Source of the DNA: Rheinheimera sp. A13L
GTDB taxonomy: Bacteria; Pseudomonadota; Gammaproteobacteria; Enterobacterales; Alteromonadaceae
Assembly: GCF_000217935.1 (NCBI RefSeq)
Contig: NZ_AFHI01000008.1
Location: 1 to 64,000 of the forward strand
DNA length: 64,000 nucleotides
Direction: 5' to 3'
Within the stretch, counting starts at the first letter, position 1. Each line of letters opens with the position of its first letter. Shown here piece by piece: positions 1-64,000 of the stretch. The position numbers and the translations under genes are program-made. Under the pieces are notes generated by a model. That model saw only the letters and a program-made list of their open reading frames with translations, did no database searches and was not told the origin of the DNA.

Positions 1-12
1 CGAATACCGGAC

Positions 13-88
13 GTTAACGCTTCAAGAAGGGGCGCGAACATGTGAGCTCGCCGCAACAGAAGGCCTCAAGTGACGCGGCTTGTTATGT
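13..88 (-). repeat. Integron attC site (end of cassette a)
   Basis: The site runs from a GTTAACG-type element to a GTTATG-type element and contains an imperfect palindrome between them (GGGGCGCG... and ...GACGCGGC). A near copy of both layout and sequence lies at 6242-6318, downstream of the second copy of the same cassette. That pairing of site and gene is what a mobile cassette should show. It is the leftmost attC visible, so the array may continue beyond the window. Confidence 0.7.
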
Positions 89-101
89 TTTATGCTGCAG
101 T

Positions 102-284
102 TCACAAACGATTACTCTTTGCTAAAGACTTTAGTAAGCGCCACTTTGTTACAAGGAAAAATGGCTGTAAAAAAACGAATGTAAACAACCAGACCTTAAA
201 CGAGACCCAAAGATCGTACTGAAACAAATGGATTACCCCTAAAAACAGACATAAAACAAAAGGGGGCATTTCAATCCAAATCAA
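102..284 (-). CDS. Small two-helix membrane protein, cassette a (shortened copy)
   Basis: This 60-residue frame encodes a protein with two hydrophobic stretches and a basic C-terminus (ending LAKSNRL). It is almost identical to the cassette gene at 6332-6547, and the whole cassettes are clearly two copies of one unit. In this copy a CAA codon of the longer version has become TAA, and the upstream GTG is lost. Only a TTG at 284 or the internal ATG at 269 can start it. Either the true start is internal in both copies or this copy is decaying. The function is unknown; proteins of this kind are common as integron cassettes. It lies between attC sites 13-88 and 327-401. Confidence 0.5.
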   Translation of the reverse strand: MIWIEMPPFVLCLFLGVIHLFQYDLWVSFKVWLFTFVFLQPFFLVTKWRLLKSLAKSNRL

Positions 285-326
285 AGCTTAGAAAAACTGT
301 TTGCTAAACAATTGCCCCTCTCAAAC

Positions 327-401
327 ATAACGATTACGCTAAGGGGCTGGCTTTTGCCTGTCCCCGCGAGTAAAACGTGAGACTTCAGCGCCTTGTTAGC
401 G
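327..401 (-). repeat. Integron attC site (end of cassette b)
   Basis: The site is bounded by ATAACG on the left and GTTAGCG on the right. Internal complementary blocks (AAGGGGCTGGC... against ...GCGCCTT) allow a folded hairpin. It lies immediately downstream of the stop of the 266-residue gene and upstream of cassette a, as expected for cassettes read on the minus strand. Confidence 0.75.
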
Positions 402-1202
402 CTACATGCGAGGCCCACCTGGGCCATCATTACGAGGTTCAGTCTTAACAGCAGGCCCAGGCTCGTTAGGTGTTGTCAGTCTTTCATAAAGATTTTTATT
501 TATAAATGAGTTATCGATCTTTGGCTCTAGGGTTTTCATTTTGGCAACCGCGGCATTTATAATAATTAATGGTCTATCTACGCCGTGTGACAATTTTTTT
601 ATTTCATCGACTGATTCTTTTCTAAAATCCAAATGCATGCCGAGTAAATTATTACCTAAAGATTTTACCCAGAGATCACCATAGTGGTGCAGCACTCGCC
701 CTGAATTTGATGCTAATTTAGCTTTTTCCAATTCGTCGACAAGTGCAGTTGGGACTGCAGAGGCACACGCTTTTTGCTCTTCAAGATCTACATCATAAAG
801 CAATACATTGCTAGCGTGTGTCTTTGAAATTATGTTGGCAAGTTGTTCTTGCTTGATTGATGTAAAACCTTTCGGGTTCCATTTGTCATCAAAAAACTGT
901 CTCTTAGCTTCGTAAAATGCAACTCCCTCAACAAAGCGGTCACTTGTAACCCAAACTTTTACTATTACTGCTATATCACCAAAACTTGTTTCCGGCGTGC
1001 CTTTTAGTTTAAAGCCTTCCCACCGTACTTTTTGAGCCTTGTCAATCCAATCTATTTCTAGGCCTAAGCTTTCAATGGCTTCCATGACTTTAGTCGTTAT
1101 ATGATTCTCATTCCATCCGCCGAGGTGCTGGCTATTGAAGCAACTAACTAGCGCTTCATTTATTTTGCTATTTGCCTCATTCAACCAGTCTTGATATTTC
1201 AT
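402..1202 (-). CDS. Cassette b protein with PD-(D/E)XK nuclease-like motif
   Basis: The protein is 266 residues from the ATG at 1202; a TTG at 1217 is the only longer option. I do not recognise the family. Residues 74-100 show an aspartate in a hydrophobic strand (GDIAV, D76), then 21 residues, then a YEAKR strand (E98, K100). That is the D-x(n)-E-x-K spacing of PD-(D/E)XK nucleases, and a Gln/Glu-rich helix follows (KQEQ, about 117-120). The last 25 residues are Pro/Gly-rich and look disordered. The gene is a complete integron cassette between attC 327-401 and attC 1236-1358. A nuclease or defence role is inference from the motif only. Confidence 0.7.
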   Translation of the reverse strand: MKYQDWLNEANSKINEALVSCFNSQHLGGWNENHITTKVMEAIESLGLEIDWIDKAQKVRWEGFKLKGTPETSFGDIAVIVKVWVTSDRFVEGVAFYEAKRQFFDDKWNPKGFTSIKQEQLANIISKTHASNVLLYDVDLEEQKACASAVPTALVDELEKAKLASNSGRVLHHYGDLWVKSLGNNLLGMHLDFRKESVDEIKKLSHGVDRPLIIINAAVAKMKTLEPKIDNSFINKNLYERLTTPNEPGPAVKTEPRNDGPGGPRM

Positions 1203-1235
1203 GTCAGCCTTATGCAATAGTTTGAGGGTGCTAAC

Positions 1236-1358
1236 CCTAACGCCAAGTTAACCGGCAGAACGGAGCCGGCCTGCCGGCGGAGTGGTTTGCAGCGGGGTGT
1301 AAAATTTGCGAAGCAAATGCCCCGCTGCAAACTGTCCGCGTTGAACGCCTGGTTAGGC
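1236..1358 (-). repeat. Long integron attC site (end of cassette c)
   Basis: The site is bounded by CCTAACGCC on the left and GGTTAGGC on the right. It is unusually long, about 120 bp, and folds strongly: GTTTGCAGCGGGG pairs with CCCCGCTGCAAAC, and ATTTGC pairs with GCAAAT at the tip. The stop codon of the 102-residue gene (1353-1355) lies inside the right core, which is typical of cassette genes. Confidence 0.8.
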
Positions 1359-1661
1359 ATTACGAACATCGCTAGAAAGCAGCTCTATCAGTTCTGCCCA
1401 AACCGGCTGAGACCAGTGAGATACATCGACATCTTTGAAAGCTATTTCGGCAGCCCTCAAAAACGTCACGAATTCGTCTTTAGGTGAATCGATAAGGCTA
1501 ATGAACATCATGCCTTCATGATCGTACGGACGATAGATATTTTCCATGAATGAAGAATCTCTATCGCGAAATCTTTTTCGAATCTCTTCAATGATGAATT
1601 CAAAGCCTCCGCTACTAAGCGGCACCCCGGTCTTTTCAGATATTAAAATTGTACCAGCCAT
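1353..1661 (-). CDS. Hypothetical 102-residue protein, cassette c
   Basis: I do not recognise this protein. It is soluble, mixed alpha/beta in appearance, with no signal peptide or membrane segment; the central part reads FIIEEIRKRF and the C-terminal part is helical (WAELIELLSS). It is the first cassette after the attI-like leader at 1669-1958: the ATG at 1661 follows the GTTAGGC core by only seven bases. This would be the best-placed cassette for expression from a leader promoter. Confidence 0.65.
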   Translation of the reverse strand: MAGTILISEKTGVPLSSGGFEFIIEEIRKRFRDRDSSFMENIYRPYDHEGMMFISLIDSPKDEFVTFLRAAEIAFKDVDVSHWSQPVWAELIELLSSDVRNA

Positions 1662-1668
1662 ACTAATT

Positions 1669-1958
1669 GCCTAACAATTTAATAGAAGGGTTTCTGCCCG
1701 CAAGTCGAACATTTTTACGCCTTCTTTCCTGAATTCAGCTCATACCACGCTAAAGCTAATGTACCTAAATTTCAATAGATTTTTCTGATATCACTAAATT
1801 TGCGTGCGAAAAAATTTATACAGGCAGTAAGCTAGCAGTTCTCGAATTTACTCAAGCTGGATAATTGGAAATTTATCCAGTGGTTTGGGCTAATAAATGG
1901 ACGGACTATATAGGGATTTAACACAACACCGAATTTCCGCTTTTGGCACAAAACAACT
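1669..1958 (-). other. attI-like integron leader, copy 1
   Basis: On the minus strand this stretch ends in GTTAGGC (1669-1675), the recombination core that precedes the first cassette. There is no second half-site or gene upstream, which is how attI differs from attC. The roughly 290 bp match the region 8139-8430 over nearly their whole length with scattered substitutions, and both copies sit directly before a first cassette. umuC ends about ten bases beyond the leader, where an integrase gene would normally begin. Calling it attI is inference from position and the shared core. Confidence 0.6.
1747..1775 (-). promoter_or_regulatory. Candidate cassette promoter in leader 1
   Basis: On the minus strand TTGAAA is followed after 17 bases by TAGCGT. 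The equivalent place in the second leader has TTGAAA, 17 bases and TAGTTT. The conserved spacing and orientation toward the cassettes fit a Pc-type promoter, although the -10 box is weak here. Confidence 0.35.
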
Positions 1959-1969
1959 CTAATTATCAG

Positions 1970-3247
1970 CTACCTGACTCTGGGTAGAGCATTCCAACTA
2001 GTGGTAAAAGCAGGCGACAACAGCTCTCGCTTCATTCCCCAGGACTGTTTGGTGCCTTTGCTAGCGAAGTACAGAGAGTTGGGCATTTGCTCGTTGATTT
2101 GGTCCATTAGCCCCATTAATGCAGAGTTACCCCGCACTGTGTCGCTGGTGGCGAATAAGTCTTGCTGGCATACACCATGGGCATAGAAGTCTGAAAGCAT
2201 GACTCCCGCCTTGGCATACCGAAAACCGTCTTTCCAAATGGCATCCAAAAGCTTACTGGCTGCATGCAGAAAATCGCGGGTATCGTCGGATGGGTAGCTT
2301 AGTTCTGCACTGCGGCTATTTGAGTAGTAAGGGTCTAGCTGATGATCACTAAAGGGGCTAGTTCTTAAAAAGACACTGATACGTTTCGCCTGGCAGCGCT
2401 CTTGCCTTAGTTTTTTACAGGCCCTATGCACGTATTCAGATATGGCTTCGTGCATTGCAGCCAGCTCTGTGACTCGCTCACCAAAGGCTCTTGAGCTGAC
2501 AATCTCTTTTTTTGTCGGCGGTATGTCTTCAAGCTCAATACAGGATTCACCGTTCAACTCCATCACTGTGCGTTCGACCACCACTGAAAATTGCTGGCGT
2601 ATCAGTTTTGTCGGTGCATCAGCCAAATCCAGTGCCGTATGAATACCCATCACTTCCAGCCGCTTAGTGAGCCTGCCACCAATACCCCACACTTCGTTGA
2701 CAGGCAATAAGGCCATCAACTTGCGTTGCCGTTCCTTACTGGTTAAGTCCACCACACCACCCGTTTTAGGCCATGATTTAGCGCCATGGTTAGCAAGCTT
2801 TGCCAAGGTCTTAGTTGGCGCTATCCCTACACAAACACTAATCCCTATCCACTGCTGAACACGCTGACGAATCTGATGACCAAAGTCTGTCAGGTTGAGT
2901 GCACTGGCTATCCCTGATAAATCCAGAAAAGCCTCGTCTATGCTATACACTTCAACAGCCGGAGCCATTTCTTCTAAAGTGCGCATCACCCGAGCTGACA
3001 TGTCGGCATAAAGTGCATAGTTAGACGAAAAAGCCACCACATTGTTTTTCTCTAACAGCTCCCTGATCTGAAACACCGGAACACCCATTTTTATGCCCAT
3101 AGCCTTGGCTTCTTTTGACCGAGCTACTACACACCCATCGTTATTAGACAGCACCACCACAGCGCGGTTAATCAAATCAGGGCGGAACAGCTTTTCGCAT
3201 GACGCATAAAAGTTGTTGCAGTCCACCAAAGCAAATACACGACTCAT
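1970..3247 (-). CDS. umuC: DNA polymerase V catalytic subunit UmuC
   Basis: This Y-family translesion polymerase is 425 residues, close to the E. coli length of 422. The N-terminal palm carries ALVDCNNFYASCE (metal-binding D9) and the YSIDEAFLDL motif with D104 and E105. A helix-hairpin-helix region (about 187-200, VNEVWGIGGRLTKRLE) and the little-finger domain follow. It forms an operon with umuD, whose stop lies one base upstream of this ATG. UmuC with processed UmuD bypasses lesions during the SOS response, at the cost of mutations. The gene lies between two integron cassette arrays, so this copy is probably accessory. No damage to the frame is visible. Confidence 0.95.
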   Translation of the reverse strand: MSRVFALVDCNNFYASCEKLFRPDLINRAVVVLSNNDGCVVARSKEAKAMGIKMGVPVFQIRELLEKNNVVAFSSNYALYADMSARVMRTLEEMAPAVEVYSIDEAFLDLSGIASALNLTDFGHQIRQRVQQWIGISVCVGIAPTKTLAKLANHGAKSWPKTGGVVDLTSKERQRKLMALLPVNEVWGIGGRLTKRLEVMGIHTALDLADAPTKLIRQQFSVVVERTVMELNGESCIELEDIPPTKKEIVSSRAFGERVTELAAMHEAISEYVHRACKKLRQERCQAKRISVFLRTSPFSDHQLDPYYSNSRSAELSYPSDDTRDFLHAASKLLDAIWKDGFRYAKAGVMLSDFYAHGVCQQDLFATSDTVRGNSALMGLMDQINEQMPNSLYFASKGTKQSWGMKRELLSPAFTTSWNALPRVR

Positions 3248-3248
3248 A

Positions 3249-3692
3249 CTACTGCGCTCTTTTTGAACGGGTCATCTGCCTGACAATGTTGGTGACTACA
3301 CCGAATAGTGCCAACTCAGCATCATCAGTAAAGGTGATAGGTGGGTAGGCTTTATTGCGTGGTATTAATTGCACTTCAGGCGTCAATGCCAGTTCTTTCA
3401 CTGTAAATTCGCCATTAACCTGAGCGATCACAATATCGCCATGCTGTGGTGTGACCGAGCGGTCTACCACCAGGATATCGTCAGGATGAATACCCGCATC
3501 AATCATTGAATCCCCTTCAACCCGAACAAAGTAGGTTGCTGCAGGTCGCTTAATGCAAAGCTCGTTTAAATCCAGCGTTTGCTCTACATAGTCCTGTGCA
3601 GGCGAAGGGAAGCCAGCAGGGATTTTGCTCTGGTATAGGGGAATGCTGTAGTGGGTAGTAGGTTCTGCGAACCCTATAAACTGAATTGTCAT
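3249..3692 (-). CDS. umuD: UmuD, self-cleaving subunit of DNA polymerase V
   Basis: This LexA-like S24 peptidase is 147 residues. The cleavage junction Ala26-Gly27 (KIPAGFPSP), the catalytic serine S62 (GDSMIDAG) and lysine K99 (FTVKEL) are all present. RecA-stimulated cleavage gives UmuD', which joins UmuC. The gene starts 13 bases downstream of a perfect-ended LexA box, so it should be repressed by LexA until DNA damage. It is followed directly by umuC. Confidence 0.95.
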
Positions 3693-3704
3693 AACACCAA
3701 AATA

Positions 3705-3720
3705 CTGTATATAAACACAG
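3705..3720 (-). promoter_or_regulatory. LexA box (SOS operator) of umuDC
   Basis: The 16-bp sequence CTGT-ATATAAAC-ACAG has the full CTGT/ACAG half-sites of the gammaproteobacterial LexA consensus with an AT-rich centre. It lies just upstream of umuD. The same class of site precedes lexA at 37136-37151 in this window. Confidence 0.9.
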
Positions 3721-4022
3721 TTAATGATCGCTGATTTTTACGGAATGTCAATCGTGGTTGCTAAGCCTTAGAAAAGCGAAGGCCGCCAACGTACACTTTG
3801 CCACTTCCTGCCAGAAAACAAAGGTTATCACTGACGGCCCACACTCATTGAGATTATTCAGATATTTATTAACTAATCAACGGATCCATCTCAACGCTCA
3901 TGAATCATGCAGTCAGTAAAATTCACTGCTTGCAGGTTCCGGCTGGCTTGGGGTTTTTACGTCAGCTCCTGTAAGGGAAGCATATTAATGTGGATTTAGC
4001 AGAGGTCTTAATTTTGTCGAGA
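3721..4022. other. Non-coding stretch between umuD promoter and the end of array 2
   Basis: About 300 bp with no convincing gene. The right part must contain the end of the split cassette gene's unit, but I could not find a clear attC there, only scattered TTAAC- and GTT-like words. The left part carries the umuDC promoter region. Confidence 0.5.
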
Positions 4023-4336
4023 TCAGAGATTGGAGTAAGCCAGGCATCGGTATAGGCCTGAAGAAACGTTAAACCCCGTAGTGAAATAATGTATAAAGGC
4101 TGGCATAGCTATCTCTCGGTGTTTATGCCAGTTTTTATCTAATCCCCGTAACAGTTGACTTTTTTGAGGGAAATACGCCAATACATATTTATTAAATATC
4201 TCATTTAGTAAATTAATAAGCTGAGTATTCTTCCCTTCATCCAAGGTTTTTGGTTCACTTGGTTCAGCTTGAATGCAAGCGATTCCAAGTAGATACATGC
4301 CCTGCCTTAAGGGGGAACTTAAGTGAACTTTATCTA

Positions 4337-5492
4337 AATAACTGTTCCGTTTAATAGATCACTTGCGGAAGGGAACTCAATGCGGTTTACGCGATCTGAT
4401 CAGTCGCCAAACAAAACCAAAGACACCAACCGCATTGAGTATGAATACGTTACCATTTTTTACACCACAGACGCTGTACCGCCTGAAAAAAATAGTGCAA
4501 TGGAACCCAAACAGGCCACTGGCTCGCAGAGCAAACGCCATTTTGTTGTGGGCTCAGGGGAAACCCAAAGCTGAGATTGCCAGATTGCTACAGGCTGCAA
4601 GATCCAGTGTAAATCGTTGGATTAAGTGGTATCTCGCTGATGACCTTGATGGGTTACAAGCAGATATGCCTGGGAAGAAAGTGCGTTTTCCACCGACATT
4701 TATCGGTGAGTTACTTAAGCTACTTATCAGTTTCAGGCCACAGAATTTTGGCTACCAGCGTTCACGCTGGAGCAGTGAATTGCTCAGTATCGTTATTCGT
4801 GAGGCGCTGAACATTGTGGTTCATAGCTCGACTATCCGGCGCTGGCTACCCAAGCACGGAATTGTCTGGCGACGTGCTGCACCGACATTGCAGATAAAAG
4901 ACCCGGATAAAGAGACAAAATTAGCAGCGATAAAACAGGCACTTGCAGCCTGTGACGCGGAAAATCCAGTCTTCTATGAAGATGAAGTGGATATCCATCT
5001 AAATCCGAAAATTGGTGCTGATTGGGGATTGCGGGGCCAACAACGCAAAGTCGTCACACCGGGACAGAACAAGAAACACTTCCTGGCAGGTGCGCTGCAC
5101 AGCAGTTCAGGCCAGGTGACCTATGTGGGCTCAACGTCTAAAAATACAGTGCTGTTTATCGACTTACTCAGAGCACTGCGCAGGCGCTACAGAAGTGCCA
5201 AAACCATTACGTTGATTGTTGATAACTACATCATTCACAAAAGTAAAATCGCAGAGAAATGGCTGAAGAATAACCCGAAATTCAAGCTCTTGTTTTTGCC
5301 TGTCTATAGCCCGTGGCACAACAAAATCGAGCTGCTGTGGCATTCGTTGCATGAAACCATCACCCGGAATCATACGTGCCGGTCGATGGATGAATTAATG
5401 GAACGGGTAGAGCATTTTATGGACACGGTTTCACCCTTCCCGGGTGGTGGGCATGGGAGCAAGCGGGTGTAGCATTATTAGGATCAGTTATT
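4337..5492 (+). mobile_element. IS630-family insertion sequence with TA duplication
   Basis: The ends AATAACTGTTCC (4337-4348) and its complement at 5481-5492 form terminal inverted repeats with one mismatch in twelve. They are flanked by TA at 4335-4336 and 5493-5494. The flanks read CTA on the left and TAG on the right, so the target was CTAG, a known preference of IS630-type elements that duplicate TA. The element is about 1156 bp and carries one transposase. Its host gene is restored in frame when the element is removed in silico, which confirms the borders. Confidence 0.9.
4441..5472 (+). CDS. IS630-family transposase
   Basis: The protein is 343 residues from the ATG at 4441. The N-terminus is a helix-turn-helix of the Homeodomain-like/winged type (NAILLWAQGKPKAEIARLL). 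The C-terminal half is a DDE domain: FYEDEVDI supplies the first acid, LIVDNYIIHKS the second, and YSPWHNKIELLWH the glutamate. These are the hallmark motifs of IS630/Tc1-mariner enzymes, which cut and paste at TA. No frameshift is visible, so it may be active. An upstream in-frame start at 4363 exists but lacks a better ribosome site. Confidence 0.92.
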   Translation: MNTLPFFTPQTLYRLKKIVQWNPNRPLARRANAILLWAQGKPKAEIARLLQAARSSVNRWIKWYLADDLDGLQADMPGKKVRFPPTFIGELLKLLISFRPQNFGYQRSRWSSELLSIVIREALNIVVHSSTIRRWLPKHGIVWRRAAPTLQIKDPDKETKLAAIKQALAACDAENPVFYEDEVDIHLNPKIGADWGLRGQQRKVVTPGQNKKHFLAGALHSSSGQVTYVGSTSKNTVLFIDLLRALRRRYRSAKTITLIVDNYIIHKSKIAEKWLKNNPKFKLLFLPVYSPWHNKIELLWHSLHETITRNHTCRSMDELMERVEHFMDTVSPFPGGGHGSKRV

Positions 5493-5654
5493 TAGTTGGT
5501 TGTGGTTAAACTTATGTTGTTGCATCCAGACAAAATTAACAAGACTTTCTAATGAAAGCTCTTGAGTAACTCTTTTTAACTTTGCAATTTGTGCCAACAA
5601 TTCTTTATGGAGAGTAGTATGCATAAATCCCTTTGATGACAGTATTCTTGGTAG

Positions 5655-5738
5655 GCCTAACGCCCGCAGCATGCGGGGCTTTGCAGTGATGGCGAAGCCG
5701 CAACGAAAAAGCCGTCGCTATGGCTGCGATTGTTAACT
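5655..5738 (-). repeat. Integron attC site (end of cassette g)
   Basis: The site is bounded by GCCTAACGCC on the left and GTTAACT on the right, with a foldable centre (GCAGC...GCTGC and AAGCCG...). The TAA stop of the cyclotransferase-like gene (5733-5735) lies inside the right core. On the minus strand the next cassette begins TTAGGCC, as cassettes do. Confidence 0.8.
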
Positions 5739-6227
5739 GTATATTGCACGTTCTTTTGCATCTCTTTCTGTATCAGGGTCTTCCTTGCTCTTTGTAGCTG
5801 ACAAGGTATCTAGGTAGTCTGCTGGAACCCCTGTTTCTTTCGCACCATATATAACGTGATATAGATACCAAGAGTAAGGCAGCAAAGAAGAATCCGTATT
5901 TGTTGCATAGTATGTAACAGCTTCTGCGGCATTGCCCTGAGCATCATTTACCAAGACCTGTTTTTGCTGATACCCATAACCCAATCCTTCAGCTCTATCG
6001 AGCGCGCCTTTATCGTAGTTTGATATTTCGAACAGTGCGCCAACTATATAATCACTGGGATTTCTGGTGAATAGCGCATCGCATTTCCCCGATCCATCTT
6101 TTTTACTCACCTTATGGAACCGGAGCGAATGTTCAGAAAGCTTAAACACACCTATTCGCACAGCACTTGGGACCCTTTCTTTAAGCCTTGGCAGTGACAT
6201 ATTTGATCCGTAAGCAAAATATTTCAC
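5733..6227 (-). CDS. Gamma-glutamylcyclotransferase-like (AIG2/GGCT fold) protein, cassette g
   Basis: The 164-residue protein begins FAYGSNMS, the substrate-binding YGSN loop of the GGCT/AIG2 fold. The acidic residue E80 in LDRAEGLG is at the place of the family's catalytic glutamate. Family members release 5-oxoproline from gamma-glutamyl peptides or amines, but the substrate cannot be read from sequence. It is a cassette between attC 5655-5738 and attC 6242-6318, soluble and without signal peptide. Confidence 0.85.
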   Translation of the reverse strand: MKYFAYGSNMSLPRLKERVPSAVRIGVFKLSEHSLRFHKVSKKDGSGKCDALFTRNPSDYIVGALFEISNYDKGALDRAEGLGYGYQQKQVLVNDAQGNAAEAVTYYATNTDSSLLPYSWYLYHVIYGAKETGVPADYLDTLSATKSKEDPDTERDAKERAIYS

Positions 6228-6241
6228 GGTGTCTCCATACA

Positions 6242-6318
6242 GTTAACGTCCCGCGCATGCGCGCGAACTTGTGAGCATCGCAGCAGCCGAAGGCTGCAAA
6301 TGGCGCGGCTTGTTATGT
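6242..6318 (-). repeat. Integron attC site (end of cassette f)
   Basis: The site runs from GTTAACG to GTTATG with a central palindrome (CGCGCATGCGCG and CAGCAGCC...GGCTGC). It resembles the attC at 13-88, which follows the other copy of the same cassette gene. Confidence 0.75.
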
Positions 6319-6331
6319 TTTATGGTGTAGC

Positions 6332-6547
6332 TCACAAACGATTACCCTTTGCTAAAGATTTTAACAAGCGCCACTTTGGTACAAGGAAGAATGGCTGTAA
6401 AAAAACGAATGTAAACAACCAGACCTTAAACGAGACCCAAAGATCGTACTGAAACAAATGGATTACGCCTAAAAATAGACATAAAACAAAAGGAGTCATT
6501 TCAATCCAAATCAAAGCTTGGAAAAACTGTTTGCTAAACAAAGGCAC
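6332..6547 (-). CDS. Small two-helix membrane protein, cassette f
   Basis: The 71-residue frame starts with GTG at 6547 and contains two hydrophobic segments (about 18-37 and 45-60) and a basic tail. Nearly the same sequence lies at 102-284. An internal TTG or ATG (the M of EMTPF) could be the real start, and no strong ribosome site separates these choices. No function is known to me. The cassette sits between attC 6242-6318 and attC 6557-6609. Confidence 0.55.
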   Translation of the reverse strand: MPLFSKQFFQALIWIEMTPFVLCLFLGVIHLFQYDLWVSFKVWLFTFVFLQPFFLVPKWRLLKSLAKGNRL

Positions 6548-6556
6548 CTCTCAAAC

Positions 6557-6609
6557 ATAACGCCCAAAGCAGCTGCGCGGTAGGCGTCGGCCGCCTTTGT
6601 TTGTTATAC
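6557..6609 (-). repeat. Short integron attC site (end of cassette e)
   Basis: The site is about 53 bp, bounded by ATAACG and GTTATAC, with AAAGCAGCTGCGCGG / GGCCGCCTTTG forming the imperfect stem. It follows the TIR gene's stop by only a few bases. Confidence 0.75.
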
Positions 6610-6613
6610 CAAT

Positions 6614-7483
6614 TTACATGTTGTAATACTTGGTTCCAAAGCTCACCGAAAGTGGAGCTCCGTCATACAAGCAGCTAGCAGTAACCTTTATTCTCTTTTT
6701 GTGATCATAATAAGTATGGAAATCAGTTTTTTTCCTAACGAGTTCTAATTCATGAACCCCTATACTTAAAGCGCCTAATAAAGCTTCACTGTTGAATTCT
6801 GTACTTTGAGAGTGTGGTGCAGTTTTCAATAAATCCACCTCAACGAAACTTACAAAATTTCCTTCACCCCAAAGAACCATTTTGCAATGTTCACTTTCAA
6901 CAATTATGTTCCGTGCTTCATTTGCTTTTACACCAACAACTTTTTCCACGTCAGGTATGGTCATGCCAAGATATTGATAAGGCCTATGGAATGGTGCCGA
7001 CATAATTGGCAAGCCGACCATATTTGCTGAGTCTAAAGATCGTCCTAAGCTAGAACCGTCTCTAGGTGATACAACATTTTTATTAAAAACTATACCCATA
7101 CTGGTAATAAGTCTTTTTAATTCAATGTTGTATGATCCAATTTTTGAAAAATTACTATATAGCTTACCTATCAAGAAACTAGGCAGCTCAACCTCTTCAA
7201 GAATTATGGGCAGTATTTTTATTTTTCCTGCAATCTGATAATTCATTGCAACGTCAAGTTCATTTTCTACCCAAGGTGCTTTAACTGAATTATTTGAAAG
7301 AATTACAGCAAAATAATCAACGTTATCAATCCCCTCTCTAATTTTTTGAATTAGGGAATCGCCAATCTTCATTTCCGCTTCATCTAACCAAACCCTAATT
7401 CCATGACTTTCAATATCAGAGGCCAGTCTTCTAACAAAATCCTTATCTTTGTGGTTATGGCTTAGAAATACACTAATGCTCAT
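6614..7483 (-). CDS. TIR-domain protein with an unrecognised C-terminal domain, cassette e
   Basis: The protein is 289 residues from the ATG at 7483, which follows an AAGGAG site by five bases; a GTG at 7489 is less well placed. Residues 1-115 are a TIR domain: SVFLSHNHKD at the start, VWLDEAEMKIGDSL (BB-loop region), and W71-V-E-N-E75, where the glutamate four residues after tryptophan matches the catalytic position of TIR NADases. Residues about 160-289 form a second domain I do not recognise (WGEGNFVSFVEVDL, then FHTYYDHKKRIKV). Bacterial TIR proteins often deplete NAD in phage defence; the role here is inference. It is an intact cassette between attC 6557-6609 and attC 7499-7575. Confidence 0.88.
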   Translation of the reverse strand: MSISVFLSHNHKDKDFVRRLASDIESHGIRVWLDEAEMKIGDSLIQKIREGIDNVDYFAVILSNNSVKAPWVENELDVAMNYQIAGKIKILPIILEEVELPSFLIGKLYSNFSKIGSYNIELKRLITSMGIVFNKNVVSPRDGSSLGRSLDSANMVGLPIMSAPFHRPYQYLGMTIPDVEKVVGVKANEARNIIVESEHCKMVLWGEGNFVSFVEVDLLKTAPHSQSTEFNSEALLGALSIGVHELELVRKKTDFHTYYDHKKRIKVTASCLYDGAPLSVSFGTKYYNM

Positions 7484-7498
7484 AGACACTCCTTATTG

Positions 7499-7575
7499 GT
7501 ATAACGCCTCAATAACCGGCGCAGCTTTGCTGCGTCCGGCGCCTGAAAGGCGCGTAGTTGATTGACTTGTTAGGA
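7499..7575 (-). repeat. Integron attC site (end of cassette d)
   Basis: The site is bounded by TATAACGCC and GTTAGGA. The centre is a strong palindrome (GGCGCAGC-TTTGCT-GCGTCC), and GGCGCC-TGAA-AGGCGC adds a second stem. The TAA stop of the 187-residue gene (7570-7572) lies in the right core. Confidence 0.85.
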
Positions 7576-8133
7576 GTATAAGCCTGACTCATTTCTATAT
7601 TTAACAGTAATCATTGATGCTGGAATTGTACCTCGGTAAAAATACCAGTGAGGAGCAATAGGCTGGTTACTGTTAATTATCCTTTTTGCTTCTGCGTCTT
7701 GAGCATCATTCGGCCCCCCAATTGGAAATCTTGCACTAGCTAAGCCAGCTGCTTTGAACAAGACTTTTTTTGTTTGATTGTGCTTAAGTCGTTCTAGAGC
7801 AAGATCTATAAAAGAATCGTAGTCCATCAAATTAGGATCATGCTGATCGATTTCTATCTCCAGAGCTACTTCGGTTTGATCGAATAACTGCAATTCTCTG
7901 CAGGGGGCTAATCCTGAGATTAAATTGGGATAATGGCCTGCCATAAAATCAAACTGAGGCGAGATATTTTCAACAAGCTTTTGCCCAGTTATTAGTCCGT
8001 TATCGTTTGGATCTAACAATGAAGTTAATGAAACAAAAATATTATTTAATCCAAATGGGGCGATCCCTGCCAAAATGCCTTGCTTGAGAATGCCATCTAC
8101 GGCGCCCCTTCGTGTAAAGTGATAAAACTTCAT
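7570..8133 (-). CDS. Cassette d protein with ADP-ribosyltransferase-like N-terminus
   Basis: The 187-residue protein opens with KFYHFTRRGAVDGILKQG. This H-F-T ... I-L-x-x-G pattern is shared by DarT-like and other small ADP-ribosyltransferase-fold proteins, where the histidine contacts NAD. The rest is not recognised, and I see no clear catalytic glutamate motif, so the assignment is tentative. It is the first cassette of array 2; its ribosome site, TTAGGAG, is part of the recombination core itself. No membrane segment or signal peptide is present. Confidence 0.75.
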   Translation of the reverse strand: MKFYHFTRRGAVDGILKQGILAGIAPFGLNNIFVSLTSLLDPNDNGLITGQKLVENISPQFDFMAGHYPNLISGLAPCRELQLFDQTEVALEIEIDQHDPNLMDYDSFIDLALERLKHNQTKKVLFKAAGLASARFPIGGPNDAQDAEAKRIINSNQPIAPHWYFYRGTIPASMITVKYRNESGLYS

Positions 8134-8138
8134 GAAAC

Positions 8139-8430
8139 TCCTAACAATTTAATAGAAGGTTTTTCGCCCACAAGTCGAACATTTTTCTGCCTTCTTTCCT
8201 GATTTCTACTCATACCAAACTAACGCTGATGTACTTCTATTTCAACAGGTTTTTCTGAAATCAGTAAATTTGAGTCCGACAAAATTTATACAGTCAGTAC
8301 ACTAATTGTTCTTGAATATACTCAAGCTAGACACTTGGGAATTTATCCAGCGGTTTATGATAGTAAAAGAAGTGATGATCAGGTATTTACTACAACGCCG
8401 AATGTCAGCTATTGGCAGATAACGCCGTTT
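8139..8430 (-). other. attI-like integron leader, copy 2
   Basis: On the minus strand it ends in GTTAGGA, directly before cassette d. It matches leader 1 (1669-1958) from the shared CTAACAATTTAATAGAAGG edge through ATTTATCCAG and on to the ACACCGAAT/ACGCCGAAT segment, with many scattered substitutions. The copies have therefore been separate for some time. No integrase lies next to it; hslR follows on the other side. Confidence 0.6.
8217..8245 (-). promoter_or_regulatory. Candidate cassette promoter in leader 2
   Basis: TTGAAA and TAGTTT are separated by 17 bases on the minus strand and point at cassette d. The same -35 box and spacing are kept in leader 1 although the sequences between differ. 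Confidence 0.4.
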
Positions 8431-8614
8431 TGTTTGAGATTAATTTCTGTGACGCATAGAGTTATGAAAGTCGAGTTGAGGATGGAAAGAAAAGCATCGT
8501 TGCCAATTCGTGTATGCAATCCTACAGCAAGTCGAAATCACTCAAAAAGTCATCATCATGTATAATCAATTCATACTTTTGGTAGCAGGCCTTGGCATCG
8601 CTTTTCGAGGACTT

Positions 8615-9013
8615 ATGAGTAAAGATAATGTTGATTCGGTTCGCCTGGACAGTTGGGTGTGGGCAGCGAGATTCTATAAAACCCGGACTTTGGCAAAAAG
8701 CATGATTGAGGGTGGTAAGGTCCAATATAATGGGCAGCGCTGCAAAGCGAGCAGAATGGTTGAAGTTGGCGCGATCATTAGACTCACACAGGGTACTGAT
8801 GAAAAAACAATTATTGTAAAAGGTTTATCAGACAAACGGCTTGCTGCCCCCCTCGCTCAGGCGTTATACGAGGAAACCAGCGAAAGCCAAACTTTACGTT
8901 TGGAGCGGGCCGAACTTCGAAAAATGAACAACCTTTTCGCTCCACATCCTGATACCAAGCCTGACAAAAAAATGCGGCGACAATTGTTGTTACTTAAATC
9001 GCAGCAATCATAA
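8615..9013 (+). CDS. hslR: Heat shock protein Hsp15 (HslR), island-borne copy
   Basis: The 132-residue protein has the S4 RNA-binding domain (VRLDSWVWAARFYKTR, then GGKVQYNGQRCKAS) and the basic HPDTKPDKKMRR tail of Hsp15. It matches the family length (133 in E. coli). Hsp15 binds 50S subunits that carry stalled nascent chains and helps recycle them. The ATG at 8615 is preceded by GAGG. A second, 5'-truncated hslR follows at 9268 and differs from this one at many third positions and some residues. This copy is therefore a xenolog that arrived with the island and probably replaces the lost function. Confidence 0.9.
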   Translation: MSKDNVDSVRLDSWVWAARFYKTRTLAKSMIEGGKVQYNGQRCKASRMVEVGAIIRLTQGTDEKTIIVKGLSDKRLAAPLAQALYEETSESQTLRLERAELRKMNNLFAPHPDTKPDKKMRRQLLLLKSQQS

Positions 9014-9106
9014 TCGGCTTCAATTTCAGATGTGATGGGTTTTGAGCTTTTTTGGACCTTTGGTCTGGAAAATCACTTTGAGTCCAAGGCATAAAAACGC
9101 GAATTT

Positions 9107-9249
9107 TGTATCCTTAATGCTGGAATACCTACTCAACAACGCTTGAAATAAATGTATCCTAAAAAATGTATCCATTTTTTATCTGTAATGCGTCGATTAA
9201 CGTTAATATTTACTTAACTTTTGGCTTTACAGGTCTTTAAGTGGATACA
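9107..9249. repeat. Four TGTATCC heptamers at the island's right end
   Basis: TGTATCC occurs at 9107-9113, 9153-9159 and 9167-9173, and its reverse complement GGATACA at 9243-9249. All lie within 143 bp between the intact hslR and the truncated hslR. Clustered short repeats with the last one inverted near the junction look like recombinase or transposase binding sites at the end of a mobile element. The element type is not identified. Confidence 0.5.
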
Positions 9250-9264
9250 TAATTAGAAACATAT

Positions 9265-9624
9265 AAGTGGTGGGCTTGTCGCTTTTACAAAACCAGAGCC
9301 CTGGCAAAAGACATGATCGAAGGCGGAAAAGTTCATTATAATGGCCAGCGCTGTAAAGCCAGCAGAACAGTGGAAGTTGGAGCAAGCATTAAACTGACAC
9401 AAGGCACAGACGAAAGAACTGTGATTGTGATGGCCTTGTCTGAAAAAAGGCTGGCTGCGCCTTTGGCACAAGCTCTGTATCAGGAAACAGAAGAAAGTCA
9501 GAAGCTGAAACTGGAACGAGCTGAATTGCGTAAAATGAATTTGCTGTTTGCGCCTCATCCGGACACCAAACCTGACAAAAAAATGCGTCGGCAGTTGCTG
9601 CTGATTAAATCACAGCAATCCTAG
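9265..9624 (+). pseudogene. hslR: Resident hslR, 5'-truncated by the island
   Basis: The frame is homologous to Hsp15 from the KWWACRFYKTRALAK segment to the end, so about 13 N-terminal codons, the start codon and the promoter are missing. Upstream in-frame codons belong to unrelated DNA. It is followed after 16 bases by hslO, the usual hslR neighbour, which identifies it as the resident copy. Translation could start at the ATG 9313, but that would remove the first part of the S4 domain. Confidence 0.85.
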
Positions 9625-9640
9625 GCCCTAAGGTAATGTT

Positions 9641-10489
9641 ATGAATCAAGATGTTTTAGTACGTTTTTTATTTAATCAACGCGATATGCGCGGCGAAATC
9701 GCCTATGTTTCTGACAGTTTGCAACAAATGCTGCAAAACCATGATTACCCTTACCCGGTGAAACAATTGCTGGCTGAACTGGTGGTTGCAACCAGTTTAC
9801 TGACCGCCACCTTAAAACTGGACGGCGATATAGCTGTGCAGTTGCAAGGGGATGGCCCTGTACGTTTTGCGGCGGTGAATGGCAGTGCAGAGCAGGAATT
9901 CCGCGGTGTAGCGCGGCTGCAAGCGGAAATTGGTGCCACAGGTTTTCGTGATCTGATAGGTGAAGGTTATATGCTGGTGACTATTACGCCTAAACAAGGC
10001 GAACGTTATCAGGGCATTATCCCTCTGACCGGCGACAGCCTGACCGACACCTTAGAAGCTTATTTTGCGCAGTCTGAACAACTGCCCACCCGTTTATATC
10101 TGTTCACTGATCTGACCGAAAATCAAAGCCGCGCTGCTGGTTTGTTGCTGCAGGTGTTGCCTGTTGATCCGGAAAAAGCCAAACAGGACTTCAGCGATCT
10201 GGTGATAGTAACAGACACCATCACAGCCAATGAATTGCTGAACTTACCTACAGAACAAATGCTGCACCGTTTGTATCATGATGAAGAAGTCGAAGTATTT
10301 CCGCATCAGGCGATACGTTTTGTCTGTGGTTGTTCACGCGAAAAATGTGAATCAGCCATCATTAGTCTGGGCAAAACAGCCATCGAAGAGCATATAGCAG
10401 AAGGCAAACTGGAGATCAGTTGTGACTACTGCAACAGCACTTATCAATTTGACAGCGCTGAATTATCCTTATTATTGAATAAGTTTTAG
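9641..10489 (+). CDS. hslO: Redox-regulated chaperone Hsp33
   Basis: The 282-residue cytosolic protein holds unfolded proteins during oxidative stress. Its zinc centre is visible at the C-terminus: CGCSREKC (about 229-236) and CDYC (about 261-264). Oxidation of these cysteines switches the chaperone on. It lies downstream of hslR as in E. coli, with the two genes probably co-transcribed before the island broke hslR. Confidence 0.95.
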   Translation: MNQDVLVRFLFNQRDMRGEIAYVSDSLQQMLQNHDYPYPVKQLLAELVVATSLLTATLKLDGDIAVQLQGDGPVRFAAVNGSAEQEFRGVARLQAEIGATGFRDLIGEGYMLVTITPKQGERYQGIIPLTGDSLTDTLEAYFAQSEQLPTRLYLFTDLTENQSRAAGLLLQVLPVDPEKAKQDFSDLVIVTDTITANELLNLPTEQMLHRLYHDEEVEVFPHQAIRFVCGCSREKCESAIISLGKTAIEEHIAEGKLEISCDYCNSTYQFDSAELSLLLNKF

Positions 10490-10500
10490 TAAAAAGCTTG

Positions 10501-10531
10501 CAGTAGGGCAGAGTGCATCTCTGCCCTACTG
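10501..10531. terminator. Strong hairpin after hslO
   Basis: CAGTAGGGCAGAG and CTCTGCCCTACTG form a perfect 13-bp stem with a 5-base loop 11 bases after the hslO stop. There is no T-run on the plus strand, so it is either a non-canonical terminator or a repeat-derived palindrome. Confidence 0.45.
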
Positions 10532-10702
10532 TGGCTAAAACATTTCTGTAACCCATCTCGTAACCTTTCATTTTTCCATGAAATTTCCAACAAAAGCCGT
10601 TATTGCTGGATGTTTTGGCCATCCAAATGGAGTACAATCGGGCTGAACCCTATTAAAAACCATAAATTTACTGACCTACGTACCTCAAGGAGTCACCCTA
10701 CA

Positions 10703-12244
10703 ATGACCTCTACAATCACCCGCCACATTGATTTAACAGTGGCCGATTTAGTTGAACACGCTATTCGTCGCAACGAAGGTGTATTAGCGGATAACGGCGC
10801 TTTGGTGGTTAAAACCGGTCACAGAACTGGTCGCTCACCTACTGATCGTTTTATCGTTAAAGAAGCCAGCACAGAGCAGGATATTCAATGGGGCAACGTT
10901 AACCGTCCTTTTGATCCGGTGCAGTTTTCTGCGCTTTGGGCTCGTGTCAGCGATTTTATTGCGACCAAAGAACATTTTGTCTCTCACCTTGAAGTAGGTG
11001 CAGACCCGGAACACTACATTCCGATGACAGTGACCACTGAAACCGCATGGCAGCATATTTTTGCCAAAAACATGTTTATTACTCCTGCTCAGTGGAACAC
11101 ATCAGGCAAAGAAACCTGGCAAATTCTGAACGTACCTTCGTTTGAATGTAACCCTGAACGTGACGGCACCAACAGTGACGGTACTGTGATGATCAACTTT
11201 GCAGAGCGCAAAGTGTTATTAGCTGGCATGCGTTATGCCGGTGAAATGAAAAAAGCCATGTTCTCAGTACAAAACTTCCTGTTGCCAGCCAAAGGCGTAT
11301 TGCCAATGCACTGTTCGGCCAACGTAGGCGAAGCTGGCGACACCACCTTATTCTTTGGTTTGTCAGGCACTGGTAAAACAACCTTGTCTGCTGACCCTAA
11401 ACGTTTCCTGATTGGTGATGACGAACACGGCTGGGCACCAAACTCTGTGTTTAACATCGAAGGCGGTTGCTACGCTAAATGTATCGACCTGTCGAAGAAA
11501 AACGAGCCTGTGATTTGGGATGCGATCCGCTTCGGTACTATTCTGGAAAACGTAGTATTAGATGCTAACCGTACTCCGGATTACAAAGACGCCAGCCTGA
11601 CGCAAAACAGCCGCGCTGCTTATCCGTTAGCTCATGTGGAAAAACGTGTGCTGGAAAACCGTGCCGGTGAACCTAAAGCTGTTGTTTTCCTGACCTGTGA
11701 CGTCAGTGGTGTATTACCACCTGTCTCTATACTGTCAGAAGAAGCTGCTGCTTATCACTTCTTAAGTGGTTACACAGCCAAAGTAGGTTCAACCGAGATT
11801 GGTTCAACATCTGCTATTGAATCTACTTTCTCTACCTGTTTTGGTGCGCCGTTTTTCCCACGCCCAGCTGGTGTATATGCAGAACTGTTGATCAAACGTG
11901 TACGTGAGTTCGGCAGCAAAGTGTATTTAGTTAACACAGGCTGGACAGGTGGTCCACATGGTGTTGGTACACGTTTTGATATCCCAACAACACGCGGCAT
12001 TATCGACGCTATTGTTTCAGGCGAATTAGCCACTGCTGAAACTGTGCACTTGCCAGAGTTAAACCTGAATGTGCCGTTGAAAGTAACAGGTGTGGACAGC
12101 AACTTGCTGAACCCAAGAGACACCTGGGCTGATAAAGCGGCTTATGATGAATATGCCACTAAACTGGCTACTGAGTTTGCTAACAACTTTAAGAAATACG
12201 ATGTATCTGATGCAATTCGCAACGCAGGTCCAAAAGTAGCTTAA
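10703..12244 (+). CDS. pckA: Phosphoenolpyruvate carboxykinase (ATP)
   Basis: The 513-residue enzyme converts oxaloacetate and ATP to phosphoenolpyruvate and CO2, the first committed step of gluconeogenesis. The phosphate-binding loop [16 protein letters not shown] and the GDDEHGW metal-binding segment are present, as is the substrate motif GRSPTDRF. The ATG 10703 is chosen because of the AAGGAG upstream and the family's usual N-terminus; the longer frame from 10610 has no ribosome site. Confidence 0.97.
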
Positions 12245-12264
12245 TGCTTTGATTTGATTTGATT

Positions 12265-12292
12265 AAAAAGGCTCCCAATGGGAGCCTTTTTT
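12265..12292. terminator. Bidirectional terminator between pckA and envZ
   Basis: AAAAGGCTCCC-AAT-GGGAGCCTTTTTT is a GC-rich stem with A- and T-runs on both sides. It can end pckA on the plus strand and the ompR-envZ transcript on the minus strand, since the convergent genes end 22 bases before it and at its edge. Confidence 0.9.
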
Positions 12293-13607
12293 ATGCAGTT
12301 TTAGTTTGATTCACCGGTAAATACACTGTCACTACCAAGCCACCATAAGCATGGTTATGCATACTGATTTGACCATGGTGCATATCCACAATCTTTTTGA
12401 TAATAGCTAAACCTAAACCTGAACCTCCGCTGCCGCGGGCTGTATCCCCTTGGGCAAAAGGCTCAAACATACGCTGCATTTCATGTTCAGGAATACCAGG
12501 GCCATGATCCCGCACCTGCACATAGACCTTACGGCTGGCACGTTCTACACCAGTACTGACCTCAATCACACCTTCTGAATACTTCAGTGCGTTTTCTATC
12601 AGGTTATTCAGCACCCGTTTGATGGCAATACGGCGCAGCGGCACCAGCGGTATTTGCTCATTCAGGTTGGCAATAATCTCACGTTTTTGCAGCCGATCAG
12701 CGCTGATCTGCTCCTGCACCAACAGATTTAAATCTTCTTCATCCAGCGCTTCTTCTTTGTGATGGCGAATGTAGTCAATAAACTGATCGATAATAGCGTT
12801 CATATCTTCGATATCACTGACAATACCGTCTTTGATCCAGCTGTCCTGCTCACTGACCATCTCGCTGGCTAAACGAATACGGGTTAACGGAGTGCGTAAG
12901 TCGTGCGACACCCCAGCCATTAACAAAGCCCGGTCTTTTTCCAGTTGACTGATACCCTTGGCCATACGGTTAAAAGCCTGAGTTACAGCGATAATTTCGG
13001 TAGAGCCGTGCTCAGGCAGAGGGTCTGGCATTTCGCCCCGCCCTACTTTGAGAGCCGCCTGCTGTAAACCCTGCAAAGGCCTGTTCAGTTGCCGCGCAAA
13101 TAACCAGCCGCCAGCCACACTTAAAAAGCCGATCACAAAAACATAGATCTTCAGCGGAGAAAAATCGGTTTCGTCCAGGCCACTTAAAGGTACTTTGACC
13201 CAATACTGCGGAGCCTGCGGTGGCTTCACCCAAAAGGCATAACTGCTTTGCTGAGCAATACGTACTTCTGCAGGACCTCCCAGTTCCAGTGACATTTCCT
13301 CAGAAAAATACTGGTAAAAGCTGGCTTCGTTTAAGCCATGTAAAGGCGCAGTCGCATCGGTATAAACTTCTATGCCTGTGGCTTGCTGGAATCTTCTGGT
13401 CAACTCTTCCGACAGCAGCACCTCGTTGTGCTCCACGTCGATAAACACCACTTTAATTTGCTTGGCGATCAGATGGTTAATTTGCTGATAGCTGGGCTTA
13501 ATCACGTAATAAACCACGGATAAATAAGACACCAACTGATTAATCAGCAATAAAATACCAATCAGAAATACTGTCTGACCAAAAGCGCTGCGCGGAAACA
13601 AACGCAT
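12291..13607 (-). CDS. envZ: Sensor histidine kinase EnvZ
   Basis: The 438-residue inner-membrane kinase has two membrane segments (about 12-34 and 152-171) around a periplasmic loop, a HAMP domain, the phosphoacceptor box [18 protein letters not shown] (His about 239), and the ATPase motifs [10 protein letters not shown] and [12 protein letters not shown]. It phosphorylates OmpR in response to osmolarity or envelope cues. It is the second gene of the ompR-envZ operon: its ATG follows the ompR stop immediately. Confidence 0.95.
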
Positions 13608-14333
13608 TTAGCTAACAGCACCATCAGGCACAAACACATAACCCAAACCCCAGACGGTTTGAATATAACGAGGGTTAGTCGGGTCGTCTTCCAGCATACG
13701 GCGCAGGCGCGATACCTGAACATCAATGCTGCGTTCCATGGCTGAATAATCACGGCCCCTGGCCATGTTCATTAATTTATCACGCGACAAAGGTTCACGG
13801 GCATGACTGACCAGCACTTTAAGTACAGCAAATTCACCACTGGTTAAAGGCATCAGCTCTTCACCTTTGCGCATTTCACGGGTCGCCAGGTTAAATACAA
13901 AAGGACCAAACTTCACCTGACTTTCCTCAACTGATGGCGCGCCAGGTAACTCTTTAGATTTACGGCGTAATACAGCACGAATACGGGCTAACAATTCACG
14001 AGGATTAAAAGGTTTAGGCAGATAATCGTCAGCGCCCATTTCCAGACCAATAATACGGTCCACTTCATCGCCTTTAGCTGTCAACATAATGATGGGGATT
14101 TCGTTTTCCTGCTGGCGCAGTTTACGGCAAATGGATAAACCATCTTCGCCCGGCAACATCAGATCCAGCACCACCAAATGGAAGTTTTCGCGTTCCATTA
14201 AACGTTGCATCTGTTCAAAGTTGGCGGAGGTACGGACAATATAACCTTGCTCTACCAGATAACGCTCTAATAACGAACGTAATCTCATATCGTCATCTAC
14301 TACTAAAATTTTTGTTGTTTCTTGTCCGAGCAT
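13608..14333 (-). CDS. ompR: Osmolarity response regulator OmpR
   Basis: The 241-residue regulator has a receiver domain with the acidic pocket (VVDDDMR), the phosphorylated aspartate in LDLMLPGEDG and the conserved lysine in LPKPF. A winged-helix DNA-binding domain follows (residues about 135-235, ending YIQTVWGLGYVF). It controls porin and other envelope genes as partner of EnvZ. The gene neighbours are those of E. coli (ompR-envZ beside pckA and greB). Confidence 0.96.
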   Translation of the reverse strand: MLGQETTKILVVDDDMRLRSLLERYLVEQGYIVRTSANFEQMQRLMERENFHLVVLDLMLPGEDGLSICRKLRQQENEIPIIMLTAKGDEVDRIIGLEMGADDYLPKPFNPRELLARIRAVLRRKSKELPGAPSVEESQVKFGPFVFNLATREMRKGEELMPLTSGEFAVLKVLVSHAREPLSRDKLMNMARGRDYSAMERSIDVQVSRLRRMLEDDPTNPRYIQTVWGLGYVFVPDGAVS

Positions 14334-14367
14334 ATAAATCCCTCCACAAAATGAAGAGCACTATAAA

Positions 14368-14404
14368 CGAAAAACCCGGAGCATGGAGGGCATGCGCCGG
14401 GTTC
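14368..14404 (-). terminator. Terminator after the small lipoprotein gene
   Basis: On the minus strand AACCCGG and CCGGGTT form a stem followed by TTTTTCG. It separates the lipoprotein gene from ompR, so ompR-envZ need their own promoter close to 14340. Confidence 0.75.
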
Positions 14405-14441
14405 AGTTGTTACAAAGTTTGTCTGATTCGATTTAGGCAAC

Positions 14442-14645
14442 TTATTCAGGTTGCACCTTCTCTACTTTGCGCAGTGGTGGGTTCATCCAGACCACATGGC
14501 CGGTATGAGCACCCAAACGGGTTGAATTTTCCTGTTTTTCTAAGGTCTTCTGATCAATCACATAAGCGTAATCTGGTGTAGAGCTGCACCCTGTCATCAC
14601 AAGAGCCATAGCAAGGACTATCAGACCTGTTAATTTTGCTTTCAT
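14442..14645 (-). CDS. Small predicted lipoprotein
   Basis: The 67-residue protein has a lipoprotein signal with the lipobox VMTGC (Cys20) and a short mature part ending in charged residues. It should be lipid-anchored in the envelope. I do not recognise the family. It is a single-gene unit: a terminator follows, and it shares an AT-rich divergent promoter region with greB. A GGAGG-type ribosome site (AAAGGAGG) precedes the ATG. Confidence 0.8.
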   Translation of the reverse strand: MKAKLTGLIVLAMALVMTGCSSTPDYAYVIDQKTLEKQENSTRLGAHTGHVVWMNPPLRKVEKVQPE

Positions 14646-14946
14646 TGTTGGCCTCCTTTATTAAGCACATTTTCACTATAGTTGGCCCAGCCAAAATCGC
14701 CTAGCATATTTTTGTTACATCTAAATGACAGTGAATAAATATTTTGAATTATTTTTAGATTAATATGCAAATGATTGATTTAAATATATTTTTAATTTTT
14801 AATTTTGTTTCGGGGAAAAGTGAACATTTTTAAGCATCTGAGTAATCTGTTGAAATTCATGGCCTTCTCTTTCCACTTCGCCGTTAAATGGTTATAAAGT
14901 CGAACCAGAACAGAGATCCTTATTCTTACAATCAACACCGGATAGC
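14646..14946. other. AT-rich divergent promoter region (lipoprotein / greB)
   Basis: About 300 bp without a gene. The centre (about 14730-14810) is very AT-rich with runs such as ATATATTTTTAATTTTTAATTTT. This would suit binding of nucleoid proteins and divergent promoters, but no defined operator was found. Confidence 0.5.
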
Positions 14947-15432
14947 ATGAGTAAAACAGAATTAGTCACCCGCGAAGGTTATGAAGCCTTGCAACAGGAA
15001 TTAAACCATTTATGGCGGGAAAAACGCCCCGATACCACAGCTAAAGTGTCATGGGCGGCCAGCCTGGGCGATAGATCGGAGAACGCAGACTACAAATACA
15101 ACAAACAGCTTCTGCGTGAAATAGACAGAAGGATCAGATACTTACGCAAGCGCCTTGAAGTTATTAAAGTGGTGGATTATGCGCCCCAGCAGGAAGGGCG
15201 TGTGTTTTTTGGTGCCTGGGTCGAGATTGAAAATAATGAAGGCGAGCAACTGACCTTCCGGATAGTCGGGCCTGATGAAATTTATGGTCGCAATGACTAT
15301 ATCTCTATCGATGCGCCTATGGCCCGTGCTTTGATCAAAAAACAAGCAGATGATGAAGTGCAAGTGCCCACTCCCACTGGTATAAAAGAATGGTGGATTA
15401 ACAAAATCTGGTATCCGCAAGCCAAAGGCTAA
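14947..15432 (+). CDS. greB: Transcript cleavage factor GreB
   Basis: The 161-residue protein has the N-terminal coiled coil with the acidic tip (GDRSENADYKYNKQLLREIDRR) that reaches the RNA polymerase active site, and the C-terminal globular domain. GreB rescues backtracked polymerase by stimulating RNA cleavage. The tip sequence and the neighbourhood of ompR favour GreB over GreA. It ends nine bases before the ALDH gene. Confidence 0.95.
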   Translation: MSKTELVTREGYEALQQELNHLWREKRPDTTAKVSWAASLGDRSENADYKYNKQLLREIDRRIRYLRKRLEVIKVVDYAPQQEGRVFFGAWVEIENNEGEQLTFRIVGPDEIYGRNDYISIDAPMARALIKKQADDEVQVPTPTGIKEWWINKIWYPQAKG

Positions 15433-15440
15433 GGTGTGTT

Positions 15441-16805
15441 ATGTATCAAGAGCTATTAAGTCAACAACAAGAGTTTTTTGCCAGCGGCGTAACTAAAAGC
15501 CTGAGTTGGCGCAAGCAGCAATTAAAGCAAATGCAGTTGTTACTGACTACACACGAAACTGAGTTATTGCAGGCGTTGCAGCAGGATTTAGCCAAACCAG
15601 CCTTTGAAGCGCTGTTGAGTGAAATCAACTATCTGCACAGCGATATCAAACATTGCCTGAAAAAACTAAACAGCTGGGCTAAGCCACGCCGGGTCAGCAC
15701 AGGATTGCGAACCTTCCCTTCTATGGCTTTCATTCAGCCAGAACCTTATGGTTCTGTACTGATTATCAGCGCATGGAATTATCCGCTGCAACTGACCTTA
15801 GCCCCTTTAGTGGCTGTATTATCAGCTGGTAATTGCGCTGTAGTAAAACCCTCTGAATTAGCCCCAGCTACATCGGCCATTGTGGCCCGTTTGCTGCCTT
15901 TGTATTTAGATAAAGAAGCTGTGGTTGTAGTGGAAGGTGGCGTGCCTGAAACCACGGAACTGTTGAAGCTGCCTTTTGATCATATTATGTACACGGGCAA
16001 TGGCCAGGTTGGCAAAATTGTATTGCGTGCCGCAGCCGAACATTTAACGCCAGTAACTTTAGAACTGGGTGGAAAAAGCCCGGTTTATGTCGACAGCAGT
16101 GCAGATTTAAAGCTGACAGCACAACGTATTGCCTGGGGTAAATGGTTGAATGCAGGCCAAACCTGTATAGCGCCGGATTATATTCTGGCGCACAAAGATA
16201 TTTGTCAGGCGCTGGCTGAAGAAATTAAAACGCAGTTGCAACAGATGTATGGCGCGGATCCAAAGCTCAGCCCGGATTATGGCCGCATCATTAATCAACG
16301 TCATTTACAGCGGGTGCAAAGTTATCTGGATGGTGTATCAGTGTATTGTGGTGGTGTAACTGATGCAGAGCAGCTGTATTTCAGCCCTACTCTGGTGTTG
16401 GACCCGCCGCTTGAGAGCCGCCTGATGACAGAGGAAATTTTTGGCCCTGTTTTGCCGATACTTTCTATCAATAGCTTTGACGCTGCAGTGCGTTTTGTGC
16501 AAAAACGCGATAAGCCACTGTCTGCTTATTTGTTTAGTAATAACAGCTCACAGCAACAGCAGTGGGTAGAACAAATCAGCAGTGGCAGTCAGTGTATTAA
16601 CGATGTACTGATGTTTATGGCGGTGTCTGAACTTCCCTTTGGTGGCGTAGGTCCCAGTGGCATGGGGCAATATTCAGGCAAAGCAGGTTTTGAGCAGTTC
16701 AGTCATCTGAAGTCGGTGCTGAAACGCCCGCTTTGGCCTGAACCTCCGGTACGTTTTGCCCCTTACGCAGAGTGGAAACGTAAGGTGTTGGGCTGGCTAA
16801 GTTAA
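15441..16805 (+). CDS. ALDH3-type NAD(P)-dependent aldehyde dehydrogenase
   Basis: The 454-residue enzyme oxidises aldehydes to acids. It shows the glutamate motif TLELGGKSP, the catalytic cysteine in NAGQTCIAPDY, and the late motif GMGQYSGKAGFEQFSHLKS, which is characteristic of the class 3 branch (short N-terminus, related to fatty and coniferyl aldehyde dehydrogenases). The natural substrate cannot be told from sequence. It follows greB closely and may be co-transcribed. Confidence 0.9.
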   Translation: MYQELLSQQQEFFASGVTKSLSWRKQQLKQMQLLLTTHETELLQALQQDLAKPAFEALLSEINYLHSDIKHCLKKLNSWAKPRRVSTGLRTFPSMAFIQPEPYGSVLIISAWNYPLQLTLAPLVAVLSAGNCAVVKPSELAPATSAIVARLLPLYLDKEAVVVVEGGVPETTELLKLPFDHIMYTGNGQVGKIVLRAAAEHLTPVTLELGGKSPVYVDSSADLKLTAQRIAWGKWLNAGQTCIAPDYILAHKDICQALAEEIKTQLQQMYGADPKLSPDYGRIINQRHLQRVQSYLDGVSVYCGGVTDAEQLYFSPTLVLDPPLESRLMTEEIFGPVLPILSINSFDAAVRFVQKRDKPLSAYLFSNNSSQQQQWVEQISSGSQCINDVLMFMAVSELPFGGVGPSGMGQYSGKAGFEQFSHLKSVLKRPLWPEPPVRFAPYAEWKRKVLGWLS

Positions 16806-16926
16806 GCGCTCAGCGTTTTGCTATTGGATTTTTTGGCCCTAACAGTGGACAATTGCCGCAATTGATAAGAACCAGTCTGGCTTTTACTTAAGGTAAAGCC
16901 GCCAGCTGCTAAGGAAGCTTTAAGTT

Positions 16927-19248
16927 ATGTCTATGATCATTAAACAAATTGCTCTGGAAATTTCAGCACGCCCTGAGCAGGTTGCCGCCGCTATTCAACT
17001 GATGGACGAAGGTGCTACTGTGCCTTTTATCGCCCGATACCGTAAAGAAGTGACAGGTGGCCTGGATGATACCCAGTTGCGTAACCTGGATGTACGTTTA
17101 ACTTATTTACGTGAACTGGAAGACAGACGTCAGGTGATTATCAAAACCATAGACGAACAAGGCAAACTGACACCGGAACTGAAGCAGGAATTATTAGCAG
17201 CGGACAATAAAACCCGTTTAGAAGATTTGTATTTACCTTACAAAGCCAAACGCCGCACCAAAGGTCAAATTGCCATTGAAGCAGGTTTAGAGCCTTTAGC
17301 TGACGCTTTATTTAACGACCCAAACTTAGTACCAGAACAACAAGCCGCCAGTTACTTTAATGCCGAAGCAGGTTTCGCTGACACTAAAACAGTGCTGGAT
17401 GGCGTGAAATACATTCTGATGGAACGTTTTGCAGAAGATGCTGCTTTGCTGGCCAAGTTACGCCGTCATTTAAGCCAAAACGCTGTATTGAAAAGCAGCA
17501 TGGTGGCAGGCAAAGAGCAGGAAGGCGCTAAGTTCCGCGATTATTTTGAACACAAAGAATCCTTTAAAACAGTACCATCACACCGCGCCCTGGCGATGTT
17601 CCGTGGTCGTAACGAAGGTATTTTAAACCTGCAATTACAGCCAGATGCCGACGATGCTTCAGCTCATGCAGTCTGTGAGCAAATGATTGCCAATCATTTT
17701 GATGTACGTCAGCAAGGCCGCGCAGCCGACGATTTCCTGCGTACCGCTGTGCAGTGGACCTGGAAAGTAAAATTACACCTGCATTTAGAAAACGATTTAT
17801 TAGGCGAATTACGGGAGCAGGCTGAAGAAGAAGCCATAAAGGTATTTGCCCGTAACTTAAAAGATTTATTAATGGCCGCCCCTGCCGGTATGCGCGCGAC
17901 GTTAGCGCTGGACCCTGGCTTACGCACTGGTGTGAAAGTGACGGCTATTGATGAAACCGGCAAGTTGGTGGATCAAACCACTATATTCCCACATGCGCCA
18001 CAAAATCACTGGGACAAGTCAGTCCGCACTTTAGCGGCTTTAGCCAAACAACATAAAATTGAGCTGATTGCTATTGGTAACGGCACGGCTTCGCGCGAAA
18101 CCGATAAGTTAGCGGCCGATGTGATCAAACTGCTGCCAGAACAAAACATCAGCAAAATTATGGTGTCTGAAGCTGGCGCTTCAGTCTATTCAGCCTCTGA
18201 ATTAGCGTCTTTAGAGTTCCCGGATCTGGATGTGTCTTTACGTGGTGCTGTGTCTATAGGCCGCCGTTTACAAGACCCTTTAGCTGAACTGGTGAAAGTT
18301 GAGCCTAAAGCTATAGGTGTGGGCCAGTACCAACACGACGTCAACCAAAGCTTGCTGGCCAAGTCACTGGATGCGGTAGTGGAAGATTGTGTAAACGCCG
18401 TGGGTGTGGATTTAAATATGGCTTCAGTGCCTTTATTGTCCCGCGTCGCTGGTTTAAACAAGACTCTGGCACAAAACATCGTGGTGTACCGTGATACACA
18501 TGGTCGTTTCCAGCAACGTAAAGATTTACTCAAAGTAGCCAGGTTAGGCCCTAAAGCCTATGAACAGGCCGCCGGTTTCCTGCGCATTAACAAAGGTTCT
18601 GATCCGCTGGATTCGTCTTCTGTTCACCCTGAAGCTTATCCTTTAGTGGAAAAAATTCTGGCGAAATTTGGCCAGCCTATAGAGCAACTACTGGGCAACA
18701 GCGCTTTCTTAAAAGGTCTGAACCCGGCTGAGTTTGTCGACGAACATTTTGGTTTGCCTACAGTAGAAGACGTCATTAAAGAGCTGGATAAACCAGGTCG
18801 TGACCCTCGCCCTGAATTTAAAACAGCTGTATTTAAAGATGGCGTTGAAACCATGGCCGATTTAAAACCAGGCATGTTACTGGAAGGTGTGGTCACTAAC
18901 GTCACCAACTTTGGTGCTTTTGTTGATATAGGTGTGCATCAGGATGGTTTAGTGCATATTTCCTCTTTAACCGACAAGTTTGTCTCAGACCCGCATCAGG
19001 TGGTCAAAGCAGGCGATATTGTCAAAGTCAAAGTGCTGGAAGTAGAACTGGACCGTAAACGTATTGCGCTGACGATGCGGATGGACGAACAACCTGCGGT
19101 GAAAGGCGCTGGTGGAGCGGGTAAAGAGGCGTCACGTTCTTCAGGCTCATCTCAGTCTAAAGCGGCTAAGCCAGCTAAAACAGCTGAAGTGCCGAATGCA
19201 GCTATGGGTGATGCTTTTGCTCAGGCTTTTGCCAAGTTTAAAAAGTAA
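16927..19248 (+). CDS. tex: Tex family RNA-binding transcription accessory protein
   Basis: The 773-residue protein has the full Tex layout: helical N-terminus ([15 protein letters not shown]), a YqgF/RNase H-like domain ([16 protein letters not shown]), helix-hairpin-helix repeats (about 500-570, [12 protein letters not shown]) and a C-terminal S1 domain (about 645-715, [21 protein letters not shown]). The tail is Ser/Ala/Lys-rich. Tex is linked to RNA metabolism and stress survival. It is monocistronic here, with a terminator after it. Confidence 0.95.
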
Positions 19249-19268
19249 TACTTTTTAACGAGATAAAA

Positions 19269-19300
19269 TAAAGGCCAGGAAATTCCTGGCCTTTATTCTT
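19269..19300. terminator. Bidirectional terminator after tex
   Basis: AAAGGCCAGGAA and TTCCTGGCCTTT form a perfect stem, followed by ATTCTTT on the plus strand and an A-rich stretch upstream. It also lies just beyond the end of the convergent gene at 19315. Confidence 0.85.
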
Positions 19301-19314
19301 TCATAACCTGTGCT

Positions 19315-20193
19315 TTAGGCCATTTGTAATAAAGGCCGCTCTGCCGGCATAGTGGCTTTGGCATAAAAACCTGAAATCACATCCGATCTTAATGTCATCA
19401 GCGGATCACGTTGCAAAGACTCAAACTGGGGCACAGCGAAGTCATTGGACTCATTATTCGCCAAAGCTTCAAAATGCTCCCATTCAGCGCCCGACAACAC
19501 CGAACTTTGAGATACCTGCTCTGATCTCGTTCTGACCATTTCTGCAATTTCTGCGGTCAACTCAGCCTGAGCTTCCATTAAAGTCCGGCTGGCCTGTGCT
19601 GCCACAGACCGATCTGCACCTGAAGGTTCAGCTGGCGCCAAAGCTGCGGCTTTGACTTGCTGCATTTTCTGGATGGTAGCGCGGGGGTCATTCGGAATTT
19701 CGGAGATATCAATACGGACTTCACCGCCTACCGCATACTGTTGGCCATCAGGGCCTGTTTCGTATTCGTAGCTTGGAGCACTGGCATACTGACCACCAAT
19801 AGCAGCATGCGCCTGTTCATGAATTTTCACTTCCCGATCACGGGCTTTTAATTCAGCAATACGTTTTTGTTCAGCCTGTTCTTCTTTTTGCTGCTGTGGG
19901 TCATCTTCTTGCTGGTCAGAAGAACTTTGTTTGTTTTGTTCTGAATCAGACTGTGCTTCTTTTTCCACTACCGCCTGACGGTACTCCAGGCCTTTGGTTT
20001 TAACGTCTTCATAAGTAGAAGTGTTGCCATTGCGGCTTTTTTCATCCGCCATCAGGCCTTTTTCAGCAGCAGAACGTTCCATAGCGGCTACGGGTTCTAT
20101 CACTTCACGGCGCAGGTTATCGCGCCGAGCCATTTCCATAGCCGGATTACCAGTGTGCAATGGCACATTTGGGTAATTCGAAGTGAGTAACAT
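19315..20193 (-). CDS. SprA-related putative metalloprotease
   Basis: The 292-residue protein contains H125-E-Q-A-H129 in IHEQAHAAIGGQYASAPSYEYETGPDG, the motif of the SprA-related family (Pfam PF12118), which is annotated as putative zinc metalloprotease. A Gln/Glu/Lys-rich low-complexity linker (about 75-120) precedes it. There is no signal peptide. The family has not been studied biochemically as far as I know. It is paired with the 103-residue gene directly upstream (nine-base gap), so the two are probably translated together. Confidence 0.85.
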   Translation of the reverse strand: MLLTSNYPNVPLHTGNPAMEMARRDNLRREVIEPVAAMERSAAEKGLMADEKSRNGNTSTYEDVKTKGLEYRQAVVEKEAQSDSEQNKQSSSDQQEDDPQQQKEEQAEQKRIAELKARDREVKIHEQAHAAIGGQYASAPSYEYETGPDGQQYAVGGEVRIDISEIPNDPRATIQKMQQVKAAALAPAEPSGADRSVAAQASRTLMEAQAELTAEIAEMVRTRSEQVSQSSVLSGAEWEHFEALANNESNDFAVPQFESLQRDPLMTLRSDVISGFYAKATMPAERPLLQMA

Positions 20194-20202
20194 AAAAGCC
20201 TT

Positions 20203-20514
20203 TTACACCCTTAAATCAATAATGGAACCCAACATCTCGTCGGCGGTTTTTACCGACTTCAGATTGGCTTCAGCGTTAATTTGTTCATTACCTAAGGTCA
20301 CCAGACTTTGCTCTATCGATGGGCCAGTAGTTGGCTCAACCGGAGTTTCCAGTGCCCGCTGATTGCTGCTTTGGGCAGCTTGCTGATTTATATTGACGGT
20401 TGCTTCAGTCACAGCGTCAGATGCACGCTGAAAGCCCTGAAAACCGCTCGCAAAGGCAGAACTGATTTCCATCATGACCTCGTTGACTAATTGAACTGAG
20501 TAATTATTAGCCAT
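20203..20514 (-). CDS. Small protein with flagellar rod-like C-terminus
   Basis: The 103-residue protein has a low-complexity middle rich in Gln, Ala and Ser. Its C-terminal segment, EANLKSVKTADEMLGSIIDL, resembles the C-terminal helix of flagellar rod and hook proteins (FlgC/FlgE style). It is probably not a rod protein itself, because the N-terminal rod motif is missing. It precedes the SprA-related gene in the same transcript. The function is unknown. Confidence 0.7.
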   Translation of the reverse strand: MANNYSVQLVNEVMMEISSAFASGFQGFQRASDAVTEATVNINQQAAQSSNQRALETPVEPTTGPSIEQSLVTLGNEQINAEANLKSVKTADEMLGSIIDLRV

Positions 20515-20586
20515 TTTTTGGAAAAACGAAAGTCCGGCGGCAAGTATTTGCCGCCAAAATGCAGTTTTTTCTAATTTAGTGAAGAA

Positions 20587-21342
20587 TTAGGCCAATATAT
20601 GTGGTGATAACAGGGAAAAAAACTCATGTTGATGCGAAATAAAAGGCGCGTGTGAGGCTTTTTGTAGGATCTCCAGCTGCAATCCTGGCCGCAAATTTTG
20701 CAATAAAGGGGCTATAGCAACAGGCACTAACGAGTCTAAACGGCCCAAAATGATAAAAACAGACTGAGTTAAGGCGGCAAATTCCTGCCGCAAATCTAAA
20801 CTCGCCAATAATTCCAAGCCGCCTTGCAAAGCGAAGGCTGATGGCAAAGGCACACTCAGCACAGCCTGTTTTAACAGCTTAATGTCGTGTCGTGCCGTAC
20901 TGCTGCCCATTGCCTGAATAGCCAGAAAACGCTCCACTGTTAAAGCCAGATCCTGCTGCAATTGCACGGAAAACTGCTGCATCACCCTGCTTTCCATGCC
21001 TGGCCAATTGTCTTTGGCCATAAAACAAGGCGAACTGGCTATTAAGCCCAGCTTTTTCACTTTATGCGGGTATCGGCTGGCTAAAGCTATAGCCAGCAAC
21101 CCACCTAAAGACCAGCCGATGACGATACTTTGATCCGGAATTTGGTCGGCCAGCACAGCTAAAACAGTGTCGAGATCATAAGAGGCAGGGCAAGGTGATA
21201 AACCAAAACCAGGTAAATCCGGCGTGTGAACAGCAAGATCGTTCGGCAAAGCCTGCAGTAACTGAGACCAGACCTGATGGTTTAAACCCCAGCCATGCAA
21301 TAACACCAGCGGGTTTTGGGTAAATTTTGTTTGTTCTGTCAT
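20587..21342 (-). CDS. bioH: Pimeloyl-ACP methyl ester carboxylesterase BioH
   Basis: The alpha/beta hydrolase starts LVLLHGWGLNHQVW, almost the E. coli BioH opening. It has the nucleophile elbow GWSLGG, an aspartate in ILGRLDSLVP and a histidine in KASHAPFIS. BioH removes the methyl group from pimeloyl-ACP methyl ester to end the hidden fatty-acid phase of biotin synthesis. Start 21342 is chosen for its family-like length (about 251 residues); 21354 or 21402 are possible. It lies head-to-head with comF, as in many gammaproteobacteria. Confidence 0.9.
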   Translation of the reverse strand: MTEQTKFTQNPLVLLHGWGLNHQVWSQLLQALPNDLAVHTPDLPGFGLSPCPASYDLDTVLAVLADQIPDQSIVIGWSLGGLLAIALASRYPHKVKKLGLIASSPCFMAKDNWPGMESRVMQQFSVQLQQDLALTVERFLAIQAMGSSTARHDIKLLKQAVLSVPLPSAFALQGGLELLASLDLRQEFAALTQSVFIILGRLDSLVPVAIAPLLQNLRPGLQLEILQKASHAPFISHQHEFFSLLSPHILA

Positions 21343-21390
21343 CAGCTCGGCCATACTTAGTGTTATGTCTGGCCTTTTATCAAAGCAGGG

Positions 21391-22098
21391 ATGCAGATGC
21401 AAGCGACTTTATTGCAGCAGTTGGTGCATCTGCTGGCTCCCAGCTGTTGTTTATGGTGCCAGATGCAGGTGCAGCAAGCACAAGCTCAGCTCTGTGACCA
21501 TTGCCACGGCCATTTACCCCAGCTGGATTTAAGCTGGGTGGATCACAATGCCTTGTTATTGCCTGATGTCGCCAAAGGTTTGCCCAGAGTAAAGTTTGAC
21601 AGACTCTATAGCCTGAGCTGGTACAAACAACCTTACAAACACTGGATCAGCAGCTGGAAATTTCAGCAACAGCATGCTGCTGGTGAATTGTTGCGCCAGC
21701 TGTTTTATCAACAGGCACAGCGTTATCAACAACAAGGTGGGGACTTACCGGATTGCATCAGCTATACCCCTATCTCGGTAAAAAGGTTGCAGGAGAGGGG
21801 CTTTAATCAGGCAAAGTTATTGGCATTGGAACTGGCCGAAGCCTGGCAGATACCTTGCCTGAGTTTGTTTCAAAGCCCTGATTTAGTGCCTCATCAGACA
21901 GGATTAAACCGCAGGCAACGACTGGATAACTTAAAAGGGAAAATTCAGCTACAGCAAGCGGTTTTACCCAGGCATGTAGTATTGGTGGACGATGTGATCA
22001 CCACAGGAGCCACGCTGGATTATCTAAGCAGTTTGCTCAAAGCCAAAGGAGTCCAGACCGTTAGTGTCTGGACTCTGGCTATTACCAGGGCCTTTTAG
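21391..22098 (+). CDS. comF: ComF family phosphoribosyltransferase-like protein
   Basis: The 235-residue protein has an N-terminal zinc-ribbon-like part (CCLWCQMQ ... LCDHCHGHL) and a C-terminal phosphoribosyltransferase fold with the PRPP loop VVLVDDVITTGATLD. ComF/GntX proteins are connected to DNA uptake and competence, with unclear biochemistry. The start overlaps the promoter region of divergent bioH. Its stop overlaps the end of the convergent carboxypeptidase gene by four bases. Confidence 0.88.
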   Translation: MQMQATLLQQLVHLLAPSCCLWCQMQVQQAQAQLCDHCHGHLPQLDLSWVDHNALLLPDVAKGLPRVKFDRLYSLSWYKQPYKHWISSWKFQQQHAAGELLRQLFYQQAQRYQQQGGDLPDCISYTPISVKRLQERGFNQAKLLALELAEAWQIPCLSLFQSPDLVPHQTGLNRRQRLDNLKGKIQLQQAVLPRHVVLVDDVITTGATLDYLSSLLKAKGVQTVSVWTLAITRAF

Positions 22099-24656
22099 TG
22101 GGCTTCTTCTTCGTCGCTATTTGCCTCTTCACCTTCGCCATCGGACGATTCGGCACTGAACATTTTGCCAAAAAACAAAGCATTGACTAACAAACGACTG
22201 GAACCGACAAAATAGCCACGAAACACCGGATTATCTGTCATACCAATCACTCTGCCATCCCCGTGATTATGTGCCATTAAGGCTGCACCTTCAGCGATGC
22301 GACTGACATATTCAGGTGCTGTGTAACCTGCTAATTGAGGTTTATCTGTATACAAAGCCACGTTGATAAAGGGCTCTCCACTGGGGGCCAGTAAGAAAGT
22401 GCCATTTTTAAACACAGCTAAGTCTTTGCGGTTGATACCAAAAGTTAAAGGATGGCTTAAATCCAGTTCGGTCTGGTAGATAGCACCGGCAATACGGCGC
22501 TGACCAGCCAGACTTTCTTTATCGGCATAACTTAATTGCTGATCTGAAATCAGCATCGCCATGTCAGCCGAAGTCCAGGCTTTTGCTTTGAGCAAACCTG
22601 CTCGCACCAGGAATGCGGCGCCCCCTTTATGGCCCCACAATACGCCGCCTTTTTTCGCCCACTGATTGAGCTGCTGTTGCTCTTTTTGCTGCAGGCTGTT
22701 GTAGCTGCCGTCCGGCAGAATAATGTGGGTGTAACGGGATAAATCGACCCGACCTAAACGTTGAGGCTCAATCAAGCTAGGGGAAATGCCCGCCAGTTTT
22801 TCCAGATTAAACCAGACTTCACCCGCTTCGGTGGAATTCACATCAGGACCGGCCACCAATAATACATTCGGCTTAGTGACAGGTACAAAACCATTGCTGC
22901 CTAAATCCTGCCCCTTAGCCGTTAAACCAGAAGTTAAAGCTGTGATACTTAAACCCACCTGCTGCTGGGCTTTGCCCAGTCGTTCAAACCAGTTGTTGTG
23001 TTGTTGCAAGCCAGCAGCAATAACAATAGCTCCGGCACTAAAAGCCTGTTCACCATTCGCAGTTTTAGCAAAAAAAGGCTTGCTGGCAGCTCGTAATACC
23101 ACACCTTGCTCTAACAGCGCCTGAGTTAACAAAGGTGCTTTTTGATCGGTCCAGTCAAAAGCGTAAGCATAAGCACCAGCAGATGGCATCAGCGCTGATT
23201 CGGATTGAGGTAGCCATGGCTCGTTAGCCACTCCTGTTGGTTTACGGGCTACAGCACTGAATTCAATATTAAAAGCATAAGGCAAAGTCCAGGCTGAAAC
23301 GTCATAAAAGGTGTTGTCCTGGAAGTTGGTCTGGGTGCTGAACGCCGCTTTTAATAACAAATACTGGCTCTGTTGCAACGGAATATAATAAGCCTGACCT
23401 TTTTGATAGGTCTGGCCTTTATGTTGCCAGCGTTCATTGATTGGATAGGCTTTGATCTGATGCTGTTTTAATAAGTTTAATAAGCCAGCTAATCTGGTTT
23501 TATCTTCATCCTCTGCAATCACATAACCAGCTACAGAGTCATCCGCAGCCAAACGTTGTGACTCCTGCACAAAAGCTTTCTGGTAACTTTGCAGTGCTTT
23601 TTTGTGAGCCACTGAACCACGAAGCGTAGATAACGACACAATATATTGGTTTTCAATGGTTTTACTAAAAGACAAAGGACCATTGATACTGTCCTGCAGG
23701 TGACCGCGACTACTGGCTTGTTCAAATAAAATACCCACACTGGCATTGACGTCAGGGTAAGTAGAGCCTTTGCCTACATAAAAATCATCAAAACTTTCTT
23801 CGGTGTAATACAGACGGCCTTTTTTATCTAAAGCTGCAGCATGGTAATCGGCAATTTTGGCAGTCAGTTGCTGATTGGCTTTTGGCGTTAAAGGATAAGT
23901 ACGGGTCGGAATACCGGGTTGGAAGAAAAAGGTGGTGTTAGGCCCCATCTCATGAAAATCACCCACTACAGCCGGACGCCATTTATAAAACTGGCTGATA
24001 CGGGCCTGGCTTTCAGGGTGCTCCAGCGGTAACCAGTCCCGGTTTAAATCAAACCAATAATGGTTAGGACGGCCATTTGGCCAGGGCTCTATATGTTCAC
24101 GGCTTTGTGGATCAGCCACAGGCGCTTTGCCTTTGTGCATATTGGCCCAATTGGCAAAACGATCTAAACCATCCGGGTTTAAGCTGGGTTGGATCAGAAT
24201 CACTGTGTTTTTCAGCCAGTCCTGTACTTCGGCATCTGTACTGGTTAAGAGATGATGGGCAACCTGCGCTGAAGCGTTAGGACCACTGGATTCATTGCCA
24301 TGTACGCCATAACCTAACCAAATCACCAGAGGCAGCTCGTCTGTCAGTTCAGTGCCCATAGACAACTGCGCCAGATGCTGTACGCGGATTTGTTCCAGTT
24401 TTTTTAAGTTTTCAGCAGACGAAATAATAAGCTGCAATACAGGTTTCTGTTCATGGGTATAGCCTATAACTTCCAGTTGGGCTTTATCTGAAGTTGCGGC
24501 CAGTTGCTGGAAATACATTTGAATTTGATCATGGCGCAAATGCCACTCGCCCACCGGATAACCAAAAAATTGTTGTGGGCTTTGTGGTGTTGCCATTGAG
24601 AACTGGCTGCACAACCCCAATACTAAAGCACTGATGATAGTTGTTATTTTGTACAT
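22095..24656 (-). CDS. Secreted M14-family zinc carboxypeptidase
   Basis: The 853-residue protein has a signal peptide (about 1-22, ending SMA). An M14 domain follows: the zinc motif HGNESSGPNAS (H-x-x-E, about 118-122), later a VGDFHEMGPNTTFFF segment and GILFEQASSRG, which could hold the third ligand and the catalytic glutamate. A long C-terminal part (about 500-830) is typical of this large proteobacterial subgroup. The tail is very acidic (ESSDGEGEEANSDEEE). It should act in the periplasm or outside, on peptides. Confidence 0.88.
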   Translation of the reverse strand: MYKITTIISALVLGLCSQFSMATPQSPQQFFGYPVGEWHLRHDQIQMYFQQLAATSDKAQLEVIGYTHEQKPVLQLIISSAENLKKLEQIRVQHLAQLSMGTELTDELPLVIWLGYGVHGNESSGPNASAQVAHHLLTSTDAEVQDWLKNTVILIQPSLNPDGLDRFANWANMHKGKAPVADPQSREHIEPWPNGRPNHYWFDLNRDWLPLEHPESQARISQFYKWRPAVVGDFHEMGPNTTFFFQPGIPTRTYPLTPKANQQLTAKIADYHAAALDKKGRLYYTEESFDDFYVGKGSTYPDVNASVGILFEQASSRGHLQDSINGPLSFSKTIENQYIVSLSTLRGSVAHKKALQSYQKAFVQESQRLAADDSVAGYVIAEDEDKTRLAGLLNLLKQHQIKAYPINERWQHKGQTYQKGQAYYIPLQQSQYLLLKAAFSTQTNFQDNTFYDVSAWTLPYAFNIEFSAVARKPTGVANEPWLPQSESALMPSAGAYAYAFDWTDQKAPLLTQALLEQGVVLRAASKPFFAKTANGEQAFSAGAIVIAAGLQQHNNWFERLGKAQQQVGLSITALTSGLTAKGQDLGSNGFVPVTKPNVLLVAGPDVNSTEAGEVWFNLEKLAGISPSLIEPQRLGRVDLSRYTHIILPDGSYNSLQQKEQQQLNQWAKKGGVLWGHKGGAAFLVRAGLLKAKAWTSADMAMLISDQQLSYADKESLAGQRRIAGAIYQTELDLSHPLTFGINRKDLAVFKNGTFLLAPSGEPFINVALYTDKPQLAGYTAPEYVSRIAEGAALMAHNHGDGRVIGMTDNPVFRGYFVGSSRLLVNALFFGKMFSAESSDGEGEEANSDEEEAH

Positions 24657-24782
24657 TGTTTGTCTCCCTTTCTGGCAGCTACCTTAGCAATAAAAAGTCA
24701 GGCCCGACAAGCGGGGCTGGCAAGGTACAGGAAGTCAGAGTATCATAGCCATTAACCTAGTAATTTAGTCAGGTACTACCAC

Positions 24783-25361
24783 ATGATTACCATTTCAGAA
24801 CAGGCGCAGAGCCATTTTCGTAAACTGCTGGAAAAACAGGCCGCCGGTACTCATATCCGCGTATTTGTGGTCAACCCGGGCACTGTTTCTGCGGAATGTG
24901 GTGTGTCTTACTGCCCTGCCGATGCGGTAGAAAGCACAGATTTAGAGCTGCCATTTGAAGGCTTTATGGCGATAGTAGATGCCGAAAGCAAACCTTTTTT
25001 AGTGGACGCCGAAATCGATTTTGTTACCGATCAGATGGGTTCTCAGCTGACGTTAAAAGCGCCAAACGCCAAAGTGCGTAAGGTGAACGACGACGCTTCA
25101 CTGAAGGAAAAAGTGCAATACGTGATAGATGCAGAAATTAATCCTCAGTTAGCTAACCATGGTGGTCGTGTTTCAGTGGTTGAACTGACAGAGGATGGTG
25201 TTGCAGTACTGCAATTTGGTGGTGGTTGTAACGGCTGTTCCCAGGTTGATTTAACCTTAAAAGAAGGTATCGAAAAAGAACTGCTGCAACGTTTTGCCGG
25301 TGAACTAACAGCGGTACGTGATGTGACTGATCACCAACGTGGTGAGCATTCTTATTACTGA
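24783..25361 (+). CDS. nfuA: Fe/S biogenesis protein NfuA
   Basis: The 192-residue protein has an N-terminal degenerate A-type carrier domain and a C-terminal Nfu domain with C149-N-G-C152, which holds a 4Fe-4S cluster for transfer to client enzymes. Length and order match E. coli NfuA (191). E. coli nfuA also lies next to bioH and the comF homologue gntX; here the M14 gene sits between. Confidence 0.95.
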
Positions 25362-25383
25362 TCTATGCTATAGACAAGCTAAA

Positions 25384-25408
25384 GAGGCCACTTGATGTGG
25401 CCTTTATT
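25384..25408 (+). terminator. Terminator after nfuA
   Basis: AGGCCAC-TTGAT-GTGGCCT is followed by TTATTGT. The stem starts about 20 bases after the nfuA stop. The next gene starts 22 bases later with its own AAAGGAG site. Confidence 0.75.
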
Positions 25409-25429
25409 GTATTCAAAAGGAGTTCACAG

Positions 25430-26437
25430 ATGAGATTTCTGGCCTGTTTGTTGGTTTTACTGAGCTTTCCAAGCTTCGCCGCTGTTATTTTGCAGTACCA
25501 CCATGTCAGCACTCAGACTCCCCGCTCCACCAGCGTCACACCTGCAGAATTCCGCACTCATTTGCAGTATTTAAAAGACCACAAGTATCAGGTTATTGGC
25601 CTCGATACCTTGTTGGACCAATTGCAACAAGGCAAAGAGCCGGCCGACAATGCTGTAGTGATCACATTTGATGATGGTTTTGACAATATTTACCATCAGG
25701 CTCACCCTATTTTGCAGGAGTTTGATTTTCCTTATACCGTGTTTTTAAGCCCGGCTTTAATAGACCGCAAAGAAGGCCCTGTATTAAGCTGGCCGCAGAT
25801 CAAACAACTGCATGATGATGGTGTGATCATCGCCAACCACAGCTCTTACCATGCACATCTGGCGAAACCCAATAAAGGCGAAAGCAAAGCAGAGTGGCTG
25901 AAACGGGTGAAAACCGATATTTTGCTGGCGCAAACTCAGTTAGAACAACAGCTGGGCATCAAACACAAGTGGCTGGCTTACCCATATGGCGACTTTAGTG
26001 TTGAGCTCGAGCAGATGGTTGAAGACCTGGGCTTTATTGGCATAGGCCAGCAATCCGGCGCTGTGGGTCTGAACAGCCTGATGACCCGCCTGCCGCGGTA
26101 TCCGTCTTCCAGTCAGTATGCAGCCTTAAAACACTTTATACCTAAGTTAAAAACTCTGGCTTTGCCGGTGAAAAACTATATAGCAGCAGACCCGGTTAAA
26201 GGCCCGAATCCACCCACTTTGACATTACAAATCGACAGCTCAGATTTTAAAACCAGTCAGCTGAATTGTTTTAGCAATGGTCAGCCTATCGAAGTGACCT
26301 GGCTAAAACCCGATACCTTCAGCGCAAAGGCAGGTGAAAAGCTAAAAACCAGCCATAAACGCTATAACTGCACAGCCCCTTCGTTAAGTAAAAAGGGCTA
26401 TTTCTACTGGTATTCCCAGCCTTGGGTTATGGATTAG
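25430..26437 (+). CDS. Exported polysaccharide deacetylase (NodB-like)
   Basis: The start at 25430 is fixed by AAAGGAG seven bases upstream; a signal peptide follows (ending SFA). The 335-residue protein has the NodB motifs: VITFDDGFDNIY (catalytic and metal aspartates) and NHSSYHAHL (metal histidines), plus AYPYGDFS. It should remove acetyl groups from a surface or extracellular amino sugar polymer. The C-terminal 90 residues, with paired cysteines, look like a small beta domain. Substrate unknown. Confidence 0.9.
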   Translation: MRFLACLLVLLSFPSFAAVILQYHHVSTQTPRSTSVTPAEFRTHLQYLKDHKYQVIGLDTLLDQLQQGKEPADNAVVITFDDGFDNIYHQAHPILQEFDFPYTVFLSPALIDRKEGPVLSWPQIKQLHDDGVIIANHSSYHAHLAKPNKGESKAEWLKRVKTDILLAQTQLEQQLGIKHKWLAYPYGDFSVELEQMVEDLGFIGIGQQSGAVGLNSLMTRLPRYPSSSQYAALKHFIPKLKTLALPVKNYIAADPVKGPNPPTLTLQIDSSDFKTSQLNCFSNGQPIEVTWLKPDTFSAKAGEKLKTSHKRYNCTAPSLSKKGYFYWYSQPWVMD

Positions 26438-26443
26438 TGGCTT

Positions 26444-26520
26444 CGATTACACAGCGTTGTAATGCCTTCGGCGATTACAACCTACAAACGTAGGATGCAT
26501 TCGCCCGAAGGGCAATGCAT
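26444..26520. repeat. REP cluster left of the RAYT gene
   Basis: Three hairpins follow each other: TTGTAAT/ATTACAA around GCCTTCGGCG, CCTAC/GTAGG, and GATGCAT-tCGCCC/GGGCa-ATGCATC. The same units recur, partly doubled, at 27123-27230. REP elements flanking a REP-associated transposase are the normal arrangement. Confidence 0.85.
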
Positions 26521-26583
26521 CTTGCATCTGAGATTGTTCCGATCTACACCTATAACTTCCTTCCCCAACGTTGCTTTTGCTTT

Positions 26584-27108
26584 ATGGACTATCGCCGTTT
26601 GTGGTGCAAAGGCGGCACCTACTTTTTCACTGTCAACCTGCAGCAAAGACACAATAACCATCTGCTGACGGAGCATATAGATCTGTTACGTCATGCAGTA
26701 CGACAGGTTAAAGATGCCCATCCTTTTATCATTCACGCTTGGGTAATTTTGCCTGAACATATGCATTGCATTATTGAATTGCCAGAAGGTGATGCGAATT
26801 TCGCTCTACGCTGGCGACTAATTAAATTGATATTTTCCAGAGCCTTGCCTGCTACAGAGTCTCGCTGCTCCAGCAGACAAAAACGCAAAGAACGGGGTAT
26901 ATGGCAACGCAGATACTGGGAACACCTGATCCGTGACCAAACAGACTTTAACGCTCATATGGACTATGTGCATTTTAATCCCGTGAAGCATGGTTGGGTA
27001 CATCAGGTATCAGATTGGCCTTACTCAACCTTCCATTTGCTGGTTAAGCAAGGCGTCTATTCTGCAGATTGGGCTGGTGGGGGAAATGACGGATTGTATT
27101 CGGACTGA
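26584..27108 (+). CDS. REP-associated tyrosine transposase (RAYT)
   Basis: The 174-residue protein carries the HUH motif (LPEHMHCII) and the tyrosine-containing stretch [12 protein letters not shown], both diagnostic of Y1/REP transposases. These enzymes bind and cleave REP hairpins as single-stranded DNA and are thought to spread them. ATG 26584 (MDYRRLW) is chosen because it matches the family start; the longer frame from 26515 runs through REP DNA. REP clusters lie on both sides. Confidence 0.92.
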
Positions 27109-27122
27109 AATGAGCCTGAACT

Positions 27123-27230
27123 GATTACACAACGTTGTAATGCCTTCGATTACACAGCGTTGTAATGCCTTCGGCGATTACAACCTACGAAAAAACGTAG
27201 GATGCAGTCGCCCAAAGGGCTCTGCATCCA
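27123..27230. repeat. REP cluster right of the RAYT gene
   Basis: The GATTACACA(A/G)CGTTGTAATGCCTTCG unit occurs twice in tandem, followed by the CCTACG/CGTAGG and GATGCAG...CTGCATC hairpins. These are variants of the units at 26444-26520. The cluster lies between the RAYT gene and the truncated sco1 copy. Confidence 0.85.
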
Positions 27231-27233
27231 TTG

Positions 27234-27651
27234 CTATTCAGCTGCAGCAGCTATCACTAAAGGATAATCTGCCAAAAACTGCTGGTTATTAATCAGTGGC
27301 ACTGCGCCTGGTTTCATTTCTGGTTTAAACATGGCCACTACTGCGCCTTGTGGATTGGGCAGGGCTAAGCTGGCGCTATGATCCACAGTGTAACGATCTT
27401 CTGTACCTTCATTAATGGCGTACATCAAACCCAGCTGGCGGATAAAAGGGAATAAGTCTTTGTGTTTGGCGGTTCTGGCTTTCATAGGCGCCTGGTTAAA
27501 ATAGCTGATGTACTGGGCTAGTTGCTCAGGCGTGTCGCGTTTTGGGTCGACAGACACAAACCAGATTTCCAGCGGTTCCGGTGTCAGTTTGACTAAATCC
27601 TGATACATACCAGCCAACTTCGCCATGGTCATAGGGCAAATATCAGGGCAA
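27234..27651 (-). pseudogene. 5'-truncated second copy of sco1
   Basis: About 418 bp repeat the 3' two-thirds of the intact sco1 at 28008-28646 with some 23 substitutions that I counted by eye. The match stops abruptly at 27651, inside the CPDIC motif region. The copy keeps HCPDICPM but lacks the signal anchor and N-terminal beta strands. An open frame continues upstream to 27788 through unrelated DNA, so a chimeric protein without a proper export signal could be made. It is most likely a non-functional duplication remnant. Confidence 0.85.
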
Positions 27652-27691
27652 TGTATAACCCGTTGATTATTTTGACGTATTTGGTCGGCCT

Positions 27692-27922
27692 CTATTTTTT
27701 GATTGCTCTCGAATCCACAGATTCGAAACCTAATTCTTCTGAATATAGAAATAGCACACACATAGACCCGGCTGAAAGCGATAAACAAATAACGAATAAT
27801 AAAAACGCTCTTCCATCCAGTTTTTTATCGTAGTAAATTTTCCCGAAAAAATTCAAATAGAATTTAATGGCAAAAACAAAAGAAACCCCAAAAACGATGA
27901 AAAATATAAATCCAAAATTCAC
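27692..27922 (-). CDS. Small two-helix membrane protein in the sco1 duplication
   Basis: The 76-residue frame starts with GTG at 27922, shortly after an AGGTGTCGG stretch. It has two hydrophobic segments (about 2-22 and 40-60) with a lysine-rich loop between. The DNA is clearly AT-richer than the neighbouring oxidase genes. I do not recognise it. It lies wholly in the approximately 356 bp separating the truncated and intact sco1 copies, so it may be foreign. It could also be non-coding. Confidence 0.4.
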   Translation of the reverse strand: MNFGFIFFIVFGVSFVFAIKFYLNFFGKIYYDKKLDGRAFLLFVICLSLSAGSMCVLFLYSEELGFESVDSRAIKK

Positions 27923-28007
27923 TTATCCGACACCTAAAAATTGATAGCGATCTTCATTACTATGGCTTGCAAAGCTCCGTAATTCTGTTTGTTGTACAGC
28001 CTACAGA

Positions 28008-28646
28008 TTATCGGGCTGCAGCCGCTATCACCAAAGGATAATCCGCCAAAAACTGTTGGTTGTTAATCAGTGGCACAGCGCCTGGTTTCATTTCTGGTTT
28101 AAACATGGCCACTACTGCGCCTTGTGGATTGAGCAGCGCTAAGCTGGCACTGTGATCAACGGTATAACGATCTTCTGTACCTTCATTAATGGCGTACATC
28201 AAACCCAGCTGGCGGATAAAAGGGAATAAGTCTTTGTGTTCGGCGGTTCTGGCTTTCATAGGCGCCTGGTTAAAATAGCTGATGTACTGGGCCAGTTGCT
28301 CAGGCGTGTCCCGCTTTGGGTCGACTGATACAAACCAGATTTCCAGCGGTTCCGGTGTCAGTTTGACTAAATCCTGATACATACCAGCTAACTTCGCCAT
28401 GGTCATAGGGCAAATATCAGGACAATGGGTGTAGCCGACAAAAATCAGCGTCCAGTGCCCCTGCAAATCCTTTAACCCCACTGGCTGATTTTGCTCATCC
28501 AGCAAATTAAAGTCAGTTAAGGCTCGTGGGCTTGGGTAGACCAAAGCAGCCACAGGATCCGCCGTAGTGGATTTAAAACTGGCAGATAACCAAACACCCG
28601 CCGCCAACGCTATTACCGCTACCAGACCCCATAACCACTTCTGCAT
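28008..28646 (-). CDS. SCO1/SenC-type copper chaperone for cytochrome oxidase
   Basis: The 212-residue protein has an N-terminal membrane anchor (about 4-24) and a thioredoxin-like domain with the copper motif THCPDICPM (C-x3-C) and the distal histidine in YTVDHSASL. It delivers copper to the CuA site of oxidase subunit II in the periplasm. It is the last gene of the oxidase assembly operon, 15 bases after ctaB. Confidence 0.93.
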   Translation of the reverse strand: MQKWLWGLVAVIALAAGVWLSASFKSTTADPVAALVYPSPRALTDFNLLDEQNQPVGLKDLQGHWTLIFVGYTHCPDICPMTMAKLAGMYQDLVKLTPEPLEIWFVSVDPKRDTPEQLAQYISYFNQAPMKARTAEHKDLFPFIRQLGLMYAINEGTEDRYTVDHSASLALLNPQGAVVAMFKPEMKPGAVPLINNQQFLADYPLVIAAAAR

Positions 28647-28661
28647 ACAATCCTCTTTTTG

Positions 28662-29567
28662 TTAAAGCGCTGATATAAACCAATAATGATCCAGCAACAA
28701 TACCAAAAATAATACCATCAGATGCCAAATCGAAAATTTAAAAGTGGCCATAGCGGTTTCAGGTTTGGCATTAAACTTCAGTTGCCAGGCGTACCAGATA
28801 AAACCTAAATTCAGCACTGTACTGGCCACCAGATAAACTGCTCCTGTCATACCCACTAAATAAGGTAATAAGCACACCAGAAACAGCACCAGGGTATAAA
28901 GGAAAATGGCACTTTTGGTGAACTCAATACCGTGAGTCACAGGCAACATTGGCATATTTACTTTGGCATAGTCATCACGACGATGAATGGCCAATGCCCA
29001 GAAATGCGGTGGCGTCCAGGTGAAGATAATCATCACTAATAACAGGGCATGTGCATGCACTTCAGCTGTCATAGCTGTCCATCCCAGCAGCGGCGGCATA
29101 GCACCAGCTAAACCTCCAATTACAATATTCTGCGGCGTCGCTCTTTTTAGAAACATGGTGTAGACCACGGCATAACCAAACAAGCTGGCGAGAGTCAGCC
29201 AGGCTGTCAGCGGATTCACTGCAATAAACAGCAGCAGAAAACCAGCACCAGCTAACAAGAGTGAAAACTTGATTGCCTGAGTTGTGGATAAACGGCCACG
29301 GGCTACGGGTCTGTTATAGGTGCGGGCCATTTGTGCATCAATACGCTGATCCACTATATGATTCATGGCTGCAGCTGCAGCTGACAATAAGCCTATACCT
29401 ATAGTTGCCGCTATCATCAGGCCTAACTTAGGTAAACCGGGCTGTGCCAGCATCATACCTACCCAGGCAGTCAGCACTAACAGCGCCACCACTTTAGGTT
29501 TGGTCAGTTGGTAATAATCACGCCATTGCTGACTGTAGTGTTGGGGTAACGCCAGAACTTTAAGCAT
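28662..29567 (-). CDS. ctaB: Protoheme IX farnesyltransferase (heme O synthase)
   Basis: The 301-residue integral membrane prenyltransferase shows [19 protein letters not shown] (first Asp-rich motif) and [16 protein letters not shown] (second), with nine or so membrane helices. It adds the farnesyl tail to heme B, the precursor of heme A for this oxidase. The ATG 29567 overlaps the end of ctaA by eight bases, indicating translational coupling. The CyoE name is equally used. Confidence 0.95.
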
Positions 29568-30540
29568 AAGCAGACTCCTTGTTTCTGTGCAGTTGATACC
29601 CAATGACCACCAGACACATGACTAAATTGGCCGCCACAAAGTTATGTGCCACCGCATTACCCAAAGGCAAATGCAGTACTACATTGGCAAGCCCTAAACT
29701 AAATTGCAGCACTAAAAGTGCCAGTACAGCTAAAGCTAATTTTTTCAGCACACCTGAACTGCTGCGCCATAAAGCTATGGCATAAGCAGCCACCACCACC
29801 AGGGTGATCACAGCCCCTACGCGGTGCATCACATGCACTGTAGCGCGCGCACTTTGGCTCATCACGCCGTATTCGTAGTTGTCATAACCCAGATGCAAAG
29901 AAAAGGCTTCATCGAAATTAAGCTGATTGGTCCAGCCTGGCTCACAGACAGGTAACTGAATACAGGACAAAGCGGCATAATTAGCTGCAGTCCAGCCGCC
30001 CAACGCAATTTGTGCAACCAGCACCAACAAAACGGGCCAAAACATTAGTTTCAGGCTTTGTTTAACTACTATTAAAGGAGCGGGTTGTAATTGCCACCAA
30101 TACACTGCCAACAAAGACAATAAGGTAAAACCACCCAATAAATGCCCCATCACTATTACGGGATGCAAAGCTAAAGTGACAGTCCACATGCCTAAGGCAG
30201 CCTGAAAAACCACCAAAGCTAATATTAAGGACGGTAACACCACACGTTTGTGCTTCAGACTGAACAGGAAAATCGCCAGAATAAGTAAGCCCAAAGTACC
30301 GGCAAAATAGCGGTGGATCATTTCATTCCAGGCTTTATGGCTTTCCAGCGGTCGTTCCGGGAACAAAGCCTGAGCTTGTTCAATATGATGAGCCTGCTGT
30401 GGCACCTTTAAAAAACCGTAACAGCCAGGCCAGTCAGGGCAACCTAAACCTGCATCGGTCAGGCGGGTATAAGCACCAAGGATAATAACCAGCATGGTCA
30501 ATACTATGGAGCTGGTGACAAGATGTTTCAGGGCTTTCAT
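29560..30540 (-). CDS. ctaA: Heme A synthase (COX15/CtaA)
   Basis: The 326-residue membrane protein has eight helices and the conserved histidines in [16 protein letters not shown]-type and VMHRVGAV segments. A CxxxxxC pair (CIQLPVC) lies in a periplasmic loop. It oxidises the C8 methyl of heme O to give heme A. It lies between the C-x3-C protein gene and ctaB, with overlaps or no gap on both sides. Confidence 0.94.
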
Positions 30541-31037
30541 TACAGCCCCCTGTCGTATTTCAGCAACTTGTTTAAATCGGTCAGAATAGCTTTGCCTGTT
30601 TGCACCATCTGAGTTTTATCTTCCACCACCGGATAAGTCATTAATGCCAGACCATGCATATCTACCAGCACAAGCTGTTGCTGCAGGCTATCTACACCAG
30701 TTGGCAGAGGCTGCCACTGCAACACTTGAGGTTTGTTACCTCCTGTTTGCCATAAATCCAGATGCTGCTGCTTACGGCCAAGGGCTGTATACACTTGCTG
30801 CATGCCATAATGTGCGTTTTGACAAAGGATGGTGCACTCTGTTTCATTGGTGACATACACCAGTCGCCAGTGCACATCACCGCTGGCTGCTGGTAACAGT
30901 ATAATTTCTTCCTTCAGCCACTGGCCTTTGTTGGTTGTGGCACTGCCAAACCAACCCAAAGATAAAAACGCCTGAGCAAAAGCCAAAGGCAATAAAGAAC
31001 ACAACAAAAACAGCACTAAAAACTTCTTCTTGGCCAT
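30540..31037 (-). CDS. Membrane-anchored C-x3-C thioredoxin-like protein of the oxidase operon
   Basis: The 165-residue protein has an N-terminal membrane segment (about 4-28) and then WRLVYVTNETECTILCQNAHYGMQQVY. The C-x3-C pair recalls SCO proteins but the fold is shorter and the distal metal histidine is not obvious. Genes like this sit between surf1 and ctaA in many gammaproteobacteria and are annotated as hypothetical. A role in copper or disulfide handling at the oxidase is inference from motif and position. Confidence 0.8.
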   Translation of the reverse strand: MAKKKFLVLFLLCSLLPLAFAQAFLSLGWFGSATTNKGQWLKEEIILLPAASGDVHWRLVYVTNETECTILCQNAHYGMQQVYTALGRKQQHLDLWQTGGNKPQVLQWQPLPTGVDSLQQQLVLVDMHGLALMTYPVVEDKTQMVQTGKAILTDLNKLLKYDRGL

Positions 31038-31748
31038 TTAAAGCTCCTTTTTCGACATAAACCAGGCCACAACTACAACTGCTATAGCCAGTAATAACCA
31101 TTGCAATGCATAAGCCCGGTGTTTTTCCGGTGGCATCACTACTGCTTTGTAGTGATACAGATAAGGGGATTTGTATTGATAAAGCAAAGCAGGATACAGC
31201 TCCTGGCCTAACACTCTGGATAATTCGACAGGTTCTACTTGTTGCATACGTTGCGGCCAAAGACCGGTTTCTTCCAGATTCAGGCCCAGCCTGAAGCCTT
31301 TTAATTCGGTACGTAACAATCCGTTCATCTCAAATTCGGTGGGAATATCCAGTTCAGGCAACTGATCGCGGCTCATGGGGGCTTCAATCCAACCTAAATT
31401 CACCAACAAAGCTGGCCCCTGATTGGATACCAGCACAGGGATCACCACGTCATAGCCCGGTTTGCCCTGGATCAGTTGATTGTCTAACAACCAGATCGCA
31501 GGTTTTAACCAAACCGCTTTGCCTTGCAGTTCCAGACCATCCAGTTGTTCTATTGGCATTGCCGGCAAGTCAGTCCAACGAACCGGGCCCTGCTGCTGCG
31601 CGCTATGCAATTGATCCAACTGGCTTTGTTTATATTCGGCTCGTTGCCATTGCCAGTAACTTAACTTGATCAATAACGCAAAAGCAGCCAGAGTACACAA
31701 AGCCAGCAGCCAGTGTCGGGATAAATGGGCAAACGGCTGAGCTTGCAT
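31038..31748 (-). CDS. SURF1-family oxidase assembly protein
   Basis: The 236-residue protein has one membrane helix near each end (about 12-30 and 212-230) and the periplasmic SURF1 domain between, with the start YWQWQRAEYKQSQL and the late VVMPPEKHRAYALQW. SURF1 helps place heme A in subunit I. It is directly upstream of the C-x3-C gene in the same orientation and head-to-head with the DUF2909 gene. Confidence 0.92.
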   Translation of the reverse strand: MQAQPFAHLSRHWLLALCTLAAFALLIKLSYWQWQRAEYKQSQLDQLHSAQQQGPVRWTDLPAMPIEQLDGLELQGKAVWLKPAIWLLDNQLIQGKPGYDVVIPVLVSNQGPALLVNLGWIEAPMSRDQLPELDIPTEFEMNGLLRTELKGFRLGLNLEETGLWPQRMQQVEPVELSRVLGQELYPALLYQYKSPYLYHYKAVVMPPEKHRAYALQWLLLAIAVVVVAWFMSKKEL

Positions 31749-31774
31749 CTTACAACCAGCCTTCGTGAGGTTTT

Positions 31775-31984
31775 ATGTGGATTAAACTTTTACTCATTGC
31801 ACTACTGCTCTTTATTGTTTTTAATTTATTTCGTGCTTTATATCTGATGCTGAAAAATGATGAAAATCAGCCCAGTATGTCTAAATTTTTAGGTCGCCGC
31901 GTCATGTGGTCGGCCGTTGTGTTAATAGCTGTGATCCTTGCCTTGCAATTTGGTTTGATTACTCCCCACGACAGACCTTACTAG
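31775..31984 (+). CDS. DUF2909 twin-helix membrane protein
   Basis: The 69-residue protein has two membrane helices joined by a short loop (LKNDENQPSMSKFLGRR). It matches the layout of DUF2909 (Pfam PF11137) proteins, which occur beside cytochrome oxidase genes in proteobacteria. It is the only plus-strand gene in the operon region, and a shared terminator separates it from ctaE. A role in oxidase assembly is plausible from position only. Confidence 0.85.
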   Translation: MWIKLLLIALLLFIVFNLFRALYLMLKNDENQPSMSKFLGRRVMWSAVVLIAVILALQFGLITPHDRPY

Positions 31985-31994
31985 AGGCAATAAA

Positions 31995-32017
31995 GCGGGC
32001 CATTCCATCAGGCCCGC
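31995..32017. terminator. Hairpin between DUF2909 and ctaE
   Basis: GCGGGCC and GGCCCGC form a perfect stem around ATTCCATCA, with a weak T-run on either side. It lies between convergent genes and could end both. Confidence 0.6.
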
Positions 32018-32024
32018 CATCTAT

Positions 32025-32906
32025 TTAAAGCACGTACACAAAAATAAACAAGCATAACCAGACTACATCCACAAAGTGCCAGTACCAGGCTGCAGCCTGA
32101 AAGGCAAAGTGCTTGTGCGCGGTAAAGTGATTTTTCAGCACAATACGCAGAAACATCACCAGTAAAAACACTGCACCTAAAGTGACATGTAAACCATGGA
32201 AGCCCGTTAGCAAAAAGAAGGTATTGCCATAAATGCCTGAGTCCAGCTTTAAACCCAAATCCTGATAAGCATGGATGTACTCAACGACCTGCAAATAAAG
32301 AAAACCAACGCCCAACAAGATAGTAAGTCCTAACATCAGCTTCAATTGGCCTCTTTTGTTTTGCTCTAAACCTGTATGAGCAAAATGCAGAGTGACAGAA
32401 GAAATTAATAAGATGATGGTGTTGTATAAAGGTAAACCCTGCCATGGCATAGCCTGAGTTTCAGTGCCTCCCGGGGTTTTCAGCAAAGGCCACGCCGCTT
32501 CAAATGCCGGCCATAACACTGCTGCTGTACTGGCGTTATTGCCTGCGCCATCCAGCCAAGGAATAGCGATAATACGGGCATAAAACAAAGCGCCAAAAAA
32601 GGCGGCAAAAAACATTACTTCGGAAAAGATAAACCAGCTCATACATTGCCGGAACGATCTGTCCATTTGTTTGCTGTATAAGCCGTTCATCGACTCATCA
32701 ATCACATTACGAAACCAGCCCACTAACATAAAAATTAAGGTTGCGATGCCAGCCAGTAATAAATAACCGCCATAACCCGGCTGGTCTTTCGTGACTTCGT
32801 TCACATAATTGCCAGCACCAAAAGCAATCATAAACAGAGCCACAGCCCCCACTATCGGCCAGGGACTTTGCTCTGGCACATAATAATGTTCATATTTGTC
32901 ACTCAT
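32025..32906 (-). CDS. ctaE: Cytochrome c oxidase subunit III
   Basis: The 293-residue membrane protein has seven helices with the family motifs WFIFSEVMFFAAFFGA and GFHGLHVTLGA, ending HFVDVVWLCLFIFVYV. It is the structural third subunit of the aa3-type oxidase. Its start overlaps the ctaG stop by eight bases, so it is translationally coupled. Confidence 0.96.
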   Translation of the reverse strand: MSDKYEHYYVPEQSPWPIVGAVALFMIAFGAGNYVNEVTKDQPGYGGYLLLAGIATLIFMLVGWFRNVIDESMNGLYSKQMDRSFRQCMSWFIFSEVMFFAAFFGALFYARIIAIPWLDGAGNNASTAAVLWPAFEAAWPLLKTPGGTETQAMPWQGLPLYNTIILLISSVTLHFAHTGLEQNKRGQLKLMLGLTILLGVGFLYLQVVEYIHAYQDLGLKLDSGIYGNTFFLLTGFHGLHVTLGAVFLLVMFLRIVLKNHFTAHKHFAFQAAAWYWHFVDVVWLCLFIFVYVL

Positions 32907-33462
32907 TGTTGTCCCCTGTTGCTGTCTCTGCAGTGACCGGGGCTACAGCATCCACTTCATACAAGGTGTAGGACAAAGTGATGGTGCTGAATTGTTCCGG
33001 TAATGCGGGATCGACATAAAATTGCAACGGCATCAATAACTGCTGACCTGCCGTCAGATGTTGTTGGGTAAAACAGAAACATTCCATTTTATTAAAATAC
33101 AAAGCAGCCTGACCCGGTGATACCGAAGGCACAGCCTGCGCTGTCATGGAACGCCCTGTAATATTATGGGCCAGATAATCTATACGATGGATTTCGCCAG
33201 GATGGACCCGCATTTTATGCACTACAGGCTCAAAGACCCATGGCATATTGTTATTCGGACGGGCGATAAACTCGACCAACACTTCACGTTGTTTATCCGG
33301 AATTGCGGCTTCTGCTGTAGCCGCCATGGTGGAGGTTTTACCGTTAAGGCCCGTTAAATCACAAAATACATCGTACAAAGGCACCAAAGCATAACCAAAG
33401 CCAAACATGGCTGCGGTCAGCAGGCAAAGTTTAATCACAACAGGTTGATGCTTCAGTGCCAT
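32899..33462 (-). CDS. ctaG: Copper chaperone CtaG/Cox11
   Basis: The 187-residue protein has an N-terminal anchor helix (about 8-30), the DVFCDLTGLNGKT segment and the copper motif CFCFTQQHL of Cox11. It supplies copper to the CuB site of subunit I. The order ctaC-ctaD-ctaG-ctaE is the classic one. Confidence 0.95.
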   Translation of the reverse strand: MALKHQPVVIKLCLLTAAMFGFGYALVPLYDVFCDLTGLNGKTSTMAATAEAAIPDKQREVLVEFIARPNNNMPWVFEPVVHKMRVHPGEIHRIDYLAHNITGRSMTAQAVPSVSPGQAALYFNKMECFCFTQQHLTAGQQLLMPLQFYVDPALPEQFSTITLSYTLYEVDAVAPVTAETATGDNNE

Positions 33463-33470
33463 AGGTCCTC

Positions 33471-35063
33471 CTACTTAATTTCAGGTGGAGTGGTAAAGCT
33501 GTGATAAGGCGCTGGAGAAGCAATAGTCCATTCCAGCCCTTCAGCCCCTTCCCATACCTGATCTGTAGCTTTTTCACCGCCTTTAATACATTTCACCACC
33601 AGCCAGACAAACAACAACTGGGATAAACCAAAGGCAAAACCACCTATGCTTATCAAGGCATTAAAGTCAGCAAATTGCAGGGCGTAATCCGGGATCCGTC
33701 TTGGCATACCAGCTAAGCCGACAAAATGCATAGGAAAAAACAGCACATTGACCGAAATCAGCGAACACCAGAAATGCCACTGGCCTAAGGTTTCATCGTA
33801 CATATGACCTGTCCACTTCGGCAGCCAATAATAAGCAGCAGCCATAATGGAGAAGACAGCACCTGTCACCAGTACATAATGGAAATGTGCGACAACAAAG
33901 TAGGTGTCATGGTATTGGAAATCGGCAGGCGTAATAGCCAGCATCAAGCCTGAGAAGCCACCTATGGTAAAGAGCACAATAAAGGCCAAAGAAAACATCA
34001 TTGGCACTTCAAAGGTCATGGCCCCTCGCCACATAGTCGCCACCCAGTTAAATACTTTTACCCCGGTCGGCACCGCTATCAGCATGGTGCAGTACATAAA
34101 AAACAGTTCTGCGGCGACGGGCATGCCGGTGGTAAACATATGGTGCGCCCAGACCAAAAAGGACAGCAGCGCAATACTGGAGGTTGCATACACCATAGAG
34201 GCATAACCAAACAGTGGTTTGCGTGAGAAGGTGGGTACTATGCTGGAGATAATGCCAAAAGCCGGCAATATCATAATGTAAACTTCAGGGTGACCAAAAA
34301 ACCAGAAAATATGCTGGAACAACACAGGATCGCCGCCCCCTGCTGCATCAAAGAAACTGGTCCCAAAGTACTTATCGGTCAGCACCATAGTGACAACACC
34401 AGCCAGTACAGGCATAACGGCAATCAGCAGGTAAGCTGTGATAAACCAGGTCCAGACAAACAATGGCATTTTCATATAGGTCATGCCAGGTGCACGCAGG
34501 TTCATAATAGTCACTATGACGTTAATAGCGCCCATAATGGACGATATGCCCATAATATGAACTGAGAACACAAAAAGTGCAGTGCTGTCATTACTGTAGG
34601 TGGTAGAGAGTGGTGCATAAAAAGTCCAGCCAAAACTTGGTCCGCCACCTTCCATAAAGAGTGAGGCTAACAAGATGCTAAAGGCAAAAGGCAGGATCCA
34701 AAAACTCCAGTTGTTCATCCGTGGTAATGCCATATCTGGCGCCCCTATCATCATAGGGATCAACCAGTTAGCCAGACCAGTAAAGGCAGGCATTACGGCG
34801 CCAAACACCATAATCAGACCATGTACTGTGGTCATTTGATTAAAGAAGTTCGGGTCGACAATTTGCAATCCGGGCTGAAACAATTCGGCCCGGATCACCA
34901 TAGCCATAGCACCACCGATAAAAAACATCAGCAGTGAAAACAGCAAATACAAAGTACCAATGTCTTTGTGGTTGGTGGTGTAGAGCCAGCGTTTTAACCC
35001 TTTGGCCGGCCCATGATGTTCATGCTCAGCATGAGCATGCGGATCTGTAGTAACAGTACTCAT
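33471..35063 (-). CDS. ctaD: Cytochrome c oxidase subunit I
   Basis: The 530-residue protein has twelve membrane helices. The CuB and cross-link motif HPEVYIMILPAFGI, the AHHMFTTGMP histidines, and the heme histidines in VAHFHYVLVTG are all there, as is the N-terminal TTVHGLIMVFGA. It reduces oxygen to water at the heme a3-CuB centre and pumps protons. The N-terminus before the first helix is His-rich (PHAHAEHEHHGP). Confidence 0.98.
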   Translation of the reverse strand: MSTVTTDPHAHAEHEHHGPAKGLKRWLYTTNHKDIGTLYLLFSLLMFFIGGAMAMVIRAELFQPGLQIVDPNFFNQMTTVHGLIMVFGAVMPAFTGLANWLIPMMIGAPDMALPRMNNWSFWILPFAFSILLASLFMEGGGPSFGWTFYAPLSTTYSNDSTALFVFSVHIMGISSIMGAINVIVTIMNLRAPGMTYMKMPLFVWTWFITAYLLIAVMPVLAGVVTMVLTDKYFGTSFFDAAGGGDPVLFQHIFWFFGHPEVYIMILPAFGIISSIVPTFSRKPLFGYASMVYATSSIALLSFLVWAHHMFTTGMPVAAELFFMYCTMLIAVPTGVKVFNWVATMWRGAMTFEVPMMFSLAFIVLFTIGGFSGLMLAITPADFQYHDTYFVVAHFHYVLVTGAVFSIMAAAYYWLPKWTGHMYDETLGQWHFWCSLISVNVLFFPMHFVGLAGMPRRIPDYALQFADFNALISIGGFAFGLSQLLFVWLVVKCIKGGEKATDQVWEGAEGLEWTIASPAPYHSFTTPPEIK

Positions 35064-35072
35064 CTGCGCCCC

Positions 35073-36206
35073 CTATTTCGACTGTGCTTTGGCGATATCT
35101 GCAGCTTGCACCAGATCACCAGTATTATTGTCCCAGGCGTTGCGCTCGTAAGTCACCACAGCCGCAATTTCGCTTAATGTCAGTTGTTTATCAAAAGCCT
35201 GCATTGAAGTGCCTGTTTTACCATTGAGCACTATGTCGATATGAGCAGGTAGATCTTCCAGTGCCATTTTGCTGCCTTTCAGCGCAGGAAACACACCTGG
35301 AATACCCATGCCATTTGGCTGATGGCAAGCAGCGCAATAACCCATGTAGACTTTTTCGCCTAAGGTCATCAGCTCTTCTTTGCTCATATTCATTGCCAGC
35401 AGTTTTAATTCAGCTTCTTTGGCTGCCGCCTGAGTTGCTGCTTCCTGAGCTATCCACTGATCAAAATCAGACTGCTCTTTGGCAATCACTACCACAGGCA
35501 TAAAACCATGGTCTTTACCACAAAGCTCAGCGCACTGGCCGCGATAAATGCCCGGATGGTCCACACGGGTCCATGCTTCATTGATGAAGCCCGGGTTCGC
35601 ATCTTTTTTCACTGCAAAAGCTGGCACCCACCAGGAATGGATCACGTCATCTGAGGTCACTAAAAAGCGGACTTTTTTACCTGTGGGGATCACTAAAGGC
35701 CGGTCTACTTCTAACAGGTAGTTTTCACCTTTACTGAGTTTATTGTCGATTTGCTGACGGGGCGTGGCCAATAAAGAGAAATACTCCACTTTATGGTCCA
35801 TGTACTTGTAATGCCACTTCCACTGCGATCCTGTGATTAACACTGTGATATCAGCTTCCGAGGTGTCTTCCATCGCTATCAGAGTTTGGGTGGCGGGAAT
35901 TGCCATCATAATAAGGATAATTACAGGCATGGCAGTCCAAAGCAGCTCTACTTTGGTGCTCTCGTGGAATTGGGCTGGTTCAACGCCCTTTGATTTACGA
36001 TGATGAATGATGGACCAAAACATCACCCCAAATACCGCTATCCCTATTGCACAGCAAATGTAAAAAATCTTCATATGCAGGTCGTAGACCTGCTGACTGA
36101 TTTCTGTAACCCCTTGAGTCATGTTCAAAGGCATTTCTGCAGACTGCGTTGAAAACGCAAGCAAAAAGGTTAGCAGCGACCAACACAGATAACTGGTTCT
36201 CGCCAC
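35073..36206 (-). CDS. ctaC: Cytochrome c oxidase subunit II with fused cytochrome c domain
   Basis: The protein is about 377 residues if it starts at the GTG 36206, which has AGAGGAG seven bases upstream and leads into a signal sequence; the frame upstream has no ribosome site. Two membrane helices are followed by the CuA domain (CAELCGKDHGFMPV) and then a C-terminal cytochrome c domain (GYCAACHQPNG, C-x2-C-H, with a later methionine ligand region). The added heme domain marks a caa3-like arrangement. It is the first gene of the oxidase operon. Confidence 0.95.
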   Translation of the reverse strand: MARTSYLCWSLLTFLLAFSTQSAEMPLNMTQGVTEISQQVYDLHMKIFYICCAIGIAVFGVMFWSIIHHRKSKGVEPAQFHESTKVELLWTAMPVIILIMMAIPATQTLIAMEDTSEADITVLITGSQWKWHYKYMDHKVEYFSLLATPRQQIDNKLSKGENYLLEVDRPLVIPTGKKVRFLVTSDDVIHSWWVPAFAVKKDANPGFINEAWTRVDHPGIYRGQCAELCGKDHGFMPVVVIAKEQSDFDQWIAQEAATQAAAKEAELKLLAMNMSKEELMTLGEKVYMGYCAACHQPNGMGIPGVFPALKGSKMALEDLPAHIDIVLNGKTGTSMQAFDKQLTLSEIAAVVTYERNAWDNNTGDLVQAADIAKAQSK

Positions 36207-36479
36207 GTGACTTCTCCTCTGTCTTTGCACAAAGCAAATTGCAGATCAAAGACACGAATTACCTACTGCAGCGTCTTTTCCCACAATTGCCATTATTATT
36301 ATTGTCCCGACTTAACTTGCATAAATCGGTGCACTGATTTTTTGTTTTGTTATCAGTTGCATATAACAAGTAGTCAAGGAACAGACAGAAGTAAACCCGG
36401 AAAACGAAAAAGCACCAATAAAACCTAATGGTCGTACCAGTGCTTCATATTAGCAAACTATTGAGAATAGGCAGATTTT

Positions 36480-37109
36480 TTACCAGCTGCTGGTTCGGAT
36501 CACCCCAACGGCAAGGCCTTCAATAGCAAAATGCTGCTGACTTAAGTCGACTTTAATCACATCAAAATCACCATTTTCCGGATGCAGGTACACCATCTGT
36601 CCTTCACGGCGAAAACGTTTGACTGTGACTTCGTCTTCCACCCGCGCAACCACAATCTGCCCTTGCCGGGCTTCCGTTGTTTTATGCACGGCCAATAAGT
36701 CACCATCCAGAATGCCGATGTCTTTCATACTCATGCCCTGCACTTTTAATAAAAAGTCAGCATTGGGTTTAAATAAGCTGGCATCGAGCTGATAGCGCTG
36801 CTGAATATGCTCTGCCGCCAGAATAGGCTGACCAGCAGCCACTTTACCAATCAGGGGCAAACCTGGTTCTTCTGCTTCAACATCATTGGCTGCATCATCT
36901 TCAACCAGACGAATACCGCGGGAGGTACCTGGCATCATTTCGATAAAACCTTTTTTCGCCAGCGCTTTTAAATGCTCTTCAGCAGCATTGGCTGACTTAA
37001 ACCCCAGCTGAGTCGCAATTTCAGCACGGGTTGGCGGCATACCTGAGGCTGCCTGATAATCTTTAAGCAGTTGCAGAATTTCGGCTTGTCTTGGTGTTAA
37101 TGGACGCAT
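36480..37109 (-). CDS. lexA: SOS repressor LexA
   Basis: The 209-residue protein has a winged-helix N-terminus ([24 protein letters not shown]) and the autoprotease domain with cleavage site A92-G93, S127 (GMSMKD) and K164 (VTVKRF). Cleavage after RecA activation releases the SOS regulon, which here includes lexA itself and umuDC at 1970-3692. It is divergent from plsB, the same neighbour as in E. coli. Confidence 0.97.
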
Positions 37110-37135
37110 AATGCTGAATACCTATACAGTGGATA

Positions 37136-37151
37136 CTGTGAGTATATACAG
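37136..37151 (-). promoter_or_regulatory. LexA box upstream of lexA
   Basis: CTGT-GAGTATAT-ACAG has complete half-sites and lies 27 bases upstream of the lexA start, as expected for autorepression. A weaker CTGT-like sequence is visible next to it toward the gene but lacks the second half-site. Confidence 0.9.
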
Positions 37152-37240
37152 CCTTTTGTAGTCTGCCAAGTCGTAGACTCAATTTTGCTGCTCAGATCTT
37201 CCATGCTATTCTGGCGGCTGTTTATAAGTACGGATTTGAT

Positions 37241-39682
37241 ATGTTAAAACCAATGACATGGTTAGCCAAAGTGCTGTACTGGCCACTCAAACCTTTGGTC
37301 AGATGCAAAATAGTGCCAGAACCTGTAGCAGAAAATCTGGCGCTTGATCCCAAACAACCCGTGTTCTACATCAGCAGAACAGCTTCGGCCAGCGACTTAG
37401 CCACTTTAGCCCGCGTCTGCCATAAGCTGGGTTTGCCCGATCCTATGGAACCAGTGCTCATTGGCAATCAAAGCCTGTCCCGTATTATTTTTCTTGAGCA
37501 GCCGAGAGTGCTTTGGGGAAGTCGTGCTTCAACCGACGCCTTACAGCAGGGCTTGGCTTTGCTACAGGCTCATTTGCAGGATCCACACTTTTCCGCCCAA
37601 CTACTGCCAGTTTCTGTACTTTGGGGCCGTGCTCCAGGCAAAGAAAACAGTGTGAAGTCCATACTGGGTGAATCTGAATCCCCAAGCTGGCTGGCCAAGT
37701 TATTTATCGTATTGATCTCAGGCCGTCATACCTTAGTGCGGTTCAGCAAAGCGGTTTCTGTGCGCCAAATTATAGAAAACTCCACTGTCAACGAAGAGAC
37801 AGCCCACAAGTTATTAAGAGTGGCCCGGTTTCACTTTTATCGCCAACGTCTGGCCGCTACAGGTCCAAAGCTGCCCAACAGAGCGGCTTTATTTAACTCC
37901 CTGCTCGCTTCAGATGTCTTAAAAAAAGCCATAGAAGACGAAGCAACAAGCAAAAAAATCAGTATCAAAGAAGCCCGTGCTGAAGCGTTAAAACTGCTGG
38001 AGGAAATAGCAGCAGATTACCGCGAGTCAACCTTAAGAGTAGGCGACCGCTTCCTCGGCTGGTTATGGAAAAAGCTGTACTCGGGTTTAAAAATCAACAA
38101 TGGTCAGGTGCTGACTGATCTGGTGCAAAAAGGCCATGAAATTGTTTATGTGCCTTGTCATCGCAGTCATATGGACTACCTGCTGTTGAGTTATGTGATT
38201 TACCATCAGGGCCTGGCGCCGCCTCATATAGCTGCTGGTATTAACCTGAATTTCTGGCCTGTGGGTACTTTTTTTCGCCGTGGTGGTGCCTTTTTTATTC
38301 GTCGTAGTTTCAGTGGCGATAAGCTGTACTCTGCTGTCTTTCGTGAATACTTAAGCAAGCTGTTCAGCAAAGGTTATCCGGTCAAGTATTACTCCGAAGG
38401 CGGCCGCAGCCGCACTGGCCGTTTATTACAGCCTAAAACCGGTATGCTGGCCATGACAGTGCAAGCCTTGCTGCGCGGTATAGACAGACCTATCAGTCTG
38501 GTGCCGGTTTATCTGGGCTATGAGCATGTGATGGAAGTGAATACTTACCTGACTGAACTCAAAGGCTCCAGCAAGAAAAAAGAATCTATAGGCGGTGTTT
38601 TCAGTGCTGTACGGAAACTGCGGGACTACGGTTATGGTTACGTTAACTTTGGTCAGCCTATCTCGTTAAACAGCTTTTTAACTCAGCAAGTGCCTGACTG
38701 GCGTGCTGCGGCAGAAACCGCAGATACACAAAAACCAATCTGGCTGAATCCAACGGTAGCCACGCTCTCCACTGTGATTATGCAGCGTATTAACCAGGCG
38801 GCGGCGCTGAACAGCATCAACCTGATTGCCACTTGTTTACTGGCAACCCGACAGCATTCTCTGACCCGGCAGGAGCTGACCACTCAACTGGAGTTTTACC
38901 GCAATTTACAACACTATGCGCCTTATCACAGTGGTGTGACTCTGCCTGAAGGTTCCGTCAGCCAGTGGATTGACCATGCGATTCGCCTGAAAAAAGTGGA
39001 AGTATCCCAGGACAGCTTTGGTCAGATCATCCAGTTAACGCCGGAAAATGCGATTTTATTAAGTTACTATCGCAACAATGTCTGCCATTTGTTTATGCTG
39101 CCTGCCATTCTGGCGACTGCTTTGTTGCAGCATGCACAATTAAGCAAAGTGCAGCTGATCAATATCTGTCAGTTGTTACAACCTTTGCTGCAACACGAGT
39201 TGTTTTTGCAACTGGATCAGTTTAACGCTTACATAGAACAGGTGTTGGAACAATTGCAGCAGCATCAGTTAGTGGAAGCTAAAGGCCAGTCTTTACAGGC
39301 AGCACCTGTTCAGCAGGTCGGGCATTTTATGCTGGAACTGCTGGCTTTTAATGCGCAGGACGTGCTGCAACGTTATGCGGTGGTGCTGAACTTGCTGCAA
39401 TTACACAGCCCTTTGACGCGCGCTGATCTAGAGCAGCAAAGCCATGAACTGGCGCAACGTTTAAGTACTTTGCATGGCATCAGCTCGCCTGAATACCATG
39501 ATAAGCAGCTGTTTGCGACCTTAATTAATGCTTTGCGCGAAGCAGGTTATTGTCATAGCAATGAACAAAACGAGCTGGAAGCCACAGCCATTTTGTTGCC
39601 ATTGCAGCAAACAGTGAACGGCTTATTAAGAGCGGACGTACTACAAACTGTGCTCAGCATAGTGAAAAAGAAGACTGAATAA
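37241..39682 (+). CDS. plsB: Glycerol-3-phosphate 1-O-acyltransferase PlsB
   Basis: The 813-residue inner-membrane enzyme acylates sn-glycerol-3-phosphate at position 1, the first step of phospholipid synthesis. The acyltransferase motifs are present: CHRSHMDYLLLSY (H-x4-D), FFIRRSF, YSEGGRSRTGR and ISLVPVYLGYE. Length matches E. coli PlsB (807). It is divergent from lexA and ends at a bidirectional terminator. Confidence 0.96.
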   Translation: MLKPMTWLAKVLYWPLKPLVRCKIVPEPVAENLALDPKQPVFYISRTASASDLATLARVCHKLGLPDPMEPVLIGNQSLSRIIFLEQPRVLWGSRASTDALQQGLALLQAHLQDPHFSAQLLPVSVLWGRAPGKENSVKSILGESESPSWLAKLFIVLISGRHTLVRFSKAVSVRQIIENSTVNEETAHKLLRVARFHFYRQRLAATGPKLPNRAALFNSLLASDVLKKAIEDEATSKKISIKEARAEALKLLEEIAADYRESTLRVGDRFLGWLWKKLYSGLKINNGQVLTDLVQKGHEIVYVPCHRSHMDYLLLSYVIYHQGLAPPHIAAGINLNFWPVGTFFRRGGAFFIRRSFSGDKLYSAVFREYLSKLFSKGYPVKYYSEGGRSRTGRLLQPKTGMLAMTVQALLRGIDRPISLVPVYLGYEHVMEVNTYLTELKGSSKKKESIGGVFSAVRKLRDYGYGYVNFGQPISLNSFLTQQVPDWRAAAETADTQKPIWLNPTVATLSTVIMQRINQAAALNSINLIATCLLATRQHSLTRQELTTQLEFYRNLQHYAPYHSGVTLPEGSVSQWIDHAIRLKKVEVSQDSFGQIIQLTPENAILLSYYRNNVCHLFMLPAILATALLQHAQLSKVQLINICQLLQPLLQHELFLQLDQFNAYIEQVLEQLQQHQLVEAKGQSLQAAPVQQVGHFMLELLAFNAQDVLQRYAVVLNLLQLHSPLTRADLEQQSHELAQRLSTLHGISSPEYHDKQLFATLINALREAGYCHSNEQNELEATAILLPLQQTVNGLLRADVLQTVLSIVKKKTE

Positions 39683-39716
39683 GGCTGGCGAGCTCTCGTA
39701 GCTGAATTTCATCCAT

Positions 39717-39750
39717 AAAAAAACCACCTCAATTGCAGGTGGTTTTTTTA
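39717..39750. terminator. Bidirectional terminator plsB / tesB
   Basis: AAAAAAACCACCT and AGGTGGTTTTTTT form a stem around CAATTGC, with A- and T-runs on both sides. It separates the convergent plsB and tesB genes. Confidence 0.9.
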
Positions 39751-39763
39751 AGCCAAAGCTCAG

Positions 39764-40636
39764 TTATACACGGGCTTTGTCGTAGCTGCGGATCACACCT
39801 TCTTGTATGGTAGACGCGACCAGCATGCCTTCTCTGTTGAAGAATTGCCCCCGCACCAAACCCCGGGCTCCTGAAGCACTTGGACTGTCTACTGCGTACA
39901 ACAACCAGTCATCAAAACGGAAATCGTGATGGAACCACATGGCGTGATCTATAGTGGCAACCTGCATATTAGGCGCCATAAAAGACTTACCATGGGGCTG
40001 CAAAGCTGTTGGCAGGAAGTTAAAGTCTGAAGCATAAGCCAGCAGGTATTTATGCACCCGTAAATCATCCGGCATCACGCCATTGGCTTTAAACCAGACA
40101 TAACGTTTCGCCTGGCTGATCTGCGGATTAAAAGGGTTATGAAAAGCCACAGGCCGCATTTCAATAGGTTTTTCGCAGATAAACTTGCTACGCAATGATT
40201 CAGGAATTAAATGGGCATGCTCGCGGTAGAACTCTAAATCAGAGGCCAGCTCTTCAGGCGCAGGCACTCGGGGCATCAGTTCCTGATGTTCAAAGCCTTG
40301 CTCTTCGGCCTGAAAAGACGCCGTCATATAAAAAATAGGTTTACCAAACTGAATAGCGCTGACTCTTCTGGTGCTGAAGCTTTTGCCATCACGAATATTT
40401 TCCACTTCGTAGACTATAGGTTTACTGGCATCACCTGGACGCAAAAAATAAGAGTGGAACGAATGCACTTTACGATCAGCTTCTACCGTTTCTTTGGACG
40501 CAGACAAGGCCTGCCCCATCACCTGACCACCAAATACAGCTTTAAACCCCAGATCCTGACTTTGACCTCTGTACAAACCTTGTTCTATGGTTTCCAGTTT
40601 TAAAAGGGATAATAAGTCGGACAAAACCTGACTCAT
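39764..40636 (-). CDS. tesB: Acyl-CoA thioesterase II
   Basis: The 290-residue double-hotdog thioesterase starts at 40636, five bases after AGGAG. Motifs include [11 protein letters not shown], the catalytic aspartate in [13 protein letters not shown] and [21 protein letters not shown]. It hydrolyses medium- and long-chain acyl-CoA in the cytosol. A frame from 40678 has no better site. Confidence 0.93.
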
Positions 40637-40715
40637 GAGCAGCTCCTGAAAAATAGTGATAGCTCTATTGTGCAGCATGCCAGAGCAGAGTGCAAAATTG
40701 GCTGGTTTAGCCCTA

Positions 40716-40979
40716 GAGCGTGTTGACGTTTCGAGATTAAATTTTGTTCGTTCTGGCGCCGCTTTGAGCGCGAAAGGAGGAGCGAAGTTTAGTTATTCTA
40801 AATGAGCGACGAGTGACAAAGCTCAGGGCGCCGCCAGACGAACCCGAAGGGCAGCGCCTGGCCGGCCTTTCTGCTGCGTTAGCACTCGTTTATGTAGAAT
40901 AACTACACTGCACTCGCGCTGCCTTGCATAAAAACCGGCCAGACTGCTGCAAAAATAACCCTGAAACGTCAACACGCTC
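40716..40979. mobile_element. MITE-like element with perfect 17-bp terminal inverted repeats
   Basis: The ends GAGCGTGTTGACGTTTC (40716-40732) and its exact complement (40963-40979) are flanked by TA on both sides, within CTA...TAG. The insertion therefore hit CTAG, as IS630/mariner-type transposases do. Internally, GTTCGTTCTGGCGCC... pairs imperfectly with ...GGCGCCGCCAGACGAAC, giving a long hairpin. No gene is present in the 264 bp. The ends differ from those of the IS630 element at 4337-5492, so another transposase must mobilise it. Confidence 0.85.
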
Positions 40980-41040
40980 TAGTAATTCAGGCTAAAGTAG
41001 TTTGCCCGCGCCCTTACCTCAGACGGCAGAGTATAAACAG

Positions 41041-41517
41041 ATGAACTATTGGTTATTTAAAACTGAGCCTGAAGAATGCAGTATTGATGATTTTGCCAAA
41101 GCACCGGACAAAGCCATTGTCTGGGAAGGGGTGCGCAACTATCAGGCGCGTAACTTTTTACGGGATCAGGTAAAAACCGGCGATCTGGTGTTTATTTATC
41201 ATTCCAGTTGCAAAGATATTGGGATAGCGGGTCTGGCGAAAGTGGTACAAAGCAGTTACCCCGATCCAAGCCAGTTTAACTCATTAAGTCCTTATTTTGA
41301 TGCGAAATCCAGTGGCACTAAGGCGCCGTGGGTTGCTGTGGATCTGCAATTTGTCGAAAAATTTCCCCAACTTCTGTCACTCGACAAACTCAAACAGTCA
41401 ACTAAGCTAGAGCAATTAGCACTGGTGAAAAAGGGCAACAGATTATCTGTAATGCCTGTCAGTTCAGCAGAATGGCAGCATATACTCACAATGAGTAAAA
41501 ATCAGGGGGCAGCGTAG
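41041..41517 (+). CDS. EVE-domain protein
   Basis: The 158-residue protein starts MNYWLFKTEPEECSID and continues WEGVRNYQARNFLRDQVKTGDLVFIYHSSC. These are the conserved lines of the EVE domain, a PUA-like fold that binds modified bases in DNA or RNA. The MITE-like element ends 61 bases upstream and may affect its promoter. It is followed at once by the next small gene. Confidence 0.92.
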   Translation: MNYWLFKTEPEECSIDDFAKAPDKAIVWEGVRNYQARNFLRDQVKTGDLVFIYHSSCKDIGIAGLAKVVQSSYPDPSQFNSLSPYFDAKSSGTKAPWVAVDLQFVEKFPQLLSLDKLKQSTKLEQLALVKKGNRLSVMPVSSAEWQHILTMSKNQGAA

Positions 41518-41748
41518 ATGAAACAGGAAAGGCGACGTGAACCACGGGACTTAAACTACTTTTGGGAAATGCTTAGCATGGCTCAGAAGTTTTCTGTTTC
41601 TGAACTGCAACGTTTTGGTTATGAATTGTCTTTTGTACGACAGCAGGAACAACAAAAAGTGGCGGTACTCAAGGCCGGGCCTAAAATGGCCTCTATTGAT
41701 GAAGACGGCCAAATTAATACAGCACCAGAAGTTTTCCTGCGCGACTAA
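41518..41748 (+). CDS. Hypothetical 76-residue protein
   Basis: The ATG follows the EVE gene's stop codon without a gap, so the two are translated together. The protein is charged and helical at the start (KQERRREPRDLNYFWEML) with a short beta-like end. I do not recognise it; similar small proteins occur beside EVE genes only as far as position suggests here. Confidence 0.7.
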   Translation: MKQERRREPRDLNYFWEMLSMAQKFSVSELQRFGYELSFVRQQEQQKVAVLKAGPKMASIDEDGQINTAPEVFLRD

Positions 41749-41774
41749 GCCCTGCCTTCAAAACGGAACACCGA

Positions 41775-42275
41775 TCAGCCAGCCAGACGATCAGAATGCA
41801 CAGGCTGGTAATCCTGCAACATCTCCACAGCACGTTGACACATTTTCAAGTAAGACGTCAGGGTATTGCTTTGCCAGAATTCGGTCAGTACCGGGTGATG
41901 GCGGATAAAGTTTTCCATCTCATTAAAACTCAGCTGATTCTGTTGTTTCAGAAATTTGGCAACGGCCTGACGTGGCAAGGTACTGTGATTCGCCTGCTCT
42001 TTACACAATACCGGAATAGCTTTGCACAATAACTCAGTGTGCAGGTACCAGACAGGAGCTTTGGTATGAGCGCGGCCTGCCTGATGTACTTTAGCCAACA
42101 GTTGCTGGCTTTGCTCTTCAGCCAGCCAAAATGCCAGATGCTCTAATTGCACAGATTGTTGCTCAGCAAAATGCAGTTGCACTTTTAACCTGTTTTGCAT
42201 TTTGCTCAACTGATCCAGCTTCATCGCCAAAAATACAATAGGCGCCACTGCGATCAGCATTAACAACATCCACAT
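41775..42275 (-). CDS. Membrane-anchored hypothetical protein
   Basis: The 166-residue protein has one N-terminal membrane helix (about 1-18), a predicted coiled coil (MQNRLKVQLHFAEQQSVQLEHLAFW) and a helical cytosolic remainder with several Cys residues. No family is recognised. It is convergent with the 76-residue gene. Confidence 0.7.
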   Translation of the reverse strand: MWMLLMLIAVAPIVFLAMKLDQLSKMQNRLKVQLHFAEQQSVQLEHLAFWLAEEQSQQLLAKVHQAGRAHTKAPVWYLHTELLCKAIPVLCKEQANHSTLPRQAVAKFLKQQNQLSFNEMENFIRHHPVLTEFWQSNTLTSYLKMCQRAVEMLQDYQPVHSDRLAG

Positions 42276-42393
42276 CTGAACTTCACTCCCTTTTACTGCA
42301 AAAGCGCAGCCAAAAACAGCGGCACTTTAACAGAGCCGGGGGCGGAATCCTATTACAGAATCACTACAAAACACCCCCCCGGATCAGAAATTT

Positions 42394-44118
42394 CTACAGC
42401 TGTTTTTTCTGCTGAATATAGTGGGCCACTTGTTGCTCTAAAATAGCCAAAGGCACACTGCCATTACGCAATACCACTTCGTGGAACTCACGCACATCAA
42501 AGTTGTTGCCTAATTGCTGTTCCGCTTCTTTACGTAACTTTTTAATGGTCAGTTCACCCAGCTTGTAAGACAAAGCCTGAGCAGGCCAACTGATATAACG
42601 ATCAATTTCTGTGGTGACGTTGTGCATAGACAAAGCCGTATTGCTGGCAAGGAAATCAATAGCCTGCTGACGACTCCAGCCCATGGTATGCATACCTGTA
42701 TCTACCACTAAACGGGCAGCACGCCACATTTCATACGTCAGGCGACCAAAGTCACTGTAGGGGTCCTGATAAAAGCCCATTTCAATACCCAGGTATTCAG
42801 CATACAAACCCCAGCCCTCACCAAAAGCTGAGGTATAAAAATTACGGCGATACTCAGGTAATGAGGCTTGTTCACGTGCCAATGCGATTTGTAAATGATG
42901 GCCAGGCACAGCTTCATGCAAAGTTAAGGCTTCCATCTCATACAAAGGACGACGGTCTAAAGCATAAGTATTCACCCAATAAAAACCTGCTCTGTCATCA
43001 CGACTGGTACCTGAATAGCGGCCAGTGGTGTACTTAGGTGCGATCTCTGCAGGCACAGGTACTACACCAAAAGGGGTGCGGGGTAAAGTTTTGAAATACT
43101 TAGGTGATTCGGCATCTACTTTTTTTGCAATAAAAGCGGCTTCTTTTAGCAAGTCAGTTGGTGTTTTGGCATAAAACTGAGGGTCGGTACGTAAAAACTG
43201 AATAAAGTCAGCAAAACTGCCTTTAAAACCTACCTGATTGATGATGCCTTGCATTTCTGCACGGATACGGGCCACTTCATCCAGACCTGTCTGATGGACT
43301 TGTTCCGGCGTCAGTTTTAATGTGGTGTAGTGCTCCAGCCGGTTCTGATAATACTCCCGGCCTTGTGGCCATTCGCTGGCAGCAATGCTGTCGCGTGCCC
43401 CCGGTAAATACTGCTGCACCATAAACTGATAAAACTGCTGATAAGCCGGATTCAGTTGCTGTTCTACTATCTGTTTCGCTTCGGTCTGCATAGTTGCCCA
43501 ACTGCCAGCATCAACAAATTCAGGTTTTTGGGTAAAAGGCCGGTAAAACACATTTTGCTCCGGTGTTTTACTGATAAAAGCCAGAATACCTTGGTCAAAA
43601 CCAGCCAGTACAACTTTAGGCTGTGTCATACCTGTTGCCAGACCTTGTTTCATCCAGTCAGTTTGTTGTTGCATATAAGCTGGAATGGTTTTTAACTTGG
43701 TCAGGTAATCCTGATAATCCTGTGACGTTTTGAATTCAGTGCCAGATACCATAAAAGCCAGATTACTGTGAAAACCCGATTCTGCAGTTAAAGGGATCAG
43801 GTGCGCACCATACTGATACTCTGAAATAGCGTCTTTGAGAATGTAATGCAAAATGGCGTGGTTAATTTGTTGCTGTTCAGTCAAAGTGGCTACATCCACC
43901 TGTTCCAGCTTGTTCAGCCACTCTTGTCTTTGTTGATGGGCTGCAGAGAGTGTTTCAGCCGACATATCAGGCAAACTGGTTTTACTGCGGTTATCTAATT
44001 CTTTTTCGGCTTGCCATAACTGATTGGCGAATTGATCAAAATCTGTTGGTTTCACCGACGAGCTGCTACAGCCTGTGATCAACAAGGCTATACAAAAAAA
44101 CATAAACTTCTGACGCAT
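42394..44118 (-). CDS. DUF885 family lipoprotein (putative metallopeptidase)
   Basis: The start at 44118 is supported by GGGGAAG and leads into a lipoprotein signal (ALLITGC). The protein is about 574 residues and contains LTLHEAVPGHHLQIALA, the H-E-x-x-x-G-H-H motif of DUF885 proteins, which are regarded as zinc peptidases. EGWGLYAEYLGIEMG supplies a further conserved acidic segment. It should act on peptides from the periplasmic face. A longer frame from 44208 has no export signal. Confidence 0.88.
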   Translation of the reverse strand: MRQKFMFFCIALLITGCSSSSVKPTDFDQFANQLWQAEKELDNRSKTSLPDMSAETLSAAHQQRQEWLNKLEQVDVATLTEQQQINHAILHYILKDAISEYQYGAHLIPLTAESGFHSNLAFMVSGTEFKTSQDYQDYLTKLKTIPAYMQQQTDWMKQGLATGMTQPKVVLAGFDQGILAFISKTPEQNVFYRPFTQKPEFVDAGSWATMQTEAKQIVEQQLNPAYQQFYQFMVQQYLPGARDSIAASEWPQGREYYQNRLEHYTTLKLTPEQVHQTGLDEVARIRAEMQGIINQVGFKGSFADFIQFLRTDPQFYAKTPTDLLKEAAFIAKKVDAESPKYFKTLPRTPFGVVPVPAEIAPKYTTGRYSGTSRDDRAGFYWVNTYALDRRPLYEMEALTLHEAVPGHHLQIALAREQASLPEYRRNFYTSAFGEGWGLYAEYLGIEMGFYQDPYSDFGRLTYEMWRAARLVVDTGMHTMGWSRQQAIDFLASNTALSMHNVTTEIDRYISWPAQALSYKLGELTIKKLRKEAEQQLGNNFDVREFHEVVLRNGSVPLAILEQQVAHYIQQKKQL

Positions 44119-44441
44119 TTTATCTTCCCCGACCTTTTTCTTTGATTCTACTCTGTTCAGCTCTGACAGCCAGTGCAACGAGCGGTACTTTTTGGAGACT
44201 GGCCGCAATAAAGCAACTGAAAGGGTTAAAAAAGCTGTTTTTTAGGCAGCAATCTGCGTTTTTTTAAACAATAAGAAAAAAAAGTTAAAAAATAAGTCAT
44301 TAATAAAGCAGGAGATGCAGACTTTTTCTATTAGATATGTCAGCTTAACCATATCAGTCTGTTTGCCTCAAGGTAAGTTTCGCGTAACATTACGCTTTGA
44401 AGGCTAAATTAGCAGTAGTATTTAGTGGAGTTGTGTTTGGC
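44119..44441. other. Divergent intergenic region (DUF885 / GGDEF)
   Basis: About 320 bp with no supported gene. The middle is AT-rich (AAGAAAAAAAAGTTAAAAAATAAG, split over 44272-44298). It should hold promoters for both divergent genes; no operator is recognised. Confidence 0.5.
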
Positions 44442-45464
44442 ATGAAATATCAGGACTCAATCGAGCAGGCAAGTGAAAAGGCAGCGCTGACCGCAGCTTT
44501 TTTGCAGCGGCATCGTTTAGCAGCCCATCCGGTCAATTACACAGTGATCTATGAGTATATCAATGGTCAAAATGCCGGGTTATGTCAGGCCATAGAACAA
44601 AAGCTGGCGGTGCAGAGTAGTTTTGACGACTTTGTTTTGGCTGAGCTTTACAGTCAGTGGTTAAGCCCGCAACATCAACGTCAGGAAGAGCTAAGCCAAC
44701 AAGTCACCACTATGTTGGGCAAGTTATCCGGCACTACAGATATCGCCAGTGAAGCTGTACAGCATTATTTAGATGTGCTGGATCAGGCGCTGTTAGGTTT
44801 TGACCCCAACAATGCCAACCGCAGCCGCGAAAGCGTCAATAAAGTGATCAGCGCTACTTACTCCATTAAAGCCAGCCAGCAGAAGCTCAAAGATCAACTC
44901 GACTTTTCCAATGAGCAATGTCATGCATTACGCTCTGAACTGGAGCATCTGAAAAAAGAACGCCAACTGGACCCTTTAACAGGCTTATACAACCGACTGG
45001 CGATGCAGGAACATCTGGATTTATGGCTGACCGAAAACCCCGGACGTCGTATTGCCGCTATAGCCGTGAATTTAGATCATTTTTCTCAGTTTAATCAGGA
45101 CTATGGTTTTGGTGTCGGTGATGTGATTTTAAGCAAGGTAGCCCGCAAAATTGCCAGTTATGTGCAGGAAAGTGGCTTGCCTGTGCGTTCTGGTGGCGAA
45201 GAATTCCTGATTTTATTACCCGACGTTGATTTACGCACCGCAGGTGAAATCGCTGAACAAGTGCGTAAAGGGGTAGAAAAGCTGCGGTTTGTTTCAGCCA
45301 AAAGTAAAACAACCTTACCTAAAGTCACTATTTCTTTAGGTGTCAGCATCTATAACTCTGCAGAAAACTGGCATCAGTTTTTATCCCGCAGCAGCAAAGT
45401 GTTACAGGAAGCCAAAGTACGTGGCCGCAATCAGGTCGCTACTGAGTTAATGCTGGCCACCTGA
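44442..45464 (+). CDS. Soluble GGDEF diguanylate cyclase
   Basis: The 340-residue protein starts best at ATG 44442; an upstream TTG at 44397 is less likely. The N-terminal 170 residues are helical and of unknown type, and a short coiled coil leads to the GGDEF domain (LDPLTGLYNRLAM, then SGGEEF, then GRNQ). The intact GG(E)EF loop predicts c-di-GMP synthesis. No membrane helix is present, and no RxxD inhibitory site is seen five residues before the loop. The next gene begins one base after the stop. Confidence 0.9.
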   Translation: MKYQDSIEQASEKAALTAAFLQRHRLAAHPVNYTVIYEYINGQNAGLCQAIEQKLAVQSSFDDFVLAELYSQWLSPQHQRQEELSQQVTTMLGKLSGTTDIASEAVQHYLDVLDQALLGFDPNNANRSRESVNKVISATYSIKASQQKLKDQLDFSNEQCHALRSELEHLKKERQLDPLTGLYNRLAMQEHLDLWLTENPGRRIAAIAVNLDHFSQFNQDYGFGVGDVILSKVARKIASYVQESGLPVRSGGEEFLILLPDVDLRTAGEIAEQVRKGVEKLRFVSAKSKTTLPKVTISLGVSIYNSAENWHQFLSRSSKVLQEAKVRGRNQVATELMLAT

Positions 45465-45465
45465 T

Positions 45466-46539
45466 ATGGCCACTTTACTCAAAGAATTATTTAGTCAGGC
45501 ATTTTTGCAACAGCTGGCGAGCTTATGCCAGCAGCATTGTCCTGCCTTTAATCAGGCGGAGTTTCAGCAGCAGACTCAGGGCCCTGATTGGGAGCAACTG
45601 GAACTCAAAGCCAGAGTGCGTCAGATCAGTCACTCTTTACACCACAGCCTGAATTTAGCTTACCCAGATGCCATTGCAGTTCTGATGCCGGTCAGCAGTC
45701 ACTTTTCAGGAGTGCCGGCTTTCGTTTTTTCAGATTATGTTGAAGTTTATGGTCTGGAAGATCCGGAGATCTCGTTTCGCGCTTTGGCGCATTTTACCTG
45801 TTTCTCCACAGCTGAATTTGCCATCCGGCCTTTTTTACAGCGTTACCCTGAGCAAACTCTGGCTCAAATGAAAACATGGGCCCATTCTGACAATTTGCAT
45901 TTACGCCGTCTGGCCAGCGAAGGTACAAGACCCCGTTTGCCCTGGGGTATGGCACTTAAAGCGTATAAAAAAGACCCAAGCCCTTTATTGCCCATTTTAG
46001 AGCAGCTTAAAACAGACACTGAACCTTATGTGCAGCGCAGTGTGGCCAACCATTTAAATGATATCAGTAAAGACCATCCGGAACTGGTGGTGGCTCTGGC
46101 GCAGCGTTGGTTTGGTCAGCACTCTGTCACCGACTGGATTATTAAACATGGGTTACGGGGTTTATTAAAACAGGCGCATCCGGGAGCCTTAGCTTTGTTT
46201 GGTTTGCAGCAATTACCCTTGCAGGTTCAGCTGGAAATGCACAATGCCAAAGTATCAGCGCAGCAGCCGCTGCATTTTCGTATCACCTTATCAGGCCCTG
46301 CAGAGCCTGAAGCCAGATTAAGGCTGGAATACAAAATTGGTTACCGGAAAAAATCCGGCCAGTTAAATTACAAAGTGTTTCAGTTGAGTAATAAAACCTG
46401 GTCAGGCCAAAACCTGAGTTTTGAACGCCGCCAGTCTTTTATTGATTTAACCACCCGCAAACATTATCCGGGCCAGCACCATCTGCAAATTATGCTCAAC
46501 GGCCATTGTTATGCTGAAAGTTTTTTTGAGTTGATCTAG
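45466..46539 (+). CDS. AlkC-like DNA alkylation repair glycosylase
   Basis: The 357-residue protein is built of HEAT-like helical repeats and has the family segment LRRLASEGTRPRLPWG. A C-terminal beta domain (about 265-355, LQVQLEMHNAKVSAQQPLHFRITL) fits the extra Ig-like domain of AlkC. Such enzymes remove 3-methyladenine and similar bases from DNA. It lies one base downstream of the GGDEF gene, so the two are probably co-transcribed, an unusual pairing. Confidence 0.85.
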   Translation: MATLLKELFSQAFLQQLASLCQQHCPAFNQAEFQQQTQGPDWEQLELKARVRQISHSLHHSLNLAYPDAIAVLMPVSSHFSGVPAFVFSDYVEVYGLEDPEISFRALAHFTCFSTAEFAIRPFLQRYPEQTLAQMKTWAHSDNLHLRRLASEGTRPRLPWGMALKAYKKDPSPLLPILEQLKTDTEPYVQRSVANHLNDISKDHPELVVALAQRWFGQHSVTDWIIKHGLRGLLKQAHPGALALFGLQQLPLQVQLEMHNAKVSAQQPLHFRITLSGPAEPEARLRLEYKIGYRKKSGQLNYKVFQLSNKTWSGQNLSFERRQSFIDLTTRKHYPGQHHLQIMLNGHCYAESFFELI

Positions 46540-46631
46540 AAGCATAAAACGACAGGATAAGTTGGCGTAAGCCGCCGAATCTTTTACACTAGCGCCACTT
46601 TAGTTCACCACGAACAGCCAAAGGCTTTTTT

Positions 46632-47387
46632 ATGACTGACCAGCAACCTGATAGCACTCATTTTGGCTTTAAAACCGTAAAGCAGACTGAAAAAGTTTCG
46701 CTTGTAGCCAATGTATTTCATTCTGTTGCGGCCAAATACGACCTGATGAACGATGTGATGTCTATGGGTATTCACCGGTTGTGGAAAAGGTTCACTATCG
46801 ACTGCAGCGGCGTGCGCCCTGGTCATCAGGTATTGGATTTAGCAGGTGGTACTGGTGATATCACCGCTTTGTTCTCCAAAAGAGTAGGCCCTACCGGCAA
46901 AGTTATTCTGGCCGATATTAACGAATCTATGCTCAATGTGGGCCGCGATAAGTTGCGCGATTTAGGTTTAGTCAACAATATAGATTACGTACAAGCCAAC
47001 GCAGAAGCCTTGCCTTTTGCCGACAACAGCTTTGATATCATCAGCATAGGTTTTGGTTTACGTAATGTCACAGACAAAGACGCTGCGCTGTGTTCTATGT
47101 TCAGAGTACTGAAACCTGGTGGTCGTTTATTAGTGCTGGAGTTTTCCAAACCTGAATACGAGTGGCTGAGTAAAGTCTACGATCTGTATTCTTTTAAGTT
47201 ACTGCCGGCTATAGGCGGCTTAGTGGCTAATGATAAAGAAAGTTATCAGTACCTGGCCGAATCTATCCGTATGCATCCTGATCAGGATACGCTGAAACAG
47301 ATGATGGAAACCGCTGGTTTTGAACATGTCAGCTATCACAATCTGACTGGCGGTATAGTGGCTTTACACAAAGGCTATAAATTCTGA
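46632..47387 (+). CDS. ubiE: Ubiquinone/menaquinone methyltransferase UbiE
   Basis: The 251-residue SAM-dependent methyltransferase has [15 protein letters not shown] (SAM loop) and the UbiE signature [19 protein letters not shown]. It makes the C-methylation in ubiquinone and menaquinone synthesis. It starts the ubiE-ubiJ-ubiB group, which is the E. coli order, and overlaps ubiJ by one base. Confidence 0.97.
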
Positions 47388-47992
47388 TGTTAAGTTTAGT
47401 GCCACAACTGATCTGCGCTACTTTGGAAGAAGTGTTGCACAAGGTTGTGGCTATGGATCCCGCATCGCCCGCTTTATTACAAAAAGTGCAGGGCAAACAG
47501 CTGGCTTTGCAGTTACAGGAATTGCCATGGCGTTTTGTGTTGTCAGCCACAGCGGACTCTTTATTGCTGAATCAGCATAATGAAAAAGTCGATTGTGTGA
47601 TTGCCACCGATCTGGCGACCTTGCAAAAACTGAATGATCCGAGCCAGCTGACCCGTTTAATTAAACAGGACAAACTGCAGATTGAAGGCGATCTTCAGGT
47701 CGCTCAACAATTTAGCAGCCTGCTGCAGCAACTGGATCCGGACTGGGAGCAGCATCTATCCGGTTGGCTGGGTGATGCTTTAGCTCATAAAGTGGCGACT
47801 GCCATTAAGCAATTACAGCTTTATATCCAGACACAGTTGCAGCAACTGGAACAAGCCAGTGTTGAATTGGCGCAGGACGAACTGGCATTAAGCCCAACAC
47901 AAGCAGAAATGAACCAGTTCAGCCGCGACGTCAGTCAGCTGCAAGCCAGACTGGAGCAATTAAGTCGCCACAACGCCTTCAGGCAGGAGTAA
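47387..47992 (+). CDS. ubiJ: Ubiquinone biosynthesis accessory factor UbiJ
   Basis: The 201-residue protein has an SCP2 lipid-binding domain (about 20-110, [19 protein letters not shown]) and a C-terminal coiled coil. UbiJ organises the ubiquinone biosynthetic complex. Sequence conservation is low but its place between ubiE and ubiB is diagnostic. Confidence 0.9.
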
Positions 47993-47994
47993 TT

Positions 47995-49617
47995 TTGGGT
48001 CTGCGCCGTTTTTACCACATATTAAAAACTTTGCTGCAGTACGGACTGGATCAATTGATCCCACAGCAATGGCAACCCTGGTATTTCCGGGCCGCCCGTA
48101 GTTCTGCGTTCTGGCTGAAAAACAAACACCCTGAAAAAACCGAAGGTGAACGTTTACGTTTAGCTTTGCAGCAACTGGGGCCGGTGTGGGTTAAGTTTGG
48201 CCAGATGTTGTCCACCCGTCGTGATTTATTTCCCGGCCAATGGGTCGATGAGCTGGCCAAATTACAAGACAAGGTCGAAGCCTTTCCTGGCGATCAGGCC
48301 AGACAGCTGATTATTCAGCAACTGGGCTTACAACAGATTGATGACTTATTTGAGCAGTTTGACGAAAAACCTCTGGCATCGGCCTCTATTGCTCAGGTTC
48401 ATACTGCGCAGCTCAAACAAGCTGATGGCAGCCTGGCCGATGTAGTCATTAAAGTGATACGCCCGGACATCAGGCCACAAATTCTGGCTGATTTAGAGCT
48501 GATGGACGCCATGGCAGCTTTAGTGGCGCGTTACCTGCCTGACGGTAAGAGATTACGCACTAAAGAAGTAGTGGCTGAGTATCGCAAAACTATTCTTGAT
48601 GAACTGGATTTACAACGCGAAGCGGCCAATGCCATTCAGTTAAAGCGTAATTTTGAAGGTTCAGATTCACTTTATGTGCCTTATGTCTATGCTGACCACA
48701 GCAGACCCAGTGTGATGGTAATGGAGCGGATTTACGGCATCCCTGTGTCGGATTTGGCCGCGCTGCGTGCTCAGGGTACTAATCTGGAATTACTGGCTAA
48801 GCGAGGCGTAGAAGTATTTTTCACTCAGGTATTTCGCGACAGCTTTTTCCATGCCGATATGCACCCGGGCAATATATTTGTGTCTTTTGAAACGCCGGAA
48901 AATCCTAAATACATTGGGATAGACTGCGGCATAGTCGGCACTTTAAATAAAGAAGATAAACGTTATCTGGCCGAAAACTTTGTCGCTTTTTTTAACCGCG
49001 ATTACTTAAGAGTGGCACAACTGCATGTGGATTCAGGCTGGGTGCCAGCCGATACCAGTGTCGAAGAATTTGAAAGTGCAATACGCACTGTCTGTGAGCC
49101 TATCTTCCAAAAGCCGCTGCAGGACATCTCTTTTGGTCAAGTGTTGTTTAATCTGTTTAACACAGCCCGTCGTTTTAATATGCAGGTTCAGCCGCAACTG
49201 GTATTGTTGCAAAAAACCCTGCTGTATATTGAAGGCTTAGGACGCCAGTTGTACCCACAACTGGATTTATGGCAAACCGCCAAACCTTTTCTGGAAAACT
49301 GGGTCCAACAGCAAATGGGGCCAGCCGCCTTGTGGCGGGAAATCAAAGCAAACTTACCCTTTTGGGCAGAAAAAATGCCGGAAATGCCGGGATTGTTGCA
49401 CCATTATTTGCAACAAGGCCCTCGACAACAGGCCAATTTGTTAGCCCAATTGCAGCTGGTACAGCTGCAGCAGCAAAACCAGACGAAAAAACTGGCCAAT
49501 GCGGTGCTGGCAGGTTGCAGTTTATTAGCAGCTGTCTTATTACTGACATCTGGCTGGTCTATAACAGCGGCGGGACTTGCACTGGTAGCCTTGGGCTTTG
49601 CCCTGAAAATTAACTGA
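47995..49617 (+). CDS. ubiB: Ubiquinone biosynthesis kinase-like protein UbiB
   Basis: The 540-residue protein starts with TTG at 47995, supported by AGGAG six bases upstream and by family alignment ([22 protein letters not shown]). The ABC1/ADCK fold shows KxGQ ([15 protein letters not shown]), the A-rich loop [11 protein letters not shown] and [10 protein letters not shown]. Two C-terminal membrane helices anchor it. UbiB is needed for ubiquinone synthesis, probably by ATPase-driven extraction of lipid precursors. Confidence 0.95.
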
Positions 49618-49665
49618 CGAGCCAGCAGGTTCGTTTAAGCAGTATAAAAACCGAAGGAGAATAAC

Positions 49666-49929
49666 ATGGGTTTTGGCGGCATTAGTATTTGGCAGTTATT
49701 GATCATCCTGGTGATTATTGTCCTGCTGTTTGGCACTAAGCGTTTGCGTGGTATAGGCTCTGATTTGGGTTCTGCTATTAAAGGGTTCCGCAATTCAGTC
49801 AAAGATCCGGAAGAGACTGCTGAACCTGCAGCTCCTGCGGTTCAACCACAGCAGCCACAAATCAAAGCTGAAGTGAAAGAGCCTGCCCCAGCCAGCACTG
49901 AAGCAACAAAAACACCTGAACAACGCTAA
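49666..49929 (+). CDS. tatA: Sec-independent translocase subunit TatA
   Basis: The 87-residue protein has the short N-terminal helix ([23 protein letters not shown]), the hinge and the amphipathic helix ([16 protein letters not shown]), with a Pro/Ala/Glu-rich tail. It forms the pore-like assembly for export of folded proteins. An AAGGAGA site precedes the start. First gene of tatABC. Confidence 0.96.
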
Positions 49930-50319
49930 ATGAGTTTTTGGGAATTAGTCATCATCGCTGTGGTTGCTCTGCTGGTGTTAGGCCCGGAGCGATTACCTGG
50001 CGCTATTCGCAGCGTCAGCGGTTTTGTTCGCAGCATCAAACAATTTGGTCAGCAAATGCAGGCTGAATTAAATGATGAACTGCGGGTGCAAGAGTTACAC
50101 GACAAGTTAAAACAGGCTGAAGAAAAAGGCTTGTTAAACCTGACCACTGAAGAGATGCAGGCAATGACCGAATTGCGTCAGGCAGCTGCAGATGTGACTA
50201 GCCCTTATGCCAAAAGCAGCACAACTGAGCCACAAACAACAGCAGCGGACGCTGTACCTCCCCTTCCTTCGGTTACACCGGATCCAGTAGTTACAGATGA
50301 CAAAAACCACAAATCCTAA
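49930..50319 (+). CDS. tatB: Twin-arginine translocase subunit TatB
   Basis: The 129-residue protein has the TatB N-terminus ([28 protein letters not shown], with the conserved GPERLP turn), an amphipathic helix and a low-complexity tail. With TatC it forms the signal peptide receptor. It starts directly after the tatA stop and overlaps tatC by 23 bases. Confidence 0.96.
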
Positions 50320-51052
50320 CAGCCTGTTAGGGCACCTGATAGAACTACGCCGCCGCCTGTTAAACACAGTCATAGCTGTGCTGTTGGTGTTTATCAGTCT
50401 GGCTTATTTTGCCGCCGATATTTATCACCTGATGGCCTCGCCTTTAATGGCGGTATTGCCCGCTGGCGCATCCATGATAGCGACAGACGTGGCCGCCCCG
50501 TTTTTTGCGCCTTTTAAATTAACTTTTATAGTCGCACTTTGCCTGACAGTACCTTATATGCTGTGGCAAATCTGGTTGTTTGTAGCCCCTGCATTGTACA
50601 AAAAAGAAAAACATCTGGTCGCACCGCTGATTATCTCCAGCACAGTACTGTTTTACTGCGGTATCGCTTTTGCGTATTACATCGTCTTTCCAATCGTCTT
50701 TGGCTTTTTCACCAGCGTTGCCCCTGAAGGGGTCACCATAGCGACTGATATCAGCAGTTATCTGGATTTTGTGTTAAAACTTTTTTTCGCTTTTGGTTTA
50801 TCTTTTGAAATTCCGGTCGCTGTATTGTTATTAGTCTGGACAGGCGCAGTGACCCGCCAACAATTAACTGAAAAACGGCCTTATTTTGTCGTATTTGCTT
50901 TTATTATAGGTATGCTGCTGACACCACCTGACGTACTTTCACAGGTATTGCTGGCTGTACCTATGTGTTTATTGTATGAGTTGGGCATATGGCTCAGCCG
51001 TTTTTATGTGCCTGTTGACTCAGACCAAGCCAGTTCTTATGAGGAAAAATAG
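50297..51052 (+). CDS. tatC: Twin-arginine translocase subunit TatC
   Basis: The 251-residue membrane protein has six helices with [11 protein letters not shown] at the N-terminus and [16 protein letters not shown] (here [10 protein letters not shown]). It binds twin-arginine signals. It closes the tatABC operon, although the next two genes follow with no room for a promoter. Confidence 0.96.
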
Positions 51053-51053
51053 A

Positions 51054-51542
51054 ATGAAAAAAGCGCTCGCCTTATTTGCATTGTTTGCCCCTGCTTTGTA
51101 TGCCGCCGACTTGTCAGTGCAACTGACCCAGTGCCGCAGCATCAGTAATGATCTGCAGCGATTAGTTTGTTACGACAAAATGAATACAGCCTCTGCTGCA
51201 GCTTATGCTAAAACCACAAGCACTGCAGACCGCGCGATCAGCACTCAAACTGCTGTGGTCGCAAACTCAGCGGACGACTTTGGTCTTGAACGTAAAATTC
51301 AGGAAGCTAAAGCTGAAACCTCAGCCGATACAATGTCACTGGTGCTGCAAAAAGTAACTACCAACAAACAAGGCCTGATGGTGTTTACCTTTGAAAATGG
51401 CCAGGTGTGGCGCCAAACCTCCAAAGATGTTTTTCAGGCATCTGAAGGCAGCGTTTATATAGTGGAACGAGGCATGCTGAATTCATTTTTTATGAACAAA
51501 GAAGGCACCAACCGCAAAACCAGAGTGATACGTGAAAAATAA
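51054..51542 (+). CDS. Exported hypothetical protein between tatC and tatD
   Basis: The 162-residue protein has a Sec signal peptide (ending LYAADLS) and a cysteine pair (CRSISNDLQRLVC). The C-terminal half is beta-rich (MVFTFENGQVWRQ). It is not recognised beyond being a periplasmic protein. The start is one base after the tatC stop. No twin-arginine motif is present, so it is not an obvious Tat substrate. Confidence 0.8.
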   Translation: MKKALALFALFAPALYAADLSVQLTQCRSISNDLQRLVCYDKMNTASAAAYAKTTSTADRAISTQTAVVANSADDFGLERKIQEAKAETSADTMSLVLQKVTTNKQGLMVFTFENGQVWRQTSKDVFQASEGSVYIVERGMLNSFFMNKEGTNRKTRVIREK

Positions 51543-51543
51543 T

Positions 51544-52340
51544 ATGCCGCTCTGGTTTGATGCCGGCGTCAATTTATTCAGCGACCGCTTTAACAGTGAT
51601 CGTGACGCTGTAGTGCAACACGCCAGAAACAGCCAGGTATCAGAGTTGTTATTGATCAGCAGCGATGTTGCTGAAAGCACTCTGAATACAGACTATTGCC
51701 TGAATCATCCAGCTCTCTATTGCACAGCTGGTGTTCATCCTCATTATGCCGGAGCGGTCTGCTCTGACTGGCAAGAACAAATTGAAGTCTTGTTGCGATC
51801 ACCTGCAGTAGTAGCTATAGGTGAATGTGGTTTAGATTTCGATCGGAACTTTTCAACACCAGAACAACAAATTCAGGTGTTTGAGACTCAGCTGCAACTG
51901 GCAAGCCAGCACCAAAAACCTGTTTATTTGCATGAGCGTGCGGCCTTCTCCAGCCAAATTGCGTTGTTGCAACAGTATGCAGGTTTAACTGGCATAGCCC
52001 ATTGTTTTACTGGCGATACCAGCCAGTTAAAGGCTTATCTGGATTTAGGTCTTTATATCGGTATTACCGGCTGGTTATGCGACAACAACAGAGGGCAATC
52101 CTTGATGGAGGCCGTCAGCTACCTGCCGCTGGACAGGTTAATACTGGAAACTGACGCTCCTTTTTTATTGCCTAAAACTATGACCAACAAACCTAAATCC
52201 CGCCGGAATGAACCGGCTTTTTTAGCTGAAATTGCCGCTCAGCTTTCCAGTCTGACAGGACATAGCCTTGAGGATATAGCCCTGCACAGCAGAAAAAATT
52301 GCCTGAAGCTGTTTCAGATCACAGCAGGCGAGCATTTCCT

Positions 52341-52344
<4 letters not shown>
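51544..52344 (+). CDS. tatD: TatD-family metal-dependent deoxyribonuclease
   Basis: The protein is 266 residues from ATG 51544; a GTG at 51532 would overlap the previous gene. The TIM-barrel metal ligands appear in VGVHPHYAG-like (AGVHPHYAG), GECGLDFDRN, HERAAF and ETDAPFLLP. TatD enzymes are 3'-5' DNases linked to repair. The gene usually follows tatABC. It ends in an ATGA overlap with the next GGDEF gene. Confidence 0.92.
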
Positions 52345-54099
<1,755 letters not shown>

Positions 54100-54106
54100 C
54101 ACCAAC

Positions 54107-54132
54107 AGGGTCAGGGCCAAAACTCTGACCCT
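54107..54132. terminator. Bidirectional hairpin hemB / gppA
   Basis: AGGGTCAG and CTGACCCT form a stem around GGCCAAAACT, between the convergent hemB and gppA genes. The T-run is weak. Confidence 0.6.
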
Positions 54133-55677
54133 CTATTCGATAGTCAGCTGCCAACCTGCCTGCTGCTGATACAAGACTTCCTGTTCCAGCTCAGCGCGCA
54201 TCAACGGATGATGATCCAACCAGCCTGCCGGCAAAGTTAAAGTCAAAGCTTCAGCCTGAGCCGTGATTTGTACTTCAGGTAATACTTCGTGACGGCGGCG
54301 CATCGACAAAATCACCGACAAGCGTAATAAACGGGTTAACCGAACCGCCAGCAAAACTGAGGTCATGGTTTGTTTTGACAGAATTTCTTTGTGAATATCA
54401 GCCCTGTGGTTATATACCAGGGCCATCAGCAGTTGTTGTTGAGCACGGGTAAAACCCGGCAGTTCGGCGTGGCTGATCACATAAGCACCATGATGATGAT
54501 GGTTTTTGTATTCGATCAACAAGCCCAGTTCATGCAATAAAGCGCCTGAGCGTAACATGGCTAGGCCTTCAAAATTAGACAAATTCCACTGCTGATGCAG
54601 CTGGTCTGCCAAAGTAGCAGCCATATCTGCCACCCGCTCAGCATGTTGCTGATCTATGTAATAACGCACCATCATGCTTTGCATAGTACGGGCACGCACA
54701 TCCTGATGCTGCAGCTGAGGTAACATGCTATACAACACGCCTTCACGCAAAGCACCGCCGGATAAAGTCATGCCACTGATATTCAGCACCCTGAATAATG
54801 CTATTAAAATGGCGACTCCGGAGGGGAAGACTTGTTTACGTTCCTGCGCCAAACCTGGCAAATTCAGCTGATCCATATGACCACAGGCCAAAGCCTGCTG
54901 CATAATGGCTTCCAGTCGCGGCAAAGTGATGACCTCATCTTTACCCTGACCTACTAAAATTTCCTGCATTGCCTGCACTGTGCCGGAAGCCCCAACAGCA
55001 TTTTGCCAGCCCTGAGCCAGATATTGCGCGCTGATAGTGCGGATTTCATGTTCCGCTGCGGCAATAGCAGCATTAAAGTTGGCTTCACTTAATTCGTTAT
55101 TTTCAAAATAACGCTCAAGAAAAGTCACGCAGCCCATATGCAGGCTGGATAATAAAATCGGCTGAAAGCCCTGCCCAACTACAACTTCAGTTGAAGCCCC
55201 ACCTATGTCGATCACCAGACGGTTCGAATCACAGTTGGAAGTATGAGCCACACCCTGATAAATAATACGGGCTTCGTCTTCGCCTGAGATCACTTCAATA
55301 GGCTGGCCTAAAATAGCTTCAGCTTCGGTCAAAAAGGTTTTGACGTTACGGGCCAGACGCAGTGTGGCAGTACCGACGATACGGATATTAGCAGAGGGGA
55401 TATCTTGCAGACGTTCAGCAAACAAAGCCAGACATTCCCAACCGCGGGTCATGGCTTGTTTGCTTAAGACTAAACTATCATTTAAACCTGCGGCCAGGCG
55501 CACTTTACGTTTGACCCGGCCTATCACCTGGACGCTGCCTCCAACCACTTTCACCATCAACATGTGAAAGCTATTGGAGCCAAGATCAATCACAGCATAA
55601 ATATCATTATGCTGTGTCGGTTTTCCTGCGCCGTCCATAGACTTAGCGCGGGCGGCTACGTGGGTTTCTTGGCCCAT
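54133..55677 (-). CDS. gppA: GppA/Ppx phosphatase (pppGpp / polyphosphate hydrolase)
   Basis: The protein has the actin-like phosphatase motifs [15 protein letters not shown] and [14 protein letters not shown] and a C-terminal HD-type domain ([21 protein letters not shown]). It is about 514 residues from ATG 55677; an ATG at 55638 lies just outside rhlB and is the other good choice. GppA rather than Ppx is preferred because rhlB precedes it, as in E. coli. It converts pppGpp to ppGpp or trims polyphosphate. Confidence 0.88.
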
Positions 55678-56914
55678 TCTGATTCGGTCGTCCACCACTG
55701 CGGGCTTGTCCCGGACGACGTCTGACCCGTGGTTTTGGCACAGTCAAATCTTCCAGCAAGGCAGTAGTATCGTATTGAGTCACTGGGATCACATGACGAA
55801 TATAGTCTTCGATAGCCGTCAGATTCAGTGCATAACGCTCGCAGGCAAAACTAATAGCTTTACCACTTTCACCGGCACGGCCGGTACGACCAATACGGTG
55901 CACATAGTCTTCACAGTCGTCTGGTAAGTCGTAGTTAAAGACATGACTGACCATAGGAATATGCAAACCACGGGCAGCAACGTCTGTTGCAACCAGGATA
56001 TCCAGTTTACCGCTGGTGAAATCTTCCAGAATACGTAAACGTTTTTTCTGGATCACATCACCTGTGAGCAAACCAACACGGTGGCCATCCGCTTCCAGCC
56101 AGGCGTGAATATCTTCACAACAGTGTTTGGTATTGGCAAAAACAATAGCTTTATCCGGCCATTCTTCTTCCATCAGCGTCAGCAACAGTTTCATTTTGTG
56201 TTCGTCTGATGGATAAAATAATTCTTCGGAAATACGTGAGCCGGTCATTTGTTCAGGCGCCACGTGAATATGCACGGGCTGGTTCATCTGTTCAAACGCC
56301 AGTTCCTGCACCTTGTAAGACAAAGTCGCAGAGAACAATAAACTCAAACGTTCAGTCACAGGCGGCATACGACGGAACATAAAACGAATATCTTTAATAA
56401 AGCCCAAATCGAACATACGATCGGCTTCATCGAGCACCACCACCTGAATTTGTGACAGGTCGTACAGGCCTTGTTTTAAGTAATCAATCAGGCGACCTGT
56501 GGTGCCTATTAAAATATCCGGGCCTTGTTCCAATAATTGGCGTTGAGAATCATAACCCTCGCCCCCATAAATCAAAGCAAGTTTAAAACCTGAGGTTTTA
56601 GCTAAAGCCTGAGCGTCGTGATGGATCTGAACCGCCAGTTCGCGCGTAGGGGCCATAATGATGGCACGAGGTTGACCTTTGGCTTTAGGCTCGTGAGTTA
56701 ACAAATGATGGAAAGTTGCCGTCAGAAAGGCGAGCGTTTTACCTGTACCGGTTTGAGCCTGGCCCGCAATATCTTTGCCAGCTAACGCAAGAGGCAAACA
56801 TTGAGCCTGGATTGGGGTACAATGGTCATAACCTTGCGCGGCCAAAGCGGCAAGAACCTGTGGAGCCAATGCGAAATCGGCAAATTTATGCTGAGTTAAG
56901 TGTGTTTTATTCAT
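55643..56914 (-). CDS. rhlB: DEAD-box RNA helicase RhlB
   Basis: The 423-residue helicase has [28 protein letters not shown] and [10 protein letters not shown], with the arginine-rich tail that binds RNA and RNase E. It works in mRNA decay. It is divergent from trxA and overlaps the start of gppA, so these two are one transcript. Confidence 0.94.
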
Positions 56915-57012
56915 ACGCGCTTAGCATAACCGTTACGCTTGCAATAAGAAACAGTCCGGATAAAATTGACAATACTTTTTTATAGTTACGCCCAAAGCAA
57001 TTGGAGAATGAA

Positions 57013-57339
57013 ATGAGTGAACATATTCTGCAGGTGTCAGACGACAGCTTCGAAACCGACGTGTTAAAAGCTGCTGAGCCTGTTCTGGTCGATTTTTGGG
57101 CTGAGTGGTGTGGTCCGTGCAAAATGATTGCACCTATCCTCAACGAAGTAGCGCAAGAATACGCAGGTAAAGTAACAGTGGCTAAGGTTAATATTGACCA
57201 TAACCCTGGCACACCACCAAAATTTGGTATTCGTGGTATCCCAACTTTACTGTTATTTAAAAATGGTCAGGTTGCAGCGACGAAAGTAGGTGCTCTGTCC
57301 AAAACTCAGTTAAAAGAGTTTTTAGACAGCAATATCTAG
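57013..57339 (+). CDS. trxA: Thioredoxin 1
   Basis: The 108-residue protein has [10 protein letters not shown] and the cis-proline segment [12 protein letters not shown]. It reduces disulfides in cytosolic proteins. ATG 57013 follows GGAG; a TTG at 57001 is not needed. The order rhlB (divergent)-trxA-rho is the E. coli one. Confidence 0.97.
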
Positions 57340-57346
57340 GCTTGTA

Positions 57347-57384
57347 ACAAAAAGGCGTATTTTTTATACGCCTTTTTGTTTTTT
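57347..57384 (+). terminator. Terminator after trxA
   Basis: AAAAAGGCGTAT and ATACGCCTTTTT form a long stem around TTTTT, with further T's after it. It lies eight bases after the trxA stop. Confidence 0.92.
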
Positions 57385-57533
57385 ACGGCTGGACGACTGA
57401 AAATTATCCTGCTAATGTGTAACGCAGCAACAAATCCCTGTAACCACGCTTTTCCGTTGACTAAACCTAAGCCTACTTCCTTTTAATCAGCGGCAAGCAA
57501 TTTAATTCTGTTTGACCAACAAGAACCCATCAT

Positions 57534-58802
57534 ATGCATTTAACCGAACTAAAACTGAAGCCTATTAACGAGCTGGTTGATTTAGCCGAGTCTATGGGCC
57601 TGGAAAACATGGCCCGCTTGCGTAAGCAAGACATTATTTTCGCTATCCTGAAATCCCACGCCAAAAACGGCGAAGAGATTTTTGGCGACGGCGTTGTTGA
57701 AATCCTGACCGATGGCTTCGGTTTCCTGCGTTCTTCAGACAGCTCCTATTTGGCTGGCCCGGACGACATTTACGTCTCACCAAGCCAAATCAGACGCTTT
57801 AACCTGCGTACTGGTGACACCATTTCTGGCTTAATTCGCCCGCCAAAAGAAGGCGAACGTTATTTTGCATTGCTAAAAGTGAACGAAGTGAACTTCGGTC
57901 GCCCTGAGCAGGCACGTAACAAAATTCTGTTTGAAAACTTAACGCCGCTGCACGCCAATTCCCGTTTACGGATGGAACGTGGTAACGGCAGTAAAGAAGA
58001 CATCACAGCACGCGTATTAGATTTGGCTTCGCCTATTGGCCGTGGTCAACGTGGTTTGATTGTGGCACCGCCAAAAGCTGGTAAAACTATACTGTTGCAA
58101 AACATTGCCCAGTCTATTGCAGCCAATCACCCTGAATGTGTGCTGATGGTATTGTTGATTGACGAACGTCCGGAAGAAGTCACCGAGATGCAGCGTCTGG
58201 TTAAAGGTGAAGTGGTTGCTTCTACCTTCGACGAACCAGCCAGCCGCCACGTTCAGGTTGCTGAGATGGTGATTGAAAAAGCCAAGCGTTTAGTTGAACA
58301 CAAAAAAGACGTGATCATTTTACTCGACTCCATCACTCGTTTAGCCCGTGCTTACAATACTGTGATCCCAAGCTCAGGCAAGGTGTTAACAGGTGGTGTG
58401 GATGCCAACGCCTTACACAAACCAAAACGCTTTTTTGGTGCGGCCCGTAACGTGGAAGAAGGTGGCAGCTTAACCATTATCGCTACTGCTTTGGTCGATA
58501 CCGGCTCGAAGATGGACGAAGTGATTTACGAAGAATTTAAAGGTACAGGTAATATGGAATTACACCTGTCCCGTAAAATTGCTGAACGTCGTATTTTCCC
58601 GGCTATTGAATTTAACCGTTCAGGCACCCGTCGTGAAGAACTGCTGGCGTCGCCGGAAGAGCTGCAAAAAATGTGGATCCTGCGCAAAATTCTGCATCCA
58701 ATGGATGAAACAGATTGCATGGAATTCCTGATCGATAAACTGTCGATGACCAAAACCAACGACGAGTTTTTTGATTCGATGAAACGGCAAAAAAATAGTT
58801 AA
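57534..58802 (+). CDS. rho: Transcription termination factor Rho
   Basis: The 422-residue hexameric RNA helicase has the primary RNA-binding cold-shock-like domain ([17 protein letters not shown]), the P-loop [12 protein letters not shown], Walker [11 protein letters not shown] and the R-loop region. Length is close to E. coli Rho (419). A 150-bp leader after the trxA terminator could hold the attenuation control known for rho, but no element is defined here. Confidence 0.98.
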
Positions 58803-58811
58803 TCCCCAGAA

Positions 58812-58838
58812 AACCGGCCTCGTTGCCGGTTTTTTTTA
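58812..58838 (+). terminator. Terminator after rho
   Basis: AACCGGC-CTCGTT-GCCGGTT is followed by a run of T's. It lies about ten bases after the rho stop and just before the ndh ribosome site. Confidence 0.9.
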
Positions 58839-58853
58839 TGTGAGAATACAGAG

Positions 58854-60149
58854 ATGATAAGCCCGCAGATCGTAGTCATTGGTGGTGGTGCCGGTGGACT
58901 GGAATTGGCAACCCGCCTTGGTAATAAATTTGGCCGCAAGGGCAAAGCAACTATTACCCTTATCGACAGAAACTCCACTCATATCTGGAAACCTTTATTA
59001 CACGAAGTCGCTACCGGTACTCTGGATGTGGATATTGATCAGGTGACTTACCGTGCTCATGCCAGAGCTCATGGTTTTGACTTTCAGCTGGGCACCTTTA
59101 CCGGATTAGACAGAGCACAACGTCAGGTTACCTTAGCCCCTGTGCTGGATGAAGCTGGCGAAGTTGTGCTGGAAGAGCGCCGTATTCATTACGATTATCT
59201 GGTGCTGGCGATTGGTAGTATCTCTAATCACTTCAATACCCCAGGTGTGCAGGAACATTGTATTTTCCTCGACAGCCCGGCTCAGGCCAACCGTTTCCAC
59301 CGCCGCTTGCTTGAGGCCTATTTAAAACTGAACTCGCCTTTGCATCCGAAAGACAACCTGAATATCGCCATAGTTGGCGCAGGCGCTACTGGCGTTGAAC
59401 TGGCAGCAGAGTTGCATCATGCCGCTGCCGAGTTGAATTTGTACGGCTTTAACGATATGAAACGTGACCGCTTAAAAATCTCAGTGATTGAAGCCGGCCC
59501 TCGTATTTTACCTGCTCTGCCGGAACGTATAGCCGCAGCAGCGCACAAAGAATTACTCAAATTGGGTGTGGATGTTCGGGTCAATACCAAAGTTACAGCA
59601 GCGGATGAAAATGGTTTGCAGCTGGGTGACGAACATCTACCAGCTGAGCTGATGGTCTGGGCTGCTGGTATTAAAGCGCCGGATTTCTTAAAAGACTTAG
59701 ATGGTTTAGAAACCAACCGTATTAATCAACTGATGGTATTGCCTACACTACAAAGCAGCATAGACAGTCAGATTTATGTGATAGGTGACTGTGCCGGTTG
59801 TCCGTTGCCGGATAACAAATGGGTGCCACCACGTGCTCAGTCTGCGCACCAAATGGCCAGCCATGTCGCCAAAAACCTGACTGCAGCCTTAAGCGGTAAA
59901 GCCCAATCGGCTTACCACTACCGAGATCACGGCTCACTGATTTCGTTGAGCCGTTTTGGTACTGTGGGCAATCTGATGGGAAATCTGGTGGGTGGCGCCA
60001 TGATGATAGAAGGCCGTATTGCCCGGCTGGCTTATATCTCCCTCTATCGTATGCACCAGGTGGCCTTGCACGGCTGGTTCCGTACTATAGTGATTTCGGT
60101 GATAGGTAAAATCAACAAAATCATCAGACCACGATTAAAGCTGCATTAA
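58854..60149 (+). CDS. ndh: Type II NADH dehydrogenase
   Basis: The 431-residue flavoprotein has an FAD loop ([17 protein letters not shown]), the NADH loop ([17 protein letters not shown]) and VYVIGDCAG-type (IYVIGDCAG). It passes electrons from NADH to ubiquinone without proton pumping, peripherally at the inner membrane by its amphipathic C-terminus. It matches E. coli Ndh in length. Confidence 0.93.
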
Positions 60150-60156
60150 TACCTGA

Positions 60157-61038
60157 TTACCTTTCACTAAAGCGGGTTTCAGCTTGCTCAGGTACAAAAT
60201 GCCTGTTTTGCTGAAATCCGTTATAGTGAGGTTCCAACAGCTGCTGTTCCTGCTCCGAAAACCAACGGTACATGGCATTTTTGTATTCGGTTTTTTGTTT
60301 TAATTCGCTCAGTGCCTGATCAATATCTGTAATCCAGCCTTTGCCTGTTGCCGATTTTGAACAACTGACATAGGTGTAAGAAAAGCCCGGAATGTCAGCT
60401 ATAGGTTTGAATTCAAGTTGGAGGTCCTGCCCTGCTTCTATACTGAAAAAACGTAAACGGTTTGGATAATCCACTACATAATCAACTCTTTTTGCAGCCA
60501 ATAACTGAGCCGGATTCATGGTGGTCATGGAACTGCTGCCCAGATTACTGCCTTCTTTATTAATCTGCTCAGCAATAACAACAGGATAAGCTCTGTCATT
60601 TTCAATCAGACCCAACAGATCCGCATCCTTCACCAGTGTTTCCATCTGTACAGACTGAACTGAGTTCAGCCTGTTAAGCTTGCGCTGATTGGGTAAAATA
60701 TTGATGGCCAGGTTAGGTAACATGCCGGCAGGCTGAGAAAAATAAGTGCGTTTATCCCGCTCTGGCGTATAACGTAAGCCAAAGGTGCAATGATTTTCGC
60801 TGGTAGTGGCCGACACTTTAACGATACGGGCCTGATGGATTTGATTGATCTGATGCTGATACTGCGGCAACGCTTTAATCAATTGACTCAACATCAAATC
60901 AAAAGAACCTTGTCCGGCATAAGGTCCTTCACTGATACGATAAGGTGGCCAATGGCTGGTGTACCAGACCATTGAGGGTTGAGCAGAGGCAAAGAATGCC
61001 CATAACATCAATACGATACAACCACTTAACTTCTTCAT
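60157..61038 (-). CDS. Periplasmic substrate-binding-like protein (SBP_bac_3 type)
   Basis: The start at 61038 has GGGAGG five bases upstream and leads into a signal peptide (WAFFASA). The 293-residue protein begins VWYTSHWPPYRISEGPYAGQGSFDLML, the opening of type 3 solute-binding proteins that lack a partner transporter in this region. A cysteine (SYTYVSC) in the second half could form a disulfide. The ligand is unknown. It is convergent with ndh. Confidence 0.82.
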   Translation of the reverse strand: MKKLSGCIVLMLWAFFASAQPSMVWYTSHWPPYRISEGPYAGQGSFDLMLSQLIKALPQYQHQINQIHQARIVKVSATTSENHCTFGLRYTPERDKRTYFSQPAGMLPNLAINILPNQRKLNRLNSVQSVQMETLVKDADLLGLIENDRAYPVVIAEQINKEGSNLGSSSMTTMNPAQLLAAKRVDYVVDYPNRLRFFSIEAGQDLQLEFKPIADIPGFSYTYVSCSKSATGKGWITDIDQALSELKQKTEYKNAMYRWFSEQEQQLLEPHYNGFQQNRHFVPEQAETRFSER

Positions 61039-61117
61039 CCAGCCTCCCTGCAAAGAAGCCAGTACATTAACAAATGCTTTGATCAGCAACAAGGCCACTC
61101 GTCGCAAGCCCAACAGC

Positions 61118-61145
61118 AAAAAAGCCACATCAAGTGGCTTTTTTA
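61118..61145. terminator. Terminator after deoA
   Basis: AAAAAAGCCACAT and AAGTGGCTTTTTT form a stem with A- and T-runs on both sides. On the minus strand it follows deoA by about 20 bases and separates it from the binding-protein gene. Confidence 0.88.
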
Positions 61146-61164
61146 TAAACAAAAACGCTGATGA

Positions 61165-62481
61165 TTAATCAATCACTAAATGAATAATTGGATCAATAGT
61201 CGCTGCTGTTGTTTCAATGGTTAAGGCCGCCAGGTATTCAGCTTTGGCATGTTCTGCGGCTTCGGTTGTATCGGCATGAACCCTGGCCAACAGGTCGCCT
61301 GCGACCACTTTTGCGCCCAAAGCTTTGACGTCGCTGAAACCCACAGCCATATTGATCACCTGATCCGGGTGAGCACGGCCACCGCCTAAACGCACCACAG
61401 CCATACCAATAGCAGTGGTGTCGGCTTTGTTCAGATAACCAGCTACAGGTGACGTGATATCCAGCACCACTTTGGCTTTGGCCAGATACAGCTCCGGTTT
61501 TTCCAGTAAGTCTGCTGGTCCGCCCTGAGCCGCCACCATTTTGCTGAAAATCTCCGCTGCTTTACCTGAAGTTAAGCTCTGCTCCAAAGCAGCTATAGCG
61601 CTGGCTTTATCTTTAAACAAGCCGCCTAATTGCAACATGCTAGCACCCAGTTCTAAGGTCACCTGATGCAAACGAGACTCACGGTATTTGCCGGTCAAAT
61701 AATCCAGAGTTTCCAGTATTTCCAGCGCATTACCAGCGGTAGCACCCAAGGTCTGGTTCATATCTGTGAGTAAAGCCTGAGTGGGTACACCAGCGCCTTT
61801 GGCCGTGTTCACTATGCTTTTTGCCAAAGCTGAAGCATCGGCAACATTTTTCATAATAGCGCCAGAGCCAATCTTCACATCCATTGTCAGCGCTTGCAGG
61901 CCAGCGGCCAGTTTTTTCGACAAAATAGAAGCGGTGATCAAAGGAATAGATTCGACAGTGGCAGTAACATCACGGATCAAATACAAACGCCGGTCAGCAG
62001 GAGCCAGCTCGCCACTTTGCGACACGATAACGCAACCTTGTTGTTTCACTAACTGCTGAATTTTATCCAGCGGTTGCTGGCACTGATAACCCGGAATAGC
62101 TTCCAGTTTGTCGATAGTACCACCGGTATGGCCTAAGCCACGACCTGCAATCATAGGCACATAAGCGCCACAGGCTGCAATCATAGGTGCCAGCATTAAA
62201 CTGACTTTATCACCCACACCGCCTGTACTGTGTTTATCCACCACTGGGCCATCCAGCATCTCTGTCCAGTTCATCACTGCACCTGAATGCTGCATAGCAC
62301 GGGTTAAAGCCACAGTTTCCGCTGTGCTCATGCCGTTCAGATAAATCGCCATAGCCAATGCTGCGGTCTGGCCTTCACTGAAGCTCTGGTCCGTTAGGCC
62401 ACGGACAAATTGCTGTATAGCCGCTTCTGTCAAAGCGCCACCATTACGTTTTTGTTTAATAATTTCCTGAGGTAATAACAC
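61165..62481 (-). CDS. deoA: Thymidine phosphorylase
   Basis: The 438-residue enzyme splits thymidine into thymine and 2-deoxyribose-1-phosphate. The phosphate and substrate motif VDKHSTGGVGDKVSL, RGLGHTGGTIDKLEAIPG and the SxxxSKK region (ITASILSKKLA) are present. It is second in a cdd-deoA operon with a possible transporter gene beyond, giving a nucleoside salvage group. Confidence 0.96.
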   Translation of the reverse strand: MLLPQEIIKQKRNGGALTEAAIQQFVRGLTDQSFSEGQTAALAMAIYLNGMSTAETVALTRAMQHSGAVMNWTEMLDGPVVDKHSTGGVGDKVSLMLAPMIAACGAYVPMIAGRGLGHTGGTIDKLEAIPGYQCQQPLDKIQQLVKQQGCVIVSQSGELAPADRRLYLIRDVTATVESIPLITASILSKKLAAGLQALTMDVKIGSGAIMKNVADASALAKSIVNTAKGAGVPTQALLTDMNQTLGATAGNALEILETLDYLTGKYRESRLHQVTLELGASMLQLGGLFKDKASAIAALEQSLTSGKAAEIFSKMVAAQGGPADLLEKPELYLAKAKVVLDITSPVAGYLNKADTTAIGMAVVRLGGGRAHPDQVINMAVGFSDVKALGAKVVAGDLLARVHADTTEAAEHAKAEYLAALTIETTAATIDPIIHLVID

Positions 62482-62495
62482 TATGCACTCCAGAG

Positions 62496-62918
62496 TCAGA
62501 TTTTTTTGCTATTGGCCAGAAACAAAGGGGTAAAAGCGCTGGGTAACAATTGTTCCAGCGTCCATTCCTGCTGTTGTTCTAAATGATTGCAGCTGCGTAC
62601 CGGACTGTCCGGCGTAAAAAACTCAGCGATCACCTGACGACAAATGCCACAAGGCGGGGTGAGCTGATCTTGTGGTGTGTAGACCATCAGGCCAACAAAC
62701 TGACGCTCACCGGCCACTACAGCAGCAGCTATAGCATTACGTTCGGCACAAATAGTGCCGCCATAAGACGCGTTTTCAACATTACAACCAGAATAGATTT
62801 TGCCACTGCTGGCTTGTACTGCGACACCTACCGGAAATTTGCTGTAAGGCGCATAGGCCTGTTCGGATGCTGCTTTGGCAGCGAGGGCTAATTCAGCCCA
62901 TTGAATACTTGTAGTCAT
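62496..62918 (-). CDS. cdd: Cytidine deaminase
   Basis: The 140-residue tetrameric-type enzyme has the zinc motif SYGGTICAERNAI (C-A-E) and PPCGICRQVIAEF. It deaminates cytidine and deoxycytidine to uridine forms. It is directly upstream of deoA (14 bases). Confidence 0.95.
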   Translation of the reverse strand: MTTSIQWAELALAAKAASEQAYAPYSKFPVGVAVQASSGKIYSGCNVENASYGGTICAERNAIAAAVVAGERQFVGLMVYTPQDQLTPPCGICRQVIAEFFTPDSPVRSCNHLEQQQEWTLEQLLPSAFTPLFLANSKKI

Positions 62919-63019
62919 AGTTTAAATTTTTGCAGGTCATACGGCCTTAGGTTATGCGCCTAAAGCCGCTCAGAATCAAGAGCCAGCTGGTGATAAAACC
63001 AACAAATGCAGCAAAAAAG

Positions 63020-64000
63020 TTAAACTTGTACTGCTTGCGTATGTTTTTTATGCAACAAATAGCTGAAATAACTGACAGTGCCCAAAAGCCAGACGGCCAG
63101 TATAGGGATCAGCCAATAGGCTGTGGCGATGCCCACTTGCTGAGCCGCTAAACCTGTGCCCAAAGCTGCCGCCTGATAACCAATGGCACCGCCAATATTG
63201 GCAAGACCAGACAATACAGGACCGTTGTCACTGTCCAGATCCATAGCGGCCGTTAACATCAGCGGGAATATTGCGCCTAAACCAAAACCCAAAGCAAAGT
63301 TACCTAATTGCAATAAAGCGGGTACAGCGGTGATTTTTACTAAAACAGCACCACAAAAGGCACAAATCACCAGCATCATCAGCAACTGCGCGCTGCTAAA
63401 CCAACGTAAAAATAATGAAAAACTTAACCGGCTCAGCACCATACCGCCGGTAAAAAAGGCAAAAATTAAGCGCGACTGCTCAGTACTTAAAGCTAAACCC
63501 TGGCTGGCATAAGTGACAAACCAATTGCCATGGCCCCACTCCACTGCACCATAACCAAACATCATTAAAGCCAAAGCAAAAAATACCGGTTTTTTCATCA
63601 CCTGACGGTACGACAAACTGCCTTTGGTGTACGTCATATGAGCAGGACTTTGATGGGTACGGCCCAGATACCAGGCATAAGCTGCTGTACCTGCCAGCAT
63701 CAGGGCTAATAAACGCAGCGGCCAGCGCCAGTCTTCAATACCCCAATACAACACCACCACATACAAAGGTGCAGCTAAAGTGCCTAAGCTGAACATAAAA
63801 TCCATAAAACCCATCATACGAGCGCGTTTTGCCACATAAAGCCGGGCGATCAGGGTATGACCTATAGTAAAGAGGCCTGAACAGGTCAAACCCAAAGCAA
63901 AGACAAAAACCAATAACAAAGGCCAGAACTGCACCAGAGACGCACCGATAATCAGCACCACCAGCGTCAGTAACAACACGGCAAACAAGGGCACAAATTC
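63020..64000 (-). CDS. MFS transporter, C-terminal part (runs off the window)
   Basis: The frame is open to the right edge, so the N-terminal helices are missing. About nine membrane helices are visible, with LIARLYVAKRARMMGFMDFMFSLG around the central region. The general pattern is that of the TsgA/fucose-permease branch of the major facilitator superfamily. Being upstream of cdd-deoA in the same direction suggests nucleoside or sugar transport, which is inference. Confidence 0.85.
   Translation of the reverse strand, partial: EFVPLFAVLLLTLVVLIIGASLVQFWPLLLVFVFALGLTCSGLFTIGHTLIARLYVAKRARMMGFMDFMFSLGTLAAPLYVVVLYWGIEDWRWPLRLLALMLAGTAAYAWYLGRTHQSPAHMTYTKGSLSYRQVMKKPVFFALALMMFGYGAVEWGHGNWFVTYASQGLALSTEQSRLIFAFFTGGMVLSRLSFSLFLRWFSSAQLLMMLVICAFCGAVLVKITAVPALLQLGNFALGFGLGAIFPLMLTAAMDLDSDNGPVLSGLANIGGAIGYQAAALGTGLAAQQVGIATAYWLIPILAVWLLGTVSYFSYLLHKKHTQAVQV

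Follow-up and report, generated by a model that had tools for sequence, protein, structure and literature searches.

A probable hslR substitute carried by an integrative element inserted in hslR of Rheinheimera

Described elements that carry a copy of their target

Replacement of an interrupted target gene by a copy carried on the inserting element is already known (for bcp, recA and a staphylococcal target-gene-like gene). Tn6283/SE-6283 of Vibrio, a strand-biased circularizing integrative element (SE), is described as inserting in bcp and carrying a bcp homolog (PMC5991714, PMC9345347), and the module of SEs is given in the order catalytic, non-catalytic and catalytic recombinase followed by a small protein (PMC10214605). 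The recA mobile element (RME) of Vibrio cholerae S24 is reported in recA; it has umuDC and, at its other end from the integrase, a recA of its own that is divergent (PMC4405046). GInts are described as site-specific elements with a four-gene ginABCD module at one end, whose excision is compatible with 6-nt staggered cuts (PMC5385486), and the staphylococcal Tn552-II (of Tn554 type) as carrying a target-gene-like gene and bringing donor att to its right end (PMC12486829). The initial annotation of the DNA studied here had mentioned such a strategy for some integrative elements at other genes, and the published cases of Tn6283 in bcp and the RME in recA bear it out.

The locus described here lies in the window (the whole stretch of 64,000 nucleotides from Rheinheimera sp. 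A13L that was analyzed). If the functional class is taken to comprise elements that contain an intact homolog of the gene they interrupt, then the hslR element belongs to it. As far as Tn6283/SE-6283 is described (PMC5991714, PMC9345347, PMC10214605), the two share a four-gene operon in the order given above for SEs, insertion within a gene, a carried target homolog and a 6-bp spacer signature; they differ in target (hslR, not bcp), in protein sizes, and in the position of the copy, which in the hslR element is at the far end from the operon, whereas the bcp copy of Tn6283 follows srap (by locus tag). Sequence comparison was made with the SE of pAQU1, the only SE compared: the IntA pair scored 9.7 bits and all other equivalent pairs 1 bit or less or were unlisted, while hhalign gave a probability of 40% for IntA and <1% for the other equivalent pairs. 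Assignment to the SE class by sequence was rejected against this SE, and on these comparisons we class the hslR element as SE-like, not as an SE. By description, the RME has the same layout and umuDC, with another target. In GInts, unlike here, it is ginA and ginB that have the integrase core while GinC is without the first arginine (PMC5385486): in the hslR element the motif is in the first and third proteins, and the GInt order as described (catalytic, catalytic, third protein without the first Arg, HLH protein) is not found. The available passages of the GInt description (PMC5385486) mention no carried target copy. Tn552-II, as described, likewise carries a target homolog, but has a three-gene tnpABC module and another target.

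Among mostly open-access literature searched by gene name, no report of such insertions in hslR, dinB or dGTPase was found among the papers listed; a published Vibrio parahaemolyticus island has dGTPases as content, and the available part of its description does not mention its target. The present analysis adds one recombinase family with carried copies of five different target genes, and substitute hslR and dinB lineages separate from those of the residents. This makes testable why integrases can afford conserved coding sites, by what route substitutes are gained, and whether elements can exchange a host's DNA polymerase IV, or its anti-phage-type dGTPase, for a version of their own. For annotation, it accounts for some pairs of intact and truncated genes at island borders and provides a simple rule for finding island ends.

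The hslR element and its junctions

Our hypothesis is that an integrative element in the heat-shock gene hslR brings a substitute hslR of its own lineage, so that the insertion is tolerated: we place the probability of this reading at about 0.87. According to this hypothesis, the window from position 1 to ~9266 is the right part of the element, and a four-gene recombinase operon at the left end would insert it at a fixed site between codons 18 and 20 of hslR. Insertion would cut hslR-hslO off from its promoter and remove the hslR start; the complete hslR just inside the right end, pointing in the same direction, would then supply Hsp15, which serves in heat stress and in recycling of 50S-peptidyl-tRNA, and probably restore transcription into hslO.

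Data are the positions in the window of features of the element and of adjacent host DNA, with strand and supporting evidence.
Feature	Position	Strand	Evidence or remark
umuC	1970..3247	-	NF002955, 612.8 vs 431
umuD-like S24 peptidase	3249..3692	-	PF00717
DDE/HTH transposase inside island	4363..5472	+	PF13358, HTH_23
AIG2/GGACT-family gene, probably cassette	5733..6227	-	domain match
TIR-domain gene, probably cassette	6614..7489	-	PF13676; PADLOC PDC-S66, ThsB-like
Gene without family match at 0.001, probably cassette, adjoining attI-like stretch	7570..8133	-	
attI-like stretch	8142..8308	.	86% identical to DNA just upstream of integron integrase on contig C17
Region 5' of carried hslR, common to the W122 element	8399..8614	+	sequence comparison (similarity from 8399)
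Carried intact divergent hslR (Hsp15), 132 aa, inside right end of island	8615..9013	+	carried-clade tree, dN/dS
Right subterminal region, several TGTATCC/GGATACA words, ending ...GGATACATAATTAGAAACATATAA	9014..9266	.	sequence comparison
6-bp spacer GTGGTG in attR	9267..9272	.	unlike attB of L042 (GCTGTG, retained at attL)
Resident hslR remnant	9273..9624	+	codons 1-19 missing, also two bases of codon 20
Host hslO (Hsp33), following hslR	9641..10489	+	PF01430

The initial annotation had placed an intact but divergent hslR just inside the island, and this holds: the reading frame matches the Hsp15 model NF007673 of NCBIfam above cut-off (160.7 vs 148) and has 71% nucleotide identity to the resident over 118 codons, with synonymous change saturated. 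From its end to the start of the resident remnant there are 259 bp; the last bases belonging to the island lie at ~9266 and host sequence resumes at 9273. The remnant is truncated at the border as annotated; the estimate of about 13 lost codons, which fits the shorter N-terminus of the carried hslR, is too low, the loss being 19 codons plus two bases when measured against the empty site of a close relative (L042). This relative is 94.5% identical to the window from 9270 to 13000 (the query end), and upstream of hslR has gspC- and gspD-like genes (identified by eye) where the window has the island.

The matching left border is outside the window, on contig C46 of the same genome: C46 holds L042-like upstream genes and the first hslR codons; this host sequence stops at the point from which the right border continues it (3 bp are common to both sides), and the element lies beyond. 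The element is split over two of the 71 contigs of this genome, and its size is at least 18.2 kb (~8.9 kb on C46 plus ~9.3 kb in the window, with an unassembled gap between them). Islands entering hslR at the identical codon, as the initial annotation envisaged, are present elsewhere. hslR is split at this codon in Rheinheimera sp. W122 (G008; contigs C59/C329, the window genome having C46/C64), and a third insertion, seen at its right border only, is on contig DLGS01000311 (L040), the taxon label of which (Bacteroidetes UBA7688) is probably a binning error. On that contig the Rheinheimera-like end of the hslR element stands beside a GGDEF/EAL-type gene (by eye). Entry at one codon is thus found in at least three assemblies, with leftward cargo differing between them. 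Two hslR matches occur in only 2 of the 60 genomes searched (window genome included), namely the window genome and W122, where the host base from which the second copy continues is identical.

An artefact of assembly or binning that joined unrelated contigs might be suspected, given the 71 contigs of the window genome and the fact that W122 and UBA7688 are MAGs. The right junction is nevertheless common to three assemblies, and eight further family members each show the two borders, the copy and the interrupted gene together on one contig (G063, G072, G177, G213, G882, G906, G086 and G118): an artefact is most improbable.

Two attL, three attR and one empty site (that of L042) were available for comparison of the junctions. 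The empty site reads GATAAATG-GCTGTG-GGCTTGTCG; in the window genome attL reads ...GATAAATG-GCTGTG-AAGTATGTAGCTGTATCC, with the identical spacer, and attR ...GGATACATAATTAGAAACATATAA-GTGGTG-GGCTTGTCG. The attL spacer of W122 is GCTTTG, and the attR spacers of W122 and UBA7688 are AGCGTT and CCAATA. Six bp of attB stay at attL, and a different 6 bp stands at attR. In SEs the attR spacer is described as deriving from the donor site (PMC9345347): if this rule holds, none of the three hslR insertions would have had a different hslR site with GCTNTG as spacer for its immediate source. We infer mobility via a circle with a 6-bp spacer. Inward of the spacer, the right subterminal region is conserved (91% in W122 and 70% in UBA7688).

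Four genes, overlapping or closely spaced, adjoin the left border on C46 and encode proteins of 413, 756, 926 and 169 aa. The first protein, a tyrosine recombinase, reaches 22.9 bits on Pfam Phage_integrase, below the cut-off of 27.1, and its HxxR box is present in 13 of 14 members examined (the exception is G063). In the third, R461, H694, R697, H722 and Y731, which we take to be the full catalytic set of a tyrosine recombinase, are invariant across 13 members. The second protein, which is recombinase-like, shows no HxxR in 7 of 14 members, the window element included; matches in the other seven are scattered, with three close relatives sharing one near residue 422-431, and this protein would appear to be non-catalytic. 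Gamma-Mobile-Trio islands are marked by GmtX/GmtY/GmtZ proteins; for proteins 2-4 of the operon NCBIfam gave no family, and for protein 1 only generic tyrosine recombinases below cut-off.

Farther into the island, the cargo in 1-8308 resembles a minus-strand integron cassette array with attC-like ends (by eye), and a second attI-like stretch (1672-1859) is 79% identical to DNA upstream of the C17 integron integrase. No integron integrase was found on the part of the island seen, nor after the attI-like stretch at 8142-8308. umuC and the umuD-like gene are also island cargo. Placement of hslR by an integron integrase was considered and rejected: the two integrases of the genome that exceed cut-off are on C17 and C38, and the hslR junctions are, by eye, unlike attC/attI. 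The transposase among the cargo is presumably IS630-like, and the TIR-domain gene is a candidate defence gene.

Lineage and selection of the carried hslR

A prediction concerns the ancestry of the two hslR genes. If the adjacent copies arose by tandem duplication within the genome, followed by truncation of one – and two hslR-like genes side by side in the same direction would suit such an origin – then they should group together. In a protein tree of 48 rows they do not: the three carried copies (window, W122 and UBA7688) form one clade (support 99/98) and the residents fall elsewhere, that of the window nearest to L042 and G012 and that of W122 nearest to G009. Saturated synonymous change between the copies also speaks against duplication, as do the coincidence of the truncation point with an element border whose counterpart is on C46, and the 99% identity of the carried protein to the copy in another genome's element. 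The separate clade and the saturated sites together exclude a recent in-genome duplication, and we consider a tandem origin extremely unlikely.

The substitute reading further predicts that carried copies are maintained. Among the three, dN/dS is 0.029, 0.073 and 0.076, which indicates purifying selection; this range (0.03-0.08) and the intactness of the gene lead us to infer that the carried hslR, which would be expressed, functionally rescues the cell. The resident remnant differs from L042 by only 2 non-synonymous changes and so would be either recent or still in use. The region 5' of the carried gene may hold its promoter; a promoter scan around the gene gave 4 matches vs 3.2 in shuffles (no excess). 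Between the carried hslR and hslO, 0 terminator-like sites were found vs 1.3 in shuffles: since the carried gene points toward hslO, read-through into hslO is plausible. No close relative of the carried hslR was found on plasmids, where 32 of 72,556 records match, all with <60% identity. Recoding of the carried gene to escape its own recombinase was rejected: 15 of 36 positions around the site differ between carried and host copies, but a difference at least as large is seen in 63 of the 358 windows along the gene.

Relatives of the recombinase and the genes they interrupt

That the island carries a replacement for the gene it breaks, as first annotated, gains support from relatives of the recombinase, which carry intact copies of other interrupted genes. 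When the third protein or its profile served as query, members of the family turned up in 18 of 393 relatives (14 with full-length proteins, 4 with proteins of 672-717 aa) and, within the family-level taxon, in 28 of 395 genomes (full-length in 22, proteins of 653-717 aa alone in 6); the 653-717 aa proteins, matched by profile A1 in these six genomes, might be GInts. In a class-wide sample the profile found 1 of 369 (the own genome) and a single-protein query 2 of 369, of which the additional one matched over part of its length (3.2e-4), and among plasmids the family was found in 3 of 72,556. Around G046 it was found in 0 of 4 genomes and around G339 in 1 of 24 (G339 itself); no Vibrionaceae or recA elements were reached.

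With the short proteins left out, 27 elements were counted (23 in 22 genomes, G339 and three on plasmids). The order of the four genes is identical in all 27; the first gene of G823a is split between two frames, and ~1.2 kb separates the second and third genes of G795. For each element the gene at the left border was compared with the cargo, and the rest of that gene was sought downstream where sequence had been fetched. An intact copy of the interrupted gene was found in 14 of the 27 (dinB 6, dGTPase 4, hslR 2, yrfG 1, LPD1 1), which is a lower bound for copy carriage, as ~3 to 60 kb of cargo were read per element. The hslR pair is the window genome and W122; the UBA7688 contig would be a fifteenth case but shows no operon.

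Each of the dinB elements (G063, G072, G177, G213, G882 and G906) has an intact, divergent dinB inside, with the first codons of the interrupted gene (K-I/F-I-H-I-D-M-D-C) at the left border and the remainder at the right. In G063 and G177 no more than ~180-250 bp lie between the intact dinB and the truncated resident after it, which is the hslR layout of the window. A 99/99 branch separates the carried dinB of five elements from all five residents; the carried side of this tree, from which G063 was left out, includes the G079 dinB, and the five carried genes alone have support of 83/79. The dGTPase elements with a copy are G086 and G118, with both borders seen, and G110 and G772, with the left border only; here the carried copy is beside the recombinase operon and not at a border. 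The left border of the yrfG element (G339) has the gene from about codon 19 and an intact yrfG follows the operon, an N-terminal yrfG fragment (13 aa, E 0.005) being 47 kb away. The element in an LPD1-domain gene (G907) was seen at its left border only. One further dGTPase insertion with both borders seen (G828) has no carried copy: a copy is therefore not obligatory. The target is likely and the copy unassigned in three elements (G823b in dGTPase; G870 and G079 in dinB), and nine are without an identified target (G074, G092, G115, G762, G795, G823a and plasmids pXY8M38-1, H2 and H3). The dGTPase-interrupting elements G086, G110, G118, G772, G828 and G823b correspond to loci L161-L164, L158-L159, L183, L184 and L186. 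In G079 (L169, L170, L217, L218) a stretch of 64 kb has two element-type dinB genes, one of which, immediately to the left of the operon, seems to lack its first codons; these may be stacked elements.

As a control for chance, left flanks of 25 elements (the two hslR elements, with ends on different contigs, were left out) were compared with the cargo of the other elements as fetched up to then. Of 600 pairs, 35 reached 30 bits or more: 12 within one target class, 2 between dinB flanks and plasmid umuC, 18 between the flanks of G079, G870, G828 and G823b (themselves dinB or dGTPase) and dinB or dGTPase cargo, and 3 unexplained (G213/G795, H2/G828 and H3/G074). Own flank-cargo pairs reached this score in 6 of 25. 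The dinB elements' own pairs stay under 30 bits because only ~8-12 recognizable codons remain at the left; these pairs were accepted where both an intact and a truncated dinB were found.

For dGTPase the two genes can also be compared by type. On the NCBI anti-phage dGTPase model (cut-off 400), the dGTPases interrupted in G118 and G828 reach 429.6 and 425.2, even with their N-termini absent, while the carried dGTPases of G110 and G118 score 169.2 and 181.7 on that model and 597.0 and 613.9 on the E. coli-type model (cut-off 405). A single dGTPase model of PADLOC matches both types, with the higher score for the interrupted type (334.2 vs 214.9). The typed elements thus appear to carry a type other than that of the gene they interrupt, types being annotation names.

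These data also bear on the possibility that the carried hslR is neutral cargo, gained in an earlier host when the element excised imprecisely or recombined at its insertion site, and replacing nothing. A position beside the right border is what capture of flanking DNA would leave, and G828, a bounded element, does without a copy. Yet the hslR copies are intact with low dN/dS, carried hslR and carried dinB are own lineages common to several elements, and the dGTPase copy is next to the operon and, where typed, of another subfamily than the gene interrupted: we regard mere passage as unlikely, while capture may be how the copy was first gained.

Conserved codons would offer a reliable attachment site. 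The cuts fall at the IDMD-C-F codons of dinB, in the DMDGT motif of yrfG and at HDIGHPPFG of dGTPase; IDMD-C-F, DMDGT (HAD) and HD..PPFG are, we assume, catalytic motifs. A speculative extension, which we consider possible and rather doubtful, is that the family integrates by gene substitution in general: it would cut highly conserved codons of host genes, where the site is dependable and the gene is killed, and carry dedicated substitutes that diversify with the element, and insertion in dGTPase may in addition inactivate a host defence and leave control of dNTPs in place.

On the third-protein tree the five target classes, as assigned at that stage, need 4 changes, the minimum possible, and none of 200 shuffles was as low; this count left out eleven class-less elements (G063 among them). 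The dinB elements do not form a tight clade but fall into three groups separated by unassigned elements, and a plasmid element not inserted in hslR falls inside the hslR clade. Target and recombinase lineage, as judged from this tree, are associated, loosely.

By IntB, the nearest relative of the window element outside hslR is on plasmid pXY8M38-1 of Shewanella xiamenensis (L155; 82% identity). It is not inserted in hslR, and no hslR is present in the 42.8 kb examined; this plasmid is a possible vehicle. Near its operon are umuDC and restriction-modification genes. On a plasmid of Marinobacter sp. SBY-1 (L181) a recombinase of the family precedes an integron integrase, a pair of class A beta-lactamase genes and qnrVC1.
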